Shown: positions 1 to 53,622 of the stretch, piece by piece
Position numbering within the stretch: position 1 is the first letter of the stretch
Layout of the letters: the number at the start of each line of letters is the position of its first letter
Translations under genes and position numbers: made by a program
DNA from: Bacteroidales bacterium
GTDB lineage: Bacteria; Bacteroidota; Bacteroidia; Bacteroidales; UBA12077
DNA: 53,622 bases
Assembly (NCBI GenBank): GCA_028282785.1
Contig: JANQHE010000042.1
Span: 1 to 53,622 of the forward strand
Direction: 5' to 3'
The notes under the pieces: generated by a model
Seen by the model: only the letters and a program-made list of their open reading frames with translations
Told to the model about the DNA's origin: nothing
Database searches by the model: none

Positions 1-1992
1 ATTCAGTTGTCCCAGTTCAGTTGGAATGCTTCCACTTATAGAATTACTAAACAACTGTAAGCTTGTTAAATTAATTAATTCGCCTAAACTGGAAGGTATG
101 GGCCCGCTTAAATTGTTATAAGCCATATATAAATTGGTTAAACCTTTTAAATCGCCAAGAGATGATGGTAAACTACCACTCAAATTATTATTCCCTAGAG
201 ATATACTGGTGATATCTTTACCTTCGGAATCAAGTACTATTCCATACCAGTTTGCCATATCATTAATGACGTTACCATTTAGCCAATTTGTATTATTGGT
301 CCAACTTGCACCCCCCGTTGAATTATATAATTCAACTAAAACTTGATATTCTACGGAATCTGGCACAAGTCCCTGGTTTTCTTCTATATTTACTGTAATA
401 ATGTTACTTTCTAAAGCCAGGCTTGTAACCCAATCATTAGTCATTACACATTTATATTCACCAGCATCACTTAAAGCTGAATTCGGGATTATCAATAATG
501 AATCTGTTGCACCGGTAATATCTTCCCAAGCACTACTTTGATTCTTCTTTTGCCATTGGTAATTTGTGTAATTACCTCCGGAAGGAACAGAAACTTCAAT
601 ATTGCTGCTTTCTGTATAAGTTATTTCGTCCTCTTCTCCAACCTTTGATTGAGGATTAAATGAGAACGACTTTAAGGTATGAGATCCAACTCCTGTAAAA
701 TATTTTTCTAAATCGGTAAAGTCAAAATTATTACCTGATACAGTTAAAAATAAATTGGAACTATTATTAAAAATTGGTATCTCAGTAAACCTATTATTGA
801 CAAAACTACCAATTGTCAAGTTATTAAGTTGGCCAAGTTCAGATGGTATTATTCCTTCCAGTTTATTATTTCGAAGATATAAATTTGCTAAGTTAACCAA
901 TTGTCCCAATTCATCTGGAATAGGCCCCGTAAGCTCATTTGTACCCAAATCCATTACCACTAAACTTTCTAACATTCCAAACGTTTCCGGAATTTCTCCA
1001 CTTAATAAATTATTACTTAAATATAAAAATTCCAAGCTGTTTAATTCTCCCAGCTCACGTGGAATTTCATTGGTTAATTGATTATTTTTTAAATCCAAAA
1101 AGGTTAAATAACGCAGATTTTTCAGTTCCAATGGAATCTCTCCGCTTAATTGATTACTGTACAATTTTAAAATTTGTAAGTTAGTTAACTGACCTATTTC
1201 TTCAGGAATTACGCCGTTAAGAGAATTATTGAAGAGTTCTAATCTGTCTAAATTGCTTAAATTTCCTAATGTAAAGGGAATTGAGCCATTTAACTGATTA
1301 TTTGAAATATTTAGATAAATCAAACTCAATAATTGCCCTAGTTCAGGAGGAATACCTCCACTTAAATTATTATCATTTAATAATAAATATTCTAAATTGT
1401 TTAATTGTCCTAATCCCACTGGAATCGTTCCGTTTAAATTATTTCCATTTAAACTTAATACTTGCAAATTGTTTAGTAGTCCTAACTCGGTTGGAATTAC
1501 CCCACTTAATAAATTATTACTTAAATATAAAAATTCCAAGTTGTTTAACTGCCCTAATTCAGTTGGTATGTTCTCGCTTAATGAATTATTATTTAATTTT
1601 AGTTGTGTTAAATTAGTTAACCCACCAAAACTGGAAGGTATTGGGCCGCTTAGGTTATTTAGTGCCAACGATAATTCTACTAAACTCTCGAGGCTCCCCA
1701 GGGAAGAAGGTATATGCCCCACCAGATTATTATTGTATAAATTGACCTCACTAATGTCTTTTCCACTAGCATCAAGTGTTATGCCTAACCAATTAGATAT
1801 ATCCTCAATGGTTGTACCGTTTAACCAATTTGTTTTAGTGGTCCAATTAGCTCCATTAGTAGAATTATACAATTCTACCAATGCCTGGTATTCTATGGAA
1901 TCTGGAACCAGCCCTTCATCTGTTTGAGCATATGTTTTTAACGATGTACTTAGAAAAAAACTACAAATCAGAAATACAACTATCTTTCTCAT
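1..1992 (-). CDS. Secreted leucine-rich-repeat protein, partial (C-terminus beyond window)
   Basis: The minus-strand frame is open from an ATG at 1992 to the window edge (664 codons seen), so the C-terminus is missing. Residues 1-23 form a signal peptide ending ...KTYAQ, so the protein is exported. A short cap with the motif LVELYNST..WT follows at about residues 32-45. About fifteen 24-residue plant-type leucine-rich repeats (consensus NxLSGxIPxELGxLxNL) run from about 80 to 445. An Ig-like segment with YQW and GEYKC motifs lies at about 463-525. A second copy of the cap plus new repeats begins near residue 540, so the protein is a tandem of two LRR modules. Such proteins in Bacteroidota are usually surface-exposed or secreted binding proteins. 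The ligand cannot be told. A sorting domain would be expected beyond the edge. Confidence 0.88.
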   Translation of the reverse strand, partial: MRKIVVFLICSFFLSTSLKTYAQTDEGLVPDSIEYQALVELYNSTNGANWTTKTNWLNGTTIEDISNWLGITLDASGKDISEVNLYNNNLVGHIPSSLGSLESLVELSLALNNLSGPIPSSFGGLTNLTQLKLNNNSLSENIPTELGQLNNLEFLYLSNNLLSGVIPTELGLLNNLQVLSLNGNNLNGTIPVGLGQLNNLEYLLLNDNNLSGGIPPELGQLLSLIYLNISNNQLNGSIPFTLGNLSNLDRLELFNNSLNGVIPEEIGQLTNLQILKLYSNQLSGEIPLELKNLRYLTFLDLKNNQLTNEIPRELGELNSLEFLYLSNNLLSGEIPETFGMLESLVVMDLGTNELTGPIPDELGQLVNLANLYLRNNKLEGIIPSELGQLNNLTIGSFVNNRFTEIPIFNNSSNLFLTVSGNNFDFTDLEKYFTGVGSHTLKSFSFNPQSKVGEEDEITYTESSNIEVSVPSGGNYTNYQWQKKNQSSAWEDITGATDSLLIIPNSALSDAGEYKCVMTNDWVTSLALESNIITVNIEENQGLVPDSVEYQVLVELYNSTGGASWTNNTNWLNGNVINDMANWYGIVLDSEGKDITSISLGNNNLSGSLPSSLGDLKGLTNLYMAYNNLSGPIPSSLGELINLTSLQLFSNSISGSIPTELGQLN

Positions 1993-2269
1993 AATTAATA
2001 TCGTGTGTTTAATTAATTAAACTTAAGACTTGTTTACTTAAAATACTTATCATGCGACATGCTATACTTAAAACATATTGCTAACAACCACCTAACTAGA
2101 ATGTAACCTATATGAATTTCCGGGGAAAATTAATAAGGGTTAACAATCATCTTTTCTCATAACACAAAAATAATTAAACTAATTAATTTTAAAAAAGAAG
2201 CCTGTTAATTAATTTTTAAATTTATTAACAAGGTTTTATATTTTATCTTTACATAAAATACTTATTGAC

Positions 2270-2635
2270 ATGAAAGTAGATAAAAAAGCATTAATACGTT
2301 GGAAGGTTTATCTGGACCGTTCAAAAATGTATATTGGGTATATTAACTTGTTTATGATGGTAACTATATTTCTGGGTGCGATTAAAAATACGGAAATAGG
2401 AACTTTTTTAATTGCAAATGTTTATATAACAATTCCTGTTCTAATCATATTATTTATATTTTTTGCATTACTGCTTGGTTATTGGGATTCAAAACAGGGA
2501 ATAAGAAGCGAAGAGATGAGAAATCTGGCATCGCAAAATCCGGTGCAAATGGAAATGTTGGAAACTATTAGGAAACTGAAACATGACCAGGATAAACTAA
2601 TTGAAAAAATTGATCAATTAGAAAGATCAAATTAA
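2270..2635 (+). CDS. Small two-helix membrane protein with C-terminal coiled coil
   Basis: This 121-residue protein is not one I recognise. A basic N-terminus (KVDKKALIRWKVYLDRSKMY) is followed by two hydrophobic segments at about residues 22-40 and 48-70. The last 40 residues are charged and heptad-like (EMLETIRKLKHDQDKLIEKIDQLER), predicting a coiled coil in the cytoplasm. It sits 66 bp before the solenoid protein gene on the same strand and could be co-transcribed with it. A -7-like sequence, TATCTTTA, lies at 2244-2251. Function is unknown; a membrane anchor or scaffold is possible. Confidence 0.7.
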   Translation: MKVDKKALIRWKVYLDRSKMYIGYINLFMMVTIFLGAIKNTEIGTFLIANVYITIPVLIILFIFFALLLGYWDSKQGIRSEEMRNLASQNPVQMEMLETIRKLKHDQDKLIEKIDQLERSN

Positions 2636-2701
2636 TTTCAAAGACCTTGCAGCAATTTTAATTTATGATCGTCTTTATATCAAATCTAAAATAAAACTAA
2701 A

Positions 2702-3604
2702 ATGAAAAATTTACTTTTAACAATTCTATTATTGCTTTCTCCATTGTTTGCATTTATGCAGGTATCTGTTGATGCAAATGAAATTATTGAAAAACTTAAT
2801 AAAGGAGAAGAAGTACATTACGAAAATGTAACCATTAATGGTGATGTTGATTTCAGACTGATAAAGGACAGGGAAGAGGAACGTGATCATGATTTTGATG
2901 TTATTTTTAATAACAACGTAACTTATAAATATCACGTAAATGCTCCTCTTAAATTTACTAACTGTATATTTAATGGGAAGTTTATTGGATATTTTAATGA
3001 TGATAAAAAAGATGAATTGCATATTGCCATGTTTCATCAGGATGCATTATTTACCAAGTGTACTTTTAAAGATGATTTTTTGGTAAAATACTCCGAGTTT
3101 GATAAGGCTGCTAATTTTAGTGCAAGTTTATTTGAAGAAGATGCTTTATTTAAATATGCAGAATTTAATTCGGAAATGGATTTTTCAGGTTCTGTATTTG
3201 AACAAGATGCGAACTTTAAATATGCAGAATTCCCTATGTACACAAACTTTAGTAATACAAAGTTTAATGAGGAAGCAAATTTTAAATATGCAGAATTCGA
3301 AGATAAAATAGATTTTAAGGAATGTGAGTTTTTAGGATTAGGTTATTTCAAATATACTGATTTTGATGATTTTGTAGATTTCTCAGGATCTGTTTTTAAA
3401 TCCGATGCCATATTTAAATATACTGAATTTCCTGATGGTGTAAGTTTGGAAAATGTAATTTTTGATGATTTCGCTGATTTTAAATATGCCAAATTATATG
3501 ATCCGGTAAAGTTGAACAATGTTGCATTTGATGGTGAAACATCGTTTAAATACACAAAAGTGGAAGGGAAGGACTTTGTAACTTATCTTTTAAGAAATAA
3601 ATAA
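2702..3604 (+). CDS. Exported beta-solenoid protein with 22-residue FKY(A/T)EF repeats
   Basis: This is a 300-residue protein with a signal peptide (MKNLLLTILLLLSPLFAFMQ). From about residue 120 to the end it consists of repeats with a strict period of 22 residues, each carrying FKY(A/T)(E/D)F followed by an FSxSxF-like half. It resembles pentapeptide-repeat or YjbI-type right-handed helices, but a coil there has 20 residues, so this is a variant. The DNA also repeats: a 17-base word, TTTAAATATGCAGAATT, is identical at 3149, 3215 and 3281, exactly 66 bp apart. That suggests recent expansion. The export signal means it acts in the periplasm or outside, unlike cytoplasmic gyrase-protecting pentapeptide proteins. 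Function is unknown. It ends just before a bidirectional terminator. Confidence 0.8.
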   Translation: MKNLLLTILLLLSPLFAFMQVSVDANEIIEKLNKGEEVHYENVTINGDVDFRLIKDREEERDHDFDVIFNNNVTYKYHVNAPLKFTNCIFNGKFIGYFNDDKKDELHIAMFHQDALFTKCTFKDDFLVKYSEFDKAANFSASLFEEDALFKYAEFNSEMDFSGSVFEQDANFKYAEFPMYTNFSNTKFNEEANFKYAEFEDKIDFKECEFLGLGYFKYTDFDDFVDFSGSVFKSDAIFKYTEFPDGVSLENVIFDDFADFKYAKLYDPVKLNNVAFDGETSFKYTKVEGKDFVTYLLRNK

Positions 3605-3616
3605 TACAGGATTTGA

Positions 3617-3668
3617 AAAGATTGAATGGATTGCTTCTTTTTTAGATTGTCTAATCCATTTAATCTTT
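3617..3668. terminator. Bidirectional terminator between convergent genes
   Basis: AAAGATTGAATGGATT (3617-3632) pairs with AATCCATTTAATCTTT (3653-3668) over 16 bp with a single G-T wobble. The site lies between the plus-strand solenoid gene and the minus-strand kinase gene, which converge here. The loop contains a T-run (3638-3643). Confidence 0.6.
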
Positions 3669-3677
3669 AATTTCAAA

Positions 3678-6600
3678 TTAGAACGGTAAATATACTTCAA
3701 CCCTTGTTCCACTTGCCAGGTCAAATTCATCGTAAAGATCAATAATTTCTACTTTATATCCTTTACGTGGTTGTGTTTGATTTAATAATGCCAATCGTTC
3801 ATATGTTATAAATGTTCCTTTGGAAGTATGGTTTTTCCTGTTTTTATTTAATTCTCTGGATTTTTTTCGCCCAATACCATTATCTTCAACGATACATTTT
3901 AATATATTATTTTCTGTAATTTGAAATTCAAGCTTAATTTTAGCCTTACCTTTTTTAAATACAAATGCATGCTTTATACAGTTTTCAATAAAAGGTTGTA
4001 AAATCATTGATGGAATTAATATCTTTACACCTTCCCAATCCTGTGGCATAATAATTTCAATTTCAAATTCCGTATCGAAACGCATTTGCTCAAGATTAAT
4101 ATAGTACTTGATATAGTTCAGTTCTTCTTCCAGTGTAATTCTCTTTTTAGAAACATTATCAAGTGTTAGCCTGATTAATTTAGCAAAATCAGAAAGATAG
4201 TACAGTGCTGAATCCACGTCATTACCCAACATGAAATTTTGGATAGAATTAATTGCATTAAAAATAAAATGAGGATTCATTTGGGCTCTTAATGCTTTCA
4301 TTTCAAACTCGCTAATACGTTCTGTAATTTCTCTTCTTATTCTTTCTTTTTTCTTAATTGATTTTGTTCTGAAAATAATTAATAACCAAACTACAAATAC
4401 AAGTATAACTGACGTGATTCCAACGAACCACCATGTAATCCAAAACGGTCTGGAAATTATAAAATTCACAGATAGTTCCTGTTCAGACAAATCCGATTCT
4501 TCTGTATCTACTTTTATTCTTAACCTGTATTTTCCCGGTTTTAAATTCTGGAAAATAGCTTTACGGTCCTTGGTGTTTACGATCCAATTATTATGATAAC
4601 CTTCCAGTTTATAACTAAAACTTATATTCTCGGGATCAAGAAAAGTAATTGCATCATAACTAAAAATTAATGAATTTTTGTGATATGGTAACTTAATTGC
4701 ATTTTTGGGAATATTTGTCCAGGGATCGATATTTTCATCATTACTTAAATCATAGTTATTTTCATTTATTAAAAGCGATTTTAGGTAAAGATTTACAGAT
4801 TTAAAATTTATTTTTTCCAGTGACTTTAAATCAATTTGGATTACATTAGTATTTGAACCTATCCAGAATTTTTCATTGTTTTGGACTGCACATGATTTGC
4901 CGGAATAATCAGTGAAACCTTTTGAATCATAAATGCAATTTATTTTTACATGGCCGGTTTCATATAATTTATTGAGATCGATAATATTCAGTCCATCATT
5001 GGTCCCTGCTATTAAAAAGTTGTCTTTAGTGCAGCATAAGTATCTTATGCTGGTTCCTCTTAAGCCATTGGATTTTCCAATTTCCTGTATGAAATTAATT
5101 TCATTATTAACAAACCGGGCAAAATAAATTTTACCATTATTTCCTCCGGCGAATATATTTCCATTTTTGTCTTTACATATATCATTAAAGGATGGAGTTT
5201 CGATGTTGGATTGATTATAGGTTGAATAAAACTTTTCTCCATTATAAACAAACAGACCATGATCAGTGCTCGAAAACCAAATTTGATCTTCCAATTCAAT
5301 TATTTTGGAAATATTAATAGGGCTTTTGTTTTCATAATAATTATAAAGTTTGTATGAATAATTATTATTGATATTTGGAAAAATAAATAGATCAGCCCAA
5401 CTAATACCATACAAAGTATTTTTGGAATCAATAAAAAAGTTACTGAACTGATTGCCTTCCAGATCAAAATAACTTATTGCCTCATTTTTTTTGTTAATTT
5501 TAAATATTCCAACATTACTACCTATCCATATATTTCCATCTTGATCAAATGATAAACTATTGAATCTTTTTAATTGTTTATTTATTAAGATATCATATTT
5601 AAGTGGTTTGTAAAGGCTTTTAGCAGGGAGTACGTTTCCGTTTAACCTTTTATAAGGATTCGGATAGTGATATCTATTATTTGAAATCAGATCCTGATAT
5701 TTTTGAAAAGAACCATTTTTATCAATTAAGTATGCATATTTCTCTTTAAATTTTGTGTTTGCATAACTTTTATATGTGTGTTCGAATAATTCAAACGGAA
5801 ATATTTTATGATTTTGCTTATCAGCATTCTTAATAATATTTTTTTGGGTTGCCAGCCACAGATTACCTGAGCTATCTATTTTAATATCAGTAATATTCAG
5901 TTTGTCTAATCCAAAGCTATCAGCATTATAGTAATAAAAATTGATTAAGGGATACAAATAAAGGCCATCACCCTTTGTTCCTATCCATAATAAATTTTCG
6001 TTAGAGTCAAATTCGAGCGACCAAACATCCTTCGCTTTTATATTTAAAAAGTCTCCAAATCTTGTTATTTCTGTTTTATCAAATCTGAATATTCCGCCTG
6101 CATTCATATAGTTATTATCCCATGAAGATACCCATATATTTCCTTTGGAATCTTCAACATAATCAGTAACCTGACCTATGAAGTCAATATTGGTTTTTTT
6201 GTTGTTTGATAAGGTTAATAGACTTTTTCGTCTGTAATTTATAAGAGTATCTCCTGACTTGGATATATAAGCCGAATTTACCTGGAGCTTATTTAACTGA
6301 TGATCAGATGGAATACGTATTAAACTTTCCGCTTGAGGAATATATTTATATAATCCATTTCCATTTGTAAAAACATAAATAAAGTCATCTTCTTCAATAA
6401 ATTGGGTAACTTGTAGCCGGCCGGAAACATTATTATACTTTTGATGAAAAGAAATGAAACGGTCGTTTTGTAATACAGATAGTCCGTCTTCGGTTCCGAT
6501 CAGAAGAATATTATAATGCTTAGAGAAATGAATCTTTCTTACATTATTTGAAACTAATCCGGATTCTTTACCATATGAGATAATCTCGTTACCTATTAAT

Positions 6601-6905
6601 TTAGAAATACCTCCGTCATGGCAGCCTATCCAAATATGGCCTTCTTCAGTTTCGGTTATGCTCCAGATCTTATCTCCAGCCAACCCGTTTTCTGTAGTAT
6701 ACGTTTGAAAACTTTTTCCATCAAATTGTGATAACCCGGCATCAGTTCCTAACCAAAGAAAACCTCTGCTATCTTTAAAAATATCACGTATGGTATTATC
6801 TGGTAACCCGTCATTTATATTATAATTTCGAGTGTAAAACTTTTGGCTAAAAGATATTTGACTCCACAGTATGGTAAAAATCAGTATTAGATAAAGATTT
6901 TTCAT
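3678..6905 (-). CDS. Propeller-type sensor histidine kinase, LytS/YehU class
   Basis: This 1075-residue membrane sensor starts with a signal peptide (ending SQISFSQ). About a dozen two-component-regulator propeller repeats (GLPDNTIRDI..SRGFLWLGTDAGL and similar) fill residues 25 to about 730. A Y_Y_Y Ig-like domain (SYKLEGYHNNWI...LKPGKYRLRI) lies near 745-810. One transmembrane helix (ITWWFVGITSVILVFVVWLL) is near 825. The kinase core follows, with phospho-acceptor histidine in MNPHFIFNAINSIQNFM at about 878 and an ATPase domain with EDNGIGRKKS. It lacks the classic HisKA domain and belongs to the 5TM/LytS-like family that pairs with LytTR regulators. Such a regulator lies 13 bp upstream in the same operon. 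The periplasmic propellers presumably sense an extracellular ligand, often a glycan in Bacteroidota; the ligand here is unknown. Confidence 0.93.
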   Translation of the reverse strand: MKNLYLILIFTILWSQISFSQKFYTRNYNINDGLPDNTIRDIFKDSRGFLWLGTDAGLSQFDGKSFQTYTTENGLAGDKIWSITETEEGHIWIGCHDGGISKLIGNEIISYGKESGLVSNNVRKIHFSKHYNILLIGTEDGLSVLQNDRFISFHQKYNNVSGRLQVTQFIEEDDFIYVFTNGNGLYKYIPQAESLIRIPSDHQLNKLQVNSAYISKSGDTLINYRRKSLLTLSNNKKTNIDFIGQVTDYVEDSKGNIWVSSWDNNYMNAGGIFRFDKTEITRFGDFLNIKAKDVWSLEFDSNENLLWIGTKGDGLYLYPLINFYYYNADSFGLDKLNITDIKIDSSGNLWLATQKNIIKNADKQNHKIFPFELFEHTYKSYANTKFKEKYAYLIDKNGSFQKYQDLISNNRYHYPNPYKRLNGNVLPAKSLYKPLKYDILINKQLKRFNSLSFDQDGNIWIGSNVGIFKINKKNEAISYFDLEGNQFSNFFIDSKNTLYGISWADLFIFPNINNNYSYKLYNYYENKSPINISKIIELEDQIWFSSTDHGLFVYNGEKFYSTYNQSNIETPSFNDICKDKNGNIFAGGNNGKIYFARFVNNEINFIQEIGKSNGLRGTSIRYLCCTKDNFLIAGTNDGLNIIDLNKLYETGHVKINCIYDSKGFTDYSGKSCAVQNNEKFWIGSNTNVIQIDLKSLEKINFKSVNLYLKSLLINENNYDLSNDENIDPWTNIPKNAIKLPYHKNSLIFSYDAITFLDPENISFSYKLEGYHNNWIVNTKDRKAIFQNLKPGKYRLRIKVDTEESDLSEQELSVNFIISRPFWITWWFVGITSVILVFVVWLLIIFRTKSIKKKERIRREITERISEFEMKALRAQMNPHFIFNAINSIQNFMLGNDVDSALYYLSDFAKLIRLTLDNVSKKRITLEEELNYIKYYINLEQMRFDTEFEIEIIMPQDWEGVKILIPSMILQPFIENCIKHAFVFKKGKAKIKLEFQITENNILKCIVEDNGIGRKKSRELNKNRKNHTSKGTFITYERLALLNQTQPRKGYKVEIIDLYDEFDLASGTRVEVYLPF

Positions 6906-6918
6906 TCTTTTTATCGAA

Positions 6919-7668
6919 TTAACGTTTTGTAAGAGCTTTAAGGAACTCCTCGTTTCTTCGTGTTGCTACGTCCAATTCAATGCCATTTTCAAGAATGATT
7001 TTATATCCATCTGTTTTACTGTACGATTTTATATAATTCATATTAACCAAATAGGATTTATGAATTCGAAAAAATAGTTCTTCGGGAAGCAACTCTTCAA
7101 TATTTTTTAAGGTTCTTGCAACTAAAATGGCTTCATTTCTATTTGTAAAAATCTTACAATATGTTTCTTCTGCCTGACAGTATACAATATTGTTAATTTT
7201 TTCCAACTGATATCCATCAAGAGTAGGTAAAGCTAATTTAGGAAAATTACCGGGATCACTATTTAAATTACTTAAGAATGCCTCTATTTGATCTGCATTT
7301 GAAGATCTTCGTTTCTTCTCCAGTCGTATTAAAACATCTCTTAGATCAATATAATTTATTGGTTTTAACAGATAGTCAAGTGCAGCAAATTTAATAGCAT
7401 CAATTGCATATTGTTTATAAGCCGTTGTAAATATTACTTCAAAATCATAAATATCAAAATAATCAAATAATTTGAAACCGTTTTCCTCCGGCATTTCAAT
7501 ATCCAGAAATATAATATCCGGTCTGTGTTTATTGATCGCAAAAACACCTTCCTTTACGGAATCAGTTAATTGTTGTATTTTGATCTTATTACTGAAATAT
7601 CGCTCAATTATTTTAGCGAGAGCCTCACGAGCATTTTTTTCATCATCGATAATAATGCAGGTTTTCAT
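6919..7668 (-). CDS. LytTR-family response regulator
   Basis: This 249-residue protein has an N-terminal receiver domain (acidic pair D8-D9, phospho-acceptor D56 in IIFLDIEMPE, conserved T in FTTAYKQYA and K in LLKPI) and a C-terminal LytTR DNA-binding domain (about 145-249, with FFRIHKSYLVNMNYI). The ATG at 7668 is preferred over an in-frame TTG at 7671. It is the first gene of a two-gene operon with the propeller kinase 13 bp downstream, so the two are very likely partners. No operator sites were identified. The probable target could be this operon itself or a polysaccharide or surface-protein locus elsewhere. Confidence 0.93.
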   Translation of the reverse strand: MKTCIIIDDEKNAREALAKIIERYFSNKIKIQQLTDSVKEGVFAINKHRPDIIFLDIEMPEENGFKLFDYFDIYDFEVIFTTAYKQYAIDAIKFAALDYLLKPINYIDLRDVLIRLEKKRRSSNADQIEAFLSNLNSDPGNFPKLALPTLDGYQLEKINNIVYCQAEETYCKIFTNRNEAILVARTLKNIEELLPEELFFRIHKSYLVNMNYIKSYSKTDGYKIILENGIELDVATRRNEEFLKALTKR

Positions 7669-7758
7669 CAATCTTTATTGTGAATTATTGAATTGCTAAT
7701 TTAAAGATACTTGATTAATAAATGATATCAAAACAATTAAAATAAAATGAAATAAATC

Positions 7759-8604
7759 TTATATTAAATCAAGGTGATAATTAGCCAGTTCCTGAATTGG
7801 ATTTTTAACTATTAAATCTATATTCGTATTGTATTTCCCGGCAACTTCATTAAGAAAATCTTTAAAATAGTATGCAACCGAGCCTATTGCTCTTATTTTA
7901 TAGTTTACAAAATTCTCGTACTTTATGATATGTTTTTCAAATAAATCAGTAAAGGACTTATAAATCAGACCAGCCATAGGTTCTTTGGATACGTTTGTAC
8001 TTATAAACTCGCAAATCGATGCCAAAAACTGATTCGGATGTTCTTCTTTATAAATTTTCTGCATGATTTGACTTTTGGTCAATTGATGCTTTTCCAGAAA
8101 TTCTTTAGAAATTTTTTCAGGAAGATTTTCGTAAAGCAGTTCAGTTATAAAAAGTTTTCCCAGATAGTCGCCACCTCCTTCATCACCTAAAATGTATCCC
8201 AAAGAAGGGACATTTTTTCTAATATCTTTACCATCATAAAAACAGGTATTTGAACCTGTTCCGAGAATTAGTGCAATACCGGGTTCGTTTTTAAATAATG
8301 CTCTTGCCGCACCTAATAAATCATGATTAACTTCAATGACCGATTGTTTAAATAATAATTGTAATCCATTGAAGATTAAATTTTTCATTTCTGATGTAGA
8401 ACAGCCGGATCCGTAAAAGAATATATGTTTAATTATTTTAGGATCAAGACCATTTGGTAATTGATTTTTGAGGTCATTATATAGCTTATTGCTTGTCGTA
8501 AAATATGGGTTAAATCCAGCCGTAGTAAATGAAAATTTAATTTGATTATTCTTAATTACTATCCATTCTGTGTTTGTTGATCCACTATCAGCAACTAAAA
8601 TCAT
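7759..8604 (-). CDS. BadF/BadG-type N-acetylhexosamine kinase
   Basis: This 281-residue ASKHA-fold kinase begins with the phosphate-1 motif VADSGSTNTEW. Mid-protein motifs are ALILGTGSNTCFYDG (phosphate 2) and SLGYILGDEGGGDYLGK, characteristic of the eukaryote-like N-acetylglucosamine kinase/MurK family. The reaction is presumably ATP-dependent phosphorylation of GlcNAc, MurNAc or glucosamine in the cytoplasm. Its ATG shares a base with the stop of the upstream solute-binding gene (TAATG), so translation is coupled. That pairing suggests recovery of cell-wall or chitin-derived material. Substrate identity is inferred, not shown. Confidence 0.85.
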   Translation of the reverse strand: MILVADSGSTNTEWIVIKNNQIKFSFTTAGFNPYFTTSNKLYNDLKNQLPNGLDPKIIKHIFFYGSGCSTSEMKNLIFNGLQLLFKQSVIEVNHDLLGAARALFKNEPGIALILGTGSNTCFYDGKDIRKNVPSLGYILGDEGGGDYLGKLFITELLYENLPEKISKEFLEKHQLTKSQIMQKIYKEEHPNQFLASICEFISTNVSKEPMAGLIYKSFTDLFEKHIIKYENFVNYKIRAIGSVAYYFKDFLNEVAGKYNTNIDLIVKNPIQELANYHLDLI

Positions 8605-10229
8605 TATTTATTTTCTTTTTTAACGTATTTTAAGTTAAGTAAATTCATTGGATTGCTTTCAAATCCGTAAATATTGTTTTTTACAAAACGGACTACTTCA
8701 TCATAATACAGAGGAACAACAACTGCATCATTTACAATAAGCTTATTCATTTCGTTATATAACAAAATTCTTAGACTATCATTTGTTTCCAACATGGCTT
8801 GTTCATACAACTTATCAAAATTTGTCTTATTGTAATGCGTATAATTCGGTCCTCCGGGGCTATGATTTTTGCTGTAAAACAGAGCCAGGTAATTTTCAGC
8901 GTCTGGGTAATCTGCAATCCAGGAACCTCTGAAAAATTCCAGTTTCGAATTGGCTACCATATCCCGAAATGTGGCTCCGGTGTTTACATCTATCTTAATT
9001 TCAATTCCAAATTGAGAAAGTTGTTGCTGAATATATTCACATAAATCAAGATAATCAGCAGTTGTAGTTAAAGTAATTGGTGCTAAACCTTCGCCATTCG
9101 GGTAACCGGCCTCAATTAACAAATTCCGTGTTTTATCAGGATTATATTCGAACCCTTTAAACTCATCGATGAATCCGGGTAATCCTTTAGGAATGAATCC
9201 TTGTAAAGCAGGTTCTCCAATACTATTTCGAAGATATTTCATCATTTTAACACGGTCGAATCCATAGTTGATTGCTTGCCTGATCTTTTTATTTAAAACG
9301 GGAGATAATTTATTTTTAATTTTTGAAGTGTCTAATAAAAATCCCAGGTATTCTGTGTTCAAATAAGGCTGATTAATCATTTTAAACTGATCTTTATACG
9401 TTGGATTCAAATAACCGTTTTTAGTTAATAATTCATCCTTATTTGCGGGATTTAGACCAGAAATAAAGTCAAGATTTCCTTTAAGAAATTCCAGAAATTC
9501 CGATTGTTTATCGTTAATAAAAGTAATTGAAACCGCATCAAGATAGGGAAGAGGATTTCCTAAGCTATCTTGTTCGAAATAATTCGGATTTTTCACTAAA
9601 ATTAGTTTTTCACTTTCCTTCCATACTTTAAACTGAAAAGGACCTGTTCCAACCGGATTATTCCTAAAATCATTACCGTAATATTCAACTATTTCTTTTG
9701 GCACAACAGAGCAATACTGCATACTCAGCAGACCTAAAAAAGCAGGGAAAGGATTTTTTAGCGTAATTTCTAAAATGCTATCATTTAATGCCTTAATGCC
9801 ATCTTTATTAATATTATTAAAAATCCATGCACCTGGTGATGCAGTTTTAGGATCAATAATCCGATTTAAACTGTATTCGAAGTCCGGAGCTGTAACTTTT
9901 CGTCCTTTTCCATTGGAAAAAATTTGATGATCATGAAAATAAACATCATTTCTTAATGTAAACAGATAAGTTTTTCCTGAGTTTAATATTTCCCACTCTC
10001 TAGCTATGCATGGTATAATATTTAGGTTGTTATCCATTTGCACTAATCCATTATACAATTGATTAGCCGGCCAAATTAAAACCTGGCTTTTAGCAAATGC
10101 AGGATCAAGGGTTGCAATACCTTTAGATTCATTGTAACGAAAAACAGTTTTATCAGATTGAATTTTGTCTTCCTTACAAGAATAAAAAAGGAGTACGAAT
10201 GTAAATATCAAAAAAAAGTAGTTACGCAT
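8604..10229 (-). CDS. Family 5 extracellular solute-binding lipoprotein (OppA/DppA type)
   Basis: This 541-residue protein has a lipoprotein signal (MRNYFFLIFTFVLLFYSC, lipobox FYSC), so it is lipid-anchored. The body matches SBP_bac_5: FRYNESKGIATLDPAFAKS at the start, VTAPDFEYSLNRIIDP, NPVGTGPFQFKVWKESEKLILVKNPNYF, and a late SWIADYPDAENYL. These proteins bind oligopeptides, nickel, or murein peptides (MppA) and feed an ABC permease. No permease or ATPase gene lies nearby, so it is an orphan binding protein and must use components encoded elsewhere. It is translationally coupled to the sugar kinase downstream. Together they would suit cell-wall recycling, but that is inference. Confidence 0.9.
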   Translation of the reverse strand: MRNYFFLIFTFVLLFYSCKEDKIQSDKTVFRYNESKGIATLDPAFAKSQVLIWPANQLYNGLVQMDNNLNIIPCIAREWEILNSGKTYLFTLRNDVYFHDHQIFSNGKGRKVTAPDFEYSLNRIIDPKTASPGAWIFNNINKDGIKALNDSILEITLKNPFPAFLGLLSMQYCSVVPKEIVEYYGNDFRNNPVGTGPFQFKVWKESEKLILVKNPNYFEQDSLGNPLPYLDAVSITFINDKQSEFLEFLKGNLDFISGLNPANKDELLTKNGYLNPTYKDQFKMINQPYLNTEYLGFLLDTSKIKNKLSPVLNKKIRQAINYGFDRVKMMKYLRNSIGEPALQGFIPKGLPGFIDEFKGFEYNPDKTRNLLIEAGYPNGEGLAPITLTTTADYLDLCEYIQQQLSQFGIEIKIDVNTGATFRDMVANSKLEFFRGSWIADYPDAENYLALFYSKNHSPGGPNYTHYNKTNFDKLYEQAMLETNDSLRILLYNEMNKLIVNDAVVVPLYYDEVVRFVKNNIYGFESNPMNLLNLKYVKKENK

Positions 10230-10552
10230 GTTTTAGCTTTTTCACAAAAATAGGTAAAATATGAACTAGAATAGGTAGGTGCATACGTTAAAAAAGCCAG
10301 AAACCGATGCTTCTGACTTTCTTAATACCCTAAAAATTAAACCTAAAATTTAAATGAAAAAACTGTTTTACACAAATTTTACTTGCAGGTGCTTAGTAAA
10401 TTAAGCATAATTTGTTTTCTAATTAATGAAACGATTTATACAAAAAAAAGTTTCGTAAAAAATTGGTTTTTTCAAAAAAAATATTATACTATTTTCCAGA
10501 GCATTTATGTATTCTGAATTTCAGAAGATAAAAAGGCCTGCATTTTTCTTTC
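10230..10552. other. Intergenic region between receptor and binding-protein genes
   Basis: This 323-bp AT-rich gap contains no convincing gene. A terminator-like hairpin sits at 10289-10317 near its left end and a short perfect inverted repeat, TTCTGAA/TTCAGAA, near 10511-10525. The minus-strand start of the solute-binding gene lies at its left border, so its promoter should be here, but no clear TAnnTTTG box was found. Confidence 0.4.
10289..10317 (-). terminator. Rho-independent terminator, minus strand
   Basis: On the minus strand GTCAGAA (10317-10311) pairs with TTCTGGC (10302-10296), followed by a run of six T. It lies about 235 bp past the stop of the TonB-dependent receptor and would end that riboswitch-controlled transcript, leaving a long 3' untranslated region, before the solute-binding gene starts at 10229. 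Confidence 0.55.
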
Positions 10553-13039
10553 TTAAAATTTTATAGTTATACCTCCTAAAAAATGAATGCTTGCTTGGGG
10601 ATAATAGTAGGCCCAACTACCTTCTTGTCCTTCAATTAAATAGTTTTCAGGATTTTGCACACCTTCGTACCAATTGCCACCATAGGCATTGCTTTCATAT
10701 TCAATATCGAATAAATTGTTTACCCGTACAAAGAGCCCCAGGTGTTTGGCAAATTTAACCTTAGGTGTGTAAAACAATTTAAGGTTATTGATAAAGTAAG
10801 CATCAAGTTTTCTGTTTTCATCTGATGTGTTATCAAAGTATTGTTCGCCGACATATTTGCTAATTAAGCTTAGTTCAATTTGTTTAATTGGTTGAACTGT
10901 AAAAATATTTGATCCAACAAATTCCGGAGAATATGAAATATCCGTTGTTCCTAATTCTCTGGGAAGGTTACCTAAAGAATTCCAAAACTCATCCGAATAA
11001 TTTGAATATTCAATGAAGTTTTTAATTTTATTTCTACTAAATGTTAAATTAAGTTGCCAGTCAAAGAATTTGTTTAATTTGAATCGACTCATGATTTCAA
11101 CACCAGCTCTATAACTTTCATCAACATTTGTTTGAATAGTATAACCAACATTACTTAGTTGCCCGGTATTAACCAACTGGTCTTTGTAATCCATATAGTA
11201 GAAATTAAGTGATAATAAATAATTACTTGTTCTAAAATTCCCACCCAATTCATAATCAAAAAGTGTTTCATGTTTAGGCATTGCTGTTTCATCACCGATC
11301 GCATTTTTAAAATCACTTCGTGTAGGCTCTCTGTTAGCTACGGCAAAAGAAAAATAACCACTGAATTGGTCATCAATATCATAGAACAAACCAAATTTCG
11401 GATTGATAAAGTTATAATCTTCGGAATTTGTCAGGTTTTTAAAATCGTCATCCAAACCAGTTATTTCATAGAATACATTTCTATACTGTATGTCGCCATA
11501 TAGATGCAGTTTTGAAAATAGGGTATAAGTTATTTTTCCAAAAGCATTAAAATCAGTTTTAGTTCCATTGTTGTTATACCATTCGTAATCTTTTACAAAA
11601 TCATTGCTAAATTCAGACCAAAGAACCGTTCCATAATGATCTCCATCGTATTTATTCCAGGCGCCGCCAAATATCAGATCAATTTTATCCTTTTTATAGT
11701 TTAATGAATAGGTAAATCCATAAAAATGATTATCTAACCATTTTCTCCGGATTATATCTGAGTTTTTGATAGTACTATCCGGAAAAACTAACCTGTGAGC
11801 ACCAATGAACATTACACTGTCTCCCAGCTCAATATTCGGAAGGCCATAATTAGCAAATGCATCACTTTCTTTATATTGTTCATAATAACCTTTACCTCTT
11901 GTATAATGTAAGGCGAAATTCAAGTTTAAGTTTTTATTTAACTCATTTGAAAGTAATAACTGATAGTGCGTTTGTGTATAGTTATCTGTTTGATCCTTGT
12001 AGTATTGTGTATTACCATCCAAATCGGTATACTCTCCTGCAGGATTATAGGTTCTATTTTCATCTAAAATATAATCGGGCACCCCCCACCAGCTTATTCC
12101 GGTTTTTTCTTTACCTCTGAAAACGTTTGCTTTAATTAAGGTTTTATCCGTATAGTAAGTTCCTGAAACAAAAAACGATTCATGATCGGATGAAGAATAA
12201 TCAATGAAACCATCAGTTTGCACTTTCGATAGCCTTGCATCGAAACTAAAATGATCATTTATTAAACCTGATCCAACCTGAACATTATTTTTAAATGTAT
12301 TGAATGATCCAAAACTACTATTAATTTCTGCATAAGCATCTTTAATTATACTTTCAGTTCTAAGATTTACTGTAGCTCCAAAAGCTCCTGCTCCATTTGT
12401 TGATGTTCCGACTCCACGCTGAATCTGAATATCTTGAACCGATGATGCAATATCGGGTAAGTTCACCCAGAATACTCCTTGCGATTCGGAATCGTTATAA
12501 GGAATTCCATTAATAGTAACATTTATTCTGGTTGGGTCAATTCCGCGAATTCGCATTCCGGTGTAACCGATCCCAATTCCTGCTTCAGAGGTCTCAACCA
12601 ATGATGGAACAGTACTTAATAGAAATGGAATATCGCCATTTGTATTGTTTTTTTCGATAATATCTTTATCCAGGTTGGTAATTGCCATTGGTGCTTTATC
12701 TCCGGCCCGTGTGGCAGTTACAATAACTTCTTCTGACAGAATACTTGATAATTCAAGAACAAATTCAATATTTTGTAGATTTTCTTTTTTGATCTGCTTT
12801 TCCAAAGTACTGTAACCTAAAAAAGATACTTTAAAAGTATAATCATCAGTTTTGATCTTGGAAAAGCTAAACTCTCCTTTTGAATTTGTGGCAGTACCAT
12901 TAAAAGTTTCTTTAATTACAACATTCGCACCAATTAATGGTTCTCCATTTTCATTTTTTACAACACCTGAAATGATTTCTTGAGAAAATAGCGATTGAGC
13001 TAATGCTATCAGCAAAACTAAAACACTTATCTTTTTCAT
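10553..13039 (-). CDS. TonB-dependent outer-membrane receptor, TPP-regulated (thiamine uptake)
   Basis: This 828-residue protein starts with a signal peptide (ending AQSLFSQ). A carboxypeptidase-regulatory-like domain follows (ISGVVKNENGEPLIGANVVI, about 23-105), then a plug domain (SEEVIVTATRAGDKAP to VQDIQIQRGVGTSTNG, about 112-215), and a long beta-barrel ending in aromatic residues (GGITIKF). It is an outer-membrane gated channel driven by TonB-ExbBD. A TPP riboswitch lies about 150 bp upstream on the same strand, which strongly suggests thiamine or a precursor as substrate. This matches the riboswitch-controlled receptors described in Bacteroidota. The adjacent biosynthetic operon is under a separate riboswitch. 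A palindromic repeat sits between riboswitch and start codon. Confidence 0.92.
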   Translation of the reverse strand: MKKISVLVLLIALAQSLFSQEIISGVVKNENGEPLIGANVVIKETFNGTATNSKGEFSFSKIKTDDYTFKVSFLGYSTLEKQIKKENLQNIEFVLELSSILSEEVIVTATRAGDKAPMAITNLDKDIIEKNNTNGDIPFLLSTVPSLVETSEAGIGIGYTGMRIRGIDPTRINVTINGIPYNDSESQGVFWVNLPDIASSVQDIQIQRGVGTSTNGAGAFGATVNLRTESIIKDAYAEINSSFGSFNTFKNNVQVGSGLINDHFSFDARLSKVQTDGFIDYSSSDHESFFVSGTYYTDKTLIKANVFRGKEKTGISWWGVPDYILDENRTYNPAGEYTDLDGNTQYYKDQTDNYTQTHYQLLLSNELNKNLNLNFALHYTRGKGYYEQYKESDAFANYGLPNIELGDSVMFIGAHRLVFPDSTIKNSDIIRRKWLDNHFYGFTYSLNYKKDKIDLIFGGAWNKYDGDHYGTVLWSEFSNDFVKDYEWYNNNGTKTDFNAFGKITYTLFSKLHLYGDIQYRNVFYEITGLDDDFKNLTNSEDYNFINPKFGLFYDIDDQFSGYFSFAVANREPTRSDFKNAIGDETAMPKHETLFDYELGGNFRTSNYLLSLNFYYMDYKDQLVNTGQLSNVGYTIQTNVDESYRAGVEIMSRFKLNKFFDWQLNLTFSRNKIKNFIEYSNYSDEFWNSLGNLPRELGTTDISYSPEFVGSNIFTVQPIKQIELSLISKYVGEQYFDNTSDENRKLDAYFINNLKLFYTPKVKFAKHLGLFVRVNNLFDIEYESNAYGGNWYEGVQNPENYLIEGQEGSWAYYYPQASIHFLGGITIKF

Positions 13040-13067
13040 TTTTAATAAATAATTGCCTGCCTTGTCG

Positions 13068-13097
13068 CCTGCCTGACGGCAGTCAGGGCAGACAGGT
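13068..13097. repeat. TGCCTG-type palindromic repeat, copy 1
   Basis: CCTGAC-GGCA-GTCAGG forms the core, with flanking CTG/CAG extending the stem. It is GC-rich in an AT-rich setting and lies in the leader of the receptor mRNA between riboswitch and start codon. Similar palindromes occur at 40723 and 51670, so this is a dispersed REP-like element. Confidence 0.6.
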
Positions 13098-13185
13098 TTA
13101 ACATACTAGTAGCCGCGTTTTACTTTTCTAAATGAAAAGTGGTGTGTTACCGGCTTGATGAAAAACAATGGGAAGTTTTGATTTA

Positions 13186-13260
13186 CTCTTTTCCCTATCC
13201 GGCATTACCCGGACCAGGTTCGAAGGGTATGATCTCAGCCTGTATATTCGGCACCCCATT
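13186..13260 (-). promoter_or_regulatory. TPP riboswitch (THI element) upstream of the receptor gene
   Basis: Read on the minus strand the conserved blocks appear in order: GGGGTGCC, GGCTGAGA, ATACCCTTCGAACCTG, GTAATGCCGGA and TAGGGAAAAG. These are the pyrimidine-sensing CUGAGA loop, the ACCC..GAACCTG segment and the closing GGGAA strand of the THI box. It lies about 150 bp before the TonB receptor start. In Bacteroidota such elements usually repress translation or transcription when TPP is abundant. The mechanism here is not clear because no obvious terminator was seen before the start codon. Apart from the promoter and the palindromic repeat, I see nothing else in the 13040-13349 gap. Confidence 0.95.
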
Positions 13261-13268
13261 GATCTTTA

Positions 13269-13276
13269 CAAAATTA
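13269..13276 (-). promoter_or_regulatory. Candidate -7 promoter box for the riboswitch-receptor transcript
   Basis: The minus strand reads TAATTTTG here, matching the Bacteroidota -7 consensus TAnnTTTG. It lies about ten bases before the 5' end of the riboswitch, where a start site is expected. No clear -33 TTG was found. Confidence 0.45.
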
Positions 13277-13349
13277 CTTAATTTTTATGTAAAAAGCATT
13301 TTGTACAGTTTCAAACACAAGGATTATATTTTTGTTTACAGTTGTGGTT

Positions 13350-14051
13350 TTATTTGATTTTTATTATATGCTGTGAATTGTTTAGGATATTATAAATCAA
13401 TAGTTTTCCATCGAGAGTTTCTTCAAAACCTAAAACCATTTTTATTACTTCGTTTGTTTGGATTCCTCCAATTACAGGTAATAATGTTGGTAAAACTCCT
13501 TTTATAGGCGCATTATCAGGTTTTTCGGGAAAAATATCTCTATAGTTTACCTTTTTTTTATAGTTAAGTATTGTTGCCTGCCCTTCATAATTTGCAACAG
13601 ATGCAAAAACAACAGGTTTTGCTAATTGGGACGCAAAATCATTAATAAGGTACCTTGTGTTAAAATTATCAGTGCAATCAACGATGATATTGAATTCATA
13701 GAATATACTTTTTGCATTGTTAATATTTAAAGCTTCCTTGTAAGATTTAATTGAAGTAAATGAATTACCTGCAGTCAATCTTTCTATTGCTAATTCAATT
13801 TTTGATAATCCAATTTCTTTTTCGTTGTATAGAACTTGCCTATGTAAATTTGTTTCATCTACATGGTCAAATTCTACGATACCAATTGTACCGATACCGG
13901 TTCGCGAAAGGTATGTTAAAACCACTGACCCTAATCCGCCTGCACCAACAACTAAAACTTTTGCATTTTTAAGCTTTTGCTGATGCTTTTCGGTATAATC
14001 AGGTAATATTAGTTGCCGGTTATATTTTTGTTTTTCTCTTTCAGTTAACAT
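13350..14051 (-). CDS. thiF: ThiF/MoeB-family adenylyltransferase for ThiS
   Basis: This is an E1-like enzyme of 233 residues that activates the C-terminal glycine of ThiS as an acyl-adenylate during thiazole synthesis. It shows the start motif RQLILPDYTEKHQQKLKNAKVLVVGAGGLGS (nucleotide-binding GAGGLGS), EFDHVDETNLHRQ, and IVDCTDNFNTRYLIND. The ATG at 14051 is preferred because it lies just after the thiH stop and matches the family N-terminus; an in-frame start at 14105 would overlap thiH. The usual zinc-binding CxxC pairs and the crossover-loop cysteine are absent: the segment is FPEKPDNAPIKGVLPTLLP. It is the last gene of the thi operon. Assignment rests on family motifs plus context. Confidence 0.88.
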   Translation of the reverse strand: MLTEREKQKYNRQLILPDYTEKHQQKLKNAKVLVVGAGGLGSVVLTYLSRTGIGTIGIVEFDHVDETNLHRQVLYNEKEIGLSKIELAIERLTAGNSFTSIKSYKEALNINNAKSIFYEFNIIVDCTDNFNTRYLINDFASQLAKPVVFASVANYEGQATILNYKKKVNYRDIFPEKPDNAPIKGVLPTLLPVIGGIQTNEVIKMVLGFEETLDGKLLIYNILNNSQHIIKIK

Positions 14052-14061
14052 TTTGTTTACA

Positions 14062-15171
14062 TTAAAAATAATTACTCCAATCTTTCCATACAGCTTCATA
14101 ACCATTTTGCTGTATCATTTGGCAAACCGCTAATGGTGATCTGTCATCGTTCACATCAAACTGTTCCAGTTCATTTGTACTTTTAGCATAACCACCGGGT
14201 TCTGTTTTTGAACCTGCACTCATTGTAGTTATTCCAAGTTTCATCGCATGGTTCCTGAAATTTGCAGATTCGCGGGTACTTAATGAAAGTTCCACATTTT
14301 CATTAAACAATCGGTATGCAGTCATCAATTGAACAAGCTCCGCTTCATTCATTGGAAAATTCGGTGTAAAATTCCCTTGATGCGGCCTTAACCTTGGGAA
14401 TGATATTGAGAATTTTGTTTTCCAATATTTTTTTTCTAAGTATTGAAGGTGTTTCGCAAGCATTAGTGCTTCAGTTCTCCAATCTTCCAAACCTATTAGA
14501 GTTCCTAACCCAATTTTATGAATGCCGGCTTTTCCTAATCTATCAGGTGTTTCAAGCCTGTATCGAAAATTTGATTTTTTGCCCGTTGGATGATATTTCT
14601 TATAGTTTTCTTCGTGGTAAGTTTCCTGATAAATGTATACAGTATTTAATCCATATTTTGTTAGCTCGAGATATTCGGTTTCATCTAAAGGCTGAATTTC
14701 TAATGATACCAGTGAAAAATGGTCACGAACTAATTGTACAGCTTTTTTAATGTATTCAAAACCTGCTTTCTTATGATGCTCACCTGTAACCAGTAAAATA
14801 TGTTCGAAGCCAAGATTTTTAATGGATTCAACCTCTTCCGGGATTTCCTGTTCAGTAAGCGTTTTCCTTTTTATTTTATTCGAATGGCTAAATCCGCAAT
14901 ATGTGCAACCATTTGTGCATTCATTTGATAAATAAAGAGGAATATATAGTTGGATTGTTTTACCAAACCTCTTTTGAGTTATTCTTTGGCTTAGCTGAGC
15001 CATTGATTCAAGATACGGAAAAGCAGCAGGAGATACGAATGCTTTAAAATCTTCAAGTGTTCTGTTACTTGATTTGTTTAGAGCTTCTAAAACATCCTTT
15101 TCTGTTTTAGAATAAATATCTTGCTTTGATTCTTCCCAATCAAGATTTTTTATTTCATCATAAAAAGTCAT
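14062..15171 (-). CDS. thiH: 2-iminoacetate synthase ThiH (radical SAM)
   Basis: This 369-residue enzyme cleaves tyrosine to p-cresol and dehydroglycine, the glycine-derived part of the thiazole ring. The radical-SAM cluster motif CX3CX2C is at C85, C89 and C92 (NECTNGCTYCGFS). Other family motifs include LLVTGEH, YQETYHEENY and SFPRLRP. Length is normal for ThiH. Using ThiH rather than the oxygen-dependent ThiO suits an anaerobe. It lies 11 bp after thiG and just before thiF, and ThiH is known to work with ThiG. Confidence 0.95.
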   Translation of the reverse strand: MTFYDEIKNLDWEESKQDIYSKTEKDVLEALNKSSNRTLEDFKAFVSPAAFPYLESMAQLSQRITQKRFGKTIQLYIPLYLSNECTNGCTYCGFSHSNKIKRKTLTEQEIPEEVESIKNLGFEHILLVTGEHHKKAGFEYIKKAVQLVRDHFSLVSLEIQPLDETEYLELTKYGLNTVYIYQETYHEENYKKYHPTGKKSNFRYRLETPDRLGKAGIHKIGLGTLIGLEDWRTEALMLAKHLQYLEKKYWKTKFSISFPRLRPHQGNFTPNFPMNEAELVQLMTAYRLFNENVELSLSTRESANFRNHAMKLGITTMSAGSKTEPGGYAKSTNELEQFDVNDDRSPLAVCQMIQQNGYEAVWKDWSNYF

Positions 15172-15182
15172 GCCGGGTTCTT

Positions 15183-15956
15183 TTATAATTCAGAAAGAAA
15201 AGAAGTTAACGGGCTACTGGCATTAGCGCTATTTTGCACTTTTGCAAGTTTTGATTCATAAGCAATTCTACCTGCTTCAACACCAAGTTTAAAAGCATAT
15301 GCCATTTCAACAGGATTACCTGCTATTGCAATCGCGGTGTTAACCAATACAGCATCAGCGCCCATTTCTATAGCATCAGCCGCATGAGATGGAGCTCCAA
15401 TTCCAGCATCGATAACAACAGGAACATTGCTTTGCTCTATGATAATTTCAAGTAACCTTCTTGTTTGCAACCCCTGATTACTGCCAATGGGTGATCCAAG
15501 TGGCATAACTGATGCCGTACCAACATCTTCTAACTTTTTACATAAAACCGGGTCAGCTTGAATATAGGGCATCACAATAAAACCGTCTTTAGCTAATTCT
15601 TCAGATGCTTTTAATGTTTCTTCTCCATCTGGCAATAAATATCTGGGATCAGGATGTATTTCTAACTTTAGCCAATTGGTTCCCAGGGCCTCCCTTGCTA
15701 ACTGAGCAGCAAAGATGGCTTCTTTTGCATTTCTAACACCTGATGTATTTGGTAATAATGAAACACCATCAATTTTTAAATGATTTAAAATATCATCATT
15801 GTCATTATTAAGATCAACTCGTTTTAAGGCAGCTGTTACTAATTCACTTCCGGAAGCCTCAATTGACTTTTTCATAATTTCATTGGAACTGAATTTTCCC
15901 GTCCCGGTAAATAATCTTGAATGAAAAACTTTATCTGCTATTTTTAATGGTTGCAT
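15183..15956 (-). CDS. thiG: Thiazole synthase ThiG
   Basis: This 257-residue TIM-barrel enzyme condenses deoxyxylulose phosphate, dehydroglycine and ThiS thiocarboxylate into the thiazole phosphate. Recognised motifs are [10 protein letters not shown] near the N-terminus, [29 protein letters not shown] (containing the Schiff-base lysine), [12 protein letters not shown] and [24 protein letters not shown]. Length is typical. Its start overlaps the end of thiE by 26 bp and thiH follows at 11 bp, so translation is probably coupled. Confidence 0.96.
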
Positions 15957-16602
15957 GCTTATGTGATTTTATTGTTTTTAAAATTGTATCTGTTATTTTT
16001 TGTGGAGAATCACTGTTGCTAATAATGGAAGAAACAGCAATTCCAAATATTCCGGCATCTAGTATTTCCGGGATATGTTCAGAATTTATTCCTCCAATTC
16101 CGATTATTGGAATATTTATTTTATGAGCCTTGCAATTTGTAACTATATCATGATAACCGTTAAGGCCAAGAACAGGAGCCAGGTTCTTTTTGGTTTTCGT
16201 AAATCTATATGGGCCCAATCCTACATAATCTACTTTCTGATTATGAAGATTATAAATTTGATCAAATTGATTTGCTGTTCCACCAATGATGGCATGATCA
16301 CCAAGAATTATACGCGCATCTTTAGGCAACATATCATTCTGGCCTAAATGAACTCCATCTGCCTCTAATTCCAATGCCAGTTGTACATTATCATTAATAA
16401 TAAATGTGGCACCAGATTTTTTACAAATTGATTTTATAGTAAGTGCAATTGATTTCCATTCTTCGTAGCTGAGTTCTTTAACTCTTAACTGGATCCATTT
16501 ACAACCGGCGGAGCAAACAAATTCGACTTGTTCTTCAATGCTAACTGGTGCCCACTGATTAGTTATATATTGAAATTTTTCTATGGTTTTTAATTTAGCC
16601 AT
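15931..16602 (-). CDS. thiE: Thiamine-phosphate synthase ThiE
   Basis: This 223-residue TIM-barrel enzyme joins HMP pyrophosphate to thiazole phosphate to give thiamine phosphate. Motifs include [38 protein letters not shown], and [21 protein letters not shown], the last being the Bacteroidota form of the phosphate-binding loop. IPIIGIGGI and [11 protein letters not shown] complete the barrel. It overlaps thiD by 8 bp upstream and thiG by 26 bp downstream. It is the better candidate for the true synthase, because the second ThiE-like gene in the operon is less complete. Confidence 0.93.
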
Positions 16603-17341
16603 GATTGTATAAATGTTTTCCTAATAATGATTGATCGCTATCTATAAAATAGTTCAGGTAAGCCTTGGCTTTTTTACATGCTTCAATTAATGAATTGTTT
16701 TGTGCCAGGAAACTCGCAATTGCTGATGATAAAACACACCCTGATCCATGTTTTGAATACTTACTTCTAGTTCCGTTAAATTGATATTCTTTATCATTTA
16801 TATAAAGCCTGTCTGTAATTCGACGGCTATTATCATGCCCTCCTTTTAATAAAACCGGGCAATTAATTGATAACTTATTTGCAGGCCCATTTTCAAAGAA
16901 TACTTTGTATTCAATTAGATTTGGAGTGATTAAATTTATCTTGGATAAAATATTAATTAACAGATCCTGATTAATTTGAGAATGAAACTCGTGGCCTGAA
17001 GTCGATTTTAAAACAGGATCCCAAATTATCTTAACGTCAGATTGCTTTTCATTAATAATATCAATTACTTTTTTTAAAAAAGAAAAGTTTTCAATAATAC
17101 CAATTTTTATTGCCTTAAACCGATATTTTGTTAATAAGGTGGTTAACTGGTTAATAAGATACTCTTGATTGATCCATTCGTTGGATATAAACTGATCTTC
17201 GGTTTGAATTGTATTAGCTGTTAAAATTCCCATGCCGTAAGCACCGGTTGCTTCAATGGTTTTTATATCTGCTAATATGCCAGCTCCACCTGTTGAGTCA
17301 AATCCCGATAAGCATAAAACCATATTTTCTTTTATTGACAT
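16595..17341 (-). CDS. thiD: HMP/HMP-phosphate kinase ThiD
   Basis: This 248-residue ribokinase-fold enzyme phosphorylates hydroxymethylpyrimidine and its phosphate to the pyrophosphate used by ThiE. Motifs are LSGFDSTGGAGILADIKTIEATGAYGMGILTANTIQ at the N-terminus, IKIGII, IIWDPVLKSTSGHEF, LITPNLIEYKVFF, PVLLKGGH, and the anion-hole KHGSGCVLSSAIASFLA. The substrate-side residues (DSTGG rather than DSGGG) differ slightly from the E. coli enzyme, as is common in this phylum. It overlaps both neighbours by 8-10 bp. Confidence 0.92.
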   Translation of the reverse strand: MSIKENMVLCLSGFDSTGGAGILADIKTIEATGAYGMGILTANTIQTEDQFISNEWINQEYLINQLTTLLTKYRFKAIKIGIIENFSFLKKVIDIINEKQSDVKIIWDPVLKSTSGHEFHSQINQDLLINILSKINLITPNLIEYKVFFENGPANKLSINCPVLLKGGHDNSRRITDRLYINDKEYQFNGTRSKYSKHGSGCVLSSAIASFLAQNNSLIEACKKAKAYLNYFIDSDQSLLGKHLYNHG

Positions 17342-17934
17342 ACAGCTTGTAGTTTTTTAAAGTTTTTTAAGGCTTCTTCAGAGTCAGTTTGTCTAAACGT
17401 ATTCCAAATGAATCCTAGTACAGCCACTCCATCAAATCCAATTTCTTTTGCTTTGGAAATATTTTCCGGATTTACTCCACCAAGTGCATAAACAGGAATT
17501 CTGGATTTTGATTTGCTGAACCTTTCTTTTAAAGCAGCTAAATTAAAAGCGGCTTTAACATCTTTTTTAGAAATACTATTAAAAACAGGGCTTAGAAGTG
17601 CATATTTTACATTGTTATCCAGTTGATAAAGTTCGTCTAACTCATGAACTGCTATGCTATGTAAGTTATATTTCCATCCTGAAATCAGATTTTTATCTGT
17701 TTCACGAATATGAATTCCGGCCAGGTTGAAATCATTCATTAAATCCCAATTACCATGAATAATTATCTTATTATGATATTGACCGGGAATTTTATTTAAG
17801 AAATCAGCCACAAGGTTTTCTGTCCAGTTAGGTTTTCTTAAATGAAAATATTCTAAACCATGGTCTAAAAGTTGAGGAATGAATTTTTCTTCATCTTTTA
17901 ATTTTTCAGGATTAGATATTACTATTAGTTTCAT
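17332..17934 (-). CDS. TenI/ThiE-like TIM-barrel protein (second ThiE paralogue)
   Basis: This 200-residue paralogue of ThiE keeps the barrel pattern: LEYFHLRKPNWT, IIIHGNWDLMNDFNLAGIHI, YALLSPVFNSISKKDV and PVYALGGVNPENISKAKEIGFDGVAVLGFIW. The diphosphate-binding loop of true ThiE (ND..HLGQ..D and TxTK) is not conserved; IHIRETDK and SISKKD stand in its place. It therefore looks closer to TenI, the thiazole tautomerase of Bacillus, than to a synthase. It sits between thiC and thiD in the operon and overlaps thiD by 10 bp. Tautomerase activity is an inference from family and position. Confidence 0.82.
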   Translation of the reverse strand: MKLIVISNPEKLKDEEKFIPQLLDHGLEYFHLRKPNWTENLVADFLNKIPGQYHNKIIIHGNWDLMNDFNLAGIHIRETDKNLISGWKYNLHSIAVHELDELYQLDNNVKYALLSPVFNSISKKDVKAAFNLAALKERFSKSKSRIPVYALGGVNPENISKAKEIGFDGVAVLGFIWNTFRQTDSEEALKNFKKLQAVCQ

Positions 17935-18139
17935 GATTCAAGTTCCAGATTTCAAGCTTCAAATTTTAACCACGGAGAACGCAGAATTTTTCACAGAGAT
18001 CAAAGAGTTTTTGTGTCCTGTATTCTTCTTACTGATTTCCATTTTTCTTTTTACCATTTTCCTAATTGACCATCAATTCACGACTTATAACCTATAACTT
18101 ATAACTTGCACTTTATCTGTTATCTTTTTTCTGTAAAAT
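17935..18139. repeat. Repetitive low-complexity spacer between thiC and the tenI-like gene
   Basis: This 205-bp stretch is made of word-like repeats: TTCAAG..TTTCAAGCTTCAAA, AACCACGGAGAACGCAGAA plus TTTTTCACAGAGATC, and TATAACCTATAACTTATAAC. Similar strings recur in intergenic regions of many Bacteroidota genomes. A plus-strand open frame here has no coding character. It separates thiC from the rest of the operon and might affect read-through. Confidence 0.45.
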
Positions 18140-19960
<1,821 letters not shown>

Positions 19961-20128
19961 TTATTAAAAGTTCCTAACCGCCAAAGGGGGAACGAACTAT
20001 GCCGTAATTTTATGTTTATTCAATTAAAATGATTAAAATATTTACAAATGTTTAGAATTTTTAACTTGGTTATTACATATTGTTTTAATTTTTGGAATTA
20101 TAAACTCCCCTCTTGGGGGTAGGGGGCT

Positions 20129-20332
20129 TCACCCACCTTGCGATGCCCTAATTAATAATAGTTTGTCGTTTTCTTTTAATAATTTTGATTCCCATTCATT
20201 TCTAGGAATAACAGAATCGTTTAGTCCAATAGCTATTCCTTGAAACGATTCTATATGCATGGATTTTAATAAGGAATGAATTGAAGTGTTTTCTTCAATT
20301 TTAGTTAGTTTGTCATTTAAATAAATGTTCAT
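20129..20332 (-). CDS. thiS: Sulfur carrier protein ThiS
   Basis: This 67-residue beta-grasp protein ends in Gly-Gly (RASQGG), the tail that ThiF adenylates and that becomes the thiocarboxylate donor for ThiG. The body (MNIYLNDKLTKIEENTSIHSLLK...GIAIGLNDSVIPRNEWES) matches ThiS. The ATG at 20332 is chosen; a GTG two codons upstream (20338) is possible. It is the first gene after the riboswitch and lies 183 bp before thiC. That gap includes a G/C-run sequence at about 20105-20128. Confidence 0.93.
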   Translation of the reverse strand: MNIYLNDKLTKIEENTSIHSLLKSMHIESFQGIAIGLNDSVIPRNEWESKLLKENDKLLLIRASQGG

Positions 20333-20411
20333 ATTCACTAAGTTTATTTTACCATAGCGAGGGGAAAACCAAAATAAAGTAAGATTTAGAATTTGAATGA
20401 ATTACATCATT

Positions 20412-20490
20412 TTCCATGTTCCTACGACAGTTCTAGCTGTTTCAGGTTCTAAGGGTGTAATCTCAGCCCGGAATATTTAGGCACCCCCCA
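20412..20490 (-). promoter_or_regulatory. TPP riboswitch (THI element) upstream of the thi operon
   Basis: On the minus strand: GGGGGGTGCC, GGGCTGAGATTACACCCTTA, GAACCTGAAACAG, CTGTCGTAGGAACATGG. These are the THI-box blocks including the CUGAGA pyrimidine pocket and GAACCTGA. The sensor ends about 80 bp before thiS. It would switch thiSC and downstream genes off when TPP is plentiful. With the promoter and thioredoxin terminator listed separately it accounts for most of the 20333-20714 gap. Confidence 0.96.
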
Positions 20491-20503
20491 TATTTTAGTA
20501 CAA

Positions 20504-20535
20504 CAAATGTAAATAGAAAATTAGAAAAAACAAAA
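20504..20535 (-). promoter_or_regulatory. Promoter of the thi operon
   Basis: The minus strand has TTTTG (20535-20531), exactly 19 bases, then TACATTTG (20511-20504). This is a full match to the Bacteroidota TTG-N19-TAnnTTTG promoter. The expected start is near 20498, just before the riboswitch. Its -33 element lies inside the T-run of the thioredoxin terminator. Confidence 0.7.
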
Positions 20536-20569
20536 GAGGCTTCTATGTTGTAAAGCAAGAGAAGCCTCT
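20521..20569 (-). terminator. Rho-independent terminator of the thioredoxin gene
   Basis: AGAGGCTTCT (20535-20544) and AGAAGCCTCT (20560-20569) form a perfect 10-bp stem with a 15-base loop. On the minus strand it is followed by TTTTGTTTTTTC. It lies about 145 bp after the thioredoxin stop and isolates it from the thi operon. Confidence 0.8.
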
Positions 20570-20714
20570 ATATTAACATTAAAGAAAGAATTATATTAAT
20601 TTTTTGATGAAGTAATAATAAATAGTTTATTGATTTCATATTATTTATTACTACTTGTCAAGCTTAGTCTGTATAATTCATAAATAATGGAAAATACTGA
20701 TATTTATGAATATG

Positions 20715-21077
20715 TCAGGCTAAATCCACTTTTAATACATCTTTAATTGCTTTTTGGAATGAATCTTTTGGCAATGCACCTTGAGCCATTTGTGGTTGGC
20801 CATCCATTGGAACAAATAAAAGTGATGGTATACTTCTAATACCAAACATTCCAGCTAATTCTTGTTGATCTTCAGTGTCAACTTTGTATATATCAACTTT
20901 ACCTTCATATTCTTTCGATAATTCTTCTAAAATTGGGGCTACCGTTTTACAAGGGCCACACCAATCAGCATAAAAATCGATTAAACAAGGTTTGTTTCCT
21001 TCAAATTTCCAATCTTTATTTTCTTCCCAATTGAAAACCTTTTCTTTAAATGTTTCTTTTGTTAAATGTTCAAGCAT
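20715..21077 (-). CDS. trxA: Thioredoxin
   Basis: This 120-residue protein is a thiol-disulphide reductant with the active site WCGPC (C40, C43) in LIDFYADWCGPCK. It also has the cis-proline region GIRSIPSLLFV and the acidic VDTEDQQELAGMF segment. There is no signal peptide, so it is cytoplasmic. The N-terminus is slightly extended (about 25 residues before the fold) compared with E. coli TrxA. It is a single-gene unit ended by a strong terminator. TrxA versus a paralogue cannot be told from sequence alone. Confidence 0.93.
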   Translation of the reverse strand: MLEHLTKETFKEKVFNWEENKDWKFEGNKPCLIDFYADWCGPCKTVAPILEELSKEYEGKVDIYKVDTEDQQELAGMFGIRSIPSLLFVPMDGQPQMAQGALPKDSFQKAIKDVLKVDLA

Positions 21078-21208
21078 TTCGTTTAAATTTATTAATAATT
21101 ACATTTTTTAATTTCAAAATATCAATATATGAATTTATTTAGATATTATCAAACTATATTCCAAACACTAAATTGCTTAGATTAGTTCAGAAAAAGTTCA
21201 AATAATTG

Positions 21209-21216
21209 TAATTTTG
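21209..21216 (+). promoter_or_regulatory. -7 promoter box of the CCA-adding enzyme gene
   Basis: TAATTTTG matches TAnnTTTG. It ends three bases before the first in-frame ATG (21219), so transcription probably starts at or after that codon. The second in-frame ATG at 21249 is then the likely start. Confidence 0.45.
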
Positions 21217-21248
21217 TCATGAATTCCAATAGATTGTCATATCTACAT

Positions 21249-22658
21249 ATGAAGAAATGTCTTAATGATCGAATTTTTAGTATAATATCTCAGGTTGGAC
21301 GATCGGAGAATACTCCTGTTTATGTAATTGGAGGATTTGTGCGTGATGTTTTATTAAACCGTCCATCAAAAGACATTGATATAGTTGCGGTTGGTAGCGG
21401 AATTGAAATTGCCGAAAAAGTGGCACGAAAGTTAGGCCCAAATGTAAAGGTTAGTGTATTCAAGAATTTTGGAACAGCAATGATTCGTTATGGAGATTAT
21501 GAAATTGAATTTGTTGGGGCAAGGAAAGAGTCGTATAGAGAGAATTCGAGAAAGCCAATTGTTGAGGATGGAACATTGGAAGATGATCAGAAAAGAAGAG
21601 ATTTTACAATCAATGCACTGGCATTTTCTTTAAACGAAAAAGATTTTGGTTACTTGTTAGATCCATTTGATGGAGAAAAAGATATAAAGTATAAAATAAT
21701 TCGTACACCATTAGAGCCAGATCAAACATTTTCTGATGATCCTTTGAGGATGTTCCGTGCCGTAAGGTTTTCATCGCAATTAAGCTTTAAAATTGAAGAT
21801 AGAACGTATCGATCCATTTCTGAGAATAAAAAACGAACCAAAATTCTGTCAAAAGAACGAATTGTTGATGAGTTCAATAAAATTCTATTATCTCCAAAAC
21901 CTTCGGTGGGAATAAAAGCTTTGGAAAATACAGGTTTATTACAGGAGTTTTTTCCTGAATTACAAAAACTAAAGGGAGTTGAGGTAAAAGATGGTAAAAT
22001 GCATAAAGATAATTTTTACCATACTATTGAAGTAGTTGATAACGTGCGGAAAAAATCAACTGATTTATGGTTACTGTGGGCAGCATTATTACACGATATC
22101 GCAAAACCAAAAACAAAAAAATACTTAAAAGATACCGGCTGGACATTTCATGGTCATGAATTTTTGGGAAGTAAAATGATTCCTTCAATTTTTAAAAGAT
22201 TAAAACTTCCGTTAAATGAAAAAATGAAATATGTGCAGAAGCTGGTTCAGTTGCATTTACGGCCAATAGTCCTATCTCAGGATATTGTAACAGATTCGGC
22301 TGTTCGCAGGTTATTATTTGATGCAGGAGATGATATTGATGATTTAATGCTTCTTTGTGAAGCAGATATTACTTCTAAAAATGAATACACAGTACAAAAA
22401 CACCTGAATAACTTTAAAATTGTTCGTGAAAAACTTGTTGAAATAGAAGAGAAGGATGCTTTAAGAAATTTCCAACCTCCAATATCCGGAGAGTTAATTA
22501 TCGAAACATTTGGTTTAGATCCATGTAAAACTGTTGGAGATATAAAGAATGCCATTAAAGAAGCTATTTTGGAAGGAGAAATCCGGAATGATTACAGTGA
22601 AGCTTATGATTTTATGATAAAGAAAGGAGTTGAGATGGGATTAAAACCGAGAAAGTAG
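21249..22658 (+). CDS. cca: CCA-adding tRNA nucleotidyltransferase with HD domain
   Basis: This 469-residue enzyme adds or repairs the 3' CCA of tRNAs. It begins MKKCLNDRIFSIISQV, then the nucleotidyltransferase core VYVIGGFVRDVLLNRPSKDIDIVAVG, RRDFTINALAFSL, the RNA-binding DDPLRMFRAVRFSSQL, and an HD hydrolase domain (LLHDIAKPKT, FHGHEFLGSKM). The start at 21249 fits the family N-terminus and the -7 box at 21209; an upstream ATG at 21219 would add ten residues. Whether it adds CCA, only C or only A cannot be decided here. It is a lone plus-strand gene between opposite-strand units. Confidence 0.94.
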   Translation: MKKCLNDRIFSIISQVGRSENTPVYVIGGFVRDVLLNRPSKDIDIVAVGSGIEIAEKVARKLGPNVKVSVFKNFGTAMIRYGDYEIEFVGARKESYRENSRKPIVEDGTLEDDQKRRDFTINALAFSLNEKDFGYLLDPFDGEKDIKYKIIRTPLEPDQTFSDDPLRMFRAVRFSSQLSFKIEDRTYRSISENKKRTKILSKERIVDEFNKILLSPKPSVGIKALENTGLLQEFFPELQKLKGVEVKDGKMHKDNFYHTIEVVDNVRKKSTDLWLLWAALLHDIAKPKTKKYLKDTGWTFHGHEFLGSKMIPSIFKRLKLPLNEKMKYVQKLVQLHLRPIVLSQDIVTDSAVRRLLFDAGDDIDDLMLLCEADITSKNEYTVQKHLNNFKIVREKLVEIEEKDALRNFQPPISGELIIETFGLDPCKTVGDIKNAIKEAILEGEIRNDYSEAYDFMIKKGVEMGLKPRK

Positions 22659-22761
22659 TTAGTAGTTTACAGTTTTGCAGTTCTCAGTTTTTTAGATAGG
22701 TGTAAATAAGACTCATAACTTTATACCCTATGCCTTATACCTTTACAACCCAATACTCCGG

Positions 22762-23790
22762 TTATTTATTAAAGTTCAGAATCAGGTAAGTTGGCAAGTG
22801 GTCGCTAAATCCTCCGTTGTATTTATATCCAATGAATGTTCGAAAAGGCTTATAACCAAAATGTCCTTCATCAGGTTCAAGCAAAAAATCAGCATTAAAG
22901 ATATAGGTATCATTTACAGAAGTTTGGATTTTATTTCCATTTTTTAAAAGATTTCCTGATACGATAAATTGGTCCAAGACTCCCCATTCACCTTGGTATT
23001 TATGTGTTCCAATATTTTTTGTTTTAAAAAGTTGGGCAGATAAGTTATATAATTGATCTTTCAGGATTGAATCTAAATTTTGAGAAGCGTTTAGAATATT
23101 GTTAATACTTTTATTGTCAGGATAATCATTAAAATCACCGGTAACGATAATATTTGAAGCTGAATATGACTTAAATATCGAATCTACTTTTGATCTTAAA
23201 ACTGAAGAAACAAAAACTCTTTTGCTTTCAGATTCAAGTTGTCCGCCCCAACGCGAAGGCCAATGATTTATAAATATATGTAGCGTATCAATTTTATTAG
23301 CAATCCCCTTTACATATATAATATCACGAGTTTTACTTTCCGGGGTACTTGGAAAATTAATCGGAATAAATTCTGATTTTAATGGTTTGAAAAGTTCTTC
23401 TCTATAAAGGAAACCAACATCTATTCCTCTTCGGTCAGGCGATTCTTTATGAATAATTTTATACTCAAACTTTACCAATGGTGTATTATTAACTAAATCA
23501 TGTAAAACTTTTCTATTTTCGATTTCACATAAACCGATTATGGCCGGCGGATTCCATTCTCCAACTGCCATGATTACTTTGTACGTATTGTTTATTTTAT
23601 TATAATACTTGTGTTTGTTCCAGAAACGTTCACCTTCGGGTAAGAATTCTTCATCATTTTTTAGGGTGTCCTTATAAATATCAAAGAGATTCTCTACATT
23701 ATAGAAAAGTATCTTATAATTATCATATGATTGTGAGAAAATAAGACTTGAGGTTAGGCTGATTACAAAAAAGAGTAATAGTCTTTTCAT
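22762..23790 (-). CDS. Exported endonuclease/exonuclease/phosphatase-fold protein
   Basis: This 342-residue protein starts with a signal peptide (MKRLLLFFVISLTSSLIFSQ), so it acts outside the cytoplasm. Motifs of the fold are ILFYNVENLFD at the N-terminus (metal-binding Asn/Glu region), PAIIGLCEIENRKVL (catalytic Glu), DRRGIDVGFLY, INHWPSRWGG, IIVTGDFNDYPD and the final FSDHLPTYLIL (Asp-His). All active-site positions look intact. It probably hydrolyses phosphodiester bonds in DNA, RNA or a lipid headgroup. The ATG at 23790 is chosen because it starts the signal peptide; an ATG at 23817 would overlap the upstream gene. It lies 4 bp after the lipoprotein gene. Confidence 0.88.
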   Translation of the reverse strand: MKRLLLFFVISLTSSLIFSQSYDNYKILFYNVENLFDIYKDTLKNDEEFLPEGERFWNKHKYYNKINNTYKVIMAVGEWNPPAIIGLCEIENRKVLHDLVNNTPLVKFEYKIIHKESPDRRGIDVGFLYREELFKPLKSEFIPINFPSTPESKTRDIIYVKGIANKIDTLHIFINHWPSRWGGQLESESKRVFVSSVLRSKVDSIFKSYSASNIIVTGDFNDYPDNKSINNILNASQNLDSILKDQLYNLSAQLFKTKNIGTHKYQGEWGVLDQFIVSGNLLKNGNKIQTSVNDTYIFNADFLLEPDEGHFGYKPFRTFIGYKYNGGFSDHLPTYLILNFNK

Positions 23791-23794
23791 ATAT

Positions 23795-25204
23795 CTACTG
23801 GTTTTCAATGCGTTCAAATGCGCCTAAATCCGGAGCATCATCCGAATTTCTGTTTTGTTGGTTTAAATCGTAGGGGAATTGAATTCCATATTCAATTTTG
23901 CCTTTATCTTTTGCAATAGATAAAGTATCCAGTTCAAAATTATTATTGAAAGGATCAATAAAATTAGGGTCGTCATTAACAATTATATCTTCAAAATTTA
24001 AAGGGTCAGATGTTGAAAATTCATTATCCACTTTAATCAAAGTATGATCAAATTTAAAATCTAATATTCCATCTTCATGATTGTCAATATATAATTCTGA
24101 TTCTTTATTTCCATAAATAATGCAATTTCCAAATAAGGCTTTATCAATATTTCTTATTTGTGTTATCTTATTTATATCAATGTAATAATTATTAAGCAAA
24201 ACCGAAGGGGTTGTTCTGGTAGAATACCCCCAGTAATTAGCAATAGTACAGTGATAAAATTCGTAAGATCCACCAATGGTTAGAGCAACAGCGTACTGTC
24301 CACAATTTGCAATAAGGTTGTTATGCGCTTCAATGGTTGCTCCCTGAGCAAAAATTCCAGCCGATGTCATATTTTCAATCTTGCTATTTGATAGTAATAG
24401 TGTAGGTTTGGAAGTATTTGCCAATGTATCAACTTGTATTCCTATAATTGCATTTTTAATCTCTGTAAAGTCGAAGATATTATCCTTGCTACCTGCCATT
24501 AACCATATTCCATCCCATTGTCCCGGAATGTCTTCATAATCCTCTTCTAATCTATCTCCCTGAAATATGATGGGAGATTCAAAAGTTCCATTAGCAACAA
24601 TTGTTCCGGCAACATAAAGCCTTGAACCTTTGTGGAAGTATAATTTAGTTCCTGCCTCAATAGTTAAAGTATGCAAGGAATCAACCAGCATAGAATTGTA
24701 GATTAAGTATGGTTTTGGACTATTCCATGTTTCAGTATTAATAATTTCTCCATTAATTAAGTTTACATCTTGTCCATACGAAATCAAATCAATATCTTGC
24801 TGTTTACCATTAAACCGAAATACTATGGAGTCCTTTACCACCATTGGAAGATCAGCATTTAACGGATCTATTGTAACTTCAACAAAAATGTACAGACTAT
24901 CTTTTTTTCGCAATTCAATATCATCTAATCTGGTTCCGGGAAAACCATCAATGTTAATTCTATAAGGTGAATCTTCACCTCCTGCAAGAAAAATCGATGA
25001 AATTTTCAGATTTTTATTATAAGGATTTTTAACAGTAAATCGTTGTGTAGATGAGCCAATACTTGTAAAAACTGTATCAAACAAAACTGTATCACGAGAG
25101 AAGACTAAGTTAGCATCAATGGAAGTATTAAATTCTTCTTTTTCACAAGATATTATAAATGTAACTATTATACTAAAGATTAGATAAAATAGGTGTTTCG
25201 GCAT
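23795..25204 (-). CDS. Lipoprotein with right-handed beta-helix features
   Basis: This 469-residue protein has a lipobox at FIISC, so it is lipid-anchored, probably at the outer membrane. An N-terminal beta-sandwich region (STQRFTVKNPYNKNLKISSIFL, about 50-140) resembles Ig-like choice-of-anchor domains. From about 160 it has parallel beta-helix features (LTIEAGTKLYFHKGSRLYVAGTIVANGTFESPIIFQG, then NDFTEIKNA and SKIENMTSAGIFAQG). Proteins like this are common in Bacteroidota with unknown ligand. It sits upstream of and almost touching the phosphatase-fold gene, so the pair is probably one operon. Confidence 0.85.
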   Translation of the reverse strand: MPKHLFYLIFSIIVTFIISCEKEEFNTSIDANLVFSRDTVLFDTVFTSIGSSTQRFTVKNPYNKNLKISSIFLAGGEDSPYRINIDGFPGTRLDDIELRKKDSLYIFVEVTIDPLNADLPMVVKDSIVFRFNGKQQDIDLISYGQDVNLINGEIINTETWNSPKPYLIYNSMLVDSLHTLTIEAGTKLYFHKGSRLYVAGTIVANGTFESPIIFQGDRLEEDYEDIPGQWDGIWLMAGSKDNIFDFTEIKNAIIGIQVDTLANTSKPTLLLSNSKIENMTSAGIFAQGATIEAHNNLIANCGQYAVALTIGGSYEFYHCTIANYWGYSTRTTPSVLLNNYYIDINKITQIRNIDKALFGNCIIYGNKESELYIDNHEDGILDFKFDHTLIKVDNEFSTSDPLNFEDIIVNDDPNFIDPFNNNFELDTLSIAKDKGKIEYGIQFPYDLNQQNRNSDDAPDLGAFERIENQ

Positions 25205-25344
25205 GATATAAAATCGTATTTTGAAATGCTAATTAACATAAAATAAACGATATAATCTATGTTAAATTTTAATTAAACTGTTTTTTTTATTAAAATTGAA
25301 GGAGTTTTATATTTAATTTTGAATGTAAGATTTAAATAATTGAT

Positions 25345-25352
25345 TACATTTG
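25345..25352 (+). promoter_or_regulatory. Candidate -7 promoter box of the acetyltransferase gene
   Basis: TACATTTG matches TAnnTTTG. A TTTTG lies 23 bases upstream (25317-25321), a little further than usual. The ATG follows 31 bases downstream at 25384. Confidence 0.4.
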
Positions 25353-25383
25353 TTATTAATAGATTTAATATTCCCTTTTTAGC

Positions 25384-25884
25384 ATGCAAGTAGAAAAAGC
25401 AAATGCCGGCAATGTATTAGAAGTAATGTATTTATTGCAACATTGTGTCAAAGATTTCAATAAAAACAGTGTTTATCAGTGGAATCAATCATATCCTGAC
25501 TATTTCAGATTGCTTAAAGAGGTTGAAAATGAAACGTTATATATAATAAAAACTAAGGGGGTATGTATTGGAACAATATCTTTTGACGAACAGCAAGAGT
25601 CGGTATTTGATACTGTGGAATGGAAAAATAAAGCAGATAAATTTATTATGATTCATCGAATTGCAGTATTTCCTTCATGGCAGAAAAAGGGGATTGGTAG
25701 GATATTAATTGAATTTGCCGAAGAGTTTGCAAAAGAAAATAACTATAAATCAATTCGTATTGATGTGGCAAGCTCAAGCGAACATTTAATTAAGTTATAT
25801 AAGAGTAAAGGATATGATTTGGCAGGAGAGATATTATATCCAAAACAAAAGGAAACGTTTAAATGTCTTGAGAAAGTGATTTAA
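25384..25884 (+). CDS. GNAT-family N-acetyltransferase
   Basis: This 166-residue cytoplasmic protein has the GNAT acetyl-CoA binding pattern IHRIAVFPSWQKKGIGRILIEFAEEFAKENNYKSIRIDV (Q/R-x-x-G-x-G/A form KKGIGR) followed by HLIKLYKSKGYDLAG. The first 70 residues resemble other small Bacteroidota acetyltransferases. Substrate is unknown. It stands alone, with its own terminator 22 bp after the stop. Confidence 0.9.
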   Translation: MQVEKANAGNVLEVMYLLQHCVKDFNKNSVYQWNQSYPDYFRLLKEVENETLYIIKTKGVCIGTISFDEQQESVFDTVEWKNKADKFIMIHRIAVFPSWQKKGIGRILIEFAEEFAKENNYKSIRIDVASSSEHLIKLYKSKGYDLAGEILYPKQKETFKCLEKVI

Positions 25885-25906
25885 TTACATAAAATTTTAT
25901 TTTAGT

Positions 25907-25932
25907 AAGGAGCTTTTTAGGTTCCTTTTTTT
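25907..25932 (+). terminator. Rho-independent terminator of the acetyltransferase gene
   Basis: AAGGAGC (25907-25913) pairs with GTTCCTT (25921-25927), with one G-T wobble, followed by TTTTT. Confidence 0.7.
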
Positions 25933-25942
25933 GTAAATAAAA

Positions 25943-25962
25943 GTCCGGGTTAGCACCCGGAC
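25943..25962 (-). terminator. Rho-independent terminator of the TolC-family gene
   Basis: GTCCGGGT and ACCCGGAC form a perfect 8-bp stem with a TAGC loop. On the minus strand TTTTATTT follows. It lies 112 bp past the stop of the TolC-family gene. The back-to-back arrangement with the plus-strand terminator separates the convergent units. Confidence 0.7.
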
Positions 25963-26074
25963 TAGAAGGTAAAGCAAACTTGAAGTAAAAACCAACTACT
26001 AATCCTAAACTATAACAAATCGAAGAATAATTTAATTAACCTCTAAAATATTTACCATGAAGAAATGATTTTAT

Positions 26075-27502
26075 TTATAGTTTAATTTGCTCCCCCTTAT
26101 AAAAGTCTAATATCTTGGTTCTAAATATATATTCATATTTAGCCTGAGATAAATCTGATTTAGTTTTATTTAAATTATTTTTTGCTGTTTTATATTCAAG
26201 TATATCAACCAGTCCAACCTGATATTTCTGTTCGGTATACCTAAATGCCTCTTCCATAGATTCAACCGCTTCCTGGTTAGCCTTATAATTATCAAGGGCA
26301 GCTATAGCCTGGGTTCTTGCTTGTTGAATACTCTTGTAAAGGTTTTGTTTTTGTAGATCAAGATTTAATCTGGAATCAGATAAATTAATTTTTGCCTGAC
26401 TAATTGAATTGCCTGTTTGCCAATTATTAAATATAGGAATTCGAATTCCAACATATACATAATGACTAGCATTATCATTGATTTGATCCATGTATGGATA
26501 AGAATCCGAGTAAGTATTAAAAGAATAATAGTTATAAATATTTTCACCACTTTCCGTAACACCTGAAGGCTCCGTTGCAAGCGCTGTTTCCATTCCAATG
26601 GCCCTATTTGAAAGTTCATTATATCTTGAACTATATTGATATCCTAACGCAATAGAGGGACTAATTGCTCCTTTTGCAATCAATAAACTTTTTTCGCTGC
26701 TTTTAACATTATATTCAGCGCTTTTAATTTGAGGAAGAAACCCTAAAGCTTCATTATATACATCTAATGCACTTGAGATATCATCAGAAAGAGTTATATC
26801 AGGTATTTCAGGGATAAGGATATCAAAGCCTTCAACTTTTTCTATATTAAGTAATTGAACAAGATCTAAATAAGCAATTTTTAAATTATTTTCTGCATTT
26901 GTTAGTGAAGCTTTTTCTGAAGCGGCTTGAGATTCAATTTGCAATAAATCACCTTTTGCCGCATTACCGATCTCAACTAGTTTTTTAGTTTTTTCAATTT
27001 GGTCAAGTGTTACTTCCAATTGTTCTTTTGCATTATCTCTAAGTTCTTTATTTAATAAAATCTGTAAATAAGCAGTAGCGACATTTAGTGTAATGTCATT
27101 TTTTACCTTTTCAACATTTTCAAGTTGCAATTGTAAATCAAACTTATTCTTCTTAATTGTATTATAATTTTGCAGGCCATTAAATAGTGTTACTTCAGAT
27201 GTCATACTAAGACTTCCCCCTTGAAATGCATCCTCAACATAAGTATATGTTTCCTGATTTAATGTTTTACCGGAGTTATAGTAATGTTGTCCCGATGAAT
27301 TTAATGTAGGGAGTAATTCCATTTTAGACTGAAAATATGTTCGTTCTGCAGATTCTGCAGATAATTCCTGTCTTTTAACCGTTATATTATTTTCAATAGC
27401 ATGATTAATGCAATCTTCAAGTGTCCAAACTTCTTGTGCAGAAGACGACAATGCAAAGATTAAAGTAAGAGTTATAAGTACCTGTAATCTAAAAAATTTC
27501 AT
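26075..27502 (-). CDS. TolC-family outer-membrane efflux protein
   Basis: This 475-residue protein starts with a signal peptide (MKFFRLQVLITLTLIFALSSSAQ) and continues WTLEDCINHAIENNITVKRQEL, the typical start of Bacteroidota TolC proteins. Long helical coiled-coil segments (about 40-80 and 130-230, then again 330-460) and two short strands flank the duplicated TolC fold. YVGIRIPIFNNWQTGNSI is the usual second-repeat strand. It forms the outer-membrane channel of a tripartite exporter. No membrane-fusion protein or inner-membrane pump gene is adjacent, so its partners lie elsewhere. The ATG at 27502 is preferred over upstream starts because it begins the signal peptide. Confidence 0.92.
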   Translation of the reverse strand: MKFFRLQVLITLTLIFALSSSAQEVWTLEDCINHAIENNITVKRQELSAESAERTYFQSKMELLPTLNSSGQHYYNSGKTLNQETYTYVEDAFQGGSLSMTSEVTLFNGLQNYNTIKKNKFDLQLQLENVEKVKNDITLNVATAYLQILLNKELRDNAKEQLEVTLDQIEKTKKLVEIGNAAKGDLLQIESQAASEKASLTNAENNLKIAYLDLVQLLNIEKVEGFDILIPEIPDITLSDDISSALDVYNEALGFLPQIKSAEYNVKSSEKSLLIAKGAISPSIALGYQYSSRYNELSNRAIGMETALATEPSGVTESGENIYNYYSFNTYSDSYPYMDQINDNASHYVYVGIRIPIFNNWQTGNSISQAKINLSDSRLNLDLQKQNLYKSIQQARTQAIAALDNYKANQEAVESMEEAFRYTEQKYQVGLVDILEYKTAKNNLNKTKSDLSQAKYEYIFRTKILDFYKGEQIKL

Positions 27503-27811
27503 TTTATCAACTTTGTTAATATTCAACATAAATTCGATTTGTGTTTTCATATATTGTGCCATATGTTTTAAGATATATAATATCAGACTTTTATATTTAG
27601 TTTAAGTAACTATATAATTTGGAAAGGTGAACGATTATGAAACACCTTGTGTTCGAATATGAACAATCTGTTTCTCAACTTTTTTAAATTCATATTTGCG
27701 TTAATTTCAAATAAAGCTACGATAATTTATTAAATCCATACGTTAAAAAAGTCATTATATTATAGTGGGAGAATAAATATATTTTAGCCTTATGATTAAT
27801 AAGAGTATTTC
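27503..27811. other. Divergent intergenic region with no gene seen
   Basis: This 309-bp AT-rich gap lies between the divergently read TolC-family gene and the small membrane ORF. Promoters for both should be here, but I found no clear TAnnTTTG box, repeat or RNA. Confidence 0.35.
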
Positions 27812-27940
27812 ATGAAAAGAATATTTTATACAATTAAAGATAAGTTTGTATCGGTTCAGAGTTTTGATTTAGGGGTTCTAGTATTATTTTCAATTGTTAC
27901 CATTACTTTCATTATTTCTTTTATTAAAATTTATTTTTAA
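27812..27940 (+). CDS. Small single-pass membrane protein, 42 residues
   Basis: ATG at 27812 opens a 42-codon frame ending TAA at 27940. The product has a basic N-terminal part (MKRIFYTIKDKFVSVQS) and one transmembrane helix (LGVLVLFSIVTITFIISFI), with a K-I-Y-F tail. This is the pattern of a real small membrane protein. It is immediately followed by a 24-bp perfect palindrome and, 53 bp on, by the gene for a 104-residue protein on the same strand. No homologue is recognised. The hydrophobic stretch and position support coding, but the short length keeps confidence moderate. Confidence 0.5.
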   Translation: MKRIFYTIKDKFVSVQSFDLGVLVLFSIVTITFIISFIKIYF

Positions 27941-27962
27941 CAATAGCTAATTAGCTATTGTT
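27939..27962. repeat. 24-bp perfect palindrome
   Basis: AACAATAGCTAA followed directly by its reverse complement. It begins at the stop codon of the small membrane ORF. It has no T-run, so it may be a protein-binding site or mRNA-stabilising hairpin rather than a terminator. Confidence 0.6.
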
Positions 27963-27993
27963 ATATGGTATAATTTAGATTAATAAAATAAAA

Positions 27994-28308
27994 ATGAATA
28001 CTGTCGACTTAAGTTTAAATATAAGAGGTAGCTTAGAGCCTGTCACATTGGTACTATATGAAAAAATTTACTCCACACCTAATGGTATAGTTCATTATTG
28101 GTCAACAAATAATAACTCAGAATATAGATTAGAAATTATAATAGATGAAGATGATTTGTCAGTTAATCCCATGAAAGTTACTAAATCGATGCACATAGTA
28201 ACAGAGGAATGGGTTATTGCAGATCAGATGATGTTGAAGTTATACGAAAAAGAAAGTTTTCAATTACACAGCCAAACTAGTTATATTAACAACAACAAAA
28301 CATATTAA
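27994..28308 (+). CDS. Uncharacterised 104-residue protein paired with trypsin-fold gene
   Basis: I do not recognise this soluble protein. It has no signal peptide or membrane segment. It shows alternating strands (MNTVDLSLNIRGSLEPVTLVLYEKI; EYRLEIIIDEDDLS; EEWVIADQMMLKLYEKESF) that suggest a small all-beta or alpha-beta fold. Its stop is 2 bp before the ATG of the trypsin-fold protein, so they are co-translated. A role as partner or ligand of that protein is inferred from spacing only. Confidence 0.65.
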   Translation: MNTVDLSLNIRGSLEPVTLVLYEKIYSTPNGIVHYWSTNNNSEYRLEIIIDEDDLSVNPMKVTKSMHIVTEEWVIADQMMLKLYEKESFQLHSQTSYINNNKTY

Positions 28309-28310
28309 TC

Positions 28311-29144
28311 ATGTACAAAACTATTTGGAAAAATTGTTTTAACTCAGTTTGTCAACTCAGTTTTTATAGTTCAGCAGGAATCAAACTTCTTTCTATGACC
28401 GGATTTAAAGCAAACGGACATTTCCTTATCACCGATGATTATTTATTTAAAATTTTCAAAGCTGAAAAAGTAAAGATTTCTTTTGTTAAGTCTGATGGAC
28501 ATTCAGAAAATGCTAGTATAGAAATACCTATGGATGAGTTGAAACGCAGAGTTATTAAAAGCATTGATAATGAAAAGACACCCTTCGCTGCAGTAAATAT
28601 CGATTTTAAAGAATTTAAGGACATTCCATCCCTTAAATTAAGTAAAAATCAAGATATAGAAATTGGAGAGAATATTGCTGTATTAGGATATCAGCTTGAC
28701 AAAGAAAATTTAGCTATTAAAACAGGAATTGTTTCTTCAACATTTAATGATAAAAACTTAAAATACTTGCAGGTTGATTCAAGTATTAAGCAAGGAAATT
28801 CGGGAAGCCCACTTGTTAATGCAGAAACAGGGGAGGTGATTGGCATAATTGGACATAAACTTGCTGCAATAACCCAATCGCACAAGCGAATGAAACAAAT
28901 TATCAATAATAATCTGACAGTCCTTAAAAAGTCACAAGGTAAATTAAATGTGGAAGAAATTGATCCAATTCAGGTATTAATTGCAAATCAGAATCAAATA
29001 AAGTATATAGCAAATGAAGTATACAAAACTGCAACCATGAGTAATGGTTATGCACTTGATATTTCATATGTTCATGATCTTTTCGAAGAGTTCATCGATG
29101 CCGAAGTTTCGCAATCTTCACTGGAATTTCGAATCGATGCATAG
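28311..29144 (+). CDS. Trypsin-fold (S1C-like) protein lacking catalytic His and Asp
   Basis: This 277-residue cytoplasmic protein has no signal peptide. It resembles HtrA-type proteases: GFKANGHFLITDDYLF at the site of the first barrel, then TPFAAVNIDF, IAVLGYQ, VDSSIKQGNSGSPLVNAETGEVIGIIGHKL. The serine motif GNSGSP is intact (S164). The histidine expected in an LTNNHVV-like segment is Y44, and the aspartate expected in a TDLAVL-like segment is F92. It is therefore likely a non-proteolytic binder or a protease with an unusual mechanism. Residues 200-277 form a helical C-terminal extension (VLIANQNQIKYIANEVYK) rather than a PDZ domain. It is co-translated with the 104-residue protein and ended by a hairpin terminator. 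Confidence 0.75.
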   Translation: MYKTIWKNCFNSVCQLSFYSSAGIKLLSMTGFKANGHFLITDDYLFKIFKAEKVKISFVKSDGHSENASIEIPMDELKRRVIKSIDNEKTPFAAVNIDFKEFKDIPSLKLSKNQDIEIGENIAVLGYQLDKENLAIKTGIVSSTFNDKNLKYLQVDSSIKQGNSGSPLVNAETGEVIGIIGHKLAAITQSHKRMKQIINNNLTVLKKSQGKLNVEEIDPIQVLIANQNQIKYIANEVYKTATMSNGYALDISYVHDLFEEFIDAEVSQSSLEFRIDA

Positions 29145-29170
29145 TTCCTTAATGTAAGATGGTTTAGGTT

Positions 29171-29204
29171 AAAAGGGCTGCTCGTTCCAGAGTGGCTCTT
29201 TTTT
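29171..29204. terminator. Bidirectional terminator
   Basis: AAAAG-GC-CTC pairs with GAG-GC-CTTTT around a GTTCCA loop, with small bulges. Plus-strand T-run follows. It lies between the trypsin-fold gene and the convergent xseB, and overlaps the first stop-codon bases of xseB. Confidence 0.6.
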
Positions 29205-29406
29205 ATTCAGTATCTATTTCATCAAGAATTTTTTGTACTTCAGTTTCTGTTTGGTGAAGTTTCTTTTTACATATTTTAATAAGTGATGAAACCCGTTTTA
29301 CTTTTTCAGATAAAATATCAATATCCAGTTCTTCACTTTCTATTTGATATAATATTTCTTCTATCTCGCTGACTGCTTCATTATAAGTGATTTCTTTTTT
29401 TGCCAT
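29203..29406 (-). CDS. xseB: Exodeoxyribonuclease VII small subunit
   Basis: This 67-residue helical protein (ITYNEAVSEIEEILYQIESEELDIDILSEKVKRVSSLIKICKKKL) matches XseB, which binds the large subunit to form the single-strand-specific exonuclease VII. Length is normal. Its ATG lies 2 bp after the stop of a TPR histidine kinase gene, and the large subunit gene xseA lies about 5.4 kb upstream in the same direction. That separation is unusual: the two subunits are normally adjacent. Confidence 0.93.
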   Translation of the reverse strand: MAKKEITYNEAVSEIEEILYQIESEELDIDILSEKVKRVSSLIKICKKKLHQTETEVQKILDEIDTE

Positions 29407-29408
29407 TT

Positions 29409-32333
29409 TTATACTACAATATTTTTTGAGATTGTAAATTTAAAACTACTTCCTTTTTTTAACTCACTTTCAACCCATATCTTTCCCTGATGCTTTTCGA
29501 CAAATTCCTGGCAGAGAATAAGCCCAAGACCACTTCCTTGTTCTTCATCTGTTCCTGCAGTGGAATGGTGCATATCAACCCTAAAAAGTTTATTTATGTT
29601 TTCCTGACTAATACCTACTCCATTATCCATAACAGAGATTTCAAAATATTCTTTAAAGGTTTTTGAGCTAATTCGAATAAAACTATCACTATATGAGAAT
29701 TTTATTGCATTTGAAACCAGGTTTCTTATTATCGCGGTTAACATATCGTAGTCAGCAACAATTTTTTCATCATTGCGGATTTCATTCACAAGATTAATAT
29801 CCTTTTTTTGAGCATTCATACTTAAAAGACTGAATGTTTTATCAATTAAATCAGAAAGATTTATTTCCTGAGGTCTGAATTCCATTTTGCCACGTTGAGA
29901 TCTGGACCAATGTAATAGGTTTTCGAGTAATTCCAATAACTCATTTGCAGATTTATAAATAATTTCAATTGACTGCTTAACTTCTTCTGAATCGAATTCT
30001 TCGTAATTACTAATCAAATGACGCGTTAAACCATGTAATGCGTTAAAGGGATTTCTTAAATCATGCGCAATAATTGAAAAGAACTTATCTCTAGTTGCAT
30101 TAAGAATTTTAAGATTATCTTTCGATTCTTTAAGTAATTTATTTGAACGATCAACCTCAACAATTTTTTCTTGTAAAAGAATATTTGTTTTTCTTTTTGA
30201 TAAAAATTGAACAAATATTAAAGAACCGGAGATCAATGTAATTAAAAAAATCACGATCAAAAGATTTCGGACATTTTTTTGTTTTTTTAATTCAAGCTCA
30301 CGGATTTTATTTTCGGCGGTAAGTTGGTTTACTTCATTTTCTATTCTATCAATCTCAGTATAACTTTTTTCTAATTCAAAATTCATTTGAATTTCAACTA
30401 ACCTTTGCGAATTTAATTTAGCATTTAGCGTATCTTTAATAACCGTGTAATTTATATAGTTATCCAATGCTTTATCTTTATTTCCAACAGAGTTATAGTA
30501 ATTAAAAAGTTCCAGATAAGCTAACTTTATAAGCTCCAAATTATCAATGTTTTGTCCAATATTTAATGACTGATTTATATTCTGAATTCCATCATCACCG
30601 AACCCTTGCTTTATTTGAATAACTCCAATTTTTCGTAAACAAAGAGCCATCAAATAGCGATCGTTAGTTTTTTGACAAATACCAACGGTTCTTGTAAAAT
30701 AATCCAGCGCCGAATTTAAATTATTTTGTTTTAAATAATAATTTCCCAGATCGTTAAGAACTTCACTAACCCCTTTTATATCTCCAATTTCATCTTTCAG
30801 TTTGAATGCCTCATTAAGATTGCTAAATGCATTAACATAGTCTCCTAGTGCAAGATAAGTATTTCCTATACTTTTATAAGAACTCGCTATGCTCATTTTA
30901 TCACCAATTTCTAATCTTAATAATAATGATTCATTATAATACTCAAGAGCTTCTGAAAAGTTTTTTAACTTGAGATAAGTATTACCAATTATATGCAGTG
31001 AGTAAGCAATTTCTTTAAAATTTCCAATTTCTCTTTTTATTTCCAGTGCTTTTGAATAAGAATCCAGTGCTTTTGAATAATTATTTATGTCATCATAAAT
31101 AATTCCAATATTATTTAATATTGATGCAATTTTATCCCGGTTATTTAGTTCTTGTTGCAACTTTAGAGCTTTTAGATAATTTTCCAAAGCAAGGTTGTAT
31201 TTATTTAACTTTTTGTACAAACTTCCTATTTGGTTTATAGAGCCGGCAATAAGAGATTTATTCCCAATCTTTGAATAATTATTAAGAGACATGCTAAGAT
31301 ATTCTAAAGCCTCTTCATGTTTTTCAAGTTGTTTATAAACCAGGGCTATATTTTTTTGAGTTTGAGCGGTGCCTAATACATCATTGATAGATTCTCTCAT
31401 TTTAAGAGAAGTGAAATAAAAATCCAGTGCATTTTCCAGATCCTTATTAGCTAGATAAATACTTCCTATAACATTATATGAATTTGAAATTTCTTTTCGA
31501 CTACCTTTTTCTGTTCTAAGTTCAAGTGCCTTTATATTATAGTCCAGAGCTTTTTTAAATTCACCAATGTCTTTATAAACAATCCCAATATTTGATAGTA
31601 TATTAGCTTCATTAATCGTGTCTGTTAATTCCCTATACATATCGAGGGCCTTTTCATAATAATGTAGAGAACTGTCATATTGATTATTGTACCAATACAA
31701 ACTTCCAAAATTCTTTAAGGTATTTGCAATTTCATTTTGATCTAAAAAGGTATTGGCAGCATTTAATGCTTTTTGATGAAAATTTACAGCTTGGTTATAT
31801 TGTCCCTTGAATTTATGGACAATCCCAATATTATTATAGGCCTCTGAAATCATAAGGTTGTTTTCAGCCAAATATAAATTGAGTGGTTTTTGATAATAAA
31901 AAAGAGCATTATTATAGTTCCCCAGCATCTCTTCTGTGTGCCCCAATTTGTTATATATATAGATCTTAGTATCTATTTCCCTTTGTTCATAGAAATAATC
32001 AAGGGCTTTTTCATAAAATTCAATTGCAGGCTGAAATCTGCTCATTTCATAATATACATCGGCTATATAAATATTTGATTTCGCAATTAGCTTTTCATCA
32101 TTAAGTTTTTCGGAAATTTCAAGAGATTTGCCCGCAAAACTTAAACTCTTTCTCAAATCGACAGTAAAATATATATAGGTAAGCTCTCCCAGAATAGGAA
32201 CAGATTCCTCGTTGGTTGATTTCTTTAATTGTGTTTCAAGACTATCAATTCTTGACTGATTATTTGCAGAACAATTCTTGCTTTCGCTTAAAATTATTAA
32301 CAAACATAAAACTAAAATATAACCAAATCTCAT
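29409..32333 (-). CDS. TPR-repeat sensor histidine kinase (downstream copy)
   Basis: This 974-residue protein starts with a signal sequence (MRFGYILVLCLLIILSESKNCSA). About fourteen 40-residue TPR-like repeats (NNIGIIYDDINNYSKALDSYSKALEIKREIGN and similar) fill residues 40 to 620. A coiled coil and one transmembrane helix (NVRNLLIVIFLITLISGSLIF, near 685) follow, then the kinase core: HisKA with FFSIIAHDLRNPF (H about 757) and HATPase with DNGVGIS and GSGLGLILCQEF. There is no receiver domain, and no response regulator gene is nearby. The N-terminal TPRs would lie in the periplasm. The ATG at 32333 is chosen over a TTG at 32339. It lies between the paralogous kinase and xseB. Confidence 0.93.
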   Translation of the reverse strand: MRFGYILVLCLLIILSESKNCSANNQSRIDSLETQLKKSTNEESVPILGELTYIYFTVDLRKSLSFAGKSLEISEKLNDEKLIAKSNIYIADVYYEMSRFQPAIEFYEKALDYFYEQREIDTKIYIYNKLGHTEEMLGNYNNALFYYQKPLNLYLAENNLMISEAYNNIGIVHKFKGQYNQAVNFHQKALNAANTFLDQNEIANTLKNFGSLYWYNNQYDSSLHYYEKALDMYRELTDTINEANILSNIGIVYKDIGEFKKALDYNIKALELRTEKGSRKEISNSYNVIGSIYLANKDLENALDFYFTSLKMRESINDVLGTAQTQKNIALVYKQLEKHEEALEYLSMSLNNYSKIGNKSLIAGSINQIGSLYKKLNKYNLALENYLKALKLQQELNNRDKIASILNNIGIIYDDINNYSKALDSYSKALEIKREIGNFKEIAYSLHIIGNTYLKLKNFSEALEYYNESLLLRLEIGDKMSIASSYKSIGNTYLALGDYVNAFSNLNEAFKLKDEIGDIKGVSEVLNDLGNYYLKQNNLNSALDYFTRTVGICQKTNDRYLMALCLRKIGVIQIKQGFGDDGIQNINQSLNIGQNIDNLELIKLAYLELFNYYNSVGNKDKALDNYINYTVIKDTLNAKLNSQRLVEIQMNFELEKSYTEIDRIENEVNQLTAENKIRELELKKQKNVRNLLIVIFLITLISGSLIFVQFLSKRKTNILLQEKIVEVDRSNKLLKESKDNLKILNATRDKFFSIIAHDLRNPFNALHGLTRHLISNYEEFDSEEVKQSIEIIYKSANELLELLENLLHWSRSQRGKMEFRPQEINLSDLIDKTFSLLSMNAQKKDINLVNEIRNDEKIVADYDMLTAIIRNLVSNAIKFSYSDSFIRISSKTFKEYFEISVMDNGVGISQENINKLFRVDMHHSTAGTDEEQGSGLGLILCQEFVEKHQGKIWVESELKKGSSFKFTISKNIVV

Positions 32334-32389
32334 GCACAAAATTTTCCGTTAACAACTAATCTTGATTTTTTAGTCTTAATATATTGATT

Positions 32390-34693
32390 TTACACTTCTA
32401 TAACTTTATTCATTGTAAACTCAAATGTACTACCTTTTCCAAGTGTACTATTCACAGTTATTTCTCCTCCACTTTGAGTTACAAGTTCTTTACATAAAAT
32501 AAGTCCTAATCCTGTACCGGACTCATTTTCAGTGCCTCTTGTAGAATAAGTTTGATCAATTTTGAATAATTTCTCAATATCTTCTTCACTTATTCCTTTC
32601 CCATTGTCTTTTACGGAAATCCTTACCTTATTGTTTTCATCATAAGATGAAATTGTAATATTTCCCCCTATGTTAGTAAACTTTATAGCATTACTAATCA
32701 AATTTCTCAATACTGTGGATATAACATGTTTATCAGCGATGATAACAATATTCTTATCTGCCTGATTTTCAATTTGGATGCTTTTCTTTTGTGCAGATGT
32801 GCCAAAAAGTGATAAAACATCATCAACAGAATCTGATAAATTTAGTTTAATAGGAGATAGATTAACGCTCCCCAATTGTGATTTAGCCCACTGAAGAAGG
32901 TTTCCTAAAAGGTTAAATAAATTCTGTGATGATTCATACATTAATCTTGTGTATTCATTTATTTGCTCTTCGCTTAATTCACTTCTATTATTGTATAATG
33001 TTTCGGAAAACCCTAATAACGATTGAAATGGATTTTTCAAATCATGCGCTATAATAGAGAAGAATTTATCCTTAGTTGCGTTAAGCTCTTTTAAATTATA
33101 TTCAGATATTGTTAATTTCTTATTTGTATCTTTTAATTGCAGGTTCTTGGACCTTAACAGTCCATTTGTTTTTTTCTTAAGCCTAAACTGACTGAAACTT
33201 AAAACCGCTAAGGCCAGTATTAATAAGGAAAAAGCTATCCAATAATTTTTTATGTTTTTTTGACGTTTTAATTCTAATAATTGAATTTGATTATCTTTTT
33301 TTAACAGCTCATTTTCAGTTTCAAGATTCTCTGTTTCATATTTAATTTTCATTTCTGTAATTCTGTCAGAGCTTTCCACAGTGTAAATGCTGTCATTTAT
33401 TTCAGAATATAATTTATAATATTCTAATGCCTTTTTGTAATTATTAAGCTCTGAATACAATTGATAATAAAGATCGTAAGATTCCAGAAGCCATTCTTTT
33501 ACGCTAATTTGTTTAGCTAACTCTATGGCTGTATTAAGGTTATTTTGCGCCTGTGTATATTGTTTTTGTTTAAAGAATAACTTTGCAAGATTATTGTGTG
33601 TATTTGATAGACTGTAGATATCTTTAAGTTCTCTTGATATATCAGCAGATTCTTTTAAATTTGCGTAGGCTTTTTCATAATCACCCGAATCCAAATATAT
33701 AAGTCCGATATTATTTAAACATGTTGCAATACCTTCAGTATAATCAATTTTTTGATCAATTTGTAATGACTTATGATAATATTCTAAAGCTTTTTGTTTA
33801 TCTCCTTTTTCGTCATAGATTGTACCTAAGTTATTATACGCCATGGCTTGTCCGGATTGGTCGCCTAATTCAATAAATATTTCAATGGTTTTTTGGTAAT
33901 ATTCCAATGCTTTATCATGTTCTTTTATTGACTGGAATAAAATTCCAAGTAAATTGAATGATGATGCTAAACCTCTTTTGTTTTCAGTTTTTTTATATAA
34001 TTCCAATGCACTCAAAAAGTATTTTAGGGCCTCATCATAACTTGAAATTTCAATATAAATATTTCCCATCCCATTATATATATCAGCTAAGTCTTCTTCA
34101 TATTTTAATTCATTTGCTAAATCTTCCGCCTTAAGAAAATATTCTAATCCTTCTCTATATTTACTCTGTTCTGAATACACACCACCAATAATTGTATAGT
34201 ATGTAATAATATCTTCATTATCTTTTCTATTTAAACTTTCCTTGAGAGCTTTCTGAAAATGATTTATACCTTCCGGGTAATCGTTTCTATTAACATATTC
34301 ATAGGCTATGTTATGGTATATATTGGTTACACCTTGTGAATCTTCAATTTCAAGCCTTAGATTTAAACATTTATTATAAAATTCCAAAGCAAGATCACTT
34401 TCTCCTTTAAAAGAATAAACATTTCCAATTCGGTTATATGCATCCGATATTCCTTTTTTATCTTGTACAATGTGGGCTAAATTCAGTGCTTCATTAGCAT
34501 AATATAAACTACTGTCTAATGAAATCTTCCAGTAATTCTGAGAAATGTTATTTAGAACTTCAATTTTACCTTTTTCATTAGCTTTATTCAATGCTAGAAA
34601 TAGGCTATCTAAAATTTGTCGTTCACTTTGAGCATATTTTGTTAACGACATAAAAATTAATACCGTAAAGATATAGATTCCTTTTTTTAGCAT
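32390..34693 (-). CDS. TPR-repeat sensor histidine kinase (upstream copy)
   Basis: This 767-residue paralogue of the downstream kinase has the same plan: signal sequence (MLKKGIYIFTVLIFMSLTKYAQ), about eight to nine TPR repeats (residues 35-420), coiled coil, transmembrane helix (WIAFSLLILALAVLSFSQF, near 485), HisKA (FFSIIAHDLKNPF, H about 548) and HATPase (DNGKGIS, GTGLGLILCKEL). The kinase halves of the two are closely alike. It lacks the extra TPRs of the other copy. It starts 79 bp after xseA and ends 56 bp before the second kinase. The pair looks like a tandem duplication followed by repeat expansion. Signal and partner are unknown. Confidence 0.93.
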   Translation of the reverse strand: MLKKGIYIFTVLIFMSLTKYAQSERQILDSLFLALNKANEKGKIEVLNNISQNYWKISLDSSLYYANEALNLAHIVQDKKGISDAYNRIGNVYSFKGESDLALEFYNKCLNLRLEIEDSQGVTNIYHNIAYEYVNRNDYPEGINHFQKALKESLNRKDNEDIITYYTIIGGVYSEQSKYREGLEYFLKAEDLANELKYEEDLADIYNGMGNIYIEISSYDEALKYFLSALELYKKTENKRGLASSFNLLGILFQSIKEHDKALEYYQKTIEIFIELGDQSGQAMAYNNLGTIYDEKGDKQKALEYYHKSLQIDQKIDYTEGIATCLNNIGLIYLDSGDYEKAYANLKESADISRELKDIYSLSNTHNNLAKLFFKQKQYTQAQNNLNTAIELAKQISVKEWLLESYDLYYQLYSELNNYKKALEYYKLYSEINDSIYTVESSDRITEMKIKYETENLETENELLKKDNQIQLLELKRQKNIKNYWIAFSLLILALAVLSFSQFRLKKKTNGLLRSKNLQLKDTNKKLTISEYNLKELNATKDKFFSIIAHDLKNPFQSLLGFSETLYNNRSELSEEQINEYTRLMYESSQNLFNLLGNLLQWAKSQLGSVNLSPIKLNLSDSVDDVLSLFGTSAQKKSIQIENQADKNIVIIADKHVISTVLRNLISNAIKFTNIGGNITISSYDENNKVRISVKDNGKGISEEDIEKLFKIDQTYSTRGTENESGTGLGLILCKELVTQSGGEITVNSTLGKGSTFEFTMNKVIEV

Positions 34694-34772
34694 GTGGTTT
34701 AGAGTATTTATTTAGCGGTCAAGTTATGAAAATATTGTTAATATTAAAAACCAGTTTATATTACCTATAGCC

Positions 34773-36167
34773 CTATTTAATTTGATTCTTATGCTTTTCA
34801 CATACCTTACTACGAATACTTCCGTTTAAAAGTTTAGTAGTGATCTCGTCTTCCAAATTTAATTTATTCAAATCTTTTATTACATTACCGTTGTGGTAAG
34901 TAATAGAATATCCTCTTTTTAAAATATTCTTAGGATTTAATAAATCCAGACGTTTAACACTATTTTTTAATAATAGGGTTTCATTTCTTAACCTAAACGA
35001 ACTACTACTCTTTAACCCTTTTTTATAAGACTTTACCCGTTCAATATTTCGTAATATTAAATAATTTGATTGTTGTTTTAGTTTTTTACCTGAAATATTG
35101 AAAAAGTTATTTTGATCTTTTAAATAAATACTGATGTTATTTCTAAGTTTTTCATTTATTAATTCTAATTTATAATTCTGATTATTAAGATTATTTCTTA
35201 CAGAAGGAATTATAACACTTGTTAAACTTGTAAGCCTTGTTTTTAGGTTTTGTATCTTATTTTGAATAAACTCAATGACCTGGTTTCTTAAACTGATAAT
35301 AATTTCTTCAAAATTATTAGCTTCTTCAATTATATATTCAGCAACAGCAGTAGGCGTTTTCAGTTTTTTAAAGGCGACAAGATCGGCAACGGATTCATCT
35401 TTATCATGACCAATCCCGGTTAAAACAGGTAAAGGAAATTGTGCGATATTGGCGGCCAGCAAGTAACTATCAAAACAACTTAAATCGGCTTGTGATCCAC
35501 CTCCTCTTATAATAACTACTATATCAAATAATTCTTCATGCTCAAAAATTTTTTCTAAAGAATTAATTATTGTTTCTTCTGCCTGGGTTCCTTGCATGAT
35601 AGAAGGAAACAATTTGGTGTAAAATTTATAGGTATAACTGTTATTTTCAAGCTGATTCATGAAATCTTGATATCCAGCAGCAGTTTCTGAAGAAATAATG
35701 GCAATTCTTTGTGGAACTAAAGGAAAATTTAGCTCCTTATTTAAATTGATCACTCCATCTTCTTCAAGGCGTTTTATTATTTCAGCTTTTTTTTGGGCAA
35801 GGTCTCCAAGAGTATAATTGGGATCAACATCAGAGATATTTAGGCTTAAGCCATAAAGTTCGTGATATTCTACTTTTGCTTTAACCAATAATTTTATTCC
35901 GGGGATTAATTCGTGTCCGGTAACACTTTCAAAGTAAGGCCGTAACATGCGGTAGGTAAATGCCCATATTGTAGCCCGGGTTCTGGCAATTATGTTATCT
36001 GTTATAGCATCTTTTTCGATTAACTCTAAATAACAATGTCCATTCCTGTTAACTTTTAACTCACTTATTTCGCCAATAAGCCAAATACTATCGGGAAAAC
36101 CGGAATAAATTTGTTCCTGAATAGCTTTGTTTAATTCGAGCAGGGTGAATTGTTTGTCCATACTCAT
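34773..36167 (-). CDS. xseA: Exodeoxyribonuclease VII large subunit
   Basis: This 464-residue protein has the N-terminal OB-fold (WLIGEISELKVNRNGHCYLELIEKD) and the central catalytic region (RIAIISSETAAGYQDF, VVIIRGGGSQADLSCFDSYLLAANIAQFPLPVLTGIGHDKDESVADLVAFKKLKTPTAVAEY). A long coiled-coil C-terminus ends KRGYSITYHNGNVIKDL. It degrades single-stranded DNA with XseB. Its ATG overlaps the stop of the subtilase gene by one base (TAATG); a second ATG at 36161 is possible. XseB is encoded beyond the two kinase genes. Confidence 0.95.
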   Translation of the reverse strand: MSMDKQFTLLELNKAIQEQIYSGFPDSIWLIGEISELKVNRNGHCYLELIEKDAITDNIIARTRATIWAFTYRMLRPYFESVTGHELIPGIKLLVKAKVEYHELYGLSLNISDVDPNYTLGDLAQKKAEIIKRLEEDGVINLNKELNFPLVPQRIAIISSETAAGYQDFMNQLENNSYTYKFYTKLFPSIMQGTQAEETIINSLEKIFEHEELFDIVVIIRGGGSQADLSCFDSYLLAANIAQFPLPVLTGIGHDKDESVADLVAFKKLKTPTAVAEYIIEEANNFEEIIISLRNQVIEFIQNKIQNLKTRLTSLTSVIIPSVRNNLNNQNYKLELINEKLRNNISIYLKDQNNFFNISGKKLKQQSNYLILRNIERVKSYKKGLKSSSSFRLRNETLLLKNSVKRLDLLNPKNILKRGYSITYHNGNVIKDLNKLNLEDEITTKLLNGSIRSKVCEKHKNQIK

Positions 36168-37807
36168 TAAATTTTGGAAATGCTCTTTTGTATAACCTGA
36201 TCGCCAATTGTAATTTTAAGTAAATAAATTCCGGAAGAAAGTTTACCTAAATCGCTTATATGAATTACCGCAGATTTAACCTTAGAATATTTATATTCGG
36301 AAATTTTATAACCGGTTATGTTGAATAATTTAACAGAAATATCTTGAGTTAATTTTTGAGTTATCTCAATCTGAATATACTCTGTAAAAGGATTAGGGTA
36401 TATTTTAATGATTGCCTGATCTATGAATTTACTTATTGTACTTTCTGTTAATCCGGCTGCTTTACCAAAATCAGGGATACCGTATCCTAACTTATTATCC
36501 GGATTAGTATATTGATGAGCACTTTCTTCAATTTTTTTCATAATCTCCATGTTATTTAAGTCTGGATAATATTGCCATAAACAAGCTGCCATTCCGGCTA
36601 TTATCGGAGCTGAAAATGAAGTTCCATTGGCAACTGTTATTGCACCACTGCTTCCTTGAACAGAAGTTTGATAACCCATAGCTGCAACATTTGGTTTTAT
36701 CCTGCCATCATATGTTGGTCCAATTCCGCTAAAATATGCATAATCAGCAAAAGCATCCACTGCACCAACAGTTAGTACGCTATCCCCATCGGCTGGAGCA
36801 GAAATATATGTCCAGGGATCATCTGCTAAATTCCCTGCACTGTTTATTACTAATACCCCCTTTGATGCGGCGATGTCAGCAGCTCTTGTGATAAATGCAG
36901 TATTTCCGTCCATATCAGTATAAGAATAGTTTTGCGATACATCATCAAACTCTGTATAGCCTAATGAAGATGTAATGATATCGCAACCGATACTATCGGC
37001 AAATTCTGCCGCAGCAACCCAGTTATCTTCCTCAATAGAAAATTCGGTAGAAGCATTTTCACTTCTTAACAACCAATAACTTGCTTTAGGTGCAGTTCCG
37101 ATTAACTGACCCGGAATATTACCTCCCATGGTGGATAATACTTTCATACCATGTTCGGAAGCATCATATACTTGTTGGTCACCGTCAACAAAATCTCTTG
37201 TTCCAAGTATTTGGCTGTTAAACCTTAAGCTATCAAATGCGGGTAAAATATCCACATTATAAAATCCCGCATCAATAACTCCAATAGTTATACCCTGACC
37301 TTTATAACCATTTATATGCAAAGCATGGCCATTGATCATGCTTATTTGAGTTGTTCCATATCCATAATCTAAATGATCATCTTGTCCTAAAACTTCAGTA
37401 AGATGACTCTTTGTAAATAACATTCTTTTAGCAGAAGGAGTTAAATTAGTGGTTATCTTTTCTTTGGATTTTACGAAACCTAATTGAGTTATGGTATCAA
37501 TCAGTTCATGGTCAGCAGAATACACAACCATTGAATTTAACCACTTAGATATATTAAGAATCTGAAGGCCAAGAGTGTTGAGGCTGTCTAAATAAGTCTG
37601 TGAGATTGGCAGATCACTTTGATTAATTTCAATATTATATTTTGTTCTTCGATCCAATGCTTTTTGCGAAAGAAATTCTTCAGGGGCGCTTAATGTGTAC
37701 GAATTATTATTTTTATCAGTCAAAAATAGCCGATAACTGTTTTCAGCAACCTGTGAAAATGAAGTTAAAGTAGAAAATAAAGTATAGATTAAAAGGATAT
37801 TTTTCAT
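36167..37807 (-). CDS. Secreted subtilase (S8) with type IX sorting domain
   Basis: This 546-residue protease begins with a signal peptide (MKNILLIYTLFSTLTSFSQ), then a propeptide region. The subtilisin domain has all three catalytic residues in motifs IGVIDAGFYN (Asp, about 179), EHGMKVLSTMGG (His, about 218) and NGTSFSAPIIAGMAA (Ser, about 397). The C-terminus (IYPNPFTEYIQIEI...LSSGIYLLKITIGDQVIQKSISK) is a type A type IX sorting domain, so it is secreted across the outer membrane by PorSS/T9SS. The ATG at 37807 starts the signal peptide and is preferred to one at 37843. Translation is coupled to xseA, an odd pairing of a secreted protease with DNA repair. Confidence 0.93.
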   Translation of the reverse strand: MKNILLIYTLFSTLTSFSQVAENSYRLFLTDKNNNSYTLSAPEEFLSQKALDRRTKYNIEINQSDLPISQTYLDSLNTLGLQILNISKWLNSMVVYSADHELIDTITQLGFVKSKEKITTNLTPSAKRMLFTKSHLTEVLGQDDHLDYGYGTTQISMINGHALHINGYKGQGITIGVIDAGFYNVDILPAFDSLRFNSQILGTRDFVDGDQQVYDASEHGMKVLSTMGGNIPGQLIGTAPKASYWLLRSENASTEFSIEEDNWVAAAEFADSIGCDIITSSLGYTEFDDVSQNYSYTDMDGNTAFITRAADIAASKGVLVINSAGNLADDPWTYISAPADGDSVLTVGAVDAFADYAYFSGIGPTYDGRIKPNVAAMGYQTSVQGSSGAITVANGTSFSAPIIAGMAACLWQYYPDLNNMEIMKKIEESAHQYTNPDNKLGYGIPDFGKAAGLTESTISKFIDQAIIKIYPNPFTEYIQIEITQKLTQDISVKLFNITGYKISEYKYSKVKSAVIHISDLGKLSSGIYLLKITIGDQVIQKSISKI

Positions 37808-37877
37808 AAGTATGTTTACAAATAATATGCTAAAAGGTTGCAAATATTTGACAACGAAACAATATAGTACCGGTTAT

Positions 37878-38678
37878 TTAATTACCTGGAGGAATTGCAT
37901 TATACATCGATTCTGAAGGATCTTTGATTTTTCCTTTTTGATTTTCTAACATTTTTATTTGTTCATCTTCCAGTTTTTCCAGTTCTTCCTGGTTTTCAGC
38001 CACCCCATCAGTGTAGTTGAGTTCATCCCTTAAGTGTCCATTATCTTTATAATAAGCCCATTTACCTTCACGCTTATTATTAATATATTGACCTTGAATT
38101 AAAATGTTCCCTTCCAGTCCATAAACATTATATTCACCATCAAGCTTATTGTTTTTATACATTATTCTCATCATCACTTTTCCATCATCATAATATCTCT
38201 TGGTTAAACCATCTTGATTTCCATTCTTCCATTCTGATGTTTCGGAAACAGCACCATTTTTGTAAAATTTCTTTTCAGTACCATTTTTTATATCATTTAT
38301 ATAAGCTACTTCATTAATTTTATCACCTTCTTCGGTATAAAAAATCCAAATACTATCTTTTTTTCTGTTTATGTAATAACCTTCAGCTTGTAAAACTTTA
38401 TCGGGATAATAAAATTTGGTATATACTTTATTTGAATTTTCAACGTAGTTCATTACAGCTATTAAATTGCCGTCCCGGTTAAATCTTTTAAATTCACCAA
38501 TGGGTTTGTTATTCTTAAATGTACCTTTATATTGCGTTTCTCCATTAGGATAAAATTTTTCCCAGTAACCTTGTTTTAAACCATTTTGATCGGTTTGATT
38601 TTTTTGTTCATCCTGGGCAATGCCTGATAAAGTAATGCTTACAAAAAATAAAGTAATAGTGAAGATATTTGCTTTCAT
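37878..38678 (-). CDS. Exported YwqK/MORN-like repeat protein
   Basis: This 266-residue protein has a signal peptide (ending TLSGIAQ) and then six or more 20-25-residue repeats of the type NGETQYKGTFKNNKPIGEFKRF and DGKVMMRIMYKNNKLDGEY, the YwqK/MORN-2 family. Repeats form a beta-hairpin sheet. In Bacteroidota these are common exported proteins with no proven role; the toxin-antitoxin name of YwqK need not apply. The C-terminus (EELEKLEDEQIKMLENQKGK) is a short coiled coil. The gene lies between dnaK and the subtilase gene with no clear operon link. Confidence 0.85.
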   Translation of the reverse strand: MKANIFTITLFFVSITLSGIAQDEQKNQTDQNGLKQGYWEKFYPNGETQYKGTFKNNKPIGEFKRFNRDGNLIAVMNYVENSNKVYTKFYYPDKVLQAEGYYINRKKDSIWIFYTEEGDKINEVAYINDIKNGTEKKFYKNGAVSETSEWKNGNQDGLTKRYYDDGKVMMRIMYKNNKLDGEYNVYGLEGNILIQGQYINNKREGKWAYYKDNGHLRDELNYTDGVAENQEELEKLEDEQIKMLENQKGKIKDPSESMYNAIPPGN

Positions 38679-38743
38679 GTTTTTAGGTTTTGTACAAAAG
38701 TATAAAGAATAATTTATTTTTCTTGCTTAATAAAAAGCATAAA

Positions 38744-38767
38744 AAAAGCTCTCACCTGAGAGCTTTT
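38744..38767. terminator. Terminator of dnaK
   Basis: AAAAGCTCTC (38744-38753) and GAGAGCTTTT (38758-38767) form a perfect 10-bp stem with an ACCT loop. The minus strand continues in T residues after the stem. It lies 26 bp past the dnaK stop. Confidence 0.8.
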
Positions 38768-38792
38768 AGTTTATAGTTACGCCGTAATATTA

Positions 38793-40706
38793 TTATTTTA
38801 CTTCTTCGAAATCCACATCAGTTACTTCGCCATCATTTTTAGCACCCTGATCCTGTGCTCCGGCATTTGGATCAGCTTGCGGGCCTGCTTGAGCTCCGGC
38901 TTCCTGTGAAGCTTTATACATTTCTTCGGACGCTTCTTTCCAGGCATTATTTAAAGCTTCGGTTTTAGCATCAATCTCTTCAAGATTTTCTGCTTTATGT
39001 ACTTCTTTTAAGTCGGCTAACGCTTTTTCAATGTTTGTTTTTTTATCTGCTGATAATTTATCACCAAATTCTTTAAGTTGTTTTTCAGTTGAGAAAATTA
39101 AGCTGTCGGCAGCATTTAATTTGTCAACTTTTTCGCGAACTTGTTTATCCGATTCTTCGTTTGCTTTTGCTTCATCACGCATTCTTTTAATTTCATCGTC
39201 TGTTAATCCTGATGAAGACTCTATACGAATACTTTGTTCTTTATTTGTTGCCTTATCTTTTGCTGTAACATGAATAATACCATTTGCATCAATATCAAAA
39301 GCTACTTCGACTTGAGGTACTCCTCGAGGTGCAGGTGGAATTCCATCCAAATGGAAACGACCAATCGTTTTATTATCCTTTGCCATAGGTCTTTCACCTT
39401 GTAATACATGAATCTCAACTGATGGCTGATTGTCGGCTGCTGTTGTAAAAGTTTCTGATTTTTTAGTAGGAATGGTTGTATTAGCCTCAATTAATTTAGT
39501 AAATACACCACCCATTGTTTCAATACCTAAAGAAAGCGGTGTAACATCCAATAAAAGAACATCTTTTACATCACCGGTTAAAACACCACCTTGTATAGCA
39601 GCACCAACAGCTACAACTTCATCCGGATTTACACCTTTCGAAGGTTTTTTACCAAAAAATTTCTCAACTACTTCCTGGATAGCAGGAATACGAGTTGAAC
39701 CACCAACAAGAATAACTTCATCAATGTCAGATGGTTTCATGCTGGCATCGCTTAGAGCTTTTTTACAAGGCTCTAAAGTAGCCTGAATTAATTTATCGGC
39801 TAGTTGTTCGAATTTGGCTCTTGATAAACTCTTAACCAGGTGTTTTGGAACACCATCAACAGGCATGATGTAAGGAAGATTTATTTCAGTATTTGTTGAG
39901 CTTGATAACTCAATTTTTGCTTTTTCAGCAGCTTCTTTTAGTCTTTGAAGTGCCATAGGATCTTTTCTCAGATCAATTCCTTCGTCTTTTTTAAACTCTT
40001 CTGCTAACCAATCGATGATAACTTCATCGAAATCATCACCACCCAGGTGAGTATTACCATTTGTTGATTTTACTTCAAATACTCCATCACCTAATTCAAG
40101 AACCGAGATATCGAAAGTACCACCACCTAAGTCAAAAACAGCAACTGTAATTTCTTTATCTTTTTTATCTAAACCATAAGCTAGAGACGCAGCAGTAGGT
40201 TCGTTAATAATACGTTTTACTGTTAAACCTGCAATTTCGCCAGCTTCTTTTGTAGCCTGACGTTGTGAATCGCTAAAATAAGCAGGAACTGTAATAACAG
40301 CTTCTGTAACTTCTTGTCCAAGATAATCTTCTGCAGTTTTTTTCATTTTTTGAAGAACCATTGCAGAAATTTCCTGAGGTGAATATTGTCTGTCGTCGAT
40401 TTGAACTCTTGGAGTGTTGTTATCACCTTTAACAACTTTATATGATACACGGTTAACTTCTTTTTGAACTTTATCGAAAGTTTCTCCCATAAATCTTTTA
40501 ATAGAAGAAATAGTTTTTGTTGAGTTAGTAATAGCCTGGCGTTTTGCAGGATCGCCAACTTTACGTTCTCCATTTTCGATAAAAGCTACAATCGAAGGAG
40601 TGGTTCTTTTTCCTTCACTATTAGGAATAACAACAGGCTCATTTCCCTCCATTACCGAAACACATGAATTTGTTGTTCCTAAGTCTATACCAATTATTTT
40701 ACTCAT
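38793..40706 (-). CDS. dnaK: Molecular chaperone DnaK (Hsp70)
   Basis: This 637-residue chaperone begins [21 protein letters not shown] and has the ATPase motifs [19 protein letters not shown] and [14 protein letters not shown], the linker [19 protein letters not shown] and the substrate-binding and lid domains. The end ([13 protein letters not shown]) is the usual one. It refolds proteins with DnaJ and GrpE, whose genes are not in this window. No CIRCE inverted repeat was seen upstream; a REP-like palindrome lies 17 bp before the start codon. Confidence 0.98.
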
Positions 40707-40722
40707 CTTGTTATTTATTTTA

Positions 40723-40742
40723 TGTCTGCCGACAGGCAGACA
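40723..40742. repeat. TGCCTG-type palindromic repeat, copy 2
   Basis: TGTCTGCC and GGCAGACA form a perfect 8-bp stem with a GACA loop, within the dnaK leader. It is related to the palindromes at 13068 and 51670. Confidence 0.6.
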
Positions 40743-40962
40743 GGTTATTTATATTATTGATTTTAAAAAATAATTTCGGATTCAATAAATCAATCATTAT
40801 GCCATTAGTAATTTATATGATATAAATGAAAATCTGGCATTGATTAAAATGATGTCACTAAATTTAAGTCATGATATGTGACAAAAAGACATACTATCAT
40901 ATTGTTGATACATGCAAAATGTGTTTCTGATAAAATAATAAGCAACTAATTGGTATTATTTG

Positions 40963-40970
40963 TAGCTTTG
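40963..40970 (+). promoter_or_regulatory. -7 promoter box of panB
   Basis: TAGCTTTG matches TAnnTTTG, 25 bases before the panB ATG. No clear -33 TTG was seen at the usual distance. Confidence 0.45.
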
Positions 40971-40994
40971 TCCTCTAAATTAATTTAAAAAGTC

Positions 40995-41810
40995 ATGTCA
41001 GTTCATCAAAAAATAAAGCGTGTAACAACTCATGTTTTGCATGAAATGAAATTAAGAAATGAAAAAATTGCCATGCTTACCGCTTATGATTATTCTATGG
41101 CAAGAATTCTTGATCAGGCAGAAGTTGATGTTATTTTGGTAGGTGATTCAGCATCGAATGTTATGGCAGGTAATGAAACAACTCTTCCTATTACGATGGA
41201 AGAAATGATTTATCACACAAAATCTGTTGTGCGTGCAGTATCAAGGGCGCTTGTTGTAGCTGATTTACCATTTGGCTCGTACCAGGGAAATTCGAAAGAG
41301 GCTTTAACCAGTGCAATTCGAATGATGAAAGAAACAGGAGGCCATGCTGTAAAAATTGAAGGCGGACAGGAAATTCTGGAATCAGTTGAACGTATCTTAT
41401 CGGCAGGGATTCCGGTTATGGGACATTTAGGGCTTACTCCACAATCCATACATAAATTTGGTACTTATGTTGTACGTGCAAGAGAAGAAGAGGAAGCTAA
41501 TAAATTAGTTGAAGATGCACATAAACTACAGGAAGCAGGTTGTTTTGCAATTGTGCTTGAGAAAATTCCGGCAAAGCTTGCCGAAAAAGTCGCTAAAGAG
41601 CTAACTATTCCTATTATAGGGATAGGAGCGGGTAATGGAGTTGATGGACAAGTTCTTGTATTGCATGACATGTTAGGAATAACACAAGAGTTTTCTCCGC
41701 GTTTCTTACGTAGATACCATAACTTATTTGAAGAAATTAAAGGTTCGGTTAAATCTTATATTAATGACGTAAAAACACTGGACTTCCCGAATGAGAAAGA
41801 ACAATATTGA
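40995..41810 (+). CDS. panB: 3-methyl-2-oxobutanoate hydroxymethyltransferase PanB
   Basis: This 271-residue TIM-barrel enzyme makes ketopantoate for pantothenate and CoA. Motifs include [80 protein letters not shown], and [24 protein letters not shown] with metal-binding Asp and catalytic Glu present. Length is typical. There is no panC nearby. In other Bacteroidota as I recall panB is followed by an RluA-type gene, which here lies beyond the restriction-modification operon. Confidence 0.97.
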
Positions 41811-42042
41811 TCAAGATAAAAGTAGAAAGATAAAAGAATCAAGGAAAAACACAAAAACACTTTCTATATATAGGCTGTGTGCCATGCAAAAAGAACGATA
41901 GCACATGAACTAAATAAAATAGAAAACCTAGATTATCAACGCACATTTGGCATATTTATAAGTACCATGCACAGACTGATGGTTCAGCTTACAAAAGAGC
42001 CAAATTTTTGCTATCGCGCACAAGATTCGTTACCTTTGTAGA
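41811..42042. other. Upstream region of the restriction-modification operon, with inverted repeat and promoter
   Basis: No gene is seen. A promoter (TTTTTG at 42005-42010, 20 bases, TACCTTTG at 42031-42038) ends four bases before the methyltransferase ATG. An 8-bp inverted repeat CGATAGCA (41896-41903) / TGCTATCG (42009-42016) spans the region, its right arm beside the -33 element. Base composition is less AT-rich than typical gaps, which suggests acquired DNA. Confidence 0.5.
42005..42038 (+). promoter_or_regulatory. Promoter of the restriction-modification operon, predicted leaderless
   Basis: TTTTTG, 20-base spacer, TACCTTTG: a good match to the Bacteroidota consensus. The expected start site falls at or within a base or two of the ATG at 42043, so the message probably has little or no leader. 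Confidence 0.6.
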
Positions 42043-43641
42043 ATGATAGAGTTAAATGAAAAATATAATTTACCATCAGAATATGCTGAATTTATTGGAC
42101 TTACGTATGCTTCATCAACATCTGACAAGCATAAAAAGAGCAATGGGCAGTTTTTTACACCTAAGCGGATTTCTGACTTCATGGCAAATCTAGCTAAACC
42201 AAACTTGGATAAGATATCTATCCTTGACCCTGGTTGTGGAACAGCAACACTCTCATGCTCTTTGATTGAAAAACTTGTATCGGATTCAGAAATAAAAGAA
42301 ATTGATTTAACTCTTTACGAAACTGATGGAAGTGTAGTAACTCAAACTAAATTGGTTGCAAATTATCTTGCAAAATGGTTAGAGAGTCGGAATGTAAAAT
42401 TCAACTATACGATAAATGAGTTAGACTTCGTAATTAATAATTCAGAAGCTTTTAACTCAAACTCACTTTTCGGAACTGAAAATTTAAAACAATTTGATTA
42501 TATAATTTCAAATCCACCATACTTCAAAATATCTAAAGCCGATAAAAGAGCTTCGATTGCCAAAGAGTTAGTTTATGGACAGCCTAATATATATGCAATA
42601 TTCATGGGATTGTCAGCTAAACTGCTTAAAAGTCAAGGAGAACTTATTTTCATTACTCCAAGAAGTTTTGCGGCAGGAAACTATTTTAAAGCATTTAGGC
42701 AGTCATTTTTTAACGAGATTAGTATCTCTGATATTCATATTTTTAAATCACGAGACAAAATGTTTAAGAATGATAATGTCTTACAGGAGAATATAATTTT
42801 AAGGGCAACTAAGACCAAAAATACATCAATAAGAGTTACTGTTTCGGAATGCGTTAAAGGTTTGCTGGATCCAACAGAATATTTTTATCCAACAGAAGAA
42901 CTAATTGATTTAAAGTCTAAAGATAAAGTGTTGTTTATTCCGTCAAATCAGATTGAATCTGATACAATCAAGATTTTCAGAAAGTGGAATAGTACCTTAA
43001 ATGATTTTAATATTCAAATTTCAACGGGACCAGTTGTTGCTTTTCGTTGTACTGACTTTTTAAAAAATGAAGGTCAGGTAAATGGGACTATCGTTCCTTT
43101 AGTTTGGCTTCATAATGTCAAAGAAATGGAATTTGCCTATCCATTGCAAAAAGGGAATAAAGCCAGCATTATTGAAAACAATGAAGATTCACGGAAAGTA
43201 TTACTAAAAAACAAAAACTATATTTTCCTTAGACGTTTTAGTTCGAAAGACGATAAAAGTCGATTGGTTTGCTGCCCTTACTTTGCCAACAGTATTGATA
43301 CAGAAATGGTAGGCGTAGAAAATCATATAAACTACATTCATCGTCCAAATGGGGATTTGAGTGATAATGAGATTTGGGGCATTTCTGCACTTTATAGCAG
43401 TAGTTTATTTGATACTTTTTTTAGGACTTTTAACGGAAATACCCAGGTTGGGGCATCGGAATTAAAGCAAATTAAGATGCCACCACTTGAAGATATTGAA
43501 GTGATTGGAAGTAGGGTTAAGCAATTACAGAATCATAATAAAAAAGAGATTGATAAAATAATAAATGAAGTACTTTTAGAAAGAACTTATGTCAAAAATA
43601 CAAGAAGCTCAAGCAATTTTGAAAGAGTTGGGGTTGCCTGA
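42043..43641 (+). CDS. Adenine-N6 DNA methyltransferase of a PstI/BsuBI-type system
   Basis: This 532-residue protein has the gamma-class adenine methyltransferase order: a GQFFTPKRISDFM motif X region, SAM-binding motif ILDPGCGTATL (D62), and catalytic motif SNPPY (N157-Y160). The C-terminal half (about 290-510) is a target-recognition region as in Eco57I/PstI-type enzymes. It would methylate adenine in the site cut by its partner. The next Met in frame is residue 47, inside the conserved motif, so the ATG at 42043 must be the start. It overlaps the restriction endonuclease gene by 53 bp. Site is expected to be CTGCAG if the system follows PstI and BsuBI. Confidence 0.92.
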   Translation: MIELNEKYNLPSEYAEFIGLTYASSTSDKHKKSNGQFFTPKRISDFMANLAKPNLDKISILDPGCGTATLSCSLIEKLVSDSEIKEIDLTLYETDGSVVTQTKLVANYLAKWLESRNVKFNYTINELDFVINNSEAFNSNSLFGTENLKQFDYIISNPPYFKISKADKRASIAKELVYGQPNIYAIFMGLSAKLLKSQGELIFITPRSFAAGNYFKAFRQSFFNEISISDIHIFKSRDKMFKNDNVLQENIILRATKTKNTSIRVTVSECVKGLLDPTEYFYPTEELIDLKSKDKVLFIPSNQIESDTIKIFRKWNSTLNDFNIQISTGPVVAFRCTDFLKNEGQVNGTIVPLVWLHNVKEMEFAYPLQKGNKASIIENNEDSRKVLLKNKNYIFLRRFSSKDDKSRLVCCPYFANSIDTEMVGVENHINYIHRPNGDLSDNEIWGISALYSSSLFDTFFRTFNGNTQVGASELKQIKMPPLEDIEVIGSRVKQLQNHNKKEIDKIINEVLLERTYVKNTRSSSNFERVGVA

Positions 43642-44524
43642 TGCTCAACAAAATGAAATATCTGGCTATACACTTTTAGCACTGTGTAATATCAAAGAAA
43701 AGGACAAATGGTCTAAAGCATTTAAGCAAAGTCACGGAGTAACGAAAGGGATAATGACTTTTATCTCTGAAAATTATGAAAAAGAATATGCTCCAAATAC
43801 CCGTGAAACTTTTAGAAGACAAGTACTTCATCAATTTGTTCAGGCTGGTATTGCCGATTACAATCCAGATATACCCGATTTGCCAGTCAATAGCCCAAGA
43901 GCACATTATGCAGTATCTGAAATTGCTTTGGAAACGATAAAAGCGTACAGGACAAGAGGTTGGAAGAAGGCAGTTGAAAACTTCAAATCTCAAATCGGAG
44001 AGTTAAAAGAAAAGTACAGTAAGGAACGAGAAATGTCAAGAGTTCCTTTGAAACTTACAAATGGAAAAGTGTTGATGTTATCGCCAGGAAAACACAATGA
44101 GGTTCAAGCTGCAATAGTTGAAGAATTTGCTTCGAGGTTTGCACAAGGTTCAACATTACTTTATGTTGGTGATACCGAGAACAAAGACTTGCATATTGAA
44201 AAAGAAAAGCTTGAAAGTATTGGAATTCCGATTACGGAACATAGTAAATTACCCGATGTCGTAATTTATGACGAAAATAAAAACTGGCTTTACTTGATTG
44301 AAGCAGTTACATCGCATGGGCCAATGACGCCCAAACGAATTGTTGAACTTGAAGAATTTCTTAAGGATTGTACAACAGGTAAAATATACGTTTCTGCATT
44401 TCCTGACTTTTCAGAATTTAAAAAACACACCAATGATATTGCTTGGGATACAGAAGTTTGGATTATGGAATTTCCTGAACACATGATTCATTTTAATGGC
44501 GACAGATTTTTAGGACCGAGATAA
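43589..44524 (+). CDS. BsuBI/PstI-family type II restriction endonuclease
   Basis: This 311-residue protein matches the BsuBI/PstI endonuclease family: an N-terminal region with KIKEKDKWSKAF-like helix-rich sequence (DNA recognition) and a C-terminal domain with LSPGKHNEVQAAIVEEFASRFAQGSTLLYVGDTENKDLHIE, GIPITEHSKLPDVVIYDENKNWLYLIEAVTSHGP, a PD-(D/E)xK-like core. It would cut CTGCAG-like sites unless methylated. The gene overlaps the methyltransferase by 53 bp and the next gene by one base (TAATG), an arrangement that keeps nuclease translation dependent on the methyltransferase. Confidence 0.93.
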   Translation: MSKIQEAQAILKELGLPDAQQNEISGYTLLALCNIKEKDKWSKAFKQSHGVTKGIMTFISENYEKEYAPNTRETFRRQVLHQFVQAGIADYNPDIPDLPVNSPRAHYAVSEIALETIKAYRTRGWKKAVENFKSQIGELKEKYSKEREMSRVPLKLTNGKVLMLSPGKHNEVQAAIVEEFASRFAQGSTLLYVGDTENKDLHIEKEKLESIGIPITEHSKLPDVVIYDENKNWLYLIEAVTSHGPMTPKRIVELEEFLKDCTTGKIYVSAFPDFSEFKKHTNDIAWDTEVWIMEFPEHMIHFNGDRFLGPR

Positions 44525-45366
44525 TGAGTACAGTTAAGAAGCAACAACATTTTGTATGGAAGCACTATTTGAAGCCTTGGATAAAAAATGATAAAATATG
44601 TTGCTCTGGTCATGGAAATATTTTCCATACATCGCTTGATAATATTGCTCAAAAAAGATTTTTCTATAAATCAGAACCACTCAATTCGCATGAGTTTAGT
44701 TTTGTTCAATCATTCATCGAACATTTGCACCCGTCAGCTAAAACTTCTCAATTTGGATTACTTAGAATGTATTGTATTACAACCAACTATGATGATTATC
44801 TGCAAAAATGTGGCATTGAGGATTTTCATGGCATTGTTGAAGGTAAATTCAAGAGTGTATTAGCCAAGATTTATGGAAAAGACCTTTCATTTTTTGAGAA
44901 TGATGAAGATAAAAACAATTTTAGTTTTTATGTGGGGTGTCAGTATACGCGGACAAATAAAATGCGAGCAAATCTAGAAAATGCTCCACTTAAAATACCT
45001 GAAAGTATAGATAAAGAAAAAATTGCAAAGGTTCTTAGTCTACTTATGGGAGATATGATTGGGAATTGGGTGTTTTCGAAATCAAAATTAACATTGCTGA
45101 TTAATGATACTGATGAGAATCTTATTACAGGAGACCAACCTATCATTAACACAAAAGCACTTAATTCAAATAAGTATAATCCACCAAAAGAAATTGAACT
45201 CTATTTCCCTATAACACCAAAGATTGCCATTTATCTAAGTGATAAATCTATGGGAGAACAAAAATTGAATGTTAAGGAAGTGAAAGAATTTAATGAAATG
45301 ATTATTCAGCAATCAAAGGAACAAATATATTCGATGGATAAATCAGATCTAACAGCAAAAAGCTAA
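44524..45366 (+). CDS. DUF4238-like protein, third gene of the restriction-modification operon
   Basis: This 280-residue cytoplasmic protein begins MSTVKKQQHFVWKHYLKPW, like the DUF4238 family (QHYVPxFYLKxF), and has a TGDQPIIN segment near residue 205 (LINDTDENLITGDQPII), also typical. No catalytic function is established for this family; members often occur near mobile or defence genes. The ATG shares a base with the endonuclease stop, so it is translated as part of the operon. It may be an accessory defence gene carried along with the R-M genes, or a passenger. Confidence 0.8.
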   Translation: MSTVKKQQHFVWKHYLKPWIKNDKICCSGHGNIFHTSLDNIAQKRFFYKSEPLNSHEFSFVQSFIEHLHPSAKTSQFGLLRMYCITTNYDDYLQKCGIEDFHGIVEGKFKSVLAKIYGKDLSFFENDEDKNNFSFYVGCQYTRTNKMRANLENAPLKIPESIDKEKIAKVLSLLMGDMIGNWVFSKSKLTLLINDTDENLITGDQPIINTKALNSNKYNPPKEIELYFPITPKIAIYLSDKSMGEQKLNVKEVKEFNEMIIQQSKEQIYSMDKSDLTAKS

Positions 45367-45375
45367 TTAAATTAA

Positions 45376-46053
45376 ATGGAGATTCTTTACGAAGATAATC
45401 ATATCATTGCTGTAAATAAACAAGTTTCGGGTATTGTACAAGGCGATAAAACAGGTGATGAGCCCTTATCAGAGAAAATAAAGGGTTACATTAAGAAAAA
45501 ATACGATAAACCCGGAGCAGTTTTTTTGGGTGTTACCCATAGATTAGACAGACCAGTAAGTGGAGCTTTATTATTTGCCAGAACAAGTAAGGCACTTACC
45601 CGATTAAACAAAATGTTTCTTGAAAAGGAAATAGAAAAAACTTATTGGGTAATTGTAAAAGAGAAACCGGAAAAGGAATCGGATACGATAACACATTATA
45701 TTGTTCGCAATCAACAAAAAAATAAATCTTTTGCATACGATAAAGAAGTTAAAAACTCAAAAAAAGCAAGCTTGAGTTATGAATTAATTGCATCTTCAGA
45801 TCATTATCATTTACTGGAAGTTGATTTACATACAGGCAGGCACCACCAGATTCGCTGCCAGTTAGCTAAGATTGGTTGTCCGATAAAAGGTGATTTAAAA
45901 TATGGTTTTTCACGTTCAAATCCTGATGGCGGTATAAGTTTGCATGCAAGAAAAATATCTTTTATTCACCCTGTAAAGAAAGAACGAGTTGAAATTGTTG
46001 CTAATACTCCAAAAGACTCACTTTGGGATTATTTTAGTAATGCTGTTTTTTGA
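45376..46053 (+). CDS. RluA-family 23S rRNA/tRNA pseudouridine synthase
   Basis: This 225-residue enzyme isomerises uridine to pseudouridine in rRNA or tRNA. It has the catalytic motif GVTHRLDRPVSGALLFART with its Asp, plus HYIVRNQQKNKSF, and the late LEVDLHTGRHHQIRCQLAKIGCPIKGDLKYG and ISLHARKISFIHP. There is no S4 domain, as in the smaller RluA/TruC branch. It starts 9 bp after the DUF4238 stop, so it may be transcribed from the R-M operon. Which base is modified cannot be told. Confidence 0.93.
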   Translation: MEILYEDNHIIAVNKQVSGIVQGDKTGDEPLSEKIKGYIKKKYDKPGAVFLGVTHRLDRPVSGALLFARTSKALTRLNKMFLEKEIEKTYWVIVKEKPEKESDTITHYIVRNQQKNKSFAYDKEVKNSKKASLSYELIASSDHYHLLEVDLHTGRHHQIRCQLAKIGCPIKGDLKYGFSRSNPDGGISLHARKISFIHPVKKERVEIVANTPKDSLWDYFSNAVF

Positions 46054-46108
46054 CTTTTTTCATTTCCAAGTTAAAATAGTTTAATTTAGCCTAACTAAAA
46101 ATGATAAT

Positions 46109-46945
46109 ATGTTCAAGTTCCTGAATAAACCATATCCATTCAATGATGATTTAAAATATAATAGTAAGCTAATATTTTTTATCAGTATAGGAGTCCTGGT
46201 ATTTTTGTATTTATTTCAGCCTCTTGATGTTAGTTTAATGGAAAGGAGGGAAAAGCTTTATGTTGTAATTGGTTTGGCAGCAATTACTTTTCTTTCTTTA
46301 AGTTTGAACTTATTAATCCTTCCAAGCTTATTCACAAATATATTTATTAAAAGAATATGGAACATTAAGAAGGAAATTTTTTGGAACCTGTGGATATTAA
46401 CCACAATCTCTGTTGGATATTATCTTTATTACGAGTTATTAGGGATTTTTCATGTAGATTTCAAAGTAATTTTAGGTTTAATTGTCATAGCAATTATTCC
46501 TATCACAGGGCTCATAGTAGTTAACAGGAATAGAATGCTTAGAGCTAATTTAAAACTTATTGAAGGAATAAATAAAAAATTAAAGGATAATAAATCGATT
46601 GAGGAGAAACTGGTTCACTTTGTTTCTGATTACGCAAAAGATAACCTTTCAATAAAGGTAAGTTTGATAATATTAATTCGTGCAGCAAACAACTATATAG
46701 AAGTGTTTTGGAGAGAGGGTAAAGACATAAAAAATCAAATGATAAGAACCAGTTTGCGAAAAGCTGAAGAGTTAATGAAAGAACATAAATTTATCTTTAA
46801 GTGCCATCGTTCCTATATGGTAAACATTAATTTTATAGATAAAATTGAAGGTAGTATCAGAGGCTATAATCTATCTTTTGAAAATTTAAACTTTTCCATT
46901 CCTGTTTCGAAGAACTTTGCGTATAAACTTAAAGAGCTTATTTAA
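46109..46945 (+). CDS. Membrane-bound LytTR transcription regulator
   Basis: This 278-residue protein has four transmembrane helices in the first half (about 24-40, 52-75, 88-108 and 118-140: LIFFISIGVLVFLYLF, YVVIGLAAITFLSLSLNLLIL, FWNLWILTTISVGYYLY, VILGLIVIAIIPITGLIVV). The C-terminal half is a LytTR DNA-binding domain (LIILIRAANNYIEVFW, KFIFKCHRSYMVNINFIDKI). It has no receiver or kinase domain, so it acts as a one-component regulator that binds DNA while embedded in the membrane. Target genes are unknown. Confidence 0.9.
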   Translation: MFKFLNKPYPFNDDLKYNSKLIFFISIGVLVFLYLFQPLDVSLMERREKLYVVIGLAAITFLSLSLNLLILPSLFTNIFIKRIWNIKKEIFWNLWILTTISVGYYLYYELLGIFHVDFKVILGLIVIAIIPITGLIVVNRNRMLRANLKLIEGINKKLKDNKSIEEKLVHFVSDYAKDNLSIKVSLIILIRAANNYIEVFWREGKDIKNQMIRTSLRKAEELMKEHKFIFKCHRSYMVNINFIDKIEGSIRGYNLSFENLNFSIPVSKNFAYKLKELI

Positions 46946-47065
46946 ATTCACCTTATATTTTTAAACATTCGCCCCTGTAGGAGTATTTTTTACCCCTAAA
47001 AAGTGTTTTTCGTAACTATTTACTTTCTCTAAGACCTTTTCTTTTTAGGAAGTTTTTATTCCGAC

Positions 47066-47073
47066 TAGATTTG
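47066..47073 (+). promoter_or_regulatory. Candidate -7 promoter box upstream of the nitronate-monooxygenase-like gene
   Basis: TAGATTTG matches TAnnTTTG and lies 25 bases before the ATG at 47098. The -33 element is not clear. Confidence 0.4.
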
Positions 47074-47097
47074 TAATGTTTTATGAAATGTTAAAAT

Positions 47098-48273
47098 ATG
47101 AATCCGTTACAAATAGGAAATTTAAAAGTTAATTTGCCGATTATACAAGGAGGCATGGGTGTGGCAATATCATTATCGGGACTTGCTTCGGCTGTTGCAA
47201 ATGCAGGAGGGATAGGAGTGATTTCAGCAGTGGCTATAGGAATGACAGAACCTGATTATATGAAAAACTATCGTGAAGCAAATAAAAGAGCCTTGAGAAA
47301 GGAGATTAGGAAAGCGAGAGAATTAACAAATGGAATATTAGGTATTAATCTAATGGTGGCAGTTACAGATTATGAAGAATTATTTACTGTGGCTTTAGAG
47401 GAAAAAATAGATGTAATTATTTTAGGTGCAGGCTTGCCCTTAAAATTACCACAATATGTTTTTGAAAAAGGAATAGAAAATATACATACGAAGTTTATTC
47501 CAAAGGTATCATCGGCAAAAGCTGCAAAAGTGATTTTTTCCTATTGGGCAAAGAACTTTAATTATGTTCCCGATGCTGTTGTCGTTGAAGGCCCAATGGC
47601 CGGAGGACACCTTGGATTTAAAAAAGAAGATCTGGAAGGAGAGATGGTTCCTTTATCTGTATTGGTTAAAGAAACTGTTGAGGAAATAAATTATTTCGAG
47701 AATGAATTCAATAAAGAAATTCCTGTAATTGCGGGTGGCGGAATTTATTCGGGCAAAGATATTTACGAAATAATGCAAAAAGGAGCCAAGGGTGTTAAAA
47801 TGGGAACCAGGTTTGTTCCTACAAACGAATGCGATGCTTCTGGCAAGTTTAAAGAAACTTATATAAATTGTAAAAAAGATGATATTACTATTTTAAAAAG
47901 TCCTGTTGGATTGCCGGGCCGTGCGATTAGCAATGGGTTTGTTGAGAAAATCAGTTCCGGCAAAACAGAACCCTTTAAATGTTACTGGAAATGTCTGAAA
48001 TCATGCGATTCTAAGAATGTACCGTATTGTATTGCACAAGCACTTTATAATGCCGCAAACGGGGATATGGAGAACGGATTTGCTTTTGCAGGTTCCAAGG
48101 CTTATTTAACCAAAAGTATTCAGCCGGTTAAGCAAGTTGTTTTGGATATAAAAATTGAATATTATAAAGCCAAATTTAGAAAATATCTAAAAAATATTCT
48201 TAATGAAAGAATTATACCGGAACGGATACAAATTCCCAAGGTTATACCTTCTATAAAGTTAAAAACTATATAA
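47098..48273 (+). CDS. Nitronate monooxygenase / FabK-like flavoprotein
   Basis: This 391-residue TIM-barrel flavoprotein of the 2-nitropropane dioxygenase family has LPIIQGGMGVAISLSGLASAVANAGGIGVISAVAIG at the N-terminus (FMN site), DAVVVEGPMAGGHLGF (catalytic-histidine GGH), IPVIAGGGIYSGKDIYEIMQKGAKGVKMGTRF and a C-terminal segment with CYWKCLKSCDSKNVPYCIAQALYNAANGD, seen in longer Bacteroidota members. It may detoxify nitronates or act as enoyl-ACP reductase; sequence alone does not decide. Confidence 0.88.
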   Translation: MNPLQIGNLKVNLPIIQGGMGVAISLSGLASAVANAGGIGVISAVAIGMTEPDYMKNYREANKRALRKEIRKARELTNGILGINLMVAVTDYEELFTVALEEKIDVIILGAGLPLKLPQYVFEKGIENIHTKFIPKVSSAKAAKVIFSYWAKNFNYVPDAVVVEGPMAGGHLGFKKEDLEGEMVPLSVLVKETVEEINYFENEFNKEIPVIAGGGIYSGKDIYEIMQKGAKGVKMGTRFVPTNECDASGKFKETYINCKKDDITILKSPVGLPGRAISNGFVEKISSGKTEPFKCYWKCLKSCDSKNVPYCIAQALYNAANGDMENGFAFAGSKAYLTKSIQPVKQVVLDIKIEYYKAKFRKYLKNILNERIIPERIQIPKVIPSIKLKTI

Positions 48274-48594
48274 ATTATACGCATAAGTTAATTACAAAAC
48301 TTAAATTATTTTTCCGTAAGTAGATGCGTATAAGATTAACAACCGATAGGCATCAGTTAAGGAATTTACAGGCATAAGTTGACAAACTTATGAGCATAGC
48401 ATTTTAAAAATGTAGTTATGTTTTTGATAAACTGCAATGTTTCTTTTAAAATAACACCTGTGTTGTTTGATAAAACACATAACATTAAAAATAGAGACGT
48501 GCAGATAAAAAACTAACTTTATTGATGTTATAAAAGAAGTATATGTAAGATTTTGAAATAATCTGTATTCCAAAACAGCTTGTGATTAGAAGGA
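48274..48594. other. Intergenic region with inverted repeat, no gene seen
   Basis: This 321-bp gap contains CATAAGTT (48373-48380) and AACTTATG (48385-48392) as a perfect inverted repeat, and a related ACGCATAAGTTAATT near 48279. A minus-strand open frame of 61 codons at 48388-48573 has no coding character. No terminator with T-run was identified. Confidence 0.4.
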
Positions 48595-48900
48595 TTAATC
48601 GATTACCTTAATTGATTTAACTTCTAAATACTCCGGACCACCTTCAATAGGATAACCTTCAATTAAGTTACCTTTTATTTCTACATATACATCATTATAC
48701 ACTATTAGGTCAATTGAGTTGCTTGTTAGAGAATATAAGACTTCACCTGTACTTGTTTTTAATGTATGTGTGCCATACTGATAATAACTTGTTTCCGTCT
48801 CAATTATAAAACCATCGGAAACAATCATATATTCATCATTTTTATCACAAGAAATGCCTATAAAAATTACTAGGATAAATAGAAACAATATTTTTTTCAT
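48595..48900 (-). CDS. Small lipoprotein, hypothetical
   Basis: This 101-residue protein has a lipoprotein signal with IGISC at residues 14-18, so it is probably lipid-anchored. The mature part is a small beta-rich domain (FIIETETSYYQYGTHTLKTSTGEVLYSLTSNSIDLIVYNDVYVEIKGNLIEGYPI...LEVKSIKVID) resembling OB-like or DUF small domains. It has no recognised family. It stands alone on the minus strand between two gaps. Confidence 0.7.
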   Translation of the reverse strand: MKKILFLFILVIFIGISCDKNDEYMIVSDGFIIETETSYYQYGTHTLKTSTGEVLYSLTSNSIDLIVYNDVYVEIKGNLIEGYPIEGGPEYLEVKSIKVID

Positions 48901-49050
48901 ATTACAATATCTATATTTTTAATTGTAAGATGAAGTTTATAGTATATTGGATGCGTAATTAAAAGAATTATATTCACAGGACTTTTAAGATATAAGTAAA
49001 TTATGCTTAAATTCCTTACGATCGAAAGTTGGTAACATTATTTTATTCTT

Positions 49051-49680
49051 TCATCGATTGTATTTATCATGCAATCCTTCTCCATTGAGAATCTTAGGCA
49101 CACATTTTTCGATTCTTGTTATCCGCGTTTTTGATTGTTTTGGTTGCGAAAAATAAAGAATATATCCTCTTTGTCGCCCTGGTGTTAATTCTTCGAACGC
49201 TGTCTTGAAAAAAGGGTCTTCATCTAATTTTTGCGTTAATTCATCGGGAATGGGTTCCGGATTCTTTTTGAATTTTACTTTTAAGCCGGCTCTTTCCACC
49301 TCAATAGCCTCAAAAATATATGCTTTTAAAATGGATTCCTTTTCAATAATTTCCTGAAAATGAGTAAATTTAATATAACGCGCTGCTTGAGAATTCTCTC
49401 CCGGTTTAACCAGAATACGATTGGTATCACTTAATAATGAACCTTTAAAAAAACTAATTGCACAAAATTCTTTAAATGCACTTACAATTAAAATGTTTTC
49501 ATTTTGATATGTGTAGCATGGTACACCCCATTTAAGTTCTTCGTTTAATCCACAATCAAGTACAATTGACCTTAACTTTTTTAATTCTTCGGGCCATTTA
49601 TGAACTTTACAGCCGGATGTACCACCAAGCGGACAGCGCCCGCAACCTTCGGTTAAGTATTTGTCAATTTTGGGATTCAT
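49051..49680 (-). CDS. YdeI/OmdA-like protein with N-terminal DUF1801-type domain
   Basis: This 209-residue cytoplasmic protein begins with a cysteine cluster, EGCGRCPLGGTSGCKVHKW (three Cys), then a DUF1801-like domain (LRSIVLDCGLNEELKWGVPCYTYQNENILIVSAFKEFCAISFFKGSLL). The C-terminal part (IPDELTQKLDEDPFFKTAFEELTPGRQRGYILYFSQPKQSKTRITRIEKCVPKILNGEGL) is the YdeI/OmpD-associated helical domain, linked in Salmonella to antimicrobial-peptide stress. The function is unknown here. The Cys cluster is common in homologues, as I recall, and could bind a metal. Confidence 0.87.
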   Translation of the reverse strand: MNPKIDKYLTEGCGRCPLGGTSGCKVHKWPEELKKLRSIVLDCGLNEELKWGVPCYTYQNENILIVSAFKEFCAISFFKGSLLSDTNRILVKPGENSQAARYIKFTHFQEIIEKESILKAYIFEAIEVERAGLKVKFKKNPEPIPDELTQKLDEDPFFKTAFEELTPGRQRGYILYFSQPKQSKTRITRIEKCVPKILNGEGLHDKYNR

Positions 49681-49704
49681 CTATTAATATATCTAATATA
49701 AACT

Positions 49705-50319
49705 TCAATATTCTTTACCGCCCTTTACAAGAAGCCAAATCGAAAATGACATTTCCCCAATAATACTTGGAATTGCAACAAATACTAAAAATATGGAACT
49801 GTAGGTTTCATAATTTGGTAGCACGAAATGGGCAGCCGTATCTATCATGTACATAATGCCTGCAATAATGAGAAAGAAACTAATCAATTTTGGTTTAACG
49901 ATTATTTTACCTAAAAGAATAAGGTGAATTCCAAAGAAGAATAGCCCAATAAGCCAAATAATATTGAAAATATTAGCTTGTTTTAAGATTTCTTCGCTTG
50001 TGGTTGATACCAGGGCTAAAGGAAGTGCAAATATTGCAACTCCCATAATGACTGCGTGCATTAACCTAAAGTAAGTACTTAAACGGGATAAGATGTGATT
50101 TTTATATAATTCATAAAGTGCCCAGGCAACAACAACGTCAAAAACTACGGTGATTATAAATGCCAATATTCCGTATCTTACGGTCATATGGTTTTGTTGG
50201 ATAGTTTCTAGCGGATTATTGAAAATAGATTCAAGCACAAAAAAATTAGCAAATATTGCGGCAAAGAAAATTATAAGGTAACTAAAGCCTGCAATTAAGG
50301 ATAAAGTTCTATCTTTCAT
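49705..50319 (-). CDS. DUF4386 integral membrane protein
   Basis: This 204-residue protein has about six transmembrane helices and starts MKDRTLSLIAGFSYLIIFFAAIFANF, the usual start of DUF4386 proteins. Later segments include ILAFIITVVFDVVVAWALYELYK and a C-terminal SIIGEMSFSIWLLVKGGK. The ATG at 50319 is chosen; the in-frame extension up to 50598 has low-complexity sequence with Cys and Arg unlike the family and is treated as non-coding. Function is unknown. It ends 24 bp before the YdeI-like gene on the same strand and may be in the same operon. Confidence 0.85.
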   Translation of the reverse strand: MKDRTLSLIAGFSYLIIFFAAIFANFFVLESIFNNPLETIQQNHMTVRYGILAFIITVVFDVVVAWALYELYKNHILSRLSTYFRLMHAVIMGVAIFALPLALVSTTSEEILKQANIFNIIWLIGLFFFGIHLILLGKIIVKPKLISFFLIIAGIMYMIDTAAHFVLPNYETYSSIFLVFVAIPSIIGEMSFSIWLLVKGGKEY

Positions 50320-50558
50320 AGGTTTGGTTTTTTGTTGATTTAATGATTTCCAGTTTTTAGGTAAAAACAGTCCGGATAAGATAATGTTCAACAATCTATG
50401 ATTGTAAATAAGACATTGACTATAAAAGAAACAAGAATATTTATATCTAATAACCTGTAAACTTTTTTCAGAACGAGTTACTTCCCGATAAATTCTCTTA
50501 ATTCTTTTTTTAGGTGGTTCAGGGAATTTCAATACTACAAAAAACATAGGCATAAAAA

Positions 50559-50575
50559 CCGGATTGCAAATCCGG
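50559..50575 (-). terminator. Rho-independent terminator of the small membrane protein gene
   Basis: CCGGATT and AATCCGG pair with a GCA loop. On the minus strand GGTTTTTA follows the stem. It lies 38 bp after the stop of the gene at 50613. The stretch 50320-50612 otherwise holds only this hairpin and a GGGTTTTACCC-like repeat. Confidence 0.65.
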
Positions 50576-50612
50576 CTTAACAGGGTAAAACCCCGCATAG
50601 AATTTGAACGTG

Positions 50613-50951
50613 TTATGCATTGTATTTTTTTGATAATTCCTTATATGTCTGCCAACATAAGAAGATAATTATACCTGTCTCAGCGCTAAAAAATGTGATA
50701 ATAGCTATTAACCAATCTATCAGACCCTTATTTTTCGAGTCAACAAGAATAAAGACAGTCAGAATGAGATTTATAAAAAATGTTACTGTTATCATTATTG
50801 ACTGAAGTGTCTTATATGTATGCTCCAACATGTCAGGATTAGGATGCATTGTATAATAAAGGTTTATTCCATAAGATTGTATGAAACGAACAATTACAGT
50901 ATAAATTAATAGAAATATTACATACTTTGTAATTAACTTTTTAATTCTCAT
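50613..50951 (-). CDS. Small integral membrane protein, hypothetical
   Basis: This 112-residue protein has about three transmembrane helices (residues 8-25, 50-66 and 75-98: YVIFLLIYTVIVRFIQSY, ITVTFFINLILTVFILV, WLIAIITFFSAETGIIIFLCW), with KKYNA at the C-terminus. I do not recognise a family. It starts 10 bp after the stop of the upstream lipoprotein gene, so the two form one transcript. A terminator follows. Confidence 0.7.
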   Translation of the reverse strand: MRIKKLITKYVIFLLIYTVIVRFIQSYGINLYYTMHPNPDMLEHTYKTLQSIMITVTFFINLILTVFILVDSKNKGLIDWLIAIITFFSAETGIIIFLCWQTYKELSKKYNA

Positions 50952-50961
50952 AATTTAAAGT

Positions 50962-51570
50962 TTACCAAATTATTAACCAATATTTTATTGTTTGCTTATT
51001 ATTATCAATTGCTAAGCCTTTTGAATAACCATTCTTTAGTCCAGCTGGCATAGATTCTCTTGGTTTCAACTCATCTGAATCCACAAATATTCCAGATTCA
51101 TAATCCAATATAACCAGTTCAATATTTAATTTTCTTTCAGATACTTCTTCACCATCATAATTATACAATGCATTCTGTGAAACTGGAACTAGTTCATTAC
51201 AATGAATACTGTCATGTTGTGAATCAGCTATCTCACCTATGGTTTCAACAATAACAAAACAACTATCATTGGAGTTACCAACATACTTAGCGTTTTTTAT
51301 AAATGATTCTCTAATTTCTTGAAATTTTCTCTGTGGATACAATAATGTTAAACTAATTTGAGCGTATTGTTCATACTCAGTGATGTGTCTCGGAGGTGCC
51401 CAACTGTGATTAATTAGATTGTTTGGTAACTTATTAGGAATATGATCAACTAAAGATTGCTCAAAAGAGTTGTAACATTCAATATAACGCACTTGATTTT
51501 TGGGGTCAATTATATTCAAACATGAACTAACCAAAAAGACAATAAATAAAAGAAAAATAAGCTGTTTCAT
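50962..51570 (-). CDS. Lipoprotein, hypothetical
   Basis: This 202-residue protein has a lipobox (FLVSSCLN), so it is lipid-anchored. No family is recognised. The mature part has a beta-rich body with SDELKPRESMPAGLKNGYSKGLAIDNN and ends KYWLIIW. It is followed 10 bp downstream by the small membrane protein gene, and its ATG lies 16 bp from a degenerate copy of the repeat module found beside the Fic gene, which suggests it is one of several cassette-like units. Confidence 0.65.
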   Translation of the reverse strand: MKQLIFLLFIVFLVSSCLNIIDPKNQVRYIECYNSFEQSLVDHIPNKLPNNLINHSWAPPRHITEYEQYAQISLTLLYPQRKFQEIRESFIKNAKYVGNSNDSCFVIVETIGEIADSQHDSIHCNELVPVSQNALYNYDGEEVSERKLNIELVILDYESGIFVDSDELKPRESMPAGLKNGYSKGLAIDNNKQTIKYWLIIW

Positions 51571-51586
51571 ACAAAAAAATTTACCT

Positions 51587-51660
51587 GTAACGGTCCTTGG
51601 GTATGAAGCTGTACGGGAGTTTTCCGTAGTTCAGTGTTCCCCGTAACCGAAAGCTAAAGA
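51587..51660. repeat. Degenerate copy of the Fic-flanking repeat module
   Basis: GTAACGG, then TATG, then CGGGA recur in the same order as in the module at 53176, with altered spacing. It lies 16 bp upstream of the lipoprotein gene start on the minus strand. The match is only partial. Confidence 0.35.
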
Positions 51661-51669
51661 TAACAAAAA

Positions 51670-51709
51670 CCTGCCTGACTGCCTAATGGCAGTTAAACCG
51701 ACAGGCAGG
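51670..51709. repeat. TGCCTG-type palindromic repeat, copy 3
   Basis: CCTGCCTG (51670-51677) and CAGGCAGG (51702-51709) form the outer stem. An inner hairpin ACTGCC/GGCAGT lies inside. It is the most elaborate of the three TGCCTG palindromes. Confidence 0.6.
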
Positions 51710-51829
51710 TTGTCAGACTGAGATGTAGTTTCCAACTTACAAAAGCTATCAAACTGTTAAGAATGACTTTAGATTTACGAACTTGAAAAGATGAAAAGCA
51801 GTTTACCTTTTCTGAAAAGGGCGCATGTT

Positions 51830-51967
51830 GGTAACGTTGAGTTTATGCGTAGTGGCGGATTTCGGAGCTCTTCGCTATCAAACTGAGATAGTGTTGATGT
51901 GAACTACAAACCTTGATATTTAATAAAATCCCCGCCATTACATATGACACATTGTTACCGCCTGTGC
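51830..51967. repeat. Repeat module A at the 3' side of the Fic gene
   Basis: GGTAACG (51830), ATGCGTAGTGGCGGATT (51845), GTTAC (51954) and TGTGC (51963) appear in the same order and at nearly the same offsets (15, 124, 133) as in module B (15, 122, 131). Each module is about 135 bp with GGTAAC/GTTACC terminal inverted repeats. It ends 5 bp before the Fic stop. Confidence 0.65.
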
Positions 51968-51971
51968 TTGG

Positions 51972-53042
51972 TTATCTCTTTGTCAATAAGTCAAATAATT
52001 CTTCGTTAATATAATAATTTCCAGTTCCCAGTTTATTTTTTCGCAACATTTTATCATCCGCCAATTTGTTTAAATAATTTGCAGCTGTTAATCTCGAAAC
52101 TCCAATGTCATTTATCACAAACTCAATCTTTGTATACGGGTGTTTAAATAAATTATTCAGCAAGTCCTGACTGTAAAATTTATAATTGTCACGAAGTCGA
52201 TGTTTGTAGTCAAGCATCAGTTCTTTAATCTTGATAATTAAATCAATCGTTTCTCGTGCCGTATTTTCAACTCCTTTAATCATAAATAAAATCCAATCCT
52301 CCCATAAGTTTTCGTCTCGTACCTTTTGCAAATACCTATAATAATCAGGTTTATGTTTGATGATATAATTACTTAAATATAGAATTGGCAAAGTCTGTAA
52401 TTTTTCCAAAATCAGGTATAAAATATTTATTATCCTACCTGTTCTGCCATTTCCGTCGTAAAATGGGTGAATACTCTCAAACTGAAAGTGAATTATTGCC
52501 ATTTTTATCAAAGGGTCGCAATCTTGAATCTCCGAATCGTTAATATATCGCTCCAGATTTGCCATTAGTTTCATTATTTCCTCATAATTTTGTGGCGGAG
52601 TGTAAATTGTCTCTCCAGTTGCAGCATTTTTTAATGCAGTTCCGGGAAGTTTTCTAAATCCAGCTTTATTGTCCTCAAGTATTTCTTGAATTAGTAATAT
52701 ACTCTTATTTGTCAGTAATCCAGTCTTGGTAATTAATTCAAATCCTTTTTTTAGTGCTGAAATATAATTTTGAACCTCTTTGGCTTGCAACGATTTAAAG
52801 GCATCAAGATTTAATTCCGACTTATATAAATCATCATGTGTTGTGATTATGTTCTCAATTGCCGAACTATCTTTTGCTTCTTGCAATCCAAGCGTATTAA
52901 TCAAAATATTTTGGTTGGGGATTGTCGAAGCGATTCCTTTAAGCTCTGCTAATGCAGCATGAGCTGAAGGTAAAGCCTTTAAAACCTTCTTTGTTTCTAA
53001 ATCAACATTTAACGGTAATTCTGTTAATCCCCAAGTATCCAT
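51972..53042 (-). CDS. Fic-family AMP-transferase with N-terminal inhibitory helix and winged helix
   Basis: This 356-residue protein has an N-terminal Fic_N region, the inhibitory motif (S/T)xxxE(G/N) as SSAIEN (E63), and the catalytic core HPFYDGNGRTGR (H192-R203). The flap region lies about 140-150. It would transfer AMP or another nucleotide group to a target protein, with E63 blocking ATP binding until released (class II Fic). The C-terminus (about 280-356) is a winged-helix domain (YTKIEFVINDIGVSRLTAANYLNKLADDKML), so it may bind DNA and regulate its own promoter. It is bracketed by repeat modules A and B. Confidence 0.93.
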   Translation of the reverse strand: MDTWGLTELPLNVDLETKKVLKALPSAHAALAELKGIASTIPNQNILINTLGLQEAKDSSAIENIITTHDDLYKSELNLDAFKSLQAKEVQNYISALKKGFELITKTGLLTNKSILLIQEILEDNKAGFRKLPGTALKNAATGETIYTPPQNYEEIMKLMANLERYINDSEIQDCDPLIKMAIIHFQFESIHPFYDGNGRTGRIINILYLILEKLQTLPILYLSNYIIKHKPDYYRYLQKVRDENLWEDWILFMIKGVENTARETIDLIIKIKELMLDYKHRLRDNYKFYSQDLLNNLFKHPYTKIEFVINDIGVSRLTAANYLNKLADDKMLRKNKLGTGNYYINEELFDLLTKR

Positions 53043-53068
53043 TTGTATAATTTTTTAAAAAATCTATA

Positions 53069-53076
53069 CAAAGATA
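53069..53076 (-). promoter_or_regulatory. -7 promoter box of the Fic gene
   Basis: The minus strand reads TATCTTTG, matching TAnnTTTG, 27-34 bases before the start codon. The -33 region overlaps the palindrome at 53085-53111. Confidence 0.45.
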
Positions 53077-53084
53077 AAGTCTTT

Positions 53085-53111
53085 TGTAAAGAAAATGGAA
53101 ATTTCTTTACA
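53085..53111. promoter_or_regulatory. Palindromic operator candidate of the Fic gene
   Basis: TGTAAAGAAA (53085-53094) and TTTCTTTACA (53102-53111) form a perfect 10-bp inverted repeat with a 7-base spacer. It covers the region where the -33 element of the Fic promoter should lie, the usual place for a repressor site. The Fic winged helix is a candidate binder. Confidence 0.45.
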
Positions 53112-53172
53112 TTTAATTGACGACATGTATAAAAAAATCAAAAATCTATGCATAAGGCTCTCTGGTTGCATT

Positions 53173-53317
53173 GGCGGTAACGGCTCGAATATGCGTAGTG
53201 CGGGATTGCCGCCCTGTTTCACAGTCCCCTGTTGGAAAAAGATGAAGATAGTACAAAGTTTGCAGAACACCAAAACCCGTATGCTGTAAGACCCGATGTT
53301 ACACACTGTGCGCTGAT
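53173..53317. repeat. Repeat module B at the 5' side of the Fic gene
   Basis: GGTAACG (53176), ATGCGTAGTGCGGGATT (53191), GTTAC (53298) and TGTGC (53307) match module A in order and spacing. The left end GGCGGTAAC is the reverse complement of GTTACCGCC at 51954-51962, so the Fic gene is also flanked by inverted 9-mers. Confidence 0.65.
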
Positions 53318-53414
53318 GCCACCTTGCTTGTCAAGTTGGTGAGCACAAGCCATGAAAAACAAAAAAAAATAATATTAAGGTTGGGATTACTAATTGCCTG
53401 AAAGGCAAAATTGG

Positions 53415-53435
53415 TCCCGATAGATCGTATCGGGA
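53415..53435. repeat. TCCCGATA hairpin
   Basis: TCCCGATA and TATCGGGA form a perfect 8-bp stem with a GATCG loop. CCCGATA..TATCGGG hairpins are common in Bacteroidota intergenic DNA. It is not followed by a T-run. Confidence 0.5.
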
Positions 53436-53527
53436 AAGAGGGATTGAAAGAAAAGAAAATTTCTCCTAGTGAAGATGAATTATTGTGGTTTTTTTCTGAA
53501 ATCCCCCTTAGTCCCCCTTTTAAAAAA

Positions 53528-53622
53528 CTACTCTTTATACACATCTTTTTTGTTTAAAACATTTACTGCTAATTTGAAACCATCATATTTATCATAAAAT
53601 ATATCAAGTCCATTTTTAATTG
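53528..53622 (-). CDS. Partial minus-strand gene, C-terminal 30 residues
   Basis: A minus-strand frame enters from the right edge and ends at a TAG at 53528-53530, giving IKNGLDIFYDKYDGFKLAVN followed by VLNKKDVYKE. The composition looks coding, but the fragment is too short to identify. It would be the upstream neighbour of the Fic gene. Confidence 0.4.
   Translation of the reverse strand, partial: IKNGLDIFYDKYDGFKLAVNVLNKKDVYKE

What the first reader, a model, noticed from the sequence alone, without database searches (positions are those of the whole stretch)
51587..53317. Fic gene bracketed by homologous repeat modules, cassette-like
Modules A (51830) and B (53176) share GGTAACG, ATGCGTAGTG, GTTAC and TGTGC at offsets 15/15, 124/122 and 133/131, have GGTAAC/GTTACC ends and are about 135 bp long. 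A degenerate third copy precedes the lipoprotein gene. The genes between are on the same strand, each beginning close to a module. This is the layout of a gene-cassette array, but the ends do not fit the integron attC core and no integrase is visible. It may be a Bacteroidota recombination system not recognised so far.
Basis: partly seen in the sequence, partly recalled or inferred. Interest (0 to 1): 0.7.

Follow-up and report, generated by a model that had tools for sequence, protein, structure and literature searches.

The report
Integron-like gene-capture system of Bacteroidota
The repeats on either side of this Fic gene look like the recombination ends of a mobile gene cassette, part of an integron-like gene-collecting system seen in many Bacteroidota genomes, whose recombinase lacks the domain that defines the known integron enzymes.

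Summary
Modules A (51829-51959) and B (53175-53303) are ~130-bp imperfect palindromes of one family (E 6e-22 and 5e-8); the third copy (51585) is truncated. The Fic gene is a 1,346-bp cassette between two inferred crossover points. Pairing is kept through many compensatory changes. Neighbouring modules point the same way in 80 of 81 pairs; the longest ORF between them runs opposite to them in 70 of 76 intervals.

A recombinase is on another contig (C53:54755-55846), followed by an attI-like site and an array. Near 80 relatives of it, 110 modules were found in 33 loci, all 110 on the opposite strand. Homology between relatives breaks at G^TT on the attI side and on the distal side, including in two complete Chryseobacterium plasmids.

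So it works like an integron. It is not one by definition: the recombinase forms a separate clade without the IntI-specific domain, and only 3 of 208 modules carry both RYYYAAC and GTTRRRY. Nine searches of open-access papers found no description. Recombination is inferred from comparison, not shown by experiment.

The parts
51829..51959 (+). Module A: attC-like site of the Fic cassette, written on the strand opposite to the gene (the inferred folded, bottom strand); inferred crossover between A51834 and C51835
   Evidence: R3 E 6.2e-22; 87% to C37 copy; fold
53175..53303 (+). Module B: attC-like site of the next cassette upstream (in gene direction) of Fic; inferred crossover between A53180 and C53181
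   Evidence: R3 E 4.9e-8
51835..53180 (-). Fic gene cassette, 1,346 bp between two inferred G^TT crossover points
   Evidence: same gene between two modules in G007 (L202)
51972..53042 (-). Fic protein (356 aa), SoFic-like adenylyltransferase; stop codon 13 nt from module A
   Evidence: Pfam PF13784, PF02661, PF21248; NF046030 373.6 bits, below its cut-off of 550
51585..51697 (+). Third module, truncated: 5' arm (~43 nt) intact, 3' arm not recognisable
   Evidence: R3 E 0.05; 93-97% to C53 modules over 36-43 nt
51591..51834 (-). 244-bp unit between the third module and A without a listed ORF of 60 aa; holds a sequence that recurs at cassette starts on C42, C8 and C57
50962..51570 (-).
50613..50951 (-). 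Small ORF (112 aa), membrane-protein-like by eye; no PADLOC or Pfam match; its stop overlaps the half module
50592..50615 (+). Half module (3' arm only), left edge of the recognisable array in this contig
   Evidence: pattern search, 0 expected

Best explanation
This is part of a gene-cassette array of an integron-like capture system. Each cassette is as a rule one gene followed by a ~130-bp imperfect palindrome (the module). A tyrosine recombinase encoded elsewhere in the genome (364 aa, contig C53) binds the module as a folded single strand: an R box TAACG/TGTTA, a spacer unpaired mainly on one side, an L box, in part of the sites one extrahelical base on the 3' arm, then a long variable stem. 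It joins the module to a double-stranded attI-like site just downstream of its own gene, crossing over at G^TT (AA^C on the folded strand). Cassettes enter at attI and stack up; excision and reinsertion shuffle them. Shown by comparison: the module family, conserved pairing, array geometry, linkage and orientation of the recombinase, the attI-like site, breakpoints at G^TT, absence of the IntI-specific domain. Inferred: that this recombinase does the reaction, that the folded strand is the substrate, which strand is cut, and that a circular cassette is the intermediate.
For: Conserved structure: 81 modules, 91.8% of cells paired against 69.4% in shuffles, 391 cells with two-sided changes against 121.5 (the alignment was fitted to this structure); in the 34 rows of the own genome 145 against 51.2. 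Geometry: 80 of 81 neighbouring modules on the same strand; longest ORF opposite in 70 of 76 intervals (4 over 4 kb set aside), stop codon within 60 nt of the module in 51 of those 70. Linkage in relatives: the surroundings of the recombinase were fetched in 12 further genomes; in 7 (G004, G005, G006, G012, G015, G063, G067) the contig ends within 600 nt downstream of it, and in the other 5 (G003, G007, G011, G016, G017), as in the own genome, modules follow within 0.6-7 kb, all on the opposite strand (coordinates). In the 80 best loci from the genome collection: 110 modules in 33 loci, 110 of 110 on the strand opposite to the recombinase, 105 downstream; of 37 loci with at least 2 kb downstream 28 have a module there, of 24 that end within 600 nt none. 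attI-like site: 29 of 72 loci carry TAWANDYDAGTTR within 250 nt of the stop against 4 of 354 control windows (8 of 80 loci too short; the motif was drawn up on the same family). Breakpoints (120 nt each side): two Chryseobacterium plasmids 94% left of ACAAG^TT, 46% right; G007/G017 82% and 54%; distal end of an array in G015/G012 62% (two different modules) and 94%; random pairs median 50%, maximum 58%. G012/G015 proximal: 83% left, and different after AACTAG^TTA by eye (right side too short to score). Co-occurrence: 32 relatives with the recombinase (E<1e-45) have a median of 7.5 modules, 45 without have 2, p=1e-4. The arms pair better on the module strand than on its complement in 171 of 204 modules, 6 ties.
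Against: No reaction was observed. Of the 45 relatives without the recombinase at that cut-off (chosen after seeing the list), 19 still have 3 or more modules, so other lineages, decayed arrays or incomplete genomes must account for them; G004, G056 and G062 have the recombinase and no module hit. In 22 recombinase loci with short flanks only 2 had a module. Loci with the strict attI motif are no richer in modules than those without (p=0.63). Strand uniformity is not universal: in the loci, 16 of 20 neighbouring pairs agree, and L242 and L256 mix strands; in L083 the module is on the same strand as the recombinase. By folding energy module B's own strand does not form the stem while its complement partly does, and for A both strands fold about equally well (-15.5 and -15.3). 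The strand test leans towards the strand on which the models were trained. In the second Chryseobacterium plasmid no module was found in 19 kb. In this genome the window's array and the recombinase are on different contigs.
Confidence: 0.86

Rival explanations
1. A true integron: a divergent IntI and divergent attC sites, nothing more.
For: Same layout; AAC and GTT core in 187 of 208 modules, G after AAC in 180; 57 single-G bulges on the 3' arm of the folded strand counted over 204 modules; IntI4 among the best structural matches. In canonical attC sites the base after AAC is mostly G and a G in the L'' box lacks a partner (PMC2727003, passages). In one 20-kb stretch with a canonical IntI (L234, G082) four modules of the new type lie 4-6 kb away and no recombinase of the new type was found in the stretch.
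Against: The recombinase scores 193 bits against the IntI model's cut-off of 265. It has about 42 residues fewer between the box-II lysine and HxxR (median 64 in 32 rows against 106 in 9 IntI; for IntI the script picked the lysine, but the printed alignment shows the same 42 gap columns), where IntI carries its specific domain; Xer rows lack it too. It lies in a branch apart from 14 IntI rows with support 100. RYYYAAC and GTTRRRY are both present in 3 of 208 modules. R3 finds no module in three other stretches with a canonical IntI (55 kb; whether these hold canonical arrays was not checked). The own genome has no IntI hit over the cut-off.
Confidence: 0.1
2. Cassettes are moved by the host XerC/XerD, with no dedicated recombinase.
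For: XerD is present (L014, 350 bits against a cut-off of 329.6).
Against: Recombinases of about 30-35% identity that look like XerC/D (my label) occur in most of the 78 genomes, while arrays sit next to the other recombinase in a fixed orientation.
Confidence: 0.03
3. Modules are REP/MITE-like hairpins spread by a Y1 (IS200/IS605, RAYT) transposase and lie by chance after genes.
For: Hairpins with wobble pairs; 5 Y1 hits over the cut-off in the genome, one of them with stops.
Against: None of the 5 is near an array (C60, C9:11919 with the array at 55-71 kb, C42:12717, C62, C45). Breaks fall at G^TT inside the R box, and arrays start beside the tyrosine recombinase.
Confidence: 0.02
4. Modules are RNA elements (terminators or 3' UTR structures) of the genes before them.
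For: Conserved pairing with G-U pairs; position just after stop codons.
Against: The kept G-U pairs are on the strand opposite to the genes; on the mRNA strand they are A-C mismatches. It would not explain breakpoints at G^TT. No Rfam family matches the modules of the window at gathering score.
Confidence: 0.02

Closest known systems
Integrons (IntI / attI / attC), sedentary chromosomal type
   Same: Mostly single-gene cassettes in one orientation, palindromic site after each gene, recombinase next to an attI-like site, breakpoints at G^TT, AAC/GTT core, G after AAC, extrahelical G on the L'' side in part of the sites
   Different: Recombinase of a separate branch, without the IntI-specific domain and with an extra ~90-residue N-terminal part; heptamer consensus not kept; spacer unpaired mainly on one side; one extrahelical base or none in most of these folds; the attI-like site lies downstream of the recombinase gene and the cassette genes read in the same direction as it
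'Integron-like' subgroup of simple tyrosine recombinases (Smyshlyaev et al. 2021, PMC8138268, passages)
   Different: The passages seen describe no Bacteroidota cassette system; whether these proteins are in that subgroup was not tested
XerA / NF040815 'site-specific tyrosine recombinase/integron integrase'
   Same: Best NCBIfam match of the recombinase; a plasmid relative bears this name in its record
   Different: 198.7 bits, under the cut-off of 220; XerA acts on dif-like sites (recalled), not on cassettes

Membership tests
Integron | IntI integrase with the IntI-specific domain (PMC9668308, passages) | tested here: not met
   TIGR02249 193 < 265 bits; 62-residue stretch of IntI4 against 17 in the query, unaligned; box spacing 64 against 106; separate branch
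Integron | attC sites bounded by RYYYAAC and GTTRRRY (PMC3053210, passages) | tested here: not met
   both in 3 of 208 modules; bare AAC and GTT in 187 of 208 (4 of 212 at locus edges left out)
Integron | attC structure: R box, unpaired spacer, L box, extrahelical bases, variable stem (PMC2727003, passages) | tested here: inconclusive
   R, L and stem present; over 204 modules 155 bulges of 2+ nt on the 5' arm, and single 3' bulges: 57 G and 27 of another base (counts of bulges, not of modules); two or three extrahelical bases on one arm, as in attC, not seen as a rule
Integron | Tandem array of single-ORF cassettes in one orientation | tested here: met
   80 of 81 and 70 of 76; but mixed strands in L242 and L256
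Integron | attI site adjacent to the integrase gene | tested here: met
   by comparison
Integron | Crossover at G^TT | tested here: met
   breakpoints in sequence comparisons; not by experiment
Integron | Integrase recombines the folded bottom strand | not testable with these tools
   only a stability bias of the arms, 171 of 204
Integron | Pc promoter that drives the first cassettes | not tested
   -
XerA (NF040815) | Score over the curated cut-off | tested here: not met
   198.7 < 220
REP/RAYT | Y1 transposase linked to the repeats | tested here: not met
   5 Y1 hits over the cut-off, none near an array

The most novel reading that the evidence does not exclude
Bacteroidota carry a second lineage of gene-cassette capture that recombines folded single-stranded sites without the I2 domain described as specific to, and needed by, integron integrases. 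It is either a survivor from before I2 arose or an independent invention, and it is the main cassette system of the class Bacteroidia, where canonical IntI is almost absent (1 of 48 sampled genomes over the cut-off, against 31 of 48 with modules).
Probability: 0.62. Interest if true: 0.93.

Novelty: new variant of a known kind. Interest (0 to 1): 0.87.

Why it matters
Integrons are held to be rare in Bacteroidetes: the IntegronFinder 2.0 survey names one complete integron there, in Salinibacter ruber, and only In0 before (PMC9024848, passages), although reviews list Bacteroidota among the phyla with integrons (PMC8618304 and PMC9668308, passages). If this reading is right, that rarity partly reflects a detection model built on IntI and its attC sites, and a large pool of mobile genes (toxins, Fic, restriction and candidate defence genes) has been overlooked, on chromosomes and on plasmids. 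It also makes a mechanistic question directly testable: how can a tyrosine recombinase handle folded single-stranded sites without I2, the domain said to accommodate extrahelical bases and not found elsewhere (PMC4792948, passages)? The sites here mostly have one such base or none, which would fit.

Tried and rejected
Short words shared by A and B as evidence: rejected, chance explains them. Repeat finder on the window's right end: did not report the modules as a family. Rfam on the window: only a TPP riboswitch elsewhere. XerC/D, REP/Y1, RNA element: see rivals. The other tyrosine recombinases of the genome over the Pfam cut-off (L016-L018, 363-462 aa) look like CTnDOT-type integrases (recalled label); no array was seen beside them in the stretches read. 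The mazEF-like cassette of C53 (my label, no family search) has a homologue in G016, but there it is a plain chromosomal gene pair in a stretch without module hits, so it says nothing about mobility. In G012/G015 a 4-kb difference between C52 and C76 has no module at its edges. Structure comparison of the recombinase: archaeal Xer, IntI4 and XerA all match; the N-terminal ~80 residues were barely tested by it, and residues 1-90 have no Pfam match. Papers: nine searches of open-access PubMed Central found no description in their listings; preprints and most subscription journals are not held.

Full report
1. What was checked. The window is a whole contig (C7) of a 5.5-Mb genome in 81 contigs; that it is of the Bacteroidota is inferred from the named relatives of its recombinase. 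A seed alignment of five genome copies gave covariance model R1, then R2 from 34 rows and R3 from 81 rows. With R3 and filters off, the window's last 6.6 kb hold module A (E 6.2e-22), module B (E 4.9e-8) and a truncated third copy (E 0.05). A half module lies at 50592-50615.

2. The modules are structured. Over 81 modules, 91.8% of paired cells are standard pairs (shuffles 69.4%), with 391 cells changed on both sides (shuffles 121.5) and a covariation score of 0.555; sliding the partner by 1-3 columns drops it to 0.06-0.09. The alignment was fitted to this structure, so these numbers lean towards it; the 34-row set from the own genome gives the same picture. Some G-U pairs are kept (74 of 79 cells at one pair). 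The arms form TAACG/TGTTA, a bulge mostly on the 5' arm, an L-like box and a long stem, in part of the sites with one extra base, most often G, on the 3' arm. As duplexes of the arms, the module strand is more stable than its complement in 171 of 204 modules, with 6 ties and 27 the other way. For whole modules the two strands are close in energy in most of the five tested, and module B's own strand does not form the stem while its complement partly does.

3. The modules are the tails of cassettes. In 32 fetched stretches R3 found 102 modules (E up to 0.1), in 21 of the 32. Of 81 neighbouring pairs, 80 lie on the same strand. Four intervals over 4 kb were set aside; in the other 76 the longest ORF runs opposite to the modules in 70, and its stop is within 60 nt of the module in 51 of those 70. 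In the window the Fic stop is 13 nt from module A. A later set of loci was less regular: 16 of 20 neighbouring pairs agree.

4. The recombinase. The genome has five tyrosine recombinases over the Pfam cut-off. One (L015:937-2031, C53) is followed by modules from 0.6 kb after its stop to near the contig end. In 12 further genomes whose recombinase surroundings were fetched, the contig ends within 600 nt downstream in seven; in the other five (G003, G007, G011, G016, G017) modules follow, all on the strand opposite to the recombinase, the first within about 7 kb. Of 565 relatives found in the genome collection the best 80 loci were kept (Flavobacterium, Algoriphagus, Chitinophaga, Winogradskyella, an Ignavibacteria MAG, also single Spirochaetes and Halonatronum records). 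They hold 110 modules in 33 loci; all 110 are on the strand opposite to the recombinase, 105 downstream of it and 5 upstream (in L141 and L197). Of 37 loci with 2 kb or more downstream, 28 have a module there; of 24 that end within 600 nt, none. In 22 recombinase loci with short flanks only 2 had a module, one of them (L083) on the same strand as the recombinase.

5. The attI-like site. After the stop codon many relatives share inverted-repeat arms and an end of the kind TAWANDYDAG^TTR; beyond it the sequences differ. This motif is found in 29 of 72 loci against 4 of 354 control windows, but it was drawn up on this family, and loci with it are no richer in modules (p=0.63). A second copy without a recombinase lies on C42 after a cold-shock-like gene (my label).

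6. Breakpoints at G^TT. Two complete Chryseobacterium plasmids (NZ_CP041688.1 and NZ_CP094530.1) are 89.7% identical over 3,211 nt that include the recombinase, and the match ends at GACATATAAACAAG^TT: 94% identity over 120 nt before, 46% after. The first has four modules downstream, all in the expected orientation; in the second none was found in 19 kb. G007 against G017: 82% and 54%. At the far end of an array, G015 and G012 share the flank from TTAGTC on (94%) while the modules before it differ (62%, two members of one family). Random 120-nt pairs give a median of 50% and a maximum of 58%. G012 and G015 also part at AACTAG^TTA beside the recombinase, though one contig ends too soon to score that side. 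The Fic gene lies between two modules in G007 too, with other neighbours; in G010 no module was found beside it.

7. Is it an integron? By working, very likely; by membership, no. IntI is defined by a specific domain (PMC9668308, passages). The recombinase scores 193 bits against a cut-off of 265 for the IntI model, aligns to IntI4 in two parts with 62 residues of IntI4 against 17 of its own left between them, and has 64 residues between the box-II lysine and HxxR (median of 32 rows, with outliers of the automatic count) against 106 in nine IntI (for IntI the script chose the lysine nearest 100 residues away, but the printed alignment shows the same 42 gap columns). In a quick tree of 56 rows 33 recombinases of the new kind form one branch (SH-aLRT 95) and 14 IntI rows another (100). 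Deep branches are open, and one long-branched recombinase from G048 (L236) falls outside both. The attC heptamers are both present in 3 of 208 modules, the bare AAC and GTT in 187. R3 finds no module in three stretches around canonical IntI genes, but four in a fourth (L234). Shared with attC are the G after AAC, a spacer and, in part, the extra G on the same arm (PMC2727003, passages), so common descent of the two systems is possible.

8. Distribution. R2 hits (E<=1e-3) occur in 58 of 78 genomes of the relatives set, own included. R3 hits (E<=1e-4) occur in 96 of 198 genomes drawn across the phylum: the own, 31 of 48 of the same class and 64 of 149 of other classes. IntI over its cut-off occurs in 57 of the 198, but in 1 of the 48 of the same class; 22 genomes of other classes have both. 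These searches scored a limited number of candidates per genome with strict filters, so module counts are lower bounds. Relatives with the recombinase (E<1e-45) have more modules than those without (median 7.5 in 32 against 2 in 45, p=1e-4), but 19 of the 45 still have three or more, and G004, G056 and G062 have the recombinase and none.

9. What it means for the finding. The Fic gene is cargo; nothing here bears on its activity. The arrays carry other genes typical of cassettes: PIN and ParE toxins, an APH-family kinase, a PDDEXK-type candidate defence gene, pairs that look like HigBA and MazEF (my labels, no family search) and ORFs with lipoprotein-like starts (by eye).

10. Limits. E-values of the models are rough and the models were trained on hits of earlier rounds. 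No experiment was made. Nine paper searches (listed under Tried and rejected) found no description in the open-access library, which holds no preprints; a description elsewhere cannot be excluded. One tyrosine-recombinase survey notes that the IntI insertion is not fully conserved in its integron-like subgroup (PMC8138268, passages), so the proteins, if not the system, may already be on a published tree.

Noticed in passing
20402-20498 (-): TPP riboswitch at 62.9 bits.
   Followed up: no
L022:10571-10647 (C42:96570-96646): A second attI-like site, 90% identical to that behind the recombinase, without a recombinase gene beside it, after a cold-shock-like gene and followed by a cassette start.
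   Followed up: partly
51710-51830: A ~110-nt sequence at the start of a cassette recurs at cassette starts on C42, C8 and C57; perhaps a shared leader or promoter.
   Followed up: no
L110, L116, L117 (G005, G012, G015): The same chromosomal flank (88-94% identical) carries two quite different lineages of the recombinase (71% and 40-41% to the own one), as if the platform had been swapped at a fixed place.
   Followed up: partly
53512-53622: The contig's last 110 nt are 98% identical to the end of contig C8; repeats of this kind may have broken the assembly.
   Followed up: no
L202, L203 (G007, G010): A pair that looks like HigBA (my label) lies directly before the Fic gene in both genomes, in a cassette of its own in G007 and without detected modules in G010.
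   Followed up: partly
L234 (G082): Four modules of the new type 4-6 kb from a canonical IntI in one genome of another class; whether the two systems exchange cassettes is open.
   Followed up: no
attI-like sites in L129, L132, L134, L142 and others: Inverted-repeat arms whose sequence differs from genome to genome while the symmetry stays (by eye); they may be binding sites of the recombinase's N-terminal part.
   Followed up: no
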